A stretch of 37,555 nucleotides of DNA, from the NCBI GenBank assembly GCA_016928695.1, contig JAFGKF010000159.1, positions 1 through 37,555 of the forward strand. Reading direction: 5' to 3'. Source of the stretch: Candidatus Sumerlaeota bacterium. Its GTDB lineage: Bacteria; Sumerlaeota; Sumerlaeia; JABWBI01. A model generated the notes under the pieces. That model was not told the DNA's origin. It did not search any database and saw only the letters and a list, made by a program, of their open reading frames with translations. Below, piece after piece: positions 1 to 37,555 of this stretch. The position numbers were made by a program, and so were the translations under genes. Position 1 is the first letter of the stretch; each line of letters begins with the position of its first letter.

Positions 1-39
1 TCAGCGGGTGCCTCTTGGCCTCTGGACTTCGGACTTCGA

Positions 40-70
40 CGAGCTCAGTCGAGTCGCGAGCTCAGTCGAG
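40..70. repeat. Two tandem copies of a 14-base direct repeat
   Basis: The 14-mer cgagctcagtcgag occurs at 40-53 and again at 57-70, a 17-base period. It is preceded by a shorter cttcgga/cttcgac repetition at 27-40. Each copy contains the palindrome gagctc. No coding frame here looks convincing, so this is taken as intergenic repeat sequence whose left part may continue outside the window. Its function is unknown. Confidence 0.6.
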
Positions 71-93
71 CCGCTTCAGTCAGTGGCCTGAAA

Positions 94-123
94 GAATGCC
101 GGCGAGGGCGCCGGCGCTCCATC
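94..123. repeat. 30-base hairpin repeat, copy 1
   Basis: This 30-base sequence recurs at 1217-1246 in the same orientation with 29 of 30 bases identical. Inside it, gccggcg (98-104) and cgccggc (109-115) form a perfect 7-bp stem around the loop aggg. The only base that differs between copies is in the loop. This is typical of REP-like intergenic palindromes. There is no T-run after the stem, so a classical intrinsic terminator is not supported. Confidence 0.75.
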
Positions 124-195
124 TGACATTGTGAGGCGTCAAAACCCTTGCCCCTCCCCGCCCGCGATGCCATGGAGGGGATGAGGTGATCTCCC

Positions 196-1155
196 ATGCG
201 ACGCGCTCTGGTCTTCGCCCCCCTTCTCGCATCACTGCTCACGCTCACCGCCTGCCACACGGTGACCAGCGTCATCCGCCGTGACTGGCGTTTCGACAAG
301 CCGACCATCGCGGTGATCGAGTTCGAGAATCGCGCGGGGATGCCCATGGGCTGGGAGCTGGGGTCAGGCATGGCCGAGGTGCTGACCACCGCTCTGATGG
401 AGACCGACCGCTTCCACATGGTCGACCGCCAGAACATCGATGCGATCCTTGGCGAGCTGATGCTCCAGCACTCCGACGCCACGCGCGAGGAGCAGAGAGC
501 CGCCCTCGGTCGCATCCGCAACGCGCAGTACCTCGTCCGGGGGACGATCACCGACTTCAGCCACACGGCGCGCGGGGGGATCGGCGTCGGCTGGGGCGCA
601 TGGCGAATCGGCGGCGGCGGCTCGGTGGCCCGTGTCTCGATGGTCGTCCAGGTGCTCGACGTCGAGACGAGCGAGATTCTCCTCTCCGAGCCCGTCGGGG
701 GTCATCGCTATGCGGCCTCGGGTGACATCGACGGGATGTACGGCACCGTCGCCTTCGGGGGAACAGCGTTTTATCGGACGCCCCTGGGCCGGGTCACTCG
801 AAAGACCATCGAGCGGTCGGTCGACGACATCATCGACGTGATCGGCCGCCAGCGGTGGCAGCCGCGCATCGCGCGCGTCGATGCCGATGGCACGGTGATC
901 CTCAATGGTGGGCGGAACCGCCATGTGCGTGAGGGGACGCGCTACGACGTCCTCGAACTCGGCGAGGTGATCGTCGATCCCGCCACGGGGGATGTGCTCG
1001 GGCGGGAGGAGTCGCGCGTCATCGGGCGAGTCGAGGTGACGAGCGTCGAGGAGCGCTTCGCGCGGGCCCGTGTGCTGGGGGATGGGTCGGAGATCGAGGT
1101 CGGCGTGCGTCTCGACGATCCCGCGCGCCCTCCGCGTGGGGGATGGGTGGACTGA
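196..1155 (+). CDS. CsgG-family lipoprotein
   Basis: A 319-residue protein with a lipoprotein signal peptide: a hydrophobic stretch at about residues 6-18, then the lipobox LTAC with Cys20. Position +2 is His, so outer-membrane sorting is plausible. The body has the CsgG/LpoB-type fold signature: IAVIEFEN near residue 38, then a region aligning with the 'l.tal..t.rf.vvdR' block (ALMETDRFHMVDRQN) and the 'yli.G.it' block (AQYLVRGTITDF). A C-terminal domain of about 100 residues (from about 220) is rich in beta-strands. The start is well fixed by gaggtgat a few bases upstream. In curli systems CsgG is the outer-membrane secretion pore, but no csgA, B, E or F is nearby. Here it may instead be a general envelope-assembly or LpoB-like factor. 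The family call is good; the function is open. Confidence 0.75.
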   Translation: MRRALVFAPLLASLLTLTACHTVTSVIRRDWRFDKPTIAVIEFENRAGMPMGWELGSGMAEVLTTALMETDRFHMVDRQNIDAILGELMLQHSDATREEQRAALGRIRNAQYLVRGTITDFSHTARGGIGVGWGAWRIGGGGSVARVSMVVQVLDVETSEILLSEPVGGHRYAASGDIDGMYGTVAFGGTAFYRTPLGRVTRKTIERSVDDIIDVIGRQRWQPRIARVDADGTVILNGGRNRHVREGTRYDVLELGEVIVDPATGDVLGREESRVIGRVEVTSVEERFARARVLGDGSEIEVGVRLDDPARPPRGGWVD

Positions 1156-1183
1156 AGGTCATCTCTGAAGCCCCATCCCCATC

Positions 1184-1207
1184 GTGCCGGTGTTCACATT
1201 CCGGCAC
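1184..1207. terminator. Candidate hairpin between convergent genes
   Basis: gtgccgg (1184-1190) and ccggcac (1201-1207) form a perfect 7-bp stem with a 10-base loop. It lies 28 bases after the CsgG-like stop and just before the second 30-base repeat. It could end transcription of one or both converging genes, but no T-tract follows on either strand, so this is a weak terminator call. Confidence 0.3.
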
Positions 1208-1216
1208 CTCACCGAC

Positions 1217-1246
1217 GAATGCCGGCGGGGGCGCCGGCGCTCCATC
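1217..1246. repeat. 30-base hairpin repeat, copy 2
   Basis: Second copy of the element at 94-123, same orientation, one difference. The stem is 1221-1227 with 1232-1238, and the loop is gggg instead of aggg. It sits in the 111-base gap between the convergent CsgG-like and pseudopilin-like genes. The two copies therefore bracket the CsgG-like gene. Confidence 0.75.
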
Positions 1247-1266
1247 GATCTCTCTCTCAAGTTGCG

Positions 1267-1737
1267 TCACGGCACGACGGTGATCAGATCGCCGCTGCTC
1301 AGGATTCCATTCGTCCCATCGTATTCCCACCGGAGAGCGTGGGTGCTCATCTCGGGGCTGCCCGCGTGGAACTCGGTTTGCCAGGGGAAATCGTAGTCCC
1401 CATCCGGCCCTGCGCTCCAGATCGCGAAACCGTCCTCACCAGCCACATAGGCCGTCCAGTGGAGCTCGTCGAACGAGAAGATGTCGACGGGCATGCGGGT
1501 GAGATAGGCGATGGGAGTTGTCAGCTGCCCCCCGGCAAAGGTGCTGACCTGATCGCGGTTGCGATAGAGATAGGTGGTTGAGGGGGGGAAAGTGTTCCAG
1601 TCGATCCGGTAGGCCTCGATCGCGGTCCGGATCTCGGAGTGCCGGTGCTCCCCTCCTCCCCAGGGACGGAAGGCGCCCTGGGCGGCCAGGGCTGCGGACA
1701 TCACCGCGAGCGCGGTGATCATCATTGCTCGGCTCAT
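1267..1737 (-). CDS. Secreted protein resembling a GspG-type pseudopilin head domain
   Basis: 156 residues from the ATG at 1737, chosen over the upstream ATG at 1758 because gggagga lies six bases before it. The N-terminus (MSRAMMITALAVMSAALAAQ) looks like an ordinary cleavable signal peptide. It lacks the G-F-T-L-I-E prepilin leader. The remainder matches the layout of type II secretion pseudopilin heads: a helix ending 'IEAYRIDWNTFPP', a middle block 'LTTPIAYLTRMPVDIF', and a C-terminal 'FAIWSAGPDGDYDFPW' like the calcium-binding 'w..GpDG' ending of GspG. Such leaderless relatives are usually of unknown role. It is convergent with the CsgG-like gene and divergent from the DUF1611 gene. The domain call is by eye. 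Confidence 0.6.
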   Translation of the reverse strand: MSRAMMITALAVMSAALAAQGAFRPWGGGEHRHSEIRTAIEAYRIDWNTFPPSTTYLYRNRDQVSTFAGGQLTTPIAYLTRMPVDIFSFDELHWTAYVAGEDGFAIWSAGPDGDYDFPWQTEFHAGSPEMSTHALRWEYDGTNGILSSGDLITVVP

Positions 1738-1780
1738 GACGGCTCCTCCCAGGGGCATGGTTGATCCCGGTGCGTGTCGC

Positions 1781-1808
1781 GCGTCAAGGGCGAGCTTTTC
1801 CCTTGCGC
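1781..1808. promoter_or_regulatory. Inverted repeat in divergent intergenic region
   Basis: gcg-t-caaggg (1781-1790) pairs with cccttg-cgc (1800-1808): nine pairs with one bulged t and a 9-base loop. It lies between the divergent starts at 1737 and 1858, so it could be an operator serving either gene or a leader hairpin. No clear promoter boxes were identified around it. Confidence 0.25.
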
Positions 1809-1857
1809 TCCACGTGCGCCCTCACAGTGTGGGGCGAATCCAGGCCGGAGGTCACCC

Positions 1858-2949
1858 GTGTCCACAGCATCCCCTGACATCATCCCCGCATCCCCCATCG
1901 GCCCCGAGATGTTCGGCCCCGCGCGTCGCCTCGCGCTCCTCGCCGATGGCCGCTTCAACCATCTCAACGCCAAGACGTCCTTCGGCGTGCTGCGGTTCGC
2001 CCCCAATCCCGTGGTGGCGGTGATCGATGGCCAGCATGCGGGACAGACGGTCCACGAGGTGACGGGGATCGACCGAGACACGCCCATCGTCGCCACCGCC
2101 GAGGAGGCGATCGCCCTGGGGGCCGAGGTGTTGGTGATCGGCATCGCTCCCAAGGGGGGGATCCTGCCCGCCGCCTGGCGCCAGATGCTCGTGACCTGCC
2201 TGCAGGGTGGTGTCGACGTGGCCGCGGGTCTTCACACTTTCCTGGGCGAGGACCCCGACTTCCGCGCCGCCGCCGATGCCAACGGCCGCCGCATCTTCGA
2301 CGTCAGGCGCCCTCCCGCGGGCATCGGAGTGGCCGGGGGAAAGTGCCGCCACCTCGAGGGCAAGCGCATCGTGCTGTGCGCCGGGACCGACTGCTGTGTG
2401 GGCAAGAAGACGACGGGCCTGGCGCTTGAGGCTGAGCTGAAACGCCGTGGAGTGAGGGCCAAATTCGTCCCGACGGGGCAGACAGGGATCTTCTGCTGCG
2501 GGTGGGGCATCGCCATCGACCGCATGATCGCGGACTTCACCGCCGGGGCCATGGAGCGGCTCGTGCTCGCCGCGGCCGAGGAGGCCGACGTCATCCTGGT
2601 GGAGGGTCAGGGCTCCCTGCTTCACCCCGGCTACTCGGGTGTCACTCTCTCGTTCATCCACGGCACCATGCCGAGCCACATGGTTCTCACCGTGCCGTCC
2701 ACTCCCGTCGACATCGAGGATGAGTACGGCCTCGAGATGCCTCCCCTCACGGACATCATCGAGCTCCACGAGCACATCATGCGTCACATCCGCCCACTGC
2801 GGACGGTGGGGATCGCCCTCAACTCCTACACCGTCTCCGAGGCGGAGGCCCGCCGGCAGATCGACCGCTTCGGCCGGGAGACGGGTCTCCCCGTCGATGA
2901 CGTCATCCGCTTCGGCGCCGGGGCGATGGCCGACGCGCTGATGGGCTGA
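1858..2949 (+). CDS. DUF1611 family protein (DgcN-like)
   Basis: 363 residues from the GTG at 1858, selected because ggaggt (1847-1852) stands five bases upstream; longer readings lack such a site. The N-terminal part is a Rossmann-like domain (DUF1611_N type, 'LALLADGRFNHLNAKTSFGVLRF'). The C-terminal part carries the family P-loop-like motif GTDCCVGKKTT followed by 'FVPTGQTGIF' and 'ILVEGQGSLLHPGYSGVTL'. Characterised relatives (DgcN) act with the epimerase/racemase DgcA in D-amino-acid metabolism (D-glutamate N-acetylation). No DgcA-like enolase-superfamily gene is seen here, so the physiological role in this organism is uncertain. The stop lies 13 bases from the end of the convergent giant lipoprotein gene. 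Confidence 0.8.
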   Translation: MSTASPDIIPASPIGPEMFGPARRLALLADGRFNHLNAKTSFGVLRFAPNPVVAVIDGQHAGQTVHEVTGIDRDTPIVATAEEAIALGAEVLVIGIAPKGGILPAAWRQMLVTCLQGGVDVAAGLHTFLGEDPDFRAAADANGRRIFDVRRPPAGIGVAGGKCRHLEGKRIVLCAGTDCCVGKKTTGLALEAELKRRGVRAKFVPTGQTGIFCCGWGIAIDRMIADFTAGAMERLVLAAAEEADVILVEGQGSLLHPGYSGVTLSFIHGTMPSHMVLTVPSTPVDIEDEYGLEMPPLTDIIELHEHIMRHIRPLRTVGIALNSYTVSEAEARRQIDRFGRETGLPVDDVIRFGAGAMADALMG

Positions 2950-2962
2950 TTCGGCCGCCCCG

Positions 2963-5900
2963 TCACTCGACAGGGTCGAGGCGAACGGTCTCGGTCTCCG
3001 TGCGTCCGTTGCCGATCGTGATCAGTCGGCGATCCTCGCGGTGGCCGGAGTGCGCCACACGCAGAGTGAAGCTCCCGATCGGCTGGTGCTCGAGCCGCGC
3101 GACTCCCAGGTTGTCGGTGAAATGCTCCGCCTCGTTGGCATTGCGGGGCTGGGGGAGCTCCTCGCCCGAGGTCGTCAGCAGCTCCACACGCGCCTGGGCA
3201 ATCGGCTCTCCCTCATGCGTCTCGACGGTGACCACGAGTGTGCCGCCCTCATCGAAGACGAGGTCATGCTCGGTGTCACCCGGCCCCGGGATGGAGACCG
3301 TGTCAGCCAGAATCGGCGCGAAACCCGTGGCGAACGCGGTGATCTCATGCCACCCGTCGCTCAGGCCATCGAGCGCGTACATCCCCTCGGGATTCACTGA
3401 GATGTTCTCGCGGAGAACATCGCGCCCCCCCGCGTCGGTGACGATCGCAAAGAGGGTGGGCATCGGCTGCCCATTGGCCCGTGCGTAGGCGCGGCCCACG
3501 ACGCGCGCAGCCTCGCTGAGGGTGAAGTCGATGCCGGTGACCTCCTCACCGAATCCCACGGTGAGATCGCGAGTCGCATAGCCATAGTTGTCCTGCTCCC
3601 GGCGCACCAGGAGCGTGAGATCCCCCTCCTGCACCCTGTCCACCGTGTATTGGCCCGAGGAGTTGGTCCGAGCGCTGGCGTCGCCTCCGCGTCCCGAGGA
3701 CAGGAAGCTCTCGACCTCCGTGTCGCGCAGGGCGGTGATGCGAGCCCCGTCGATCGGCTCGCCCTCCGTGTTCCTCACGGTGCCGGAGATCGTGCTGCGG
3801 GGGAGCTCGATGTTGAAGGTCACATCGGCGCTCTCGATCGTCAGAGAGTCGGTGCGCAGTGGGATGTTTCCCCGTCGACGTGCACGCTGGGTGGCTGACA
3901 CCTGATAGGTGCCGGGGCTCATGTCGGAGATGGAGTAGTCGCCCGAGTCGTCCGTGACCGCGCTTCCGCTCTCACTGACGGGGTCATCGGCGCTGTCGCT
4001 TGTGAGGTCCACCTGGATGTTGCCCACGGGCTCCCCCTCGTCGGTGACGCGACCGGAGACCGTGAATCCCGGCTCGCGGACAAACACGACCTCGGTCTCC
4101 TCGTCCTCGCGGATCGTCACCGTCTGGCTCAGGCGGGCACCGCTCCTGTCTCCCCCTCCTCGACCGCCTCGGAATCCCCCGGCCTCGCTCATCGTCGCCA
4201 CGTACTGCCCAGGGGCGAGCCGGTCGAACATGAACTCCCCGGTCTCATCGGTGGTGGCGGCATCGAAGCCATTCGGCCCCTCGAGGAAGATGCCCGCGCC
4301 GGGCAGGAATTCCCCCTCGGCATCGATCACCCACCCGATGATCCTGCCACCGGTCGAGATGCGGAGGTCTCCGACATCGGTCACCTCACCCTCGCGGATG
4401 AGGATGTTCGACGTCTCCAGCCGTGCGAAGTCCCCGTGGGTCACAATGAGCCTGGTGTTGCCCGCGGGGGCTCCGAGCATCTCGAAGCGTCCCTCGGTGT
4501 TTGTCGTGGCCCCGCGATTGACCAGATCGTCTGCGAGATCTTCGAGGAAACCCTCATCGGGGAACGCCACACGGGCTCCGGGGAGCGGTGTGCGGTCGCG
4601 CGAGGAGACCACTCGCCCGACGACGGTTCCCCCCTGGCGAAGGACCAGGGTCAATTCCTCGGCCTCGCCTCCCGAGGGGATGACGGCGCGCGCCGTCGCC
4701 TCGAGATATCCCGGGGCGGTCGCCTCGATGGTGTGCTCACCGGGGGAGAGGTCGAGCATGGTGAACCGCCCCTCCTCGTCGGTGAGGTGCTGCGGGGCCT
4801 GACCTCGCCCCGGGGGGCGGAAGCCGCCGCCGCCAAAGAACGGCTGTGCCCGCGACCCGCGCTCGGAGACCAGGGCACCGGCGATCGGCTCCGGGGGCTG
4901 AGTGGCGGTCACCACTTGGCCACGGAGGATCCCCCCTCTGACCATCGTGATGACCACCTCTTCGGTCCTTGTGGCGTTGGAGACCTCGATGTTGCCGGCC
5001 ATCGCCGTGGCGTAGCCGGGGGAGGTGACGGTCATGCTCCACTCCCCTGCGACCACTCCCTCGATCTCGAATCGCCCCTCGGGATCGTTGAACTCTCGCT
5101 CGATGGGGGCCGCGCCGCCTCCGAATCCTCCCCCAGGTCCTCCCCCGGGTCCCCCTCCGCGGCGCCCCTGGCGCCGCGCGCTGACCTCGAAAGCGACCAC
5201 CGGATCGCCCGTGTACTCCTCAATGACGCGGCCCACCAGCACTCCCGCACGCTCGAGCACGAGCTCAACACTGGCCGTGGGAGCGGTGACGTCGAGGCTG
5301 GTCTGGTCGAACCCCATCGCCGAGGCTGACAGGGTGTGGGATCTCTCGTCGAGACCTGTGATCTCGAAACTTCCGGCCTCTGATGTCACAACCTGCCTGA
5401 AGGCGGGGCGCGACCGGTCCATGGCCACACAGGTGACCTGAGCCTCAGCCAGCGGCGTTCCCTCAGTGTCGACGACACGCCCCGCGATGGCGACGCCCGG
5501 ACTGAGCCGAAGTGTCACCTCCTCACTCTCCACACCGTCGAGGATCACCACGTCCTCGCTCGCCTGGTAGGTGTATCCCTCCGCCTGCGCCACCACGGTG
5601 TAGTCGCCGGGCAGCAGGTGCTCGAAGCGGAATCGGCCCTGAGCGTCGGTGTGTTCGATGTTTTCCCCCTGCTCATTTCCGCGGAAGAAAACACCCATCA
5701 CCCCGCCCCCACCGCGTCCCCACTGAGGGCCGTCCTCGGGTTGGCGGGCGTGCCGCACCTCGGCGTCGGCGATGGGGCGCTCCTCCTCGTCGATGACGCG
5801 GCCCACAAGCGTGCCGCCCTCGGTCAGCGTCAGATTGACCGGGGCGCGCACTCCCCCTGGCTCGACGCGGATGTCGCGCACCTCCGCCTGGGCGTACGAG

Positions 5901-8005
5901 GGGTGGCGAGCCAGCACGGCGAGGGGCTGGTCGGGCTGAACGCCGTCGAGCGAATAGCGACCATCGGCACCCGTCGTGGTGGTCTGGAGCAGACGCCACC
6001 CCCCGCCGGGACCGCCGCCGCCGGGACCGCCGCGGAATCCCCCTCGCCCACCGCCGTATCGCACTCCCACGGTGGCTCCTCCGATGGTGCGTCCGGCGGT
6101 GTCGAAGACCCGGCCCTGGATCCGCGCCGCGGGCTCGAGGTAGATGGTGTGCCCCAGAATGTCACTGCCGCTCACCGTCAGCGCCGTGCGGACCGCGGAC
6201 AGGTAGAGGGGAGCCTCGGCAAAGAGGTCCCAGACGCCCTCGCCCACATGCTCCACTCGGAAGAAACCCGTCTGATCTGTGAACGCATTCAGAGTGGCGT
6301 CGCCTCCCCTCAGCCGCACCTCGCCACCGATCACCGGTTCGCGCGTTCGGCGGTTGAGGACATGGCCGGCGAACGCAACGCCCTGCCCGAGACGGATGCG
6401 GATGCCTGAGACGATGGCACGGTCCTCCAGATCGATCCCCCTCAGCGTTGTTCCCGCGTGGCCAGGGGCGACGGCGTACAGTCGATGCTCGCCCTCGGGG
6501 AGAAAATGGGTCTGAAACGTCCCCCCGCTGACAGTGAACGTGTCTCCTTCGCTGCCGGAGAGCTCATGGATGGCCCGAACCTCGGCGCCGAGGAGACCTG
6601 TGTCGGTCACCTTCGAGACCACCTCACCCGTCACACTGGCGCCCCTCGGGACCTGAAGTGTCCGATGGGTGGATGGCGTGAGATCACGGAAGAGGGTCAC
6701 GGGAGCGGCACTTGCCCGGACCACGACGGATCGACTCTCACCCCGCCGGAGCCCCTCGACTGTGAAGGTCCCCGTGTCGTCGGTCAGAGTCCACTGATCG
6801 GGCTGAGCCAGTGGGATCGGAATCCGTGCGAACCAGTTGAAGGGACCCCGGAAGGGCATGGGGGAGTCGGGCATCAGCTGGACGAGGGCATCGGCGACGG
6901 GGCGACCTGCGGCATCCAGGACACGCCCCTGGATGGCCTGGGTCGCTCGCAGATCGAGCACTGTTCCGGCGAGCACCTCCCCCGGCAGTGTGAATGTGGG
7001 GAATGGGTCATCGAGTCTCAGGCCTCGCACTGTGGCGTGGAGATCGATGGGGCCCGGTGGCAGGTCGCGCAGTGTGAAGATGCCCCGGGCATCGCTCTGC
7101 GCCACGACACCGGTGTGCAGTGATTCGCCCCCCTCCATCTCAGAGGGGATGGTCGCCCAGATGTGCACCCCCTCGACGGGGGCACCGCTGGGGCCGTGGA
7201 CGAATCCCTCGATGCCCGCCCCCTCGGGCAGCAGAACATCGGTCAGCACTCCACCCCGCAGCGCCGCGGTCTCCCACCGCCGGAGTCGAACGGGGCCATG
7301 GCCCGGGGCGCTCACGTGGAGGTGGGAGTCAAGGGGGCGCTCGAGTGCGCTCAGCGTGAACTCCCCGGTGTCAGTCGCCGAGGAGCGGACGATCCACCAG
7401 CCCGACGCATGCTGGGCGGCGAAGTGGATCAGGCCCCCGGGAAGGGGGCTCCCATCGTGGGCCACCGCGCGGCCGGTGAGAGATGTTGTCCGCGGAACGG
7501 TCAGAGCGAGTCCCTCATAATCCATGCCCCAGTCGACCGAGATCGGTGCACCGACCAGAAACATCTCGCTCTCGGACAGCATCAGGGCCATCCACCATCG
7601 ACCGGGCTCCACCTCATCGATGCGGAGGAGCCCCTCGTCATCGGTGGTTGTCGTGTGTGCCGGCGCAATGTCCCAGAGCCCCTCCCGTTGGGGGAGATCG
7701 GCGGTGAGGACCGCGATGTGGGGGAGAAGACGGATCTCGAGGCCCGGGACTGGCTCACCCTCGGCGTCGCGGATGATGCCGGAGACGGAGCTCTGCGCCT
7801 GTGGGGTCTCCTGCAGGGGGATCGCGATGGCGTCGGGGGAACCTTCCGCCTCTTCGAGGGGGGGCTGTGCCTCTCCCTCGGTGGCGGATGGCGTCACAGT
7901 GGGTGTCTGAGTCGGAGTGTCCCCCGGCCCGCAGGCACCGAGTGCCAGCGCAAGCGCAAGACTGAGCAGAATGACGGGGAGTGATCCCCACCCACATCGG
8001 GACAT
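2963..8005 (-). CDS. Giant lipoprotein of ~17 carboxypeptidase-regulatory-like repeats
   Basis: About 1680 residues from the ATG at 8005 (gggag eight bases upstream; an in-frame GTG at 8020 adds only five residues). The signal peptide ends in the lipobox LGAC (Cys25, Gly at +2), followed by a Thr/Pro/Glu-rich linker to about residue 70. The rest is a chain of repeats of about 85-105 residues, each beginning like 'G.V.d..G.Pl.gA.V' and containing 'T d..G.f....l.pG.y.l...a.Gy', the pattern of CarboxypepD_reg / SdrD-B-like beta-sandwiches. I count 17. Repeats 7, 8, 10, 11 and 13 carry Gly/Arg/Phe-rich insertions of about 9-20 residues. No enzyme domain, no anchor other than the lipid, and no dockerin or adhesin end is seen. 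It is probably an extended cell-surface fibre or scaffold; the partner is unknown. Confidence 0.85.
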   Translation of the reverse strand: MSRCGWGSLPVILLSLALALALGACGPGDTPTQTPTVTPSATEGEAQPPLEEAEGSPDAIAIPLQETPQAQSSVSGIIRDAEGEPVPGLEIRLLPHIAVLTADLPQREGLWDIAPAHTTTTDDEGLLRIDEVEPGRWWMALMLSESEMFLVGAPISVDWGMDYEGLALTVPRTTSLTGRAVAHDGSPLPGGLIHFAAQHASGWWIVRSSATDTGEFTLSALERPLDSHLHVSAPGHGPVRLRRWETAALRGGVLTDVLLPEGAGIEGFVHGPSGAPVEGVHIWATIPSEMEGGESLHTGVVAQSDARGIFTLRDLPPGPIDLHATVRGLRLDDPFPTFTLPGEVLAGTVLDLRATQAIQGRVLDAAGRPVADALVQLMPDSPMPFRGPFNWFARIPIPLAQPDQWTLTDDTGTFTVEGLRRGESRSVVVRASAAPVTLFRDLTPSTHRTLQVPRGASVTGEVVSKVTDTGLLGAEVRAIHELSGSEGDTFTVSGGTFQTHFLPEGEHRLYAVAPGHAGTTLRGIDLEDRAIVSGIRIRLGQGVAFAGHVLNRRTREPVIGGEVRLRGGDATLNAFTDQTGFFRVEHVGEGVWDLFAEAPLYLSAVRTALTVSGSDILGHTIYLEPAARIQGRVFDTAGRTIGGATVGVRYGGGRGGFRGGPGGGGPGGGWRLLQTTTTGADGRYSLDGVQPDQPLAVLARHPSYAQAEVRDIRVEPGGVRAPVNLTLTEGGTLVGRVIDEEERPIADAEVRHARQPEDGPQWGRGGGGVMGVFFRGNEQGENIEHTDAQGRFRFEHLLPGDYTVVAQAEGYTYQASEDVVILDGVESEEVTLRLSPGVAIAGRVVDTEGTPLAEAQVTCVAMDRSRPAFRQVVTSEAGSFEITGLDERSHTLSASAMGFDQTSLDVTAPTASVELVLERAGVLVGRVIEEYTGDPVVAFEVSARRQGRRGGGPGGGPGGGFGGGAAPIEREFNDPEGRFEIEGVVAGEWSMTVTSPGYATAMAGNIEVSNATRTEEVVITMVRGGILRGQVVTATQPPEPIAGALVSERGSRAQPFFGGGGFRPPGRGQAPQHLTDEEGRFTMLDLSPGEHTIEATAPGYLEATARAVIPSGGEAEELTLVLRQGGTVVGRVVSSRDRTPLPGARVAFPDEGFLEDLADDLVNRGATTNTEGRFEMLGAPAGNTRLIVTHGDFARLETSNILIREGEVTDVGDLRISTGGRIIGWVIDAEGEFLPGAGIFLEGPNGFDAATTDETGEFMFDRLAPGQYVATMSEAGGFRGGRGGGDRSGARLSQTVTIREDEETEVVFVREPGFTVSGRVTDEGEPVGNIQVDLTSDSADDPVSESGSAVTDDSGDYSISDMSPGTYQVSATQRARRRGNIPLRTDSLTIESADVTFNIELPRSTISGTVRNTEGEPIDGARITALRDTEVESFLSSGRGGDASARTNSSGQYTVDRVQEGDLTLLVRREQDNYGYATRDLTVGFGEEVTGIDFTLSEAARVVGRAYARANGQPMPTLFAIVTDAGGRDVLRENISVNPEGMYALDGLSDGWHEITAFATGFAPILADTVSIPGPGDTEHDLVFDEGGTLVVTVETHEGEPIAQARVELLTTSGEELPQPRNANEAEHFTDNLGVARLEHQPIGSFTLRVAHSGHREDRRLITIGNGRTETETVRLDPVE
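5107..5165 (-). repeat. Glycine-rich loop (repeat 10 of giant lipoprotein)
   Basis: Low-complexity coding stretch giving repeated GGGPGGG-type residues inside the beta-sandwich unit of the giant lipoprotein, just before the conserved 'd..GRF' strand. A related loop lies at about 5995-6058 in repeat 7. The DNA is short ccc/ccg/cct runs, so it is prone to slippage. Confidence 0.6.
5995..6058 (-). repeat. Glycine-rich loop (repeat 7 of giant lipoprotein)
   Basis: Coding low-complexity tract producing GGGRGGFRGG and GPGGGGPGGG motifs. It occupies the same place in its repeat unit as the loop at 5107-5165. The position between two strands of the predicted sandwich suggests a flexible surface loop rather than a structural strand. 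Confidence 0.6.
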
Positions 8006-8020
8006 GGCACGAACTCCCAC

Positions 8021-8206
8021 ACCGTCGATCAGGGTGCTGGTCTCCCCATCTCACTCGCGCCCGCAGTCTCCCTCTCTGGCGGGGGGAACGGCAATGATTT
8101 TCAGCGATTCGCCCAACCCCAGGCGACCTCCCCTGGTCTTCATCCTTGCACTCTTGCAGGGGATGCGGAGGGTGTGCCAACACGTCAGGCCTGTGGAGGA
8201 AACGCG
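8021..8206. promoter_or_regulatory. Divergent intergenic region
   Basis: About 200 bases between the divergent lipoprotein genes starting at 8005 (minus) and 8207 (plus). It must hold both promoters. The least GC-rich part, around 8090-8112 (gcaatgattttcagcgattc), is the likeliest place, but I could not match convincing -35/-10 pairs with 16-18-base spacing. Confidence 0.35.
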
Positions 8207-9529
8207 GTGTTCAGAGTCATCCATGTGATTGCAGTCCTGGGGCTCCTGCTGGGGCTTGGGGCCTGCGACTCGTCCGAACCCATCACTCCGGTGACGACCA
8301 TCCAGTCCACCGTCTTCGCCCCCCATGCTCAGGGGGGGCAGTGGGAGACGGCGAGTGAGACCACTCGGCGCAATGTGTGGGACAACTATGAGAGGGAGTT
8401 CGAGGAGCTCCGCCGTGCCAAGGGCTGGCAGAGGCTCTGGCGTCTCGCGCGCGAGGGACACCACTTCTTCCCGGAGGAGAGACTCGCGTGGCTCAATCTC
8501 TCCACGGCGCTGTACATCTGGGGCGACTTCGGCCAGGCGATCACCGCGGCCCACGGGGCGCTGGCCGAGGAGCGGCGAGAGGATCACCACCCCGACACGG
8601 GCAACACGATGCGCCCGCAGGCCTGGTGCAACATCGCCAGCTGTCAGATCGAGCTGAGGCAGCTCGGTGAGGCTCTGACGTCCACCGATGAGGCGATTGC
8701 GATCAACGATCGGTTCGCCCGCGCGTGGCTTCTCCGGGGCGAGGTGCTTCATCGCCTCGGGCGCGATGCCGAGGCTCTGGAGTCGTACGAGACGGCCCTC
8801 GCACTCGAGCCTCAGCCCCCCGACATCGTCCCCTCGGACCACATCCTTCTCTCCGAGACGCTGCGTGCCCTCGGGCAAGACGAGGCCGCGGCGCAGGCAC
8901 TGCGGCGTGCCATCTCCGAGATGCCGATCGAGTTCGGCTTTCACTTCTATCTCGGCCGGATCCTGCGCGATCAGGGAGACCTCGAGGCGGCGCACTTCGA
9001 GTTTCAGCATGAGATCGCGCTTCGACCCGACAGTCCCTACCTCGAGCGGGCGCTCACGGCGCTGGGGGAGATGGCGGCGGAGGCCCAGTCAATGCCCGGG
9101 AGTGAGGCCCATCAGCCACTCCTCCGCCTTGCAGAGGCGGAGCAGCTTCGGTCTCAGGGAGACGTCGACGCGGCCATCGCGATCTGGGAGGAGCGGCTCG
9201 CCGCTCGCCCAGCGGATGAGAGCGCGATCTTTCTCCCGCTCATGGTCGCCCGGGCGCTGGCATCGGCGAGTCGCCCGGCGGAGGCCTCCGAGTGGTATGG
9301 GCGAGTGATCGAACGCGATCCACTTTTCGTGCCTGCCATCGTGGAGAGGGCTGAGGTCTTCGACTCACTGGGTGAGACGGATCGGGCACTCGACGCTCTG
9401 GTGGATGCCCAGCGGATCGATCCCTTCAACTGGCGACTGGAGCAGCACTACGCGGCCAATCCGCACCGCACGCGGGAGGTCCAGGTGCGAATGGAGGCGA
9501 GAGTGCAGTCGGAACCCGCCTCGCCCTGA
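8207..9529 (+). CDS. TPR-repeat lipoprotein
   Basis: 440 residues from the GTG at 8207; tggagga six bases upstream favours it over the GTG at 8174. The signal peptide ends LGAC with Cys20 and Asp at +2, which in enteric bacteria retains a lipoprotein in the inner membrane. The mature protein is helical with several tetratricopeptide units. The clearest run from 'AWCNIASCQIELRQLGEALTS' to 'RAWLLRGEVLHRLGRDAEAL', with further units 'LLSETLRALGQDEAAAQALR', 'LGRILRDQGDLEAAHFEF' and one near the end, 'ERAEVFDSLGETDRALDAL'. TPRs mediate protein contacts; no enzyme domain is visible. The gene ends 58 bases before the DUF5752 gene, so it may share transcription with the trehalose genes, although its job there is not evident. 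Confidence 0.8.
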   Translation: MFRVIHVIAVLGLLLGLGACDSSEPITPVTTIQSTVFAPHAQGGQWETASETTRRNVWDNYEREFEELRRAKGWQRLWRLAREGHHFFPEERLAWLNLSTALYIWGDFGQAITAAHGALAEERREDHHPDTGNTMRPQAWCNIASCQIELRQLGEALTSTDEAIAINDRFARAWLLRGEVLHRLGRDAEALESYETALALEPQPPDIVPSDHILLSETLRALGQDEAAAQALRRAISEMPIEFGFHFYLGRILRDQGDLEAAHFEFQHEIALRPDSPYLERALTALGEMAAEAQSMPGSEAHQPLLRLAEAEQLRSQGDVDAAIAIWEERLAARPADESAIFLPLMVARALASASRPAEASEWYGRVIERDPLFVPAIVERAEVFDSLGETDRALDALVDAQRIDPFNWRLEQHYAANPHRTREVQVRMEARVQSEPASP

Positions 9530-9587
9530 GCTTGACCTGCGAGGGGAAAACCTCAACCATGCCAGCGATCTTGTCGAAGAGGGTGAC

Positions 9588-10253
9588 ATGCTGGAGCCGT
9601 TTCGCATTCACGACTGCGCGCTGATTGTCCGCATGGGGGGGGTGCCCGATGCGATGAATCTGCGCGAGCTGCGCGACCGCGTTGTGACCTGCCCCCCGGA
9701 GTGCCTGTACCACCACTTCTGCGAGACGCTTCTGCGCGCCACCTTCGACGACCCGGAGTTTCGCAACGACTTCGCCGTCTGGGCGAGCCGGGCGCTCCAC
9801 GACCGCGCCCTGGCCGAGCAGCTCGGCGTGATCGATCCCTACACGTTCGACGACCGCGAGGCGCTGCGGGCCGAGGTGCTCGACATCATCGCGGACCGCC
9901 TGCATGAGCTCCCGATGGTCCCATGGGCCAAGAGGGGCGAGGAGTTCAACTTCATGCGCGCGGTCACCGTCGTCTTCGACACGGGGCATGATATCACCGA
10001 GCCCTCTGACCTCCCAGGGGCCATCGAGCGGATGACCCGGAGCAGTCTCTACTACCACTTTGTGGAGGCGCGCCGCCGCACCGATGGCGGCACCGATGAT
10101 TTCTCCACGTGGCTGAGTGCAGGCGACGGAGAGGCCAAGGCGCTGATCCAGGCTCTCCAGAGCGTCGATTTCTACTTCCTCACCCTCGGCGAGCTGAAGA
10201 CCAAGCTGATCCAGGTGACCCGGCGCGCTCTGAACAAGGGGGGACAGAGGTGA
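9588..10253 (+). CDS. DUF5752 family protein with internal duplication
   Basis: 221 residues from the ATG at 9588 (gaagaggg just upstream). The sequence fits DUF5752, a family of unknown function seen beside trehalose synthase genes. Two copies of one domain of about 110 residues are visible: LYHHF (40-44) and LYYHF (154-158), DFAVW (61-65) and DFSTW (171-175), DPYTF (83-87) and DFYFL (194-198), LRAEVLDII (93-101) and LKTKLIQVT (203-211). The constant offset of 110-114 residues argues for tandem duplication. No signal peptide or membrane segment, so it is cytoplasmic. Its stop overlaps the treT GTG, so the two are translationally coupled and a TreT accessory or regulatory role is reasonable inference. 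The family name is recalled, not searched. Confidence 0.7.
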   Translation: MLEPFRIHDCALIVRMGGVPDAMNLRELRDRVVTCPPECLYHHFCETLLRATFDDPEFRNDFAVWASRALHDRALAEQLGVIDPYTFDDREALRAEVLDIIADRLHELPMVPWAKRGEEFNFMRAVTVVFDTGHDITEPSDLPGAIERMTRSSLYYHFVEARRRTDGGTDDFSTWLSAGDGEAKALIQALQSVDFYFLTLGELKTKLIQVTRRALNKGGQR

Positions 10254-11485
10254 GCATCTCCCTTGCAGCCTACACGGATGTGGTCGGTGCTCCGGCCATC
10301 GAGCAGCTGCATCAGCTGGCTGACGATCTGGCGGGGATGCGAGTGGTGCACGTCAACTCCACCAAGTCGGGTGGGGGAGTGGCGGAGATCCTCTCGTGGC
10401 TGATCCCACTGATGAACGAGCTCGGCCTCGATGCCTCGTGGGAGGTGATCGAGGGCAACGCGCCCTTCTTCGATGTCACCAAGAGCATGCACAACGGATT
10501 CCAGGGCAATCCCGTCGATCTGAGCGATGAGGCGAAGGCCGCCTACATCGAGACCAATGTCTCGAACGCCGAGCGCCTCCGCCCCATTCTCGAGGGAGCG
10601 GATTTCGTCTTCATTCACGACCCCCAGCCGGCCTCACAGATCGAGCTGACCCCCCATCGGAGGGGGAAATGGATCTGGCGCTGCCACATCGACGCCTCCC
10701 ATCCCTCGCGCTCCGTCTGGAAGTTCGTCAGCCAGTTCGCACGGCAGTACGACGCGAGCATCTTCTCGATGCCCCAGTTCGCCAAGTCGCTTCCGCATCC
10801 GCAGTTCATCATCGCGCCGAGCATCGATCCGCTCAGCGAGAAGAACCGCGAGCTGGCCCCCGGTGAGATCAAGTCTGTGCGCGACCGATTCGGACTCGAT
10901 CCGAAGAGGCCGATTCTCACCCAGATCTCACGCTTCGACCGGTTCAAGGATCCCCTCGGAGTGGTCCGCGCATTCCGCACGCTGCAGATCGACCCGCGCC
11001 CCCAGCTCGTCCTCGCGGGGGGCGGCGCCACCGACGATCCCGAGGGGCAGATGGTCCTCGACGAGGTGCGAAAGGCCGCCGACGGCGATCCCGACATCCA
11101 CATCCTCTTCCTTCCCGGCGATGCTCACACCACGATCAACGCCCTTCAGAGAGCCTCGGACATCATTCTCCAGAAGTCCACGCGCGAGGGATTCGGCCTG
11201 ACGGTCACCGAGGGGCTGTGGAAGGCCAAGCCCGTGCTCGGCGGCGACACGGGCGGCATTCGGCTCCAGGTCTTCAACTATCACACGGGATTTCTGGTCA
11301 ACACGCCGGAGGGGGCCGCGCATCGCATCCGCTATCTGCTCCAGCACCGCGAGCGGATGAGAGCGATGGGGCGCAAGGGGCGAGAGTTTGTCCGCGAGAA
11401 TTTCCTCCTGACCCGCCATCTGCGCGAGTACTTGACTCTCATGCTCGGCCTCAAGCAGGAGCTCCGAGATCACCTCGCGGCCTGA
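10250..11485 (+). CDS. treT: Trehalose synthase TreT (GT4 glycosyltransferase)
   Basis: 411 residues from the GTG at 10250, which overlaps the upstream TGA by two bases. Characteristic TreT blocks are present: 'HVNSTKSGGGVAEIL' (residues 34-48), 'WEVIEGN' (64-70), 'FFDVTKSMHNGFQG' (73-86), 'FIHDPQP', and the C-terminal GT-B donor motif E-x7-E as EGFGLTVTE (Glu313 and Glu321). Family enzymes make trehalose reversibly from an NDP-glucose and free glucose in one step, without a phosphorylated intermediate. Length is as expected (about 410). It is followed ten bases later by otsB, giving a second route in the same operon. The enzyme should be cytoplasmic. A generic GT4 is the alternative, but the N-terminal block is quite specific. 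Confidence 0.85.
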   Translation: MSISLAAYTDVVGAPAIEQLHQLADDLAGMRVVHVNSTKSGGGVAEILSWLIPLMNELGLDASWEVIEGNAPFFDVTKSMHNGFQGNPVDLSDEAKAAYIETNVSNAERLRPILEGADFVFIHDPQPASQIELTPHRRGKWIWRCHIDASHPSRSVWKFVSQFARQYDASIFSMPQFAKSLPHPQFIIAPSIDPLSEKNRELAPGEIKSVRDRFGLDPKRPILTQISRFDRFKDPLGVVRAFRTLQIDPRPQLVLAGGGATDDPEGQMVLDEVRKAADGDPDIHILFLPGDAHTTINALQRASDIILQKSTREGFGLTVTEGLWKAKPVLGGDTGGIRLQVFNYHTGFLVNTPEGAAHRIRYLLQHRERMRAMGRKGREFVRENFLLTRHLREYLTLMLGLKQELRDHLAA

Positions 11486-11495
11486 GGCCTCCCCG

Positions 11496-12287
11496 ATGCC
11501 CACGGTGCCTCGCTCTCTCCCCGACGACTGGTTCGGCCCTCTCGCCCGTGCCTCCGCGCGGCTGCTCATGCTCGACTACGATGGGACGCTTGCGCCGTTT
11601 CGCGAGGAGCGCGACGAGGCGGTGCCGTATCCCGGCGTGCGCGAGACCCTCTCGGCGATTCTGGAGACGGGCCGCACGAGGCTGGTGATTGTCAGTGGGC
11701 GGGCGATCGACGATCTTCTCCCACTGCTCGCCCTCGATCCGGCGCCTGAGATCTGGGGATCGCACGGCTGGGAGCAGAGGCTGCCCAGCGGTGAGCGACA
11801 TCTTCTCCCCGCGCCCGGGGAGTCCACCGATGCCCTCGCCCAGGCCCAATCCCTCGCGGAGTCTCATGGTCTCGCCGGCCGCTGTGAGACGAAACCCGCC
11901 TGCCTCGCTGTGCACTGGCGAGGGCTGAGCGAGAGCGAGACAGCGGAGGTCCGCGAGCGTGCCAGCGCCCTGTGGCGTCCCCTCGCGGAGAACGTAGGCC
12001 TCGAGCTGCGGGAGTTCGATGGGGGCCTGGAGCTGCGCATCCCGGGACGCGACAAGGGGTGCGTGGTCGAAGCGATTCTCAGCGGGGCGCCGCCCGGCGC
12101 GTTCGCCGCCTATCTCGGCGACGATCTCACGGACGAGGATGCCTTCCGGGCCCTGGGCTCACGCGGTCTCTCTGTGCTCGTGCGTGAGAAGTCCCGTGCC
12201 AGTGCCGCCTCTCACTGGATCCACCCCCCCGAGGAATTGCTGGCATTTCTCCAGAGATGGGCGCAGTGTGATCAGTCGAGACCATGA
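11496..12287 (+). CDS. otsB: Trehalose-6-phosphate phosphatase
   Basis: 263 residues, HAD superfamily. The catalytic motif I is LLMLDYDGTLAPF near residues 24-36 with the nucleophile Asp and the general acid Asp two residues later. Motif II is 'LVIVSGR', the 'SHGWE' block resembles the 'GxHGxE' of OtsB, the Lys of 'RDKGCVVEAIL' is motif III, and motif IV is YLGDDLTDEDAF. It removes phosphate from trehalose-6-phosphate to give trehalose. gagg about eight bases before the ATG is a plausible ribosome site. The last four bases overlap the otsA start (ATGA), so OtsB and OtsA are translationally coupled in the order B-A. Confidence 0.92.
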   Translation: MPTVPRSLPDDWFGPLARASARLLMLDYDGTLAPFREERDEAVPYPGVRETLSAILETGRTRLVIVSGRAIDDLLPLLALDPAPEIWGSHGWEQRLPSGERHLLPAPGESTDALAQAQSLAESHGLAGRCETKPACLAVHWRGLSESETAEVRERASALWRPLAENVGLELREFDGGLELRIPGRDKGCVVEAILSGAPPGAFAAYLGDDLTDEDAFRALGSRGLSVLVREKSRASAASHWIHPPEELLAFLQRWAQCDQSRP

Positions 12288-13705
12288 CTGACACATCACA
12301 GCGGCTCATTGTCGTCTCCAATCGCCTCCCCATTGTCGTCTCCGAGGAGAACGGCCAATGGCGAGTTTCACCCGGCTCCGGTGGACTCGTCACCGCACTT
12401 GCGCCGGTTCTCCGTCAGCGGGGCGGGGTGTGGATCGGCTCGCCCGGCACACCGCCGGAGGCATCCGTCGACTCCCTTCTGGAGGAGGTCTCTCAGCGGG
12501 AGGGCTACACACTGCGTCCGGTCGCCCTCGAGGAGGATCTGATCAAGGGCTACTACGGCGGCTTCTCGAATGAGATCCTCTGGCCGCTCTTCCACGACAT
12601 GCTCGGCCGGTGCAACTTCGAGCCCGGCCACTGGGAGCCCTATCGCGAGGCGAACCGACGCTTCGCCCAGGTGATCGCCAGGGAGACGCAGCCCGACGAT
12701 TTCGTCTGGGTTCAGGACTATCACCTTCTGCTCGTCGGCGAGGCGCTCCATGGGATGGGTGTCGGCCGCCGCTGCGGCTTCTTCCTTCACATCCCGTTCC
12801 CCCCGCCCGACATCTTCCGCCGCCTGCCGTGGCGCCGCGACATCATCCAGGGGATGCTGCGCTATCGGCTTCTCGGCTTTCACACCGAGCACGACCGCCG
12901 CAATTTCCTGCGCACCGTCCGCGCGGTCATCCCCGAGGCCAGGGTCGAGTCACGCCGCCGGACCTCGATCGTCACGCTCGGCGACCTGGTCACGCGCGTC
13001 GGGGCGTTTCCCATCGGGATCGACTTCGACCAGTTTCAGGGGACGGCCAAGACCCACGAGGTCGATGAGTCGGCCTGGCTCTTCCACGAGAATCTCCCCA
13101 ACCGCAAGATCATCCTCGGCGTCGATCGCCTCGACTACACGAAGGGCATCCGGCGCCGCCTGCGCGCCTTCATGCTCTTCCTCGAGCAGCACCCCGAGTT
13201 TCACAAGCATGTGTCGCTCGTGCAGGTCGTCGTCCCCAGCCGCGTCGACGTCCCCGAGTATCAGGCGATCAAGCGGCAGCTGGACGAGATGGTGGGCCAC
13301 ATCAACGGCAAGTTCTCGTACGAGGGCTGGGTGCCCGTGCACTATGAGTTCCGGAGCATCCCCTTCGTCCAGCTGATCGGGGCCTATCGCGCCTCGGAGA
13401 TCTGCCTGGTCACCCCCCTGCGCGACGGCATGAATCTCGTCGCCAAGGAGTACTGCGCGAGCCACATCGACAACCGCGGCGTCCTGATTCTCAGCGAGTT
13501 CGCGGGTGCCGCCGCGCAGCTGAAGATCGGGGCCATCATGGTCAATCCCAACGACATCGTCGGGATCGCCGACGCGATCCACCAGGCGCTGACCATGGAC
13601 GAGGAGGAGAAGGTGGCGCGCATGAAGCGAATGCGCGTGGAGGTCCGCCGCAACGACGTCCACCGCTGGGCGGCGAGCTTCCTCCGCGCGGCGGATCTCG
13701 ACTGA
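12284..13705 (+). CDS. otsA: Trehalose-6-phosphate synthase
   Basis: 473 residues, glycosyltransferase family 20. Visible signatures: N-terminal RLIVVSNRLPIVV, 'FVWVQDYHLLLV', 'FFLHIPFPPPDIFRRLPWR', 'LLGFHTEHDRRNFL', the donor-site 'GVDRLDYTKGIRRRL', and 'TPLRDGMNLVAKEY' with the following 'SEFAGAA'. It joins UDP- or other NDP-glucose to glucose-6-phosphate to give trehalose-6-phosphate, the substrate of the overlapping otsB product. Full length for the family; all expected binding residues by eye are present. It is the last gene of the plus-strand trehalose block and faces the Dabb gene 13 bases away. Confidence 0.94.
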   Translation: MTDTSQRLIVVSNRLPIVVSEENGQWRVSPGSGGLVTALAPVLRQRGGVWIGSPGTPPEASVDSLLEEVSQREGYTLRPVALEEDLIKGYYGGFSNEILWPLFHDMLGRCNFEPGHWEPYREANRRFAQVIARETQPDDFVWVQDYHLLLVGEALHGMGVGRRCGFFLHIPFPPPDIFRRLPWRRDIIQGMLRYRLLGFHTEHDRRNFLRTVRAVIPEARVESRRRTSIVTLGDLVTRVGAFPIGIDFDQFQGTAKTHEVDESAWLFHENLPNRKIILGVDRLDYTKGIRRRLRAFMLFLEQHPEFHKHVSLVQVVVPSRVDVPEYQAIKRQLDEMVGHINGKFSYEGWVPVHYEFRSIPFVQLIGAYRASEICLVTPLRDGMNLVAKEYCASHIDNRGVLILSEFAGAAAQLKIGAIMVNPNDIVGIADAIHQALTMDEEEKVARMKRMRVEVRRNDVHRWAASFLRAADLD

Positions 13706-13715
13706 GAGCTCTCAG
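13702..13715. terminator. 14-base perfect palindrome at convergent junction
   Basis: ctgagagctctcag is a perfect palindrome that includes the otsA stop codon and ends just before the Dabb stop at 13719. With no unpaired loop it would be a short hairpin at best and has no T-run. It may be a bidirectional stop or protein site, or chance. Confidence 0.25.
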
Positions 13716-13718
13716 GAA

Positions 13719-14021
13719 CTATCCGAGGAAGTCGACGGCGAAGCGCGTCACGCGGACGGGCTCGAGCACCTCGGCGATGTACTTCACGTGCAGCGGGTGC
13801 ACGCGGTAGGCCTCCAGGGCGGTCTCGTCGGGCAGCTCCATCGAGAGCGCGATCTGATAGGGGGAGTCGGCCTGGACGACATGGCCCGCCCTCAGGTTCG
13901 ACACGCCGGGGATCTGGGTCAGCGTCTCCCTCGCCTCCGTGATGATCCGCTCCACGGCCTCCCGCGGCGCATCGGGGCTGACGCCGAACATGACGATGTG
14001 CTGCAGTGTTTCACCACCCAT
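13719..14021 (-). CDS. Dabb (stress-responsive A/B barrel) domain protein
   Basis: 100 residues from the ATG at 14021; ggagg five bases upstream fixes this start over the longer reading from 14057. The sequence matches small Dabb ferredoxin-like barrel proteins: 'LQHIVMFGVSPDAP' at the N-terminus, 'LTQIPGVSNLRAGHVV', 'PYQIALSMELPDETALEAYRVHPLHVKYI' and a C-terminal 'VTRFAVDF' strand. These proteins dimerise; roles are diverse and mostly unknown. Monocistronic here, convergent with otsA. Confidence 0.82.
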   Translation of the reverse strand: MGGETLQHIVMFGVSPDAPREAVERIITEARETLTQIPGVSNLRAGHVVQADSPYQIALSMELPDETALEAYRVHPLHVKYIAEVLEPVRVTRFAVDFLG

Positions 14022-14603
14022 GATAGCCTCCTCTGAACTCGGCGACACAGGTCGCACGTCCGACGTGAGCTGTCAACTCAACGCCGATGTTGGGGATTTC
14101 CACGTGGAGGAGGTTGCGTATCTTGCACCATCTGAGCTCTCTCGGTGGTGTGCGCTTCTCTCTCAGCCCCGGAGGGGCGCCACAGTGATAGCCTGGGGCG
14201 AAGCCCCAGGTTGGCTCGCCCCCCCCTTCTGCTCAAGCCCCGCAGGGGTGAAACAAAAGGAATTGTCTCGCCCCTCCGGGGCTTGGGAAAATTGGGGGAG
14301 ATTGTTTTCCAGGGGCGTTGCCCAGCCTTCGCTGCGCTTCGGCGGGCGCTGCCCCTGGCTAAATTATTTTGCCCCTCCGGGGCTTGGATCGCTGTCCAGT
14401 GATCGTTTTCTTCCCCCCTTGGCCTATCTGCTGATTGGCGTCCCTGCTCTACTTCTCGGCAGTGTCAATTTCGAGGTGGCCCACATACTCGTCGGGAACG
14501 TCTTGAAATATACACCGAAAATCTTCACGACGTGAGTGAACCCACAGTGGATCACAACCACAGATACATCAGCTGGTCAAGGTTCAGGTCATTGCAATGC
14601 GTG
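14022..14603. other. Gene-free region with palindromic repeats
   Basis: No reading frame on either strand here looks like a protein. 14165-14385 is filled with GC-rich palindromes (listed separately). 14060-14160 and 14400-14600 show nothing recognisable. 14461-14560 is noticeably more AT-rich than its surroundings. The ribosome site of the Dabb gene lies at 14027-14031 on the minus strand. Confidence 0.6.
14165..14385. repeat. BIME-like cluster of GC-rich palindromic repeats
   Basis: The 14-mer gcccctccggggct is present at 14270-14283 and 14371-14384, and inverted (agccccggaggggc) at 14165-14178. A degenerate copy, agccccgcaggggtg, is at 14236-14250. Between them, cctggggc-gaa-gccccagg (14192-14210) is a perfect 8-bp hairpin, and ccaggggc (14309-14316) pairs with gcccctgg (14351-14358) around the 34-base stretch cttcgctgcgcttcg-like insert. 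Mixed orientations of one palindromic unit resemble bacterial interspersed mosaic elements. They may be substrates of a RAYT-type transposase encoded elsewhere; none is in this window. Confidence 0.75.
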
Positions 14604-15116
14604 TCACGGCTCAATTGACACATCATTCCAGAACCAGGCGATGTCCTCCTCCCGGTCCAACGCGAGAGTCCCCTCCATCTCATCGATTTTGCATCGATGG
14701 ATTTCGAAATTCTCGAGGATTGTGGCAGAGGACTCCGTCAGCTCCACTGGCCACCAGGGGGGCTGTGGGAATATGCGCCACATTGGCAAGGCAAGCTCCC
14801 CCGTGATTGGAGTCAGAGAGTCGATCAGCAGCTCGCGGTCGGCAGAGTCGAAGCGAAAACCGCCGACGAGCTCGCTGTTGTCGATGTTGCGGATCCTGTG
14901 AATCTCCGTGGCGGACGGCGGAAGAATGGGAAGCAGCCGGCAATACCGACTGCGGGCATCTTCGTATGTGCTGTGAGAGATCTCCTGAGTCAGATCGGGG
15001 ATGCGGCTGATGAACACCATGGACAGGATCACAGTGATTGACAGGATGATGAGACAGAGCAGGAGGATTGGCCCGGAATATCGGGTTCTCCGCGTGGTGG
15101 GGGTGGCTTCAGCCAT
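14604..15116 (-). CDS. Small membrane-anchored protein of unknown function
   Basis: 170 residues. A charged N-terminus (TTRRTR) is followed by one strong membrane segment at about residues 14-36 (PILLLCLIILSITVILSMVF), then a soluble domain of about 130 residues with several Trp near the end. I do not recognise the family. No convincing Shine-Dalgarno site precedes the ATG. Base composition is lower in GC than the neighbours: two sampled 60-base lines (14641, 14701) have 34 G+C each against 41 for a panE line (15241). Together with the palindromic cluster beside it this suggests an acquired or fast-evolving gene. It follows panE by 25 bases on the same strand. Confidence 0.6.
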   Translation of the reverse strand: MAEATPTTRRTRYSGPILLLCLIILSITVILSMVFISRIPDLTQEISHSTYEDARSRYCRLLPILPPSATEIHRIRNIDNSELVGGFRFDSADRELLIDSLTPITGELALPMWRIFPQPPWWPVELTESSATILENFEIHRCKIDEMEGTLALDREEDIAWFWNDVSIEP

Positions 15117-15141
15117 TTGACCAGTCCGCTCAGATTGAGAT

Positions 15142-16110
15142 TCATCCCACCGTTGGCCGGTTCTGTCCGCGCGTTGTCTCGATCGCGTGGATCAGGTCGA
15201 CGAGGGTCTGATTGGTGCGGCAGGTGATCTGACTCTCCCGCCCGAGGCGGACGATCGCGCCGTTGAGGGCGTCGATCTCCGTCCGCTTGCCCTTCTCGAT
15301 GTCCTGCAGCATCGAGGGGTGATGGGCCGCGGTGGGCGGGATCAGGTTTTCGAACAGGTGCCGCTCGTACTGCTCGGGCGTCTCGTGGAACATCTCGGCG
15401 CGGACCGCCCAGGCCACCTGGAACGCCTCGTCGATCACGCGCCGCATGATCTCGCGTGTCGGCTCGGTCGTCAGCAGGAAGCCGTAGGTCGAGCCCAGGA
15501 TCGTCGCCAGCGGATTGAGCGCGCAGTTGTAAAGGACCTTGTTCCACAGGAACCTCTGGATGTCGGGCGAGTGCTCGCACTGGATCCCAGCCCCGGAGAT
15601 GAGACGCGCGAGCGCCCCGATCCGCTCCGCCTCGATCTGGCGGTGGAGCGCCCCGATGCGCACGGCGTCCGCCTGCACCGTGACCGACACCCGTCCCGGA
15701 TGGCGATGCTCCACGCCGAAGATGACCATCCCCGTCAGCGTCCGCTCCCACCCGACACGCTCGGCGATCTTCTCGGTGTTGCCCAGGCCGTTCTGGAGCG
15801 AGACGACCAGCGACTCGTCGGTCAGAAGCGGTCTGACGGCCTCTGCCGCCTCCTCGGTGTCGTGCGACTTGACGGTGATGAGGACGAGATCGAACTGCTC
15901 ACCCGCGTCGGCCAAACCCTGGGCGGAGGCGAAGCACCGCTCGATGGCGACGTCGTGATCGCCCCAGATGCCCGTGATGCGGAGCCCTTTCTCGCGGACC
16001 TGCCGCATGTGGGGCTCACGCCCGACCAGTGTCACAGAGTGACCCGCCCCGGCGAGAAATCCGCCGAAGACCGACCCGATGGCCCCTGCGCCCATGACCA
16101 GTGTTCGCAT
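15142..16110 (-). CDS. panE: 2-dehydropantoate 2-reductase (ketopantoate reductase)
   Basis: 322 residues. The N-terminal NADPH-binding motif MGAGAIGSVFGGFLAGAGH (GxGxxG) starts at residue 7, followed by 'VTLVGR', 'FDLVLITVKSHDTEEA' with the catalytic-domain lysine, 'VVSLQNGLGN' and the C-terminal helical domain with 'NPLATILG' and 'PSMLQDIEKGKRTEIDALNGAIV'. It reduces 2-dehydropantoate to pantoate in the pantothenate/CoA pathway. No other pan gene is nearby. PanE paralogues of unknown substrate are common, so the substrate is likely but not certain. Divergent from recJ across 68 bases. Confidence 0.85.
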   Translation of the reverse strand: MRTLVMGAGAIGSVFGGFLAGAGHSVTLVGREPHMRQVREKGLRITGIWGDHDVAIERCFASAQGLADAGEQFDLVLITVKSHDTEEAAEAVRPLLTDESLVVSLQNGLGNTEKIAERVGWERTLTGMVIFGVEHRHPGRVSVTVQADAVRIGALHRQIEAERIGALARLISGAGIQCEHSPDIQRFLWNKVLYNCALNPLATILGSTYGFLLTTEPTREIMRRVIDEAFQVAWAVRAEMFHETPEQYERHLFENLIPPTAAHHPSMLQDIEKGKRTEIDALNGAIVRLGRESQITCRTNQTLVDLIHAIETTRGQNRPTVG

Positions 16111-16178
16111 AACGGCTTTTTGACAGAGACGGCAGTGGCCCGCAAGGGAAAGGCCGCGCCGTTTTCTCTGGTCATCCC

Positions 16179-17942
16179 GTGGCCCGCCGCCCAGAGTGGA
16201 TCTCCGTGAACACGCCGACCACCCGCTCGCCCACGCGTCCGTGGCACATCCTGCCTCAGGACGACTCCACTGCCCGGAGGTTTGAGGCTGACTGCGGTCT
16301 CGGCCCCGTGGCGGCCAGGGTGATGGCCGCGCGGGGATGGACGGATCCCGAGGCGCTGCGCGATTTTCTGACCAACGGGCTCTCGTCGCTGAGCGATCCG
16401 CTCTCGCTGCCCGACATGGCGGCAGCCGCCGATCGACTGACCGCCGCCATCGCCGCGGGCGAGCACATCTGCATCTACGGCGACTACGACGTCGACGGCA
16501 CGACGGGATCCGCCGTTCTCCTCCGCACCATGAGGTGGCTGGGGGTGGAGCACGTGACCCATGAGACGCCTCACCGTGTCCACGAGGGGTATGGCCTCAA
16601 GCCCGAGGCGGTCGACCGTCTGGCGGATGAGGGCGTCGATCTGATCGTCACCGTGGACAACGGGACGACAGCTCACCCGGCGCTGGAGCGGGCGCGCGAG
16701 CGGGGGATCGACGTGATCGTCACCGATCATCATCAGCTCGACACGTCGCTTCCCCCCGCGGTGGCCCTGGTCAATCCCTGGCGGATCGAGTCTGACACAG
16801 CCTTCCGCGATCTCTGTGGGTGCGCGGTGGCGTTCAAGCTCGCCATGGCGCTCGCGAAGGCGATGGGTCGCGACGCCGAGGAGGCCAAGCCGTTCCTCCT
16901 CTCACTGCTCGATCTCGTGGCGGTCGCGACCGTGGCCGACATGGTCACACTCCTCGGTGAGAACCGCGCCATCGTCCGCTACGGACTCAGCCATCTTCAC
17001 AGAAGTGAAAATCTCGGCCTCCGCGCACTGATCGACGTGGCCGATCTCCAGGGTGGCGTCTCCGCCGAGAACATCGGGTGGGTGCTCGGACCCCGGATCA
17101 ACGCCGCGGGCCGCACCGACCACGCGTCGGTCGCGGTCGAGCTGCTCACCACCGAGGATCCTCAGCGGGCGAAGGAGATCGCCCTCGAGCTCGAGCGCCT
17201 CAACCGGGAGCGGCGGCAGATCGAGGCCGCCATTGTCGAGCAGGCCATCGAGGAGCTCGAGAGCCACCGCGACGACCCTGTCATCATCCTCGCTCGCCCG
17301 GGGTGGCACATCGGGGTGCTCGGCATCGTCGCCTCGCGGATTCTCGAGCGCGCGGAGCGGCCCACGATCCTCCTGGCCATCGAGCGCGACATCGCCCGCG
17401 GCTCGGGGCGGTCGGTTCCCGGATTCGACATGCACGCGGCGCTGACCGCTTGCCGAGATCACCTCGAGGGCTTCGGTGGCCACCCGATGGCGGCGGGGGT
17501 CACCTGTCTGCCCTCGAAGATCGAGGATTTCCGCCGCGCGATGATCGCCCACGCCGAGTCGCTGGGACCCGACGCGCTGGGGCCACGCCCACTCGTGGCC
17601 GACACCGAGCTGGCACCCGATGAGCTGTGCGTGGAGACGCTCGAGGACATCGCCCGGCTCGGACCCCACGGCGATGGGCATCGCCGTCCGCAGTTCGTTC
17701 TCCGTGAACTCGAACTCGCCGCCACCCCGCAGGTGCTCAAGCGGACCCATCTCAAGTTCCGCTTTCTTCTGCCCAACGGCCGTCCTCTGACGGCGATGGC
17801 CTGGCGCCGCGCGGATCGCCTCGGTGAGCTGTTGCCCTCACCCCGCCGCATGGACATCATCGGGCAGCCCACTCTCAATGAGTGGCAGGGGCAGCGCACG
17901 GTGGAGTTCACCGTCAGAGATTGGCGAGTCACCGAGCCCTGA
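16179..17942 (+). CDS. recJ: Single-stranded-DNA-specific exonuclease RecJ
   Basis: 587 residues from the GTG at 16179; an in-frame GTG at 16206 is equally possible since neither has a clear ribosome site. All DHH-family motifs are visible: I 'IYGDYDVDGTTG', II 'VTVDNGT', III 'VIVTDHHQ', IV 'VAVATVADMV', then the DHHA1 domain with 'GRGSGRSVPGFD'-like block and 'GFGGHPMAAGVT'. RecJ degrades single-stranded DNA 5' to 3' in recombination and base-excision repair, using Mn/Mg ions. Size matches the usual core of about 570. Stop precedes the next gene's ATG by two bases, so it opens a plus-strand operon. Confidence 0.93.
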   Translation: MARRPEWISVNTPTTRSPTRPWHILPQDDSTARRFEADCGLGPVAARVMAARGWTDPEALRDFLTNGLSSLSDPLSLPDMAAAADRLTAAIAAGEHICIYGDYDVDGTTGSAVLLRTMRWLGVEHVTHETPHRVHEGYGLKPEAVDRLADEGVDLIVTVDNGTTAHPALERARERGIDVIVTDHHQLDTSLPPAVALVNPWRIESDTAFRDLCGCAVAFKLAMALAKAMGRDAEEAKPFLLSLLDLVAVATVADMVTLLGENRAIVRYGLSHLHRSENLGLRALIDVADLQGGVSAENIGWVLGPRINAAGRTDHASVAVELLTTEDPQRAKEIALELERLNRERRQIEAAIVEQAIEELESHRDDPVIILARPGWHIGVLGIVASRILERAERPTILLAIERDIARGSGRSVPGFDMHAALTACRDHLEGFGGHPMAAGVTCLPSKIEDFRRAMIAHAESLGPDALGPRPLVADTELAPDELCVETLEDIARLGPHGDGHRRPQFVLRELELAATPQVLKRTHLKFRFLLPNGRPLTAMAWRRADRLGELLPSPRRMDIIGQPTLNEWQGQRTVEFTVRDWRVTEP

Positions 17943-17944
17943 GC

Positions 17945-19720
17945 ATGAGCGAGATCAAATTCACCCGGCGAGAGGGCGACGCCCCGGAGTCACGGCCGGC
18001 GGAGCCCGAGAGTGCAGCCCCTCCACCCCGGGAACCGAGGCCCAGGCGATCGCTCCCCGGCGACCGTGGCCACGGGGAGATCCCACGTCGTGCCGTGGGA
18101 CCCATCGACCACCTGCTCCTCATCGCGATCGCCGCGGTCCTGACGCTCATGGTCTGGTTCACCATGGGTGGCCTCGGGATGACCTGGGACGAGGCCTACT
18201 ACTTCGAGCCACACCGTGATGCGGTCCGCTGGGTCCACGATCTGATCAACGGGACGATCGATCCGCTGACGGGTCATGATCCCTATTGGGAGGAGATCTC
18301 GGAGCTCCCCGCCCTGCCCCGCCTCATCAGCGGATTCAGCGGTGCCCTGTTCGAGGGCTCTTGGATTGCCCGGCGCAACCTGCTCGCTCCACTCGTGGCT
18401 CAGCGCATGCTCACCGGTGTGCTCCTCGGTCTGAACTGCTGGCTGATCGCGTGCCTGCTTCTCCGCCCGCTCGGGTTGGGGCCCGCGATCGTGGCCATGC
18501 TGGCCTATGGCACAATGCCCCGCGTCTTCGGCCACGCGCACTTCGCCGCCACCGAGACACTGATGACGACGATGACACTTCTGGTCACGGCGTCGTTTCT
18601 CTGGGGTCTGCGCTCATGGCGCGGTGCGATTGTCACGGGTGTTCTCTTCGGGCTCGCACTCAACACCAAGTTCAACCTCGCCCTGCTCCCCATCCCGCTG
18701 TGGATCTGGGCGTGGGCGCGCCATCGCCAGCGCTGCGCCGACAACATGATGGCGATGACGTTCATCGCCCCCCTCACCTGGATCGCCACCTGGCCCTGGC
18801 TCTGGACGAACACGGCCGAGAGGATCATCGACCACCTCCGCCACTTCCTCGTCCATCAGCAGACGGCGGTCTGGTTCCACGGCCAGCGCTGGGGCTATGG
18901 CGAGGTGAATGCGCCGATGATCTATCCCCTCGAGATGATCGCGGTGACGACCCCTCTCTGGACGCTGCTCCTCGTCGTGATCGGGCTCGCGGTCTGCTGG
19001 CGTCGCCGCGACGACGATGGCCGGTTCACCCTGTTCGCCCTTCTCGCCCTCATTCCCCTCGCCGTGGCGTCGATGCCCGGCACACCTCGCTACGACGGCG
19101 CGCGTCTCTTCTTCCCCGTCCTGGCGCCGATGGCGCTGCTCGCTGGACTCGGGGTGGCTGCGATCCGCGACCGCTTTCGATCCCCGAGGTGGCGCCTGGG
19201 TGCAGTGGCGGCGATGGGAGTGCTGCTCACCCTGCCGAGTCTGTGGGGAATCCTCCGCATTCACCCCTGCGAGCTCTCCTTCTTCAACCTCGCCGTGGGG
19301 GGCATCCGAGGCGCCTCGGATCGCGGCTACGAGATGACCTGGTGGTGTGAGGCGGTCAATGAGCCCGTCATCGCGCATCTCAACAGTCTCCCCGAGGGGT
19401 CGACGATCCGTCCCCTCGCGCTTCAGGGGATGGTGTTCGAGCATCTCCAGGCATGGGGGGTGCTTGATCCCGATCTCCAGTTCGTGAGTCCTCCGCAGGG
19501 GGCGACCGACTATCACATACTCCAGAATCGACGAGGCTTCTTTGGGACCACCGAGGCCTTCCTGTGGGATCACTGGATGCCTGAGAACACCCGCCACTTC
19601 GGATGGCCCCGCGGGTCTGAGACGCCCGTGGTCTCGATGGTCGCTGTGGCGGAGACGGGGCCCGCGTTCGAGCAGGCCCGCATCGCCCACATTCAGTCTC
19701 TGGAGGAGGGGAACCCATGA
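17945..19720 (+). CDS. GT39/PMT-like polytopic glycosyltransferase
   Basis: 591 residues from the ATG at 17945. A Pro/Arg-rich cytoplasmic N-terminus of about 55 residues precedes the first membrane segment ('LLLIAIAAVLTLMVWF'), immediately followed by the GT-C catalytic signature 'MTWDEAYYFEPH' in the first periplasmic loop. About ten further hydrophobic segments, then a C-terminal periplasmic region of about 140 residues. Such proteins transfer sugars from polyprenyl-phosphate donors to lipid A, proteins or glycans at the periplasmic face. The acceptor is unknown. A second GT39-like gene lies at 21641 on the other strand. Stop overlaps the next start (ATGA). Confidence 0.75.
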   Translation: MSEIKFTRREGDAPESRPAEPESAAPPPREPRPRRSLPGDRGHGEIPRRAVGPIDHLLLIAIAAVLTLMVWFTMGGLGMTWDEAYYFEPHRDAVRWVHDLINGTIDPLTGHDPYWEEISELPALPRLISGFSGALFEGSWIARRNLLAPLVAQRMLTGVLLGLNCWLIACLLLRPLGLGPAIVAMLAYGTMPRVFGHAHFAATETLMTTMTLLVTASFLWGLRSWRGAIVTGVLFGLALNTKFNLALLPIPLWIWAWARHRQRCADNMMAMTFIAPLTWIATWPWLWTNTAERIIDHLRHFLVHQQTAVWFHGQRWGYGEVNAPMIYPLEMIAVTTPLWTLLLVVIGLAVCWRRRDDDGRFTLFALLALIPLAVASMPGTPRYDGARLFFPVLAPMALLAGLGVAAIRDRFRSPRWRLGAVAAMGVLLTLPSLWGILRIHPCELSFFNLAVGGIRGASDRGYEMTWWCEAVNEPVIAHLNSLPEGSTIRPLALQGMVFEHLQAWGVLDPDLQFVSPPQGATDYHILQNRRGFFGTTEAFLWDHWMPENTRHFGWPRGSETPVVSMVAVAETGPAFEQARIAHIQSLEEGNP

Positions 19721-20526
19721 GCCGCCCACTGATCGCGCTTCTCACGGACTTCGGCCTCGCTGACCCCTACGTCGGAGTGATGAAAGGGGTGATGAAGGGC
19801 ATCTGCCCCGATGTGGAGTTCATCGACATCACGCACGGGGTGCGCCCGCAGTCCGTGATCGACGCGGCATTCCTTCTGGCGACGAGCCGGGCCCACTTTC
19901 CCGACCACACGGTGTTTCTCTGTGTCGTTGACCCGGGGGTCGGATCAGACCGCGCAGCGCTGGCGGTCGAGTCCTCCACGCATCGCTTTGTCGCCCCCGA
20001 CAACGGCCTCCTCTCGCTGGTCTGGCGCCATCTGGACGATCCGGAGGCTCACAGGATCATCAACCCCGCCTATCGGCTGGCGGAGGTCAGTGCCACCTTC
20101 CATGGCCGTGACATCTTCGCACCCGCCGCCGCCCATCTCGCCGCCGGTGTGCCCATCGAGGAGCTGGGGCCGCCCATGCCCGACATCGAGCACCTCGCCT
20201 TCGCCCGTCCTCACCGCGAGGGGGCGGAGACACTGATCGCCGCGGTGGTGCACATCGACCACTTCGGCAATCTGATCACCAATGCCCGGCAGTCTGATCT
20301 GCCGCGCGGTGTGGCGCCGGCGGATCTGCGGATCACGTTCGGCCGTCATCGGATCGAGGGGCTCAAGACCACCTACAGCTTTGTGGATGCGGGCAGCCCG
20401 ATCGCCCACTGGGGATCCAGCGGGCATCTCGAGCTCGCGGTGCGCGACGGCAACGCGGCCGAGCGCTTCGGGCTCGCGATCGGCGATGCCGTCCAGGTGA
20501 CATGGCCCATGGGCGGTGAGGGCTGA
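19717..20526 (+). CDS. SAM hydroxide adenosyltransferase (DUF62 family)
   Basis: 269 residues; ggaggagggg lies shortly before the ATG, which overlaps the GT39 stop. The family fold is clear: N-terminal 'ALLTDFGLADPYVGVMKG', 'DITHGVRPQSV', 'VDPGVGSDRAALAV', 'APDNGLLS', the 'FHGRDIFAPAAAHLA' block with the active-site His, and the C-terminal domain 'HIDHFGNLITN' ending 'LELAVRDGNAAERFGL'. Members hydrolyse S-adenosylmethionine to adenosine and methionine (related to SAM chlorinase/fluorinase). A nearly exact duplication of VMKG is present near the N-terminus (VMKGVMKG). Why it is coupled to a glycosyltransferase and ribF is not evident. Confidence 0.88.
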   Translation: MSRPLIALLTDFGLADPYVGVMKGVMKGICPDVEFIDITHGVRPQSVIDAAFLLATSRAHFPDHTVFLCVVDPGVGSDRAALAVESSTHRFVAPDNGLLSLVWRHLDDPEAHRIINPAYRLAEVSATFHGRDIFAPAAAHLAAGVPIEELGPPMPDIEHLAFARPHREGAETLIAAVVHIDHFGNLITNARQSDLPRGVAPADLRITFGRHRIEGLKTTYSFVDAGSPIAHWGSSGHLELAVRDGNAAERFGLAIGDAVQVTWPMGGEG

Positions 20527-20529
20527 GAC

Positions 20530-21468
20530 ATGTGGCAATTCGAGAGCCTGAGCGAGGCCACGGCGTTCCTCGGCGAGCGCCACACCTCTGCCACCTTCGG
20601 CGTCTTCGATGGCATTCACCTCGGACATCAGGATCTGATTCACCGCATCACTCAGGAGGCGAGGAGGGGCGACAATCTCGCAGCGGTGCTCACCTTCCGA
20701 TCGCATCCCCTCAGCCTCCTGGCGCCTGTCTACACTCCAGCGCGGCTCACATCCCCCAGGCGACAGGCAGATCTCCTCGAGGGACTCGGAATCGATCTGC
20801 TCGTCACAGTCGCCTTCGACAGGGCCTTTGCCGATCTGAGCCCCCGGGAGTTCATCCGCGAGGTTCTCGTCAAAGGACTCCGGGCTCAGACGATCTCGCT
20901 TGGCTTCAACAACCGCTTCGGCCAGGGGGGCAAGGGCGATGGAGTGTTGCTCGAGCGCATCGGCGATGAGCTGGGACTGGGGACTCATGTCGTGCCTCCT
21001 CGCATCTGGAAGGGCTCGGTGGTGAGCTCGACCCGGGTTCGTCAGCTCCTGCTCGACGGCCGCATCCGCAAGGCCAATGCGCTTCTGGGACGTCCGCATG
21101 TCCTCGAGGGAACCGTCACCGAGGGTGATCGGCGGGGGCGCTCCATCGGATTTCCCACCGCCAATCTGCGGGTGGCTGAGGGCACGCTCATCCCGGCGAG
21201 CGGAGTCTATGCGGTCCGGGCGATCCGCGACGGTGATTCCCTCGACGGCATGATGAACATTGGGTCACGCCCCACGTTCGAGGGGGAGGGGACCACCGTG
21301 GAGGTCCATCTCTTCGACTTCGATGCGGAGCTCTATGGCGAGCGCCTCGAGGTCGAGATGTTCGAGCATCTGCGACCCGAGCAGCGATTCCGCTCCGCCG
21401 AGGATCTCGCGGAGCAGCTCCAGCGAGACCGCGAGGATGCACGCACAGTTCTGGCCCAGGAGGTCTGA
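20530..21468 (+). CDS. ribF: Bifunctional riboflavin kinase / FAD synthetase
   Basis: 312 residues. N-terminal adenylyltransferase domain: 'FGVFDGIHLGHQ' (nucleotide binding, HxGH), 'LTFRSHP', 'FREFI'-like 'LSPREFIREVL', the 'GFNNRFGQGGKGD' loop (usually GxDFRFG, so one Asp-Phe pair is replaced by Asn-Asn) and 'VSSTRVRQLL'. C-terminal kinase domain: 'GRSIGFPTANLRV' (GxPTAN), 'GVYAVRAI', 'MNIGSRPTF' and 'VEVHLFDFDAELYGE' with the catalytic Glu. It phosphorylates riboflavin to FMN and adenylates FMN to FAD. Length is standard. Ends one base before the convergent microprotein stop. Confidence 0.92.
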   Translation: MWQFESLSEATAFLGERHTSATFGVFDGIHLGHQDLIHRITQEARRGDNLAAVLTFRSHPLSLLAPVYTPARLTSPRRQADLLEGLGIDLLVTVAFDRAFADLSPREFIREVLVKGLRAQTISLGFNNRFGQGGKGDGVLLERIGDELGLGTHVVPPRIWKGSVVSSTRVRQLLLDGRIRKANALLGRPHVLEGTVTEGDRRGRSIGFPTANLRVAEGTLIPASGVYAVRAIRDGDSLDGMMNIGSRPTFEGEGTTVEVHLFDFDAELYGERLEVEMFEHLRPEQRFRSAEDLAEQLQRDREDARTVLAQEV

Positions 21469-21469
21469 T

Positions 21470-21640
21470 TCACCCCTCAGGGGGACGGCCCCGCCGCTGC
21501 GCCAGCCAGTCCAGGGGGGGGAGGATCAGCGCGGCGATCAGAAGGATCACTGCGGTCACCGCCAGGGCGACGAGCAGCAGCGCCAGCATCAGCAGGTAGA
21601 CGAGAACGTCCAGCGGGGCGAGGAGAAGGCGGAGACGCAT
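21470..21640 (-). CDS. 56-residue membrane microprotein
   Basis: An ATG at 21638-21640 directly abuts the TGA of the upstream GT39-like gene (21641-21643), giving TGA-ATG with no spacer. The reading frame runs 56 codons to a TGA at 21470. The product starts MRLRLLLAPLDVLVYLLMLA, continues with an uninterrupted Leu/Ala/Val-rich membrane stretch to about residue 42, then a short basic tail (LDWLAQRRGRPPEG). The opposite strand shows no alternative coding use and the ribF stop is at 21468, so this gene fills the whole gap. It probably is co-translated with the glycosyltransferase as a small membrane partner; the family is unknown. Confidence 0.6.
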   Translation of the reverse strand: MRLRLLLAPLDVLVYLLMLALLLVALAVTAVILLIAALILPPLDWLAQRRGRPPEG

Positions 21641-23146
21641 TCAGCTCTGCTCCTCGGGTTCAGCGGGGGAGGGGAGTGGCCCCCTCTTGTAGACGAAGAC
21701 ATCTCCCCTCGTGCCCGGAAGACGGGCGATCAGGGTGAACTCACGATCGAGATGCTCTTGGATGAAGGGCGGGATCTCACCCCATCCGATGTACCAGACC
21801 GAGCTGTGGACCATGAGCGCCATCTCAAAGTCGGCCTCAGCCATCACATGGGGGCGAACGGCGGCAGCCACCTGTGGCTCTGCGATGTAGTGCTGGACCG
21901 GCCGTTCGCTCCAGTAGGCACCGGTCAGGATGATGTCATGTGGCTGAAAGTTCGACTCGATGATCTCCACCGCCCCGCGCCAGTCCTGACGCTCCGTGGT
22001 CAGACAGGTCCAGAGCGTGGGGAGGAAGCCCAGAGTGAGCGCAGCCGCCGCCAGTGCCGACCCGATCGCGCCACCCAGGCCCATTCGCCAGAGGGTCCCG
22101 AGGGCGACCCCGCAGAGCGTGAGAGCCAACGCATGGAGGTGAAGGAGGTAGCGCGGTGCGAGGCTGTGGCGCATCGCAGTCCCCATGGTCAGGCCGAGCG
22201 TGAGGAGCCCGATCAGCACCAGGGGAACCAGATGGCGAGGCTGATGACGAAGGGCGCTCCACAGCCCGATGAGCACGCCCACCGCCATCAGGAGTGAACC
22301 CCAGAGTGTGGGATGCAGCAGCTCCTGAGTCCAGCGGCTGCTCCACTCGGGCACGAATCGCTCACCCAGTGCCGTGACACCCGTCGCCATCACCTCAGGG
22401 GGAGGGGGGCTGAGAAGCCCGACGTACTGTGCCACTGCACGGGCGATGGGCATCGCCCAGGGGAGCAGCGGAATGGCGAGGCTGACGATCCCGATCAGCG
22501 CCCCCCGGCGCAGAGCATCGCGCTCGGTCAGCTCCACTCCCAGCGGGAGGATGAGGAGCAGCAGCAGGGTCAGACCCACAGCCCCCACGACGAATGCGGC
22601 GGTGAAAGACACGTAGAACGCGAGCGCGCTGGCGGCCCCCGCGGCGATCCAGAGCCCCCATTGCCATGGCCTGCGCCACGCGGCGAGCAGTGCCAGGAGG
22701 CCACCGAACTCGAGAGCGAGCATCACGGTGTAGTGACGGGCGTCCTGTGAGTGCTCGACCATCACCGGACTGAGAGCGCAGAGGAGGGCTGCGAAGAAAC
22801 CCGCGGCCCGCCCCCCCAGGGTGGCGCCGAGGCCCCAGAGCAGCGGGACCAGCGCGATGCCTCCGATCAGGGCGGGCAGGCGGATGGCAGAGGCCCTGTT
22901 CGGTGCGATCCCTGCGAGCCAGTGCATGAGAAGATGCCGCGCGGGGCTCTCGTGAGATCCGAGACGCGAGCAGTGCTCCACGATCCAGGCGGGCTCGTGC
23001 TCGGCCACCCACAGTGCCTGGGCCTCGTCCACCCACAGCGATTTCTCGCCGCTGCCCCAGAGCCGGAGGGCGGCGGCCAGCAGGGTCAGCAGCAGGGCGA
23101 CGGTGCGCAGGGGATCGGTGCGGCGGCGCTCTCGCATGTCCCTCAT
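21641..23146 (-). CDS. GT39-like polytopic glycosyltransferase
   Basis: About 501 residues from the ATG at 23146 (a TTG at 23173 and ATG at 23137 are alternatives; none has a good ribosome site). First membrane segment 'VALLLTLLAAALRLW', followed by the GT-C loop motif 'SLWVDEAQALWVAEH', the DE pair being the expected catalytic acid site. Around ten more membrane helices, e.g. 'LVPLVLIGLLTLGLTMG' and 'LHLHALALTLCGVALGTLW', then a soluble C-terminal domain of about 110 residues with 'QHYIAEPQV' and 'LIARLPGTRGDVFVY'. It likely transfers a sugar from a polyprenyl donor at the periplasmic face. Divergent from the prepilin peptidase gene and followed without spacer by the microprotein. Confidence 0.75.
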   Translation of the reverse strand: MRDMRERRRTDPLRTVALLLTLLAAALRLWGSGEKSLWVDEAQALWVAEHEPAWIVEHCSRLGSHESPARHLLMHWLAGIAPNRASAIRLPALIGGIALVPLLWGLGATLGGRAAGFFAALLCALSPVMVEHSQDARHYTVMLALEFGGLLALLAAWRRPWQWGLWIAAGAASALAFYVSFTAAFVVGAVGLTLLLLLILPLGVELTERDALRRGALIGIVSLAIPLLPWAMPIARAVAQYVGLLSPPPPEVMATGVTALGERFVPEWSSRWTQELLHPTLWGSLLMAVGVLIGLWSALRHQPRHLVPLVLIGLLTLGLTMGTAMRHSLAPRYLLHLHALALTLCGVALGTLWRMGLGGAIGSALAAAALTLGFLPTLWTCLTTERQDWRGAVEIIESNFQPHDIILTGAYWSERPVQHYIAEPQVAAAVRPHVMAEADFEMALMVHSSVWYIGWGEIPPFIQEHLDREFTLIARLPGTRGDVFVYKRGPLPSPAEPEEQS

Positions 23147-23177
23147 CAAGGCGAACTGAGGTGCCGCTCTCAACGAT

Positions 23178-23202
23178 GAAAATGGTGTGAGGTCCCATTT
23201 TC
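23178..23202. promoter_or_regulatory. AT-rich inverted repeat between divergent genes
   Basis: gaaaatgg (23178-23185) and ccattttc (23195-23202) form a perfect 8-bp inverted repeat with 9 bases between. It lies between the starts of the GT39-like gene (minus) and the prepilin peptidase (plus, 23243). AT-rich arms in a GC-rich genome are unusual, so an operator for one or both genes is possible. No promoter boxes were matched around it. Confidence 0.35.
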
Positions 23203-23242
23203 CCGTGGCCCCCGCCGATGCGTCGCCCTACGCTGCTTCGCC

Positions 23243-24235
23243 GTGAGCCCGCTCGACCCCGCCCTCTTTCCCCTGCATGTCATCTGCGTCTTTGTGTTCG
23301 GGAGTCTGTTCGGCAGCTTCTTCAACGTCGTGATCTGGCGCCTGCCGAGGCGCTTCAGCATCGTCTTGCCGCCGAGTCACTGCCCCAGCTGTGGGTCACC
23401 GATCCGCTGGTATGACAACATTCCGATCCTGAGTCTCGTCGCCCTCGACCGGCGATGCCGCCACTGCGGGCTTCCCATCAGTCTCCGGTATGCGGCCATC
23501 GAGCTCCTGACAGCCCTCGTCTTCGTCGCCGTCTTCTGGCGCTTCGGATGGACGGGTGCGACGCCGCTCTACCTCGTCTTCGCGAGTCTTCTCATCATCG
23601 GGAGCTTCACCGACATCGACCACTGGATCATCCCCGACAGCGTGACCTTCGGTGGGCTCGCCGTGGCGCTCGTCGCCTCGCTCGCCTCACCGTGGCTCGG
23701 GCCGGAATACCTGCCGGGCAACTCATGGCCCCACTGGGGAGGCGGCTGGTGGCAGGGGGTTGCCAACGCCGCTCTCGGCGCCGCGGTCGGCTGGACCGTG
23801 CTCACCCTCATCGCTCTTCTCGGGCGCCTGATGGCGGGGCGCGAGGCCATGGGCGGCGGCGACATCGTTCTCCTGGCGATGTTCGGTGCCTTCCTCGGGT
23901 GGCAGGGGGCGCTGGCGGCGCTGCTGATCGCCTGCTTCCTCGGCGCCTTCTTCGGTGGGACGCTCCACCTCTCGGCCAAGATGCGCGAGAGACTGAGAGG
24001 AGGGCCCTTGCCTCCTCCCCCGGAGAACTTGCCTGAGGGGATCGATGCCTCCTCACCCGAGGGTTTCCAGCGGGCAGTGGAGCATCTCGATCTCCATCGC
24101 AAAGAGCGTCGGCTCTCCTCGCATCTCCCCTTCGGCCCCTACCTGTGCGCAGCCGCGATGGTCACTCTGCTTCTCTGGCCGCAGGTCGAGGCGATGCTTC
24201 TGTTCTTCTTTGGTGGCCCCTGGCTCTATCGCTGA
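23243..24235 (+). CDS. Prepilin peptidase (type IV leader peptidase)
   Basis: 330 residues starting at a GTG. N-terminal membrane helix and 'GSFFNVVIWRLPRR' are typical of PilD/GspO. The cytoplasmic zinc-binding/methylase loop has paired cysteines at 47/50 (CPSC) and 72/75 (CRHC). The two aspartyl-protease aspartates lie in 'FTDIDHWIIPD' (about 124-126) and in the GxGD-like 'MGGGDIVL' (Asp207). An insertion of about 60 residues after 'MRERLRGG' before the last helix is longer than usual. It cleaves and N-methylates type IV pilin or type II pseudopilin precursors in the inner membrane. No pilin operon is nearby. It lies 94 bases before aroE and may be separately transcribed. Confidence 0.9.
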   Translation: MSPLDPALFPLHVICVFVFGSLFGSFFNVVIWRLPRRFSIVLPPSHCPSCGSPIRWYDNIPILSLVALDRRCRHCGLPISLRYAAIELLTALVFVAVFWRFGWTGATPLYLVFASLLIIGSFTDIDHWIIPDSVTFGGLAVALVASLASPWLGPEYLPGNSWPHWGGGWWQGVANAALGAAVGWTVLTLIALLGRLMAGREAMGGGDIVLLAMFGAFLGWQGALAALLIACFLGAFFGGTLHLSAKMRERLRGGPLPPPPENLPEGIDASSPEGFQRAVEHLDLHRKERRLSSHLPFGPYLCAAAMVTLLLWPQVEAMLLFFFGGPWLYR

Positions 24236-24264
24236 GGTTCGCGTCGGGCCAGGGAGGATCCGCC

Positions 24265-24293
24265 TTGATCTTGACAACCCATTCCTCCATAAC
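24265..24293 (+). promoter_or_regulatory. Candidate sigma70-type promoter of aro operon
   Basis: ttgatc (24265-24270) and cataac (24288-24293) are separated by exactly 17 bases, each matching four of six consensus positions. It lies in the 94-base gap after the prepilin peptidase, predicting transcription to begin near 24300 about 30 bases before the aroE ATG. Only sequence matching supports it. An exact TTGACA overlapping at 24271 has no -10 at proper spacing. Confidence 0.35.
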
Positions 24294-24329
24294 GCTCCGA
24301 ACGCCTGGAGGGGACCTCCGAGCCACCGC

Positions 24330-25196
24330 ATGACCGCCCCGCGAGTCACCGGGAAAACCCAGCTGGTCGGCCTCTTCGGCTGGCCGGTCGAGCACACCCT
24401 GTCGCCACCGATGCACAATGCGGCTTTCGCTGACCGGGGGCTCGACTGGCTCTATGTGCCCCTCCCGACCCCACCCGAGCGGTTGGCTGATGCGGTCCGC
24501 GGCGTGGCCGCCGCGGGGTTCCGAGGTTTCAACGTCACCATCCCGCACAAGGAGGCGGTGATGGCACACCTCGACGAGATCACACCCGAGGCCCGTGCCA
24601 TCGGAGCGGTCAACACCGTGGTGGTGACCCAGGGGCGCCTGACGGGCCACAACACCGATGTCGATGGATTCGTCATGCCCACCACCACAGAGGCGCATGT
24701 GGATCTCGGCGGCAAGGTCGCGGCGCTGATCGGCGCCGGGGGCGCTGCGCGTGCCATCGCCTCGGGCTGCCTGCGGATGGGGGTGGGGCGGCTCGTGCTC
24801 ACGGACATCGACGCCCCGAAAGCCGAGGCGCTGCGGGGTGATCTGGAGCCTCTGCGCGGTGACGCCCGGATCGAGGTCCTCCCCGCTGGGAGCGATGCCC
24901 TGTGCGAGGCCGTCGGCACCGCTGCCCTCGTGGCCAACGCGACCCCAGTCGGCATGCATGGCCCCGATGACTCACCCATCGATGTCGCGTGGCTCCCCGA
25001 GGGCGTGGTGGTCTTCGAGGCGATTTACACTCAGCCCCGCACCGCGCTGATGCGCGCCGCCGAGGAGCGGGGCGGCAAAGCGATCCATGGACTGCGCATG
25101 CTCCTCCACCAGGGCGTGCGGGCCTTCGCCCTCTGGACGGGCATGGAGCCCGACGTCGGCTTGATGGAGCGCGCGCTGGAGGAGGCCCGCAGGTGA
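24330..25196 (+). CDS. aroE: Shikimate dehydrogenase
   Basis: 288 residues from the ATG at 24330. Substrate site: 'HTLSPPMHNAAF' (SxS-like Leu-Ser-Pro), 'FNVTIPHKEAVM' with the catalytic Lys, 'GAVNTVV', and 'HNTDVDGF' with the partner Asp. Cofactor site: 'ALIGAGGAARAIA' (GxGGxx), with 'VLTDIDAPKAEAL' suggesting the adenosine-binding strand, then 'VANATPVGM' and C-terminal 'GLRMLLHQGVRAFALWTG'. It reduces 3-dehydroshikimate to shikimate with NADPH. The DVDG in place of the usual DGxG is a minor variation. The stop overlaps the aroC GTG by four bases. Confidence 0.94.
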   Translation: MTAPRVTGKTQLVGLFGWPVEHTLSPPMHNAAFADRGLDWLYVPLPTPPERLADAVRGVAAAGFRGFNVTIPHKEAVMAHLDEITPEARAIGAVNTVVVTQGRLTGHNTDVDGFVMPTTTEAHVDLGGKVAALIGAGGAARAIASGCLRMGVGRLVLTDIDAPKAEALRGDLEPLRGDARIEVLPAGSDALCEAVGTAALVANATPVGMHGPDDSPIDVAWLPEGVVVFEAIYTQPRTALMRAAEERGGKAIHGLRMLLHQGVRAFALWTGMEPDVGLMERALEEARR

Positions 25197-26401
25197 CACT
25201 GACCTACCAGACATCCGGTGAGAGCCACGGCCCCTGCCTCACCGCCATCGTCGGCGGCCTGCCCGCGGGCATGGGGGTGAGCATCGACGAGATCAATGCG
25301 AGCCTCGCCCGGCGGCAGCAGGGCTTTGGGCGTGGCGGCCGCATGAAGATCGAGCGCGACACCGTCGAGATCACCTCGGGCGTGCGCTTCGGCAAGACGC
25401 TCGGGTCACCCGTGACGCTCGTCGTCGCCAACGATGATTGGAAGAATTGGACCGACCGAATGTCGGTGACGCCTCTGACGCCGGCGCAGCGAAAGCGTCT
25501 CAGCGATGATCCGCTCGGCGCACCCGTGACTCAGCCTCGGCCGGGACACGTGGACCTCGCCGCCATCATGAAGTGGGATCAGACTGACATCCGCAATGTC
25601 CTCGAGCGGGCCAGTGCCCGCGCGACCACGACCCAGGTCGCGGTGGGCTCCCTCGCCAAGCAGCTTCTCCGGGTGTTCGGGATCGAGGTGATCTCGCACA
25701 TGCTCCAGCTCGGCAAGGTGAGAGCCACGGTCGGAGATCTGTCGCTGACTCAGATCCAGAGACGTGCGCTCGACGACGAGGACTTCCACTGTGTGGACGA
25801 ATCCGCCCGAGACAAGATGCTCCGAGCCGTGCGGCGCGCGCGCCGCGAGGGCGACACCCTCGGGGGTGTCAACGAGATCATCGCCGTCGGCCTGCCCCCT
25901 GGGCTCGGCTCCTGCATGGACTGGGATGAGAGGCTCGATGGGCGACTCGCGGGTGCCCTCATGGCCGTCCAGGCGATGAAGGGTGTCGAGATCGGGATGG
26001 GATTCGCGGCCGCCGAGCGCCTCGGCTCCGAGGTGCACGACGAGATCGTGCCGCGCCGCCGCCGCAATCCCCTCGACATCGCCTACGCCCGCACACGCAA
26101 CAACGCGGGGGGACTCGAGGGCGGCATCACCAACGGCGAGCCGCTGGTGATCCGAGTGGCCCAGAAGCCGATCTCCACCCTGATGCGACCGCTGCGCTCG
26201 GTCGACATCCGGACCAAGAGGTCCGTCGACGCCGTCCGGGAGCGGTCGGACACCACCGCCGTCCCCGCGGGGGGCGTGATCTGCGAGCACGTCGTCGCGA
26301 TCGTCATCGCGCAGGCGTTCCTCGAGAAGTTCGGCGGTGACTCGATGACCGAGATCCGGCGCAACCACCGGGGCTATCTTCGTCAGATCGCGAAGATGTG
26401 A
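25193..26401 (+). CDS. aroC: Chorismate synthase
   Basis: 402 residues from the GTG at 25193 overlapping aroE (GTGA). FMN-dependent chorismate synthase signatures: 'TSGESHGPCLTAIVGG' near the N-terminus, 'RRQQGFGRGGRMKIE', 'SGVRFGKTLGSPVTL', 'RPGHVDLAAIMKW', 'ERASARATTTQVAVG', 'GFAAAERLGSEVHDE', 'NNAGGLEGGITNGEPLVIRVAQKPI', and 'RSDTTAVPAGGVICEH'. It converts EPSP to chorismate with reduced FMN. Full family length. It ends one base into the aroK start region. Confidence 0.96.
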   Translation: MTLTYQTSGESHGPCLTAIVGGLPAGMGVSIDEINASLARRQQGFGRGGRMKIERDTVEITSGVRFGKTLGSPVTLVVANDDWKNWTDRMSVTPLTPAQRKRLSDDPLGAPVTQPRPGHVDLAAIMKWDQTDIRNVLERASARATTTQVAVGSLAKQLLRVFGIEVISHMLQLGKVRATVGDLSLTQIQRRALDDEDFHCVDESARDKMLRAVRRARREGDTLGGVNEIIAVGLPPGLGSCMDWDERLDGRLAGALMAVQAMKGVEIGMGFAAAERLGSEVHDEIVPRRRRNPLDIAYARTRNNAGGLEGGITNGEPLVIRVAQKPISTLMRPLRSVDIRTKRSVDAVRERSDTTAVPAGGVICEHVVAIVIAQAFLEKFGGDSMTEIRRNHRGYLRQIAKM

Positions 26402-26925
26402 TGGGCGCTAGGCGCAACATCATCCTCGTGGGCTTCATGGGTGCGGGCAAGACCGCCGTGAGCCATCTCCTGGCCGAGCGCCTGGGCTGGGAGCGCATCG
26501 ACACCGACGATCTCATCGTCGAGTGCGCGGGCAAGTCGATCCCCGAGATCTTCGCGCAAGACGGTGAGCCGCACTTCCGCGACCTGGAGACCGAGGTGAT
26601 CCGCGGACTCGGCGAGCGGGAGCACACGGTCATCTCGACGGGCGGAGGATGTGTGATGCGCGACGGGAACATGCGCGCCCTCGCCGAGGCGGGCATGGTG
26701 GTCCATCTCGCGGCGAGGCCCGACGTCATCATGGACCGATGCGAGGGCGACACCAACCGCCCGCTCCTGCAGGTCGAGGACCCGATGGCCAGGATCCAGG
26801 AGCTTCTTGATCTGCGCGCCCCGCACTACGCGAGGGCACATCACACCGTCGACACCTCCGACCTCACCCTGGAGGAGGTCGCGGAGATGATCATCTCACT
26901 GTGGCAGGGGGAGACCGAGGGATGA
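26401..26925 (+). CDS. aroK: Shikimate kinase
   Basis: 174 residues from the ATG at 26401; the GTG at 26398 directly before it is also possible and would overlap aroC by four bases. P-loop 'GFMGAGKTAVS', 'IDTDDLIVECAGKSI' with the shikimate-binding Asp, 'GEPHFRDLETEVI' with the conserved Arg, 'ISTGGGCV' with the GGG loop, and the lid 'DRCEGDTNRPLL'. It phosphorylates shikimate at O-3 using ATP. Its final bases overlap the aroB ATG (ATGA). Confidence 0.94.
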   Translation: MGARRNIILVGFMGAGKTAVSHLLAERLGWERIDTDDLIVECAGKSIPEIFAQDGEPHFRDLETEVIRGLGEREHTVISTGGGCVMRDGNMRALAEAGMVVHLAARPDVIMDRCEGDTNRPLLQVEDPMARIQELLDLRAPHYARAHHTVDTSDLTLEEVAEMIISLWQGETEG

Positions 26926-28019
26926 GCAGCGTGACCCGCATCACCGTCGAGCTCGGAGAGCGAGCCCACCCGATCCTCATCGGATCGGATCTGCTGGATC
27001 AGGCCGCGGACCGTGTGCTCGAGGTCCTGAGACCGAGTCATGTCATCATCGTCGCCCAGCCAACCGTGGGCCCATCCTATGGCCAGCGGGTGCTCAGCTC
27101 CTTCGAGAGGCAGGGGATTCCGGTGTCGCTCACCGAGGTGCCCGACGGCGAGGAGGCCAAGTGCTTCGCCGAGATCGAGAGACTCAGTGACACCATGCTG
27201 GCCCATCGCCTGCCGAGGCAGGCCTGCCTGGTCACGGTCGGCGGCGGCGCGGTCGGCGACATGGGGGGCTTCGCCGCGGCGATTCACATGCGAGGCATCG
27301 CCTTCGTCCAGATCCCGACGACACTGCTCGCCATGGTCGACGCCAGCGTCGGTGGCAAAACAGGGATCAACACCCCGAGGGGGAAGAACCTCGTCGGCGC
27401 CTTCTGGCAGCCGCGTCTGGTTCTCGCGGATCTCGACACACTCGGCACTCTCGCCCCACGGCAGATGCGCGCGGGCATGGCGGAGGTGATCAAGCACGGC
27501 GTGATCGCCGACTCGGCTCTGTTTGAGGCGATCGAGGCACACGCCTCCCCCTCGGAGCCGGATCGGGACCTGTTGACCCTCGCGGTGCGCCGCTCCTGTG
27601 AGATCAAGGCCGCGGTCGTCGCCGAGGACGAGCGCGAGGGGGGGCGGCGCATGATCCTGAACCTCGGGCACACGATCGGCCACGCCGTCGAGAATCTCGG
27701 CGGCTATCACGATCTGCTCCACGGGGAGTGTGTGGCCATCGGCATGGTGGTCGCCGCGGAGATCGCGGAGGACCTGGGCATGGCGAGCGCAGACGTGCCC
27801 GCCCGGATCGAGGGGCTGTGCGAGCGCGCGGGTCTCCCCACCAGGATCCCCTCCATGCCCTGGCCGCGGCTGCTGGACGTGATGCGGAGCGACAAGAAAG
27901 TCGCCGGGGATCGCCTCCGCTTTGTCTTGCCGAGATGCATCGGACAGGTGATCATCCGGGACGATGTCCCGCTCGACGTGGTCGAGCGAGTCTTCCGAGA
28001 GCGGGGAGCGACCGACTGA
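26922..28019 (+). CDS. aroB: 3-dehydroquinate synthase
   Basis: 365 residues from the ATG at 26922, overlapping the aroK stop; cgaggg just upstream is a weak ribosome site. NAD-binding and metal-site blocks: 'PDGEEAKCF', '[15 protein letters not shown]', '[20 protein letters not shown]', '[13 protein letters not shown]', '[21 protein letters not shown]' and '[10 protein letters not shown]' providing zinc ligands. It cyclises DAHP to 3-dehydroquinate. Length normal. The following aroQ start shares a base with its stop (TGATG). Confidence 0.95.
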
Positions 28020-28468
28020 TGCGAATCCACATTCTCAACGGACCCAATCTCAATCTGCTCGGGACACGCGAGGTGGCCATCTACGGCAAGCAGACGCTCG
28101 GCGACATCGATGCGCGCCTGGCGGAGGTCGCCGAGGAGCTCGGCGTCGAGGTCGACTCCTACCAGTCGAACCATGAGGGCGCTCTGATCGACGCCATACA
28201 CCGTCAGCGTGGACGTGCCGACGGGCTCATCATCAATCCCGGGGCGTTCACCCACACCTCCGTGGCTCTGCGCGACGCGATCGACGCGGTGCAGATCCCC
28301 ACGGTGGAGGTTCACCTCTCGAACATCCACGCCCGGGAGACGTTCCGTCACCACTCCTTCCTCGCCCCGGTCTGCCTGGGCCAGATCGCGGGCTTCGGCC
28401 CGGCGAGCTATGAGCTCGCCCTGCGCGCTCTGGTCGAAGCCCTCAGAGACCGCGGCGAGCCGTCCTGA
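28019..28468 (+). CDS. aroQ: Type II 3-dehydroquinate dehydratase
   Basis: 149 residues. '[15 protein letters not shown]' at the N-terminus with Arg17 and the catalytic Tyr22, '[12 protein letters not shown]', '[18 protein letters not shown]' with the Asn, and '[12 protein letters not shown]' with the active-site His. It dehydrates 3-dehydroquinate to 3-dehydroshikimate, the substrate of AroE, and forms dodecamers. Closing gene of the aro set. A 17-base gap separates it from the next plus-strand gene. Confidence 0.96.
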
Positions 28469-28485
28469 TCCCGCTCCGCTCCCCC

Positions 28486-30276
28486 ATGCGCCCGAAGGAG
28501 ATCACGCCTGTTGAGGAGGGCCCCGCGGAGACGCACGTCTTCGCCATCCCTCTGCTCTGGCGCTGGCTGGCGCTTCTCCTCCTCGGTGTGGCCGTGCTCG
28601 TCGCCTATGTCGGTGGCGATCAGCCCCCCCTCTTCAATCGCGAGATGGCGGGGTTGGCATGCACGGGCCTCGCCCTCGTCTCGATCCTCGCCACCCTCCG
28701 GCGCCCCTCCGCGGTGGCGACGCTCTCGCTCTTCGACGGACTTCTGCTGGTCGCGCTCTCCACCGCCGCCGTCGCGGCTTTTCACTCGCCCCTTCGCCCA
28801 CCGGCGATCACAGCCCTTCTCTGGCAGGCGAGTCTCGTCGGAGTCTTCCTCGCGGGGCGTCTCATCGGCCCCGCGATCTCCGGACCTGCTCTTGCCCTCT
28901 GGTCGACCGCGACCGCCGGCCTCGGCGCTCTGTGGGCTGTGCGCGACACCGCGGCTCTGCCCGCTCAGTGCAGGGCAGTGGCCGCTCATCTCGATTCGCT
29001 GACCCTGCTGGAGTGGGCGCTCGCGCTGGGGCTGATCGCGGCCTGCTGGCTCAGGCAGGCCTGGGCGCGCAGGCAACCTGCGCGTTCGCTCCGCTATCTC
29101 CGCCGCGCTCTGCTCTTCCTCCTGACTCTGAGCGCGGCGGGTCTGCACCTGATGGCGATGGCCGGCTCGGATCTCGAGGGCTTTCTCAGCCGCCGGGCCG
29201 CGGGCTGGAGCGTGGGACGGGCGCTTTTCTGGGAGTGGCCGCTCTGGGGGTGGGGGGGAGGCACATGGCAGTGGTCGCTCCAGTCGCTCCAGTCACCCCC
29301 CGTCATCGACGAGCCCATCGCTCAGACCACCGCTGTCTGGGTTCTGACGGCGGGTGGGATCAGCGCGCTGGTGATCTGCACCGTGCTGATCACAGGCCTG
29401 CTTGGCACACTCGCCGGGGCCCGTCGGCCCGACAAGCCCTCACGGGTGGGGACGCCTCTGATGTCCGTCGGCGCCATCGCGCTGGCCTGGGGGCTGATGG
29501 GCCTCTGGTCTCTGACACCGGTCAGACCGTGCAACCTGATCATCACGGCGTTTCTGCTGGGCACGTCGCTGTCAATTGATCTGCGGGAGATCACGTCGGA
29601 ATCGAGAGGTCCGAGCGTTCTCCGCGGAGTGCTCTGGGCATGTGCGCTTCTCACGGGCATGCTGCTGCTGATCGCGCTCGCCCTCAGCCCGGCGCTGAGC
29701 TGGTGGGTGAGAGCGGCCTCCGATGAGACCAGCGCGCTCGCGCGCATCCGCGCCGCCGAGCACCTGAATCCGTGGAATGACCTCTGGCCACGGCGTGAGG
29801 CTCAGATCCTCGGGCTCCAGATCTGGCGCGATCCCACGTCGGACGGTGAGGGCAGGTGGCACCGGTTTCTCGCGGCGCACACGCGGGCGCGCCGCCTGAA
29901 TCCCTGTGAGACGGAGAGCTGGGTCTCCCCGGCGAATGCGGTGCTCAAACTCCGGGGCGATGCCGAGCAGGCCGAGAGCCTCTATCGCCAGGGCCTCGAC
30001 CACATCCCCCTCGATCGGGAGATGCGCCTCGCGCTCGCCTCTCTCCTCGAGCAGCGGGGTGACCACGCCGGGGCTTTCAACACCCTTCGCCCTCTCGATC
30101 GCATTCACCCCACATCCCAGTCCAAGGTGGTGCTGGCCATGCTCGCCTGGCGGCTCGGCGATCGCGATCTCGCGGAGCGCTTCGCTCTGGAGGCGATCCA
30201 GCTCGGCAATCGCTCGGGTGCTCTGCGCGCTCTTCTGCTCGAGATGAACAGCCCCCTGCTGGATGTCCTCTCGTGA
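28486..30276 (+). CDS. Polytopic membrane protein with C-terminal TPRs, O-antigen-ligase-like
   Basis: 596 residues. About ten to twelve membrane segments cover residues 25-410, with a longer periplasmic loop around 235-280 containing 'FWEWPLWGWGGGTWQWSL', similar in position to the 'P.fG.G.gnf' loop of O-antigen ligase/Wzy-type proteins. The last 180 residues are soluble and helical with TPR-like units ('AESLYRQGLDHIPLDREMRLALASLLEQRGDHAGAF'). This arrangement resembles O-antigen ligase-like proteins carrying C-terminal TPRs. The defining loop is weak and a clear catalytic signature is not visible, so ligase activity is uncertain. Start is the ATG at 28486, without an obvious ribosome site. 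It overlaps rluD by four bases. Confidence 0.55.
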   Translation: MRPKEITPVEEGPAETHVFAIPLLWRWLALLLLGVAVLVAYVGGDQPPLFNREMAGLACTGLALVSILATLRRPSAVATLSLFDGLLLVALSTAAVAAFHSPLRPPAITALLWQASLVGVFLAGRLIGPAISGPALALWSTATAGLGALWAVRDTAALPAQCRAVAAHLDSLTLLEWALALGLIAACWLRQAWARRQPARSLRYLRRALLFLLTLSAAGLHLMAMAGSDLEGFLSRRAAGWSVGRALFWEWPLWGWGGGTWQWSLQSLQSPPVIDEPIAQTTAVWVLTAGGISALVICTVLITGLLGTLAGARRPDKPSRVGTPLMSVGAIALAWGLMGLWSLTPVRPCNLIITAFLLGTSLSIDLREITSESRGPSVLRGVLWACALLTGMLLLIALALSPALSWWVRAASDETSALARIRAAEHLNPWNDLWPRREAQILGLQIWRDPTSDGEGRWHRFLAAHTRARRLNPCETESWVSPANAVLKLRGDAEQAESLYRQGLDHIPLDREMRLALASLLEQRGDHAGAFNTLRPLDRIHPTSQSKVVLAMLAWRLGDRDLAERFALEAIQLGNRSGALRALLLEMNSPLLDVLS

Positions 30277-31241
30277 TCGAACCCGAGACTCACACGCTGA
30301 GGGTCGAGGAGGGAGAGGAGGGGCAGCGGCTCGATGTGTGGCTGGCCGCGCGGCTTCCCCAGCACTCGCGCTCAGCGATCAAGCGGCACATCGGGGCGGG
30401 GGACGTGGTGATCGCTGAGCGACCGGTCGTCCGTGCGAGTCACACTGTGAAGAGCGGGGACATCGTCACCGTGACGATTCCCCCCGTGGCCTCGCCACTG
30501 CCCCAGGCCGAGGAGATCGAGATCGACACCCTGCACGAGGACGATCACCTCGTGGTCGTCAACAAACCACCGGGGATGGTCGTGCACCCCGCCCGGGGCC
30601 ACATGGAGGGAACGCTGGTCAACGCCCTCCTGCACCGATGCCCCGACATGCGCGGTGTCGGAGGAGTGCGGCGGCCGGGCATCGTCCATCGACTGGACAG
30701 GGGCACCTCGGGGCTTCTCGTGGCGGCCAAGGATGACCGCACCCACCGTGCGCTGAGCGACGCTCTCAGGAGGCGAGAGATCTGTCGCCGCTACGATGCC
30801 CTGGCGTGGGGTGCGCGATTCGAGGCCCCGCGGACCATTGAGGCCCCCATCGCACGGGATCCGAGGAACCGGCTTCGCATGGCCGTCGTCAAGGGGGGGC
30901 GCGACGCCATCACCCATCTCGAGATGCACAGAGCGGGGGAGCTCATCTCCTGGCTCCACCTGCGTCTTCAGACGGGGCGCACGCATCAGATCCGCGTGCA
31001 CCTCCGGCACATCGGCCACCCCATCGTCGGTGACGCGCTGTACGGGGGCATGGGAGCCGAGTGGGTTCAGCGGCTCCACCGGCGCTCCAGCGCCGCCGCC
31101 GCCGCGGTTCGACGCGCTGCGCGTCCGATGCTGCACGCAGGGCTGCTGGCCTTTGAGCATCCGGTGACCGGGGAGCCGCTCGAATTCACAGCGTCGCCCC
31201 CAGAGGATTTTCTGGGGCTCGCCTCGTTGCTCGGCCTCTGA
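30273..31241 (+). CDS. RluD/RluA-family 23S rRNA pseudouridine synthase
   Basis: 322 residues starting at the GTG within the upstream stop (GTGA). N-terminal S4 RNA-binding domain ('RLDVWLAARLPQHSRSAIKRHI'), then the catalytic domain: 'VVNKPPGMVVHPARGH', 'GIVHRLDRGTSGLLVAAK' with the catalytic Asp in HRLDRGTSG, 'HLRLQTGRTHQIRVHL' and 'HPIVGDALYGG'. It isomerises specific uridines in rRNA. The S4 domain and length fit RluD, which modifies helix 69. Target assignment is by family resemblance. Its stop abuts the histidine kinase stop with no base between. Confidence 0.9.
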   Translation: MIEPETHTLRVEEGEEGQRLDVWLAARLPQHSRSAIKRHIGAGDVVIAERPVVRASHTVKSGDIVTVTIPPVASPLPQAEEIEIDTLHEDDHLVVVNKPPGMVVHPARGHMEGTLVNALLHRCPDMRGVGGVRRPGIVHRLDRGTSGLLVAAKDDRTHRALSDALRRREICRRYDALAWGARFEAPRTIEAPIARDPRNRLRMAVVKGGRDAITHLEMHRAGELISWLHLRLQTGRTHQIRVHLRHIGHPIVGDALYGGMGAEWVQRLHRRSSAAAAAVRRAARPMLHAGLLAFEHPVTGEPLEFTASPPEDFLGLASLLGL

Positions 31242-32627
31242 TCAGCGGCGGCGCCGACGGTCGCGCGGCAGCGTGATCGTCACCGTGGTCCCCTGCGCCG
31301 CGACACTCTCCACCGCGATGGAGCCTCCCGCGTCGTCGATGGCGCGCTTGGCCGTGGGAAGGCCAAGCCCCGATCCGCCCGACTTGGTGGAGTAGAAGAC
31401 CTCGAAGATGCTCTCGAGCTGATCCGGCGGGATCCCCTTGCCGTTGTCCTCGACGATCAGGGTCGCGCGGCTCGCCTCGGCATGGCCGTGGATGGTGATC
31501 ACCCGCTCGGGCTTGTCCATCGCCTGCGCCGCGTTGAGAAGGACATTCGTCAGCGCCTGGTGGAGTGCCGTCGGGTCCACGGCGACCATCGCTCCGTCGG
31601 GCAGGTCGCCGATCTCGCACCGGATGCCCCGCGACTCCATCTCAGGGCCGAGCGCCATGGCCGCCTCGCGCATGGCCAGGCCGAGGTCGACCACCTCATC
31701 GGTCCTGCGCATGGGGCGGGCGTAGGTGAGGAAGTTCTCCACGATCTTGTTCAGGTGAACGATCTGCCCCTTGATCCCATCGACGAGCCCCCGTGTTGCG
31801 GGATCCGCACTGCTGTCGGTTCCCAGGTCCTCGCCGACCAGGTCGAGGTTGATGCTCATCGCATTCAGAGGATTGCGGATCTCGTGGGCCAGGCCAGCCG
31901 CGAGCGTCCCCACATAGGCGAGGCGGTCGAGACGGTGCGCCTCGTCGTTGACCGCCACCAAGTGGCTCAGGACCCGCGCGAGGCTCGAGATCCCCGCGAG
32001 CGTCAGCAGCAGCACCAGCCCGACCAGAATCCATGAGACCCGTGTGATCGCCCTCGAGGTGTCCTTGAGGCCGCTGGCGATCCGCTGCAGGCTGACGCGG
32101 TAGGTCAGTCTCAGTCCACTGTGCCCCGGCCCCAGGGCGATGGGCACCTCCACCTGCTCCTCCTCTCCGATCAGCGGTGGGAGGGTGGGATTGAGGGGGT
32201 CGAGACCCGAGGGCAGATCCTCCAGCGGCGTGGGCTCGTCCACCAGGCGCCCGATCACGTTCTGGCTGCGGTCCACGTAGACGGCTGTTCCATTCTCGTC
32301 GATCAGGGTGAAGAGCGTCAGCGACGTGTGGGTCTGCGCATAGCGCTTCACCATCTCCACGATCGTCCCCCTCCCCATCTCGTCGAGATCGTCGATGTCC
32401 TCCACCCCCTCCTGGGCGAGGAAGCTGCCGATCGAGTCGCCCAGCTGCTCGCCGCTGCGCTTGATCACCTCCTTCGCCTGGTCGACCAGCCGATTTTTCA
32501 TCTGGTTGACGATCACCATCGAGACCGACGTCGTCGCAAAGGTCAGCAGCAGAAAGGCCACCACCGCATAGATGTAGATCCGCGCGCGAGATGACTTGGG
32601 AATCAGACGGGCCAGGGGGGAGGTCAT
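31242..32627 (-). CDS. Orphan sensor histidine kinase
   Basis: 461 residues. Membrane segments at about 17-38 and 198-216 flank a periplasmic sensor of about 160 residues. The HisKA block follows directly with the phospho-acceptor His248 in 'GLAHEIRNPLNAM'; no classical HAMP is evident. HATPase: N-box 'QALTNVLLNAAQAM', G1 'VEDNGKGIPP', 'FEVFYSTKSGGSGLGL' F/G2 boxes. It autophosphorylates a histidine in response to an extracytoplasmic cue. No response regulator is in the window. A short membrane gene lies three bases upstream in the same operon. Signal unknown. Confidence 0.88.
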   Translation of the reverse strand: MTSPLARLIPKSSRARIYIYAVVAFLLLTFATTSVSMVIVNQMKNRLVDQAKEVIKRSGEQLGDSIGSFLAQEGVEDIDDLDEMGRGTIVEMVKRYAQTHTSLTLFTLIDENGTAVYVDRSQNVIGRLVDEPTPLEDLPSGLDPLNPTLPPLIGEEEQVEVPIALGPGHSGLRLTYRVSLQRIASGLKDTSRAITRVSWILVGLVLLLTLAGISSLARVLSHLVAVNDEAHRLDRLAYVGTLAAGLAHEIRNPLNAMSINLDLVGEDLGTDSSADPATRGLVDGIKGQIVHLNKIVENFLTYARPMRRTDEVVDLGLAMREAAMALGPEMESRGIRCEIGDLPDGAMVAVDPTALHQALTNVLLNAAQAMDKPERVITIHGHAEASRATLIVEDNGKGIPPDQLESIFEVFYSTKSGGSGLGLPTAKRAIDDAGGSIAVESVAAQGTTVTITLPRDRRRRR

Positions 32628-32630
32628 CGA

Positions 32631-33095
32631 TCAGGCCTCGGGCGGTCCCTGGGCATCCTCGAGCCTCTGTTTCAGCTCGGAGAGATCCGATCGGCTCAGC
32701 TTCCCGCTCTGCAGCTGCATCACCAGCTCCTGCAGCCGGGGGTCCTCCATCAGCCGCTGTGTCATCTCGGGATCGATGTCCAGATGGTCGCTCAGGATCT
32801 GGCGGCTCGTCTCGCGGATGTCGGCGATTGCCAGACCGAGCAGCAGGGGGACGATCAGGAACGCCGCGCCGTAGAGCGCCAGCTTGACGCGCGGCTCGGC
32901 GCTCACCCCCGCCCACGTCAGCAGCGCCACCATGGCGAGGATCAGAGCCACGCCCGTCAGGCGGCGGCGCAGGCGCCGGTCCGAGGAGGGGAAATCCTGC
33001 GACTCGGGATGGCGATGCACCCAGATCTCCCGTGCGCCGATGGCCAGCACGGCGACGACGATCAGTGTTCCCAGGATCTGGCTGTAAGTGGGCAT
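32631..33095 (-). CDS. Small three-TM membrane protein, likely partner of the kinase
   Basis: 154 residues; aggtga lies seven bases before the ATG. Hydrophobic segments at about 6-20, 47-66 and 71-90, separated by a basic loop (RRLRRRLTG), followed by a charged helical tail of about 60 residues ('ILSDHLDIDPEMTQRLMEDP', 'SRSDLSELKQRLEDAQ') that could be a coiled coil. No family recognised. The three-base gap to the kinase gene suggests that both are translated together and function together. Confidence 0.6.
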   Translation of the reverse strand: MPTYSQILGTLIVVAVLAIGAREIWVHRHPESQDFPSSDRRLRRRLTGVALILAMVALLTWAGVSAEPRVKLALYGAAFLIVPLLLGLAIADIRETSRQILSDHLDIDPEMTQRLMEDPRLQELVMQLQSGKLSRSDLSELKQRLEDAQGPPEA

Positions 33096-33167
33096 CGCCG
33101 AATCACCTGCTCTCTCAGACAGCAGTCTGACCCGGGAGGTTGGCGGAGATCAACGGTGCAGTGCCGC

Positions 33168-34841
33168 TCAGATCTCCTCTTCGGTGGGTCTGTCAATGCT
33201 CCGGTCTGTCGGCTTGGTCTGCCCCATGGACAGCAGATAGCAGACGATCAGGCACACACTCGTTCCGATGAAGGAGTACCAGGGCCAATTGATGCCGAAG
33301 TGCTCGATCGTCATGGTCGCGATCACGATGACTGCCATCACGATGGAGGAGACGATCATCCCCGTCATCACCGGGGTCGCGTGGCCCGCCTTGGTCCACA
33401 TGCCGAACAGAACCGCCCCGAGCAGCGCCCCCGAGAAGATCCCGGCGAACTGGAAGACCAGGTTGAAGATGAGGTCAGCGTCCTTCGCCGCCCAGGCGAC
33501 GAAGACGAGCAGCAGGCCCACCACCAGCGTGCCCCAGCGCCCCATGGCCAGCTCGCCCCTCTGCTCCCCGCTTTTTCCGGTCAGAGGACGCCACAGGTCC
33601 ATGATCGCCACCGAGGAGATGGCCGTCAGGGCCGAGGCGAGGCTCGACATCGCGGCCGCGAGAATCCCCGCGATCATGAATCCCTTCACCACAGGGGGCA
33701 TGTGGGTGACGATGAAGATCGGGAAGATGTAGTCCGCCTTGGGTGCACCGAATCCCGTGGCGGCGTCGACCGTTCTCGGGTCCCAGGGGCCCATGCCGGA
33801 GAAGTCGAAACCGTTGATCGAGTAGTACGCATACAGCCCAGCGCCCACGAGCAGGAAGACCAGGAACTGCGGGAAGATGATCAGGGCGCTGAGGATCAGC
33901 GCGTTGCGCCCACCCTTTTCGTCCTTGCAGGCCAGGACGCGCTGGACGTTGAGCTGATCGACGCCGTGGCTGACCATGATGCCGACCGTTGCTCCGATCA
34001 GGCCCATCCAGATGTTGAACCTGCCACCGAAGATCTCTTTGACGTTGGCCCAGATCCAGGCGCCGAAGCCCTGATCCGGGGCCATTGTCACGAGGCCGGA
34101 GTGGAAATACGCCAGCTTCTCCCGGCTCACCTCGAAGACGGCCCCCCAGCCCGTGGCACCGCTGGGCGCGGCCATGTCGCCCTGCAGCAGCGTGGGGATG
34201 TAGAGCATCGCGAAGAGCCCGCCGAAGAAGAAGATGAAGAACTGGATCATCTCCGTCCAGACAACCGCCGTGATGCCACCGATCGACGTGTAGAGGATCG
34301 AGATCGCGGTGAACAGCAGGATGGAGTACCAGATGCCCCACTCGGGAAAGACCGTCCGCATCACGATCATCACCGGGATCGCCGTCACGTAGACCCGGAA
34401 TCCCGCCTGGAGGATCATGTTGAAGACTGACAGCCCCGCCGAGAGATAGCGCGGCTGGGGTCCGAAGGCACGGGTCAGCACCTGGTAGGGCGTGTACACG
34501 TCCCCGCGGTAGTAGTGTGGGACCATCTTGAACGCCACGATCACGCGGGCGATGACATAGCCGATCGCGATCTGCATGAAGAGGAGATCGCCGCCCTCCG
34601 TGAAGTACATGCCGCTGCCATCGATCTTCAGCACACCGATGGCCATCGCCGGCACTCCGATGAACGTCAGCGCGCTCGTCTCCGTCGCCACGATCGAGAG
34701 GCCCACCATCCACCACGACAGATTGCGTCCCCCCAGGAAGTAGTCGCGCTTCGACGTCTGACCGCGCGACATGTAGATGCCGACCGTCACCATCCCAATC
34801 AGATACAGAATGACGACGCCCCAATCCCAAGATGAGAACAT
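33168..34841 (-). CDS. Sodium:solute symporter (SSS family)
   Basis: 557 residues from the ATG at 34841; ggaggag about seven bases upstream fixes this start and removes a long N-terminal extension. About 13-14 membrane helices. The N-terminus 'VGIYMSRGQTSKRDYFLGGRNLSWW' and 'ATETSALTFIGVPAMA' are hallmarks of the SSS/SLC5 family, as is 'VAFKMVPHYYRGDVYTPYQVL' and the 'GVDQLNVQRVLACKDEK' block. Members import sugars, amino acids, sialic acid or other solutes with sodium. The substrate cannot be told; a sugar or osmolyte would suit the neighbourhood but that is inference. Short charged tail at the C-terminus. Confidence 0.88.
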   Translation of the reverse strand: MFSSWDWGVVILYLIGMVTVGIYMSRGQTSKRDYFLGGRNLSWWMVGLSIVATETSALTFIGVPAMAIGVLKIDGSGMYFTEGGDLLFMQIAIGYVIARVIVAFKMVPHYYRGDVYTPYQVLTRAFGPQPRYLSAGLSVFNMILQAGFRVYVTAIPVMIVMRTVFPEWGIWYSILLFTAISILYTSIGGITAVVWTEMIQFFIFFFGGLFAMLYIPTLLQGDMAAPSGATGWGAVFEVSREKLAYFHSGLVTMAPDQGFGAWIWANVKEIFGGRFNIWMGLIGATVGIMVSHGVDQLNVQRVLACKDEKGGRNALILSALIIFPQFLVFLLVGAGLYAYYSINGFDFSGMGPWDPRTVDAATGFGAPKADYIFPIFIVTHMPPVVKGFMIAGILAAAMSSLASALTAISSVAIMDLWRPLTGKSGEQRGELAMGRWGTLVVGLLLVFVAWAAKDADLIFNLVFQFAGIFSGALLGAVLFGMWTKAGHATPVMTGMIVSSIVMAVIVIATMTIEHFGINWPWYSFIGTSVCLIVCYLLSMGQTKPTDRSIDRPTEEEI

Positions 34842-34853
34842 GGCCTCTCCTCC

Positions 34854-34877
34854 AGCGATCCTCAGGGTTTGATCGCT
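34854..34877. promoter_or_regulatory. Inverted repeat upstream of symporter start
   Basis: agcgatc (34854-34860) and gatcgct (34871-34877) form a perfect 7-bp inverted repeat with a 10-base loop, 13 bases upstream of the symporter ATG and partly next to its ribosome site. It could be an operator or a leader hairpin controlling the symporter. Confidence 0.3.
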
Positions 34878-34941
34878 CAGCCATGCCACACCGGATCCGT
34901 GTTGTCCAATCCCGATGAGCTTATTGAAAATCCGGACAGAA

Positions 34942-34974
34942 CCGAGGGGCAGCCTTGATGTTGCGATCCCTCGG
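34942..34974 (+). promoter_or_regulatory. Candidate leader hairpin before ZntB-like gene
   Basis: ccgaggg (34942-34948) and ccctcgg (34968-34974) form a perfect 7-bp stem with a 19-base loop in the divergent region, about 42 bases upstream of the ZntB-like start. It could be a transcript hairpin or nothing; there is no match to a known riboswitch that I can recognise. Confidence 0.2.
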
Positions 34975-35015
34975 CGTCTCTGGGACACTGTCAGTTCCCC
35001 GGGAGGGGCGGCGTG

Positions 35016-35990
35016 ATGAGCGATCGAACCGGTCTTGTCTCCGCGATCCTGCTCGATGGCCAGGGCGGTGGCCGCGAGCTGCCGTGGCCTGAGACTCCCT
35101 CCGATCTGCCGGAGGGCATGACGCCCTGGCTTCACCTCGACCGGATGTCTGAGAACGTCCAGCGCTGGGTGCGGCGCGAAGCCCGACTCGATCCGCTGGT
35201 CTGCGAAGCCCTCTTCGCGGAGGAGACCCGTCCCCGCGTCGCGCGAAAAGGGGACGGTCTTCTCGTCATCCTGCGAGGGGTGAACCTCAACCCCGGTGAA
35301 GACCCTGAGGACATGATCTCGATCCGGCTCTGGATCGATGCGCATCGGATCATCAGCCTGCGCTCAAACCACATCATGGCCGCGGCTGACATCCGAGAGC
35401 GGATCGCCGCGTCCGAGGGCCCGAGGGGCCCGGGGGATTTTCTCGTGGCCCTGGCCGACGGCCTGATGGATCGCATGGCCCCCGTGCTGGCCAGCCTGGA
35501 GGACAGGCTCGATGGAATGGAGGAGGAGATCCTGGTCACTCCCACCGGCGAAATCCGCTCCAAGCTGTCCGAGCTCCGTCGCGATGCGGTGGCACTGAGG
35601 CGCTATCTCGCCCCCCAGCGTGAGGCGCTGAATCGCCTCCAAACCGAGCAGGTGCCCTGGCTCACGGACCTCCACCGTGAGCAGCTCCATGAGATCGCCG
35701 ATCTGCTGACGCGCCACATCGAGCTCCTGGACTCGGCTCGCGATCACGCCGCCGTGACCCAGGATGAGCTGACCAATCTCGTCGCGGAGCAGATGAATCA
35801 GCGGATGTACGGTCTCTCTGTGGTCGCCGTCATCTTCCTCCCCCTCGGTTTTCTGACGGGCCTGCTGGGGATCAACGTCGCCGGCATCCCCGGCATGGAT
35901 TACCAGGGCGCTTTCGCCATCGTCTGTGCGATTCTCTTGGTGGTCGCACTGTTTGTGGTGGGAATCCTGAAGCACAGGAGGTGGTTCTGA
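35016..35990 (+). CDS. zntB: CorA-family divalent cation transporter, ZntB-like
   Basis: 324 residues from the ATG at 35016; ggagggg seven bases upstream fits it better than the GTG at 35013. A cytoplasmic alpha/beta and long-helix domain of about 260 residues ('RDHAAVTQDELTNLVAEQMNQRMYGLS' being the conserved helix 7 end) is followed by two C-terminal membrane helices. The pore motif is 'LLGINVAGIPGMDYQGAF', closer to ZntB's GxNxxGxP than to CorA's GMN. ZntB members move zinc across the inner membrane. Ends 'LKHRRWF' as usual. Directly precedes the MscS gene with a zero-base gap. Confidence 0.85.
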   Translation: MSDRTGLVSAILLDGQGGGRELPWPETPSDLPEGMTPWLHLDRMSENVQRWVRREARLDPLVCEALFAEETRPRVARKGDGLLVILRGVNLNPGEDPEDMISIRLWIDAHRIISLRSNHIMAAADIRERIAASEGPRGPGDFLVALADGLMDRMAPVLASLEDRLDGMEEEILVTPTGEIRSKLSELRRDAVALRRYLAPQREALNRLQTEQVPWLTDLHREQLHEIADLLTRHIELLDSARDHAAVTQDELTNLVAEQMNQRMYGLSVVAVIFLPLGFLTGLLGINVAGIPGMDYQGAFAIVCAILLVVALFVVGILKHRRWF

Positions 35991-37532
35991 GTGATGAGAC
36001 TTCGAATCGGTCTCGCGCTTCTGCTCCTCGCCCTGACGGCGGTGGCATCGGCCGCGCCCTCGTCCCCCGAGGGGAGCGTCGCCGACACGGAGTCGCCCGA
36101 GAGTGTCACGCCGACGCCCGTCACACCCGAGCGCCTTGTTCAGGCCCAGCAGGCCTCCGCGGCGCAGCAGCAGATCCGGGAGGAACTCACTCAGACAGAG
36201 AGTGTCACCGTGATCGAGCAGCAGGTGACTCGGGGGGCGGTGGAGATCCTCACGACCTGGTTCCGGACGAACATCGTGTATCTGGGGACAGCCCTGCTGG
36301 TCTATGTGCTGCTCCTGTATGTCGTGGAGAAGGTGGCCAAGCGCCTGCGGCGCCACGCCCAGCGCCTTCGGGACGAGATCAGTCTGAGGTCTGCCCCACC
36401 AGCGGAGGTGAGCGAGGAGATCACAGAGGCGGTCAAGCCCGTCGATGAGGCCGCGCAGGAGCGGCTGCAGCGTGAGATCGAGAATCTGGAGGAGAGGACT
36501 CAGCTCGCCCTGTGGCGCTCCCGCTTTTACAGCTCGTTCTTCTTCTGGCTCCTCACTCTGGCCTTTCTGGTTCACCTCGGCGGGTACATGTTCCACGCCG
36601 GGGGCACCCAGGTGGTGCGCGCACTCACGTCCCCCGTGGTCATGCGCAACGTGGCGCAGCGTCTGGTCACCATCGCCATCATCATTCTGGTTGTGATGTT
36701 CATCGGGCGAATGGTGAAGCACTTCAGCGCGCGGCTGGTGGCGGGGTCGGCCCGGCGAGAGGACATTTCTTTCACCGAGCGCGAGCAGCGCCTCCAGACG
36801 CTGAGCGGTGTCATCAGCGGCGCGGTGAGCGTCCTCCTCTTCATCGTGGCCATTGTGCTCATCCTCCAGCAGCTCGAGCTGCCCGTCGGGCCGCTCATCG
36901 CGGGTGCGGGCATCGCGGGCATCGCCATCGGCTTCGGGGCGCAGTCGCTCGTCCGCGATTTCATCTCGGGCTTCTTCATTCTCTTCGAGAACCAGTACCG
37001 CGTCGGCGACATCATCCGCGTCGGCGAGACCGGCGGACTCGTCGAGCGGATCACCCTGCGAGCCACCTATCTCCGCGACATCGGCGGGGTCGTTCACATC
37101 ATCCCCAACGGCGAGATCACCCGCGTGTCCAACATGACGTTCTCCTGGTCGCGCCATGTGGCCGACATCGGGGTCTCGTACCGCAGCGACCCCGACCAGG
37201 TGATCGAGGTGCTCAGGCGCGTGGGGCGTGAGATGCTGAGGGATGAGACGTGGGGTCAGCTGCTGCTCGAGGAGCCCGAGGTGCCCGGGCTGCGCGAGTT
37301 CGCCGACTCGGCCCTGGTGTTCCGCGTGCTGCTCAAGACCAAGCCGCTCAAGCAGTGGGTGGTCGGCTACGAGTATCAGCGCCGCATCAAGTACGCCTTC
37401 GACGCGGCGGGCATCGAGATCCCCTATCCCCACCGGACCGTCTATCACCGCCAGGAGCCCGAGGAGAAACCCTTCGACGCCCGCCTCGAGCCCTGGAGGC
37501 CGGGGGAGGATTCGACGGGATCACGGGATTGA
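35991..37532 (+). CDS. MscS-family mechanosensitive ion channel
   Basis: 513 residues from the GTG at 35991 (ggaggt eight bases upstream; ATG at 35994 alternative). A signal peptide of about 22 residues is followed by a periplasmic coiled stretch (35-75), a membrane helix near 85-105, a charged cytoplasmic linker (about 105-175), and further helices near 175-195, 225-245 and 275-300. The pore helix and beta domain show the classic 'GAGIAGIAIGFGAQSLVRDFISGFFILFENQ', 'VGDIIRVGETGGLVERITLRATYLRD' and 'HIIPNGEITRVSN'. It releases ions and solutes on hypo-osmotic shock. The extended N-terminus makes it larger than MscS itself (286), more like YnaI-size members. Confidence 0.9.
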   Translation: MMRLRIGLALLLLALTAVASAAPSSPEGSVADTESPESVTPTPVTPERLVQAQQASAAQQQIREELTQTESVTVIEQQVTRGAVEILTTWFRTNIVYLGTALLVYVLLLYVVEKVAKRLRRHAQRLRDEISLRSAPPAEVSEEITEAVKPVDEAAQERLQREIENLEERTQLALWRSRFYSSFFFWLLTLAFLVHLGGYMFHAGGTQVVRALTSPVVMRNVAQRLVTIAIIILVVMFIGRMVKHFSARLVAGSARREDISFTEREQRLQTLSGVISGAVSVLLFIVAIVLILQQLELPVGPLIAGAGIAGIAIGFGAQSLVRDFISGFFILFENQYRVGDIIRVGETGGLVERITLRATYLRDIGGVVHIIPNGEITRVSNMTFSWSRHVADIGVSYRSDPDQVIEVLRRVGREMLRDETWGQLLLEEPEVPGLREFADSALVFRVLLKTKPLKQWVVGYEYQRRIKYAFDAAGIEIPYPHRTVYHRQEPEEKPFDARLEPWRPGEDSTGSRD

Positions 37533-37555
37533 TGGGATGAGCTGAACCGCGGAGA

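Follow-up and report, generated by a model that had tools for sequence, protein, structure and literature searches.

A predicted Sumerlaeota lipoprotein of 17 tandem transthyretin-like units with conserved unit order and lineage-specific glycine-rich loops

Results

A gene for a 17-unit protein with a lipoprotein-like N-terminus

The window that we analysed is a 37,555-nucleotide stretch of DNA from a Candidatus Sumerlaeota bacterium (contig JAFGKF010000159.1). Its minus strand carries, from 8005 to 2963, a gene with an ATG start that encodes a protein of 1680 amino acids, referred to here as the 17-unit protein (Table 1). A longer open reading frame over the same region (2963–8020, GTG start, 1685 amino acids) contains the ATG at 8005 in frame, and since the sequence GGGAG lies 8 nt upstream of this ATG, position 8005 is the likely start and 1680 amino acids the likely length. 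The N-terminus has the marks of a bacterial lipoprotein, namely a signal peptide and a lipobox (LALGA/C) with its cysteine at residue 25, and under the lipobox rule, which we take to apply here, Cys25 would be the residue that is lipidated. The other cysteines are Cys4, in the signal peptide, and Cys859, and the protein has 1 lysine against 135 arginines over its 1680 residues; both halves of the orthologue from genome G001 (see below) have 0 lysines. We note that open reading frames of exported-like proteins have a lower pooled K/(K+R) than those of cytoplasm-like proteins (0.054, n = 17, versus 0.125, n = 39; Mann-Whitney P 0.0026) in a sample drawn from 11 contigs and the window, with crude gene calls and with ten multi-TM open reading frames excluded.

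Close to the gene, at 196–1155, lies a gene for a CsgG-family lipoprotein-like product with a glycine-rich stretch, which is not found beside the orthologue in G001. Further along, 9510–13705 encodes a DUF5752 protein, a TreT-like trehalose synthase, a trehalose-phosphatase and an OtsA-type synthase, placing two trehalose routes in one cluster.

Table 1 Features of the gene for the 17-unit protein and its neighbours, in window coordinates
Feature	Position	Strand	Basis
17-unit CarboxypepD_reg lipoprotein gene (predicted), stop included	2963..8005	-	ORF, translation, Pfam
Shine-Dalgarno-like GGGAG, 8 nt upstream of ATG	8014..8018	-	sequence
Predicted signal peptide and lipobox LALGA/C; Cys25 the likely lipidated residue	7931..8005	-	sequence
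Pro/Thr/Glu-rich tether, 46 residues (26-71)	7793..7930	-	sequence
Units 1-6, residues 72-626	6128..7792	-	unit cut; PF13620 matches, unit 2 not at E<=0.001
Units 7-17, residues 627-1680; order kept in orthologues of four families	2966..6127	-	unit cut, unit matching, AlphaFold
Unit 7 glycine insertion, strand 2-3 loop, strong	5990..6058	-	Gly windows, codons, AlphaFold
Unit 8 glycine insertion, strand 2-3 loop, moderate	5666..5737	-	Gly windows, codons, AlphaFold
Unit 10 glycine insertion, strand 2-3 loop, strong	5102..5170	-	Gly windows, codons, AlphaFold
Unit 11 glycine insertion, strand 2-3 loop, weak	4784..4843	-	unit cut, codons, AlphaFold; neither Gly threshold passed
Unit 13 glycine insertion, different site (strand 5-6 loop), moderate	4130..4180	-	Gly windows, codons, AlphaFold
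TPR protein gene, divergent, own lipobox-like N-terminus; pairing kept in same-family G001	8174..9529	+	
DUF1611 gene, convergent neighbour, kept in G001	1774..2949	+	

The protein is built of old, tandem CarboxypepD_reg units

Comparison with Pfam indicated that the CarboxypepD_reg family (PF13620) matches 17 stretches of the protein in tandem (E 6.8e-143; 465.8 bits against a gathering cut-off of 32.3). A six-frame scan of the window's own genome at E<=0.001 recovered 16 of these stretches in the gene, with unit 2 falling below threshold, and in our own division of the protein the 17 units cover residues 72–1680 end to end, as many as the original prediction had counted. The units share a mean identity of 31% (maximum 44%) and therefore represent old duplications. 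A recent expansion of the repeat was rejected because of this divergence and because orthologous units match in order.

We found no catalytic domain among the best 25 of the 27 Pfam families that match the protein, so that neither of the outcomes that would have spoken against the original prediction (fewer than about ten units, or a catalytic domain hidden among them) was observed. Specifically, no peptidase family, such as an M14 carboxypeptidase would show, is present among the best 25 of the 27 matches at E<=1 (the remaining two rank below E 0.089), and no adhesive domain was recognised among the same best 25 of 27 families. A hidden enzyme was also considered and rejected, as the same beads account for the cross-hits to Dioxygenase_C, fn3_3, EMC7, Big_1 and other families, all of them partial.

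The modelled units are predicted to fold as transthyretin-like beta-sandwiches

An AlphaFold model of units 10–13, made with a 16-row alignment of tandem units taken from the window and from related loci, consists of transthyretin-like beta-sandwiches (mean pLDDT 84.8, pTM 0.71), and its segments with pLDDT below 50 are loops of units 10, 11, 12 and 13. A lipid-anchored chain of beta-sandwich beads, as originally proposed, is thus what the lipobox motif, the 17 units and the predicted fold together indicate. For units 7–17 (1054 residues) the model reached a pLDDT of 73.0 and a pTM of 0.41, and because of the latter value we do not draw on its bead-to-bead geometry; an arc or a compact form of the modelled chain is possible.

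The best PDB match by Foldseek is BaTIE (E 8.6e-14). VIA-align ranks single transthyretin-like domains at the top, with human carboxypeptidase D (5aq0) at Z 12.6 and an rmsd of 1.7 over 82 residues. Multi-bead proteins follow at Z 9–11; among them are the pilin 3phs (185 residues aligned at an rmsd of 4.5, Z 10.9) and the BOS complex subunit NOMO (9c7u; 161 residues at an rmsd of 10.3, Z 9.6). SlaB of a Sulfolobus S-layer (8qox_B) is matched at Z 10.0 with an rmsd of 21.6 over 217.

Glycine-rich insertions occupy long loops

Glycine-rich insertions had been proposed for units 7, 8, 10, 11 and 13. Stretches of 20 residues with at least 9 glycines occur three times in the protein, twice in unit 7 and once in unit 10, whereas 2000 shuffles of its sequence yielded 0.21 of them on average and no more than 2 at a time; when the threshold is lowered to at least 8, units 8 and 13 also pass, whereas the insertion of unit 11 (FFGGGGFRPPGRG) passes neither threshold. 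The proposal therefore holds strongly for units 7 and 10 and moderately for units 8 and 13, but only weakly for unit 11. The model of units 10–13 places the insertions in units 10 and 11 immediately ahead of strand 3; in unit 13 the insertion comes after strand 5 and ahead of strand 6. In the larger model, of units 7–17, the corresponding loops in units 7 and 8 have pLDDT below 50 and precede the equivalent strand. The models thus agree with the idea that four of the insertions stand ahead of the same strand, and their low confidence in these loops is consistent with the flexible glycine patches originally envisaged, since the insertions are predicted to be disordered. Judging from the alternation of strands, the strand 2–3 loop should sit at the chain-entry end of its bead, beside the preceding bead. 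The glycine codons of the loops are mixed (15 GGC, 14 GGG, 13 GGA and 8 GGT), and slippage of GGN triplets or a fresh expansion is for this reason not favoured.

The order of the units is fixed across four families

Long matches to the 17-unit protein were found in five genomes, namely G001 (which belongs to the window's family, f1), G012 and G026 (both family f12), G008, and G005; a sixth, G023, yielded a fragment. The G001 orthologue is split over two contigs at 53% and 42% identity, and its distal half (53%) is better conserved than its N-terminal half (42%). In G012 the orthologue has 28% identity and 17 units in a frame of 1642–1687 amino acids, in G026 it lies on two contigs, and in G008 and G005 it has 12 units that correspond to units 6–17. 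A class-wide profile search of 39 genomes returned 7 at E<=1e-60; six of the seven had each contributed one sequence to the profile, so that G023 alone is independent.

When units were matched individually, the G012 protein had 14 of its 17 in register. For G026 the count was 11 of 11 in the C-terminal part and 3 of 6 in the N-terminal part, which is truncated; the two pieces from G001 gave 7 of 7 and 8 of 8 (locus L072 is the second piece again), and G005 and G008 gave 8 of 12 each. The same register sought in 29 other proteins of six or more units extended to a maximum of 4 units. The unit profile was derived from the window protein, which biases the analysis towards finding units but not towards finding their order. 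Unit order is fixed across orthologues of four families, most firmly for units 7–17.

Loop position is conserved and glycine content is not

Loops were compared across relatives, as had been suggested. In the orthologues from other families, the segments at the sites of units 7, 8, 10 and 11 are 24–56, 34–39, 37–40 and 33–38 residues long and contain 1 to 6 glycines, whereas the same aligned segments of the window protein are 36–41 residues long with 8 to 16 glycines. Long loops thus occur at the same sites in three other families without being glycine-rich, indicating that the loop site is conserved and that the glycine is lineage-specific. The unit 13 segment has 5–6 glycines of 39 residues in G005 and G008 and 2–4 of 37 in G012 and G026. 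Within the window's own family, the G001 orthologue has a glycine-rich loop in unit 13 and, in the part that can be read, in unit 10, but not in unit 11.

The contigs that carry the G001 orthologue break in the loops of units 7 and 10 (end of C282 and start of C77; loci L053 and L054), as if glycine-coding, G+C-rich DNA had broken the assembly there. In the G008 and G005 proteins (L058 and L059), the strand 2–3 loops of units 7, 8 and 10 are extended by long hydrophobic insertions, which by eye resemble helices.

Glycine windows (at least 9 per 20 residues) inside units are absent from all 14 other multi-unit open reading frames of one set, setting aside the G001 orthologue. In a second set 3 of 23 have such windows, one being L072, the G001 orthologue, and the other two, L087 and L088, having them outside their units. 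The seven open reading frames with units in the window's own genome show one weak window (at least 8 per 20), in C361.

Orthologous genes share no common operon partner

The TPR neighbour is found at E<=1e-20 in 2 of 41 genomes, both of family f1. In G012 and G026 the orthologue lies directly downstream of a gene for an ABC_tran_2 permease, preceded in G026 by an ATPase gene, and begins with a plain hydrophobic segment without a lipobox; in the stretches examined, this permease neighbour occurs in f12 alone. Neighbours in G005 and G008 include sigma factor and spermine-synthase-like genes. An operon partner common to all four families was not present in the stretches examined, as expected of a stand-alone structural protein, and with the TPR gene found in f1 and the permease gene in f12 we dropped a shared operon as a clue to function.

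Discussion

We think it probable that the 17-unit protein is a structural lipoprotein of the cell envelope, a passive and flexible rod of 17 beads that serves as a spacer, scaffold or tether. Once the signal peptide had been cleaved and Cys25 lipidated, the 46-residue tether would be followed by the 17 transthyretin-like beads in a row, which may together form a flexible rod. Human NOMO, which we used for the lower estimate of length, has 12 beads. Scaling by analogy from the published lengths of NOMO (a 27 nm rod) and BaTIE (19 nm for four domains), as parts of those reports give them, the rod might very roughly be 40–80 nm long. The long loops of units 7, 8, 10 and 11 would form disordered collars that differ in composition by family and are glycine-rich in the window's lineage. 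Because the distal units 7–17 are under constraint on their order, they would be the likeliest binding part. We favour a passive envelope rod because the protein consists of beads only, with no enzyme and no recognised adhesive tip, and because its gene stands alone.

Two observations pull against the simplest form of this explanation, in addition to the pTM of 0.41 of the larger model, which leaves room for an arc or a compact form. The fixed order of units 7–17 implies that more than length matters and argues against a mere stalk of variable length, which would need less than a fixed unit order. In f12, moreover, the predicted N-terminus without a lipobox and the adjacent ABC permease gene point to an inner-membrane, periplasmic setting there. 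Whereas the lipobox and the estimated length suggest that the protein projects outward, the f12 orthologues and the parallel with NOMO suggest a periplasmic spacer, that is, a rod held at one membrane that contacts the other membrane or the peptidoglycan and sets spacing or bears force, as NOMO does in the ER. Since a spacer of this kind is the passive rod with its location specified, confidence in the two overlaps; we regard the spacer as possible but rather doubtful. NOMO2 is the best PDB sequence match to the protein (E 1.3e-6 overall) and NOMO repeats match by fold, but the sequence match is mostly to one domain pair (best single stretch, i-Evalue 0.0021), the window protein has a lipobox, and a rod of the estimated 40–80 nm would have to bend or lie flat to fit the ordinary periplasm, which is narrower. 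The f12 orthologues, which look membrane-anchored and follow the permease gene, speak for a spacer, as does the finding, in passages of PMC8327139, that a lengthened NOMO widens the ER lumen.

That the protein is a fibrillar adhesin, with the beads as stalk and one unit or set of loops binding a surface or another cell, we consider unlikely. The anchored tandem beads are what such a stalk would look like, and transthyretin-clan stalk domains are described as common in fibrillar adhesins in parts of PMC8286594; the definition given there, however, includes at least one adhesive domain, which was not recognised among the best 25 of 27 Pfam families. There is also no distinct tip, as unit 17 is an ordinary unit, and the better conservation of the distal half in G001 is the reverse of what a fast-evolving tip would show. 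We give still less credence to a self-assembling matrix or S-layer subunit with the glycine loops as sticky patches. The NCBIfam model of the Kuenenia S-layer glycoprotein Kustd1514 (NF052345) matches 10 stretches of the protein, SlaB is among the fold matches, and the mixed glycine codons argue against a fresh triplet expansion; yet the match scores 104.6 bits where the model's cut-off is 1400, orthologues of other families lack the glycine enrichment, and a lipid anchor fits a tethered molecule.

For the loops alone, and compatibly with a passive rod as the explanation of the whole protein, neutral drift is an account that we hold to be plausible, if somewhat less likely than not: fast-evolving loops would fill with G+C-rich codons in a genome of 67% G+C. 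Orthologues from contigs of 49–56% G+C do not have such loops, and the single lysine against 135 arginines is another sign of G+C pressure. A pure G+C effect is weakened, however, by G008, which at 65% G+C has no glycine loops in units 7, 8, 10 and 11; the other multi-unit proteins of the window's own genome are likewise free of glycine loops save for the weak window in C361, and G001 keeps them in units 10 and 13 at 53% identity. A further, improbable alternative is that the rod, in contrast to an expandable stalk, is a measured scaffold in which each bead is fixed in identity and place across the four families of Sumerlaeia and a row of contact collars, formed by the loops at the ends of beads 7, 8, 10 and 11, is tuned by lineage to a partner, be it a membrane, a polysaccharide or a second rod, with a collar chemistry of glycine, arginine and phenylalanine in one family and hydrophobic, perhaps helical, residues in others.

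Comparison with known systems

The original prediction went further in proposing a new class of surface fibre or matrix protein, and this is unsupported because Planctomycetota, Myxococcota and other groups have comparable proteins of many units, while the glycine loops lie outside the conserved design. CarboxypepD_reg proteins of 6–18 units are encoded in Corallococcus, in Planctomycetota, in Acidobacteria-type and Verrucomicrobia-type MAGs and in the same class, with further ones in the window's own genome. Tandem proteins of this kind from Planctomycetota, Myxococcota and Sumerlaeota share the domain with the 17-unit protein and, in many cases, a hydrophobic N-terminal segment for export or anchoring, but differ from it in having at most 4 units in register and no glycine windows inside units. 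Such genes can lie side by side: one contig (L061, G013:C12, 1996–15722) has four adjacent multi-unit genes (636 to 1367 amino acids), several with lipobox-like starts, and Corallococcus (Myxococcota; L074 and L080) has several neighbouring genes for proteins of 9–12 units. Among the papers listed by literature searches, none describes the family of the 17-unit protein or gives long CarboxypepD_reg chains a role, and the text of a paper on Sumerlaeota (PMC8092238) has none of six envelope terms. The protein is a further member of a widespread, little-studied kind, with lineage-specific decoration.

The surface protein BaTIE and the shaft pilins of Gram-positive bacteria (BcpA, GBS52, SpaA and SpaD) have tandem transthyretin-clan beads in common with the 17-unit protein, which differs from them in its predicted lipid anchor in place of a sortase motif. 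A CnaB/SpaA stalk stabilised by Lys-Asn isopeptide bonds needs a lysine in each unit. With 1 lysine in 1680 residues, and with Cys859 as the sole cysteine besides Cys4 and Cys25, stabilisation of the units by isopeptide or disulfide bonds is excluded.

Human NOMO is likewise a chain of transthyretin/Ig-like beads, but it is an ER membrane protein of a translocon complex (BOS), where its partners are TMEM147 and nicalin, and the 17-unit protein is a predicted bacterial lipoprotein. Passages of PMC8327139 and PMC12262048 report the NOMO bead-rod to be a membrane spacer and force-bearer, and the former names bacterial BaTIE as the nearest structural match of NOMO. Long chains of CarboxypepD_reg beads occur in several poorly cultivated phyla, and the family described here can be traced unit by unit over four families, with loops that are constant in place and change in chemistry. 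It thereby offers a tractable case for learning what function such rods have in bacterial envelopes, and whether it parallels that of the eukaryotic spacer NOMO.
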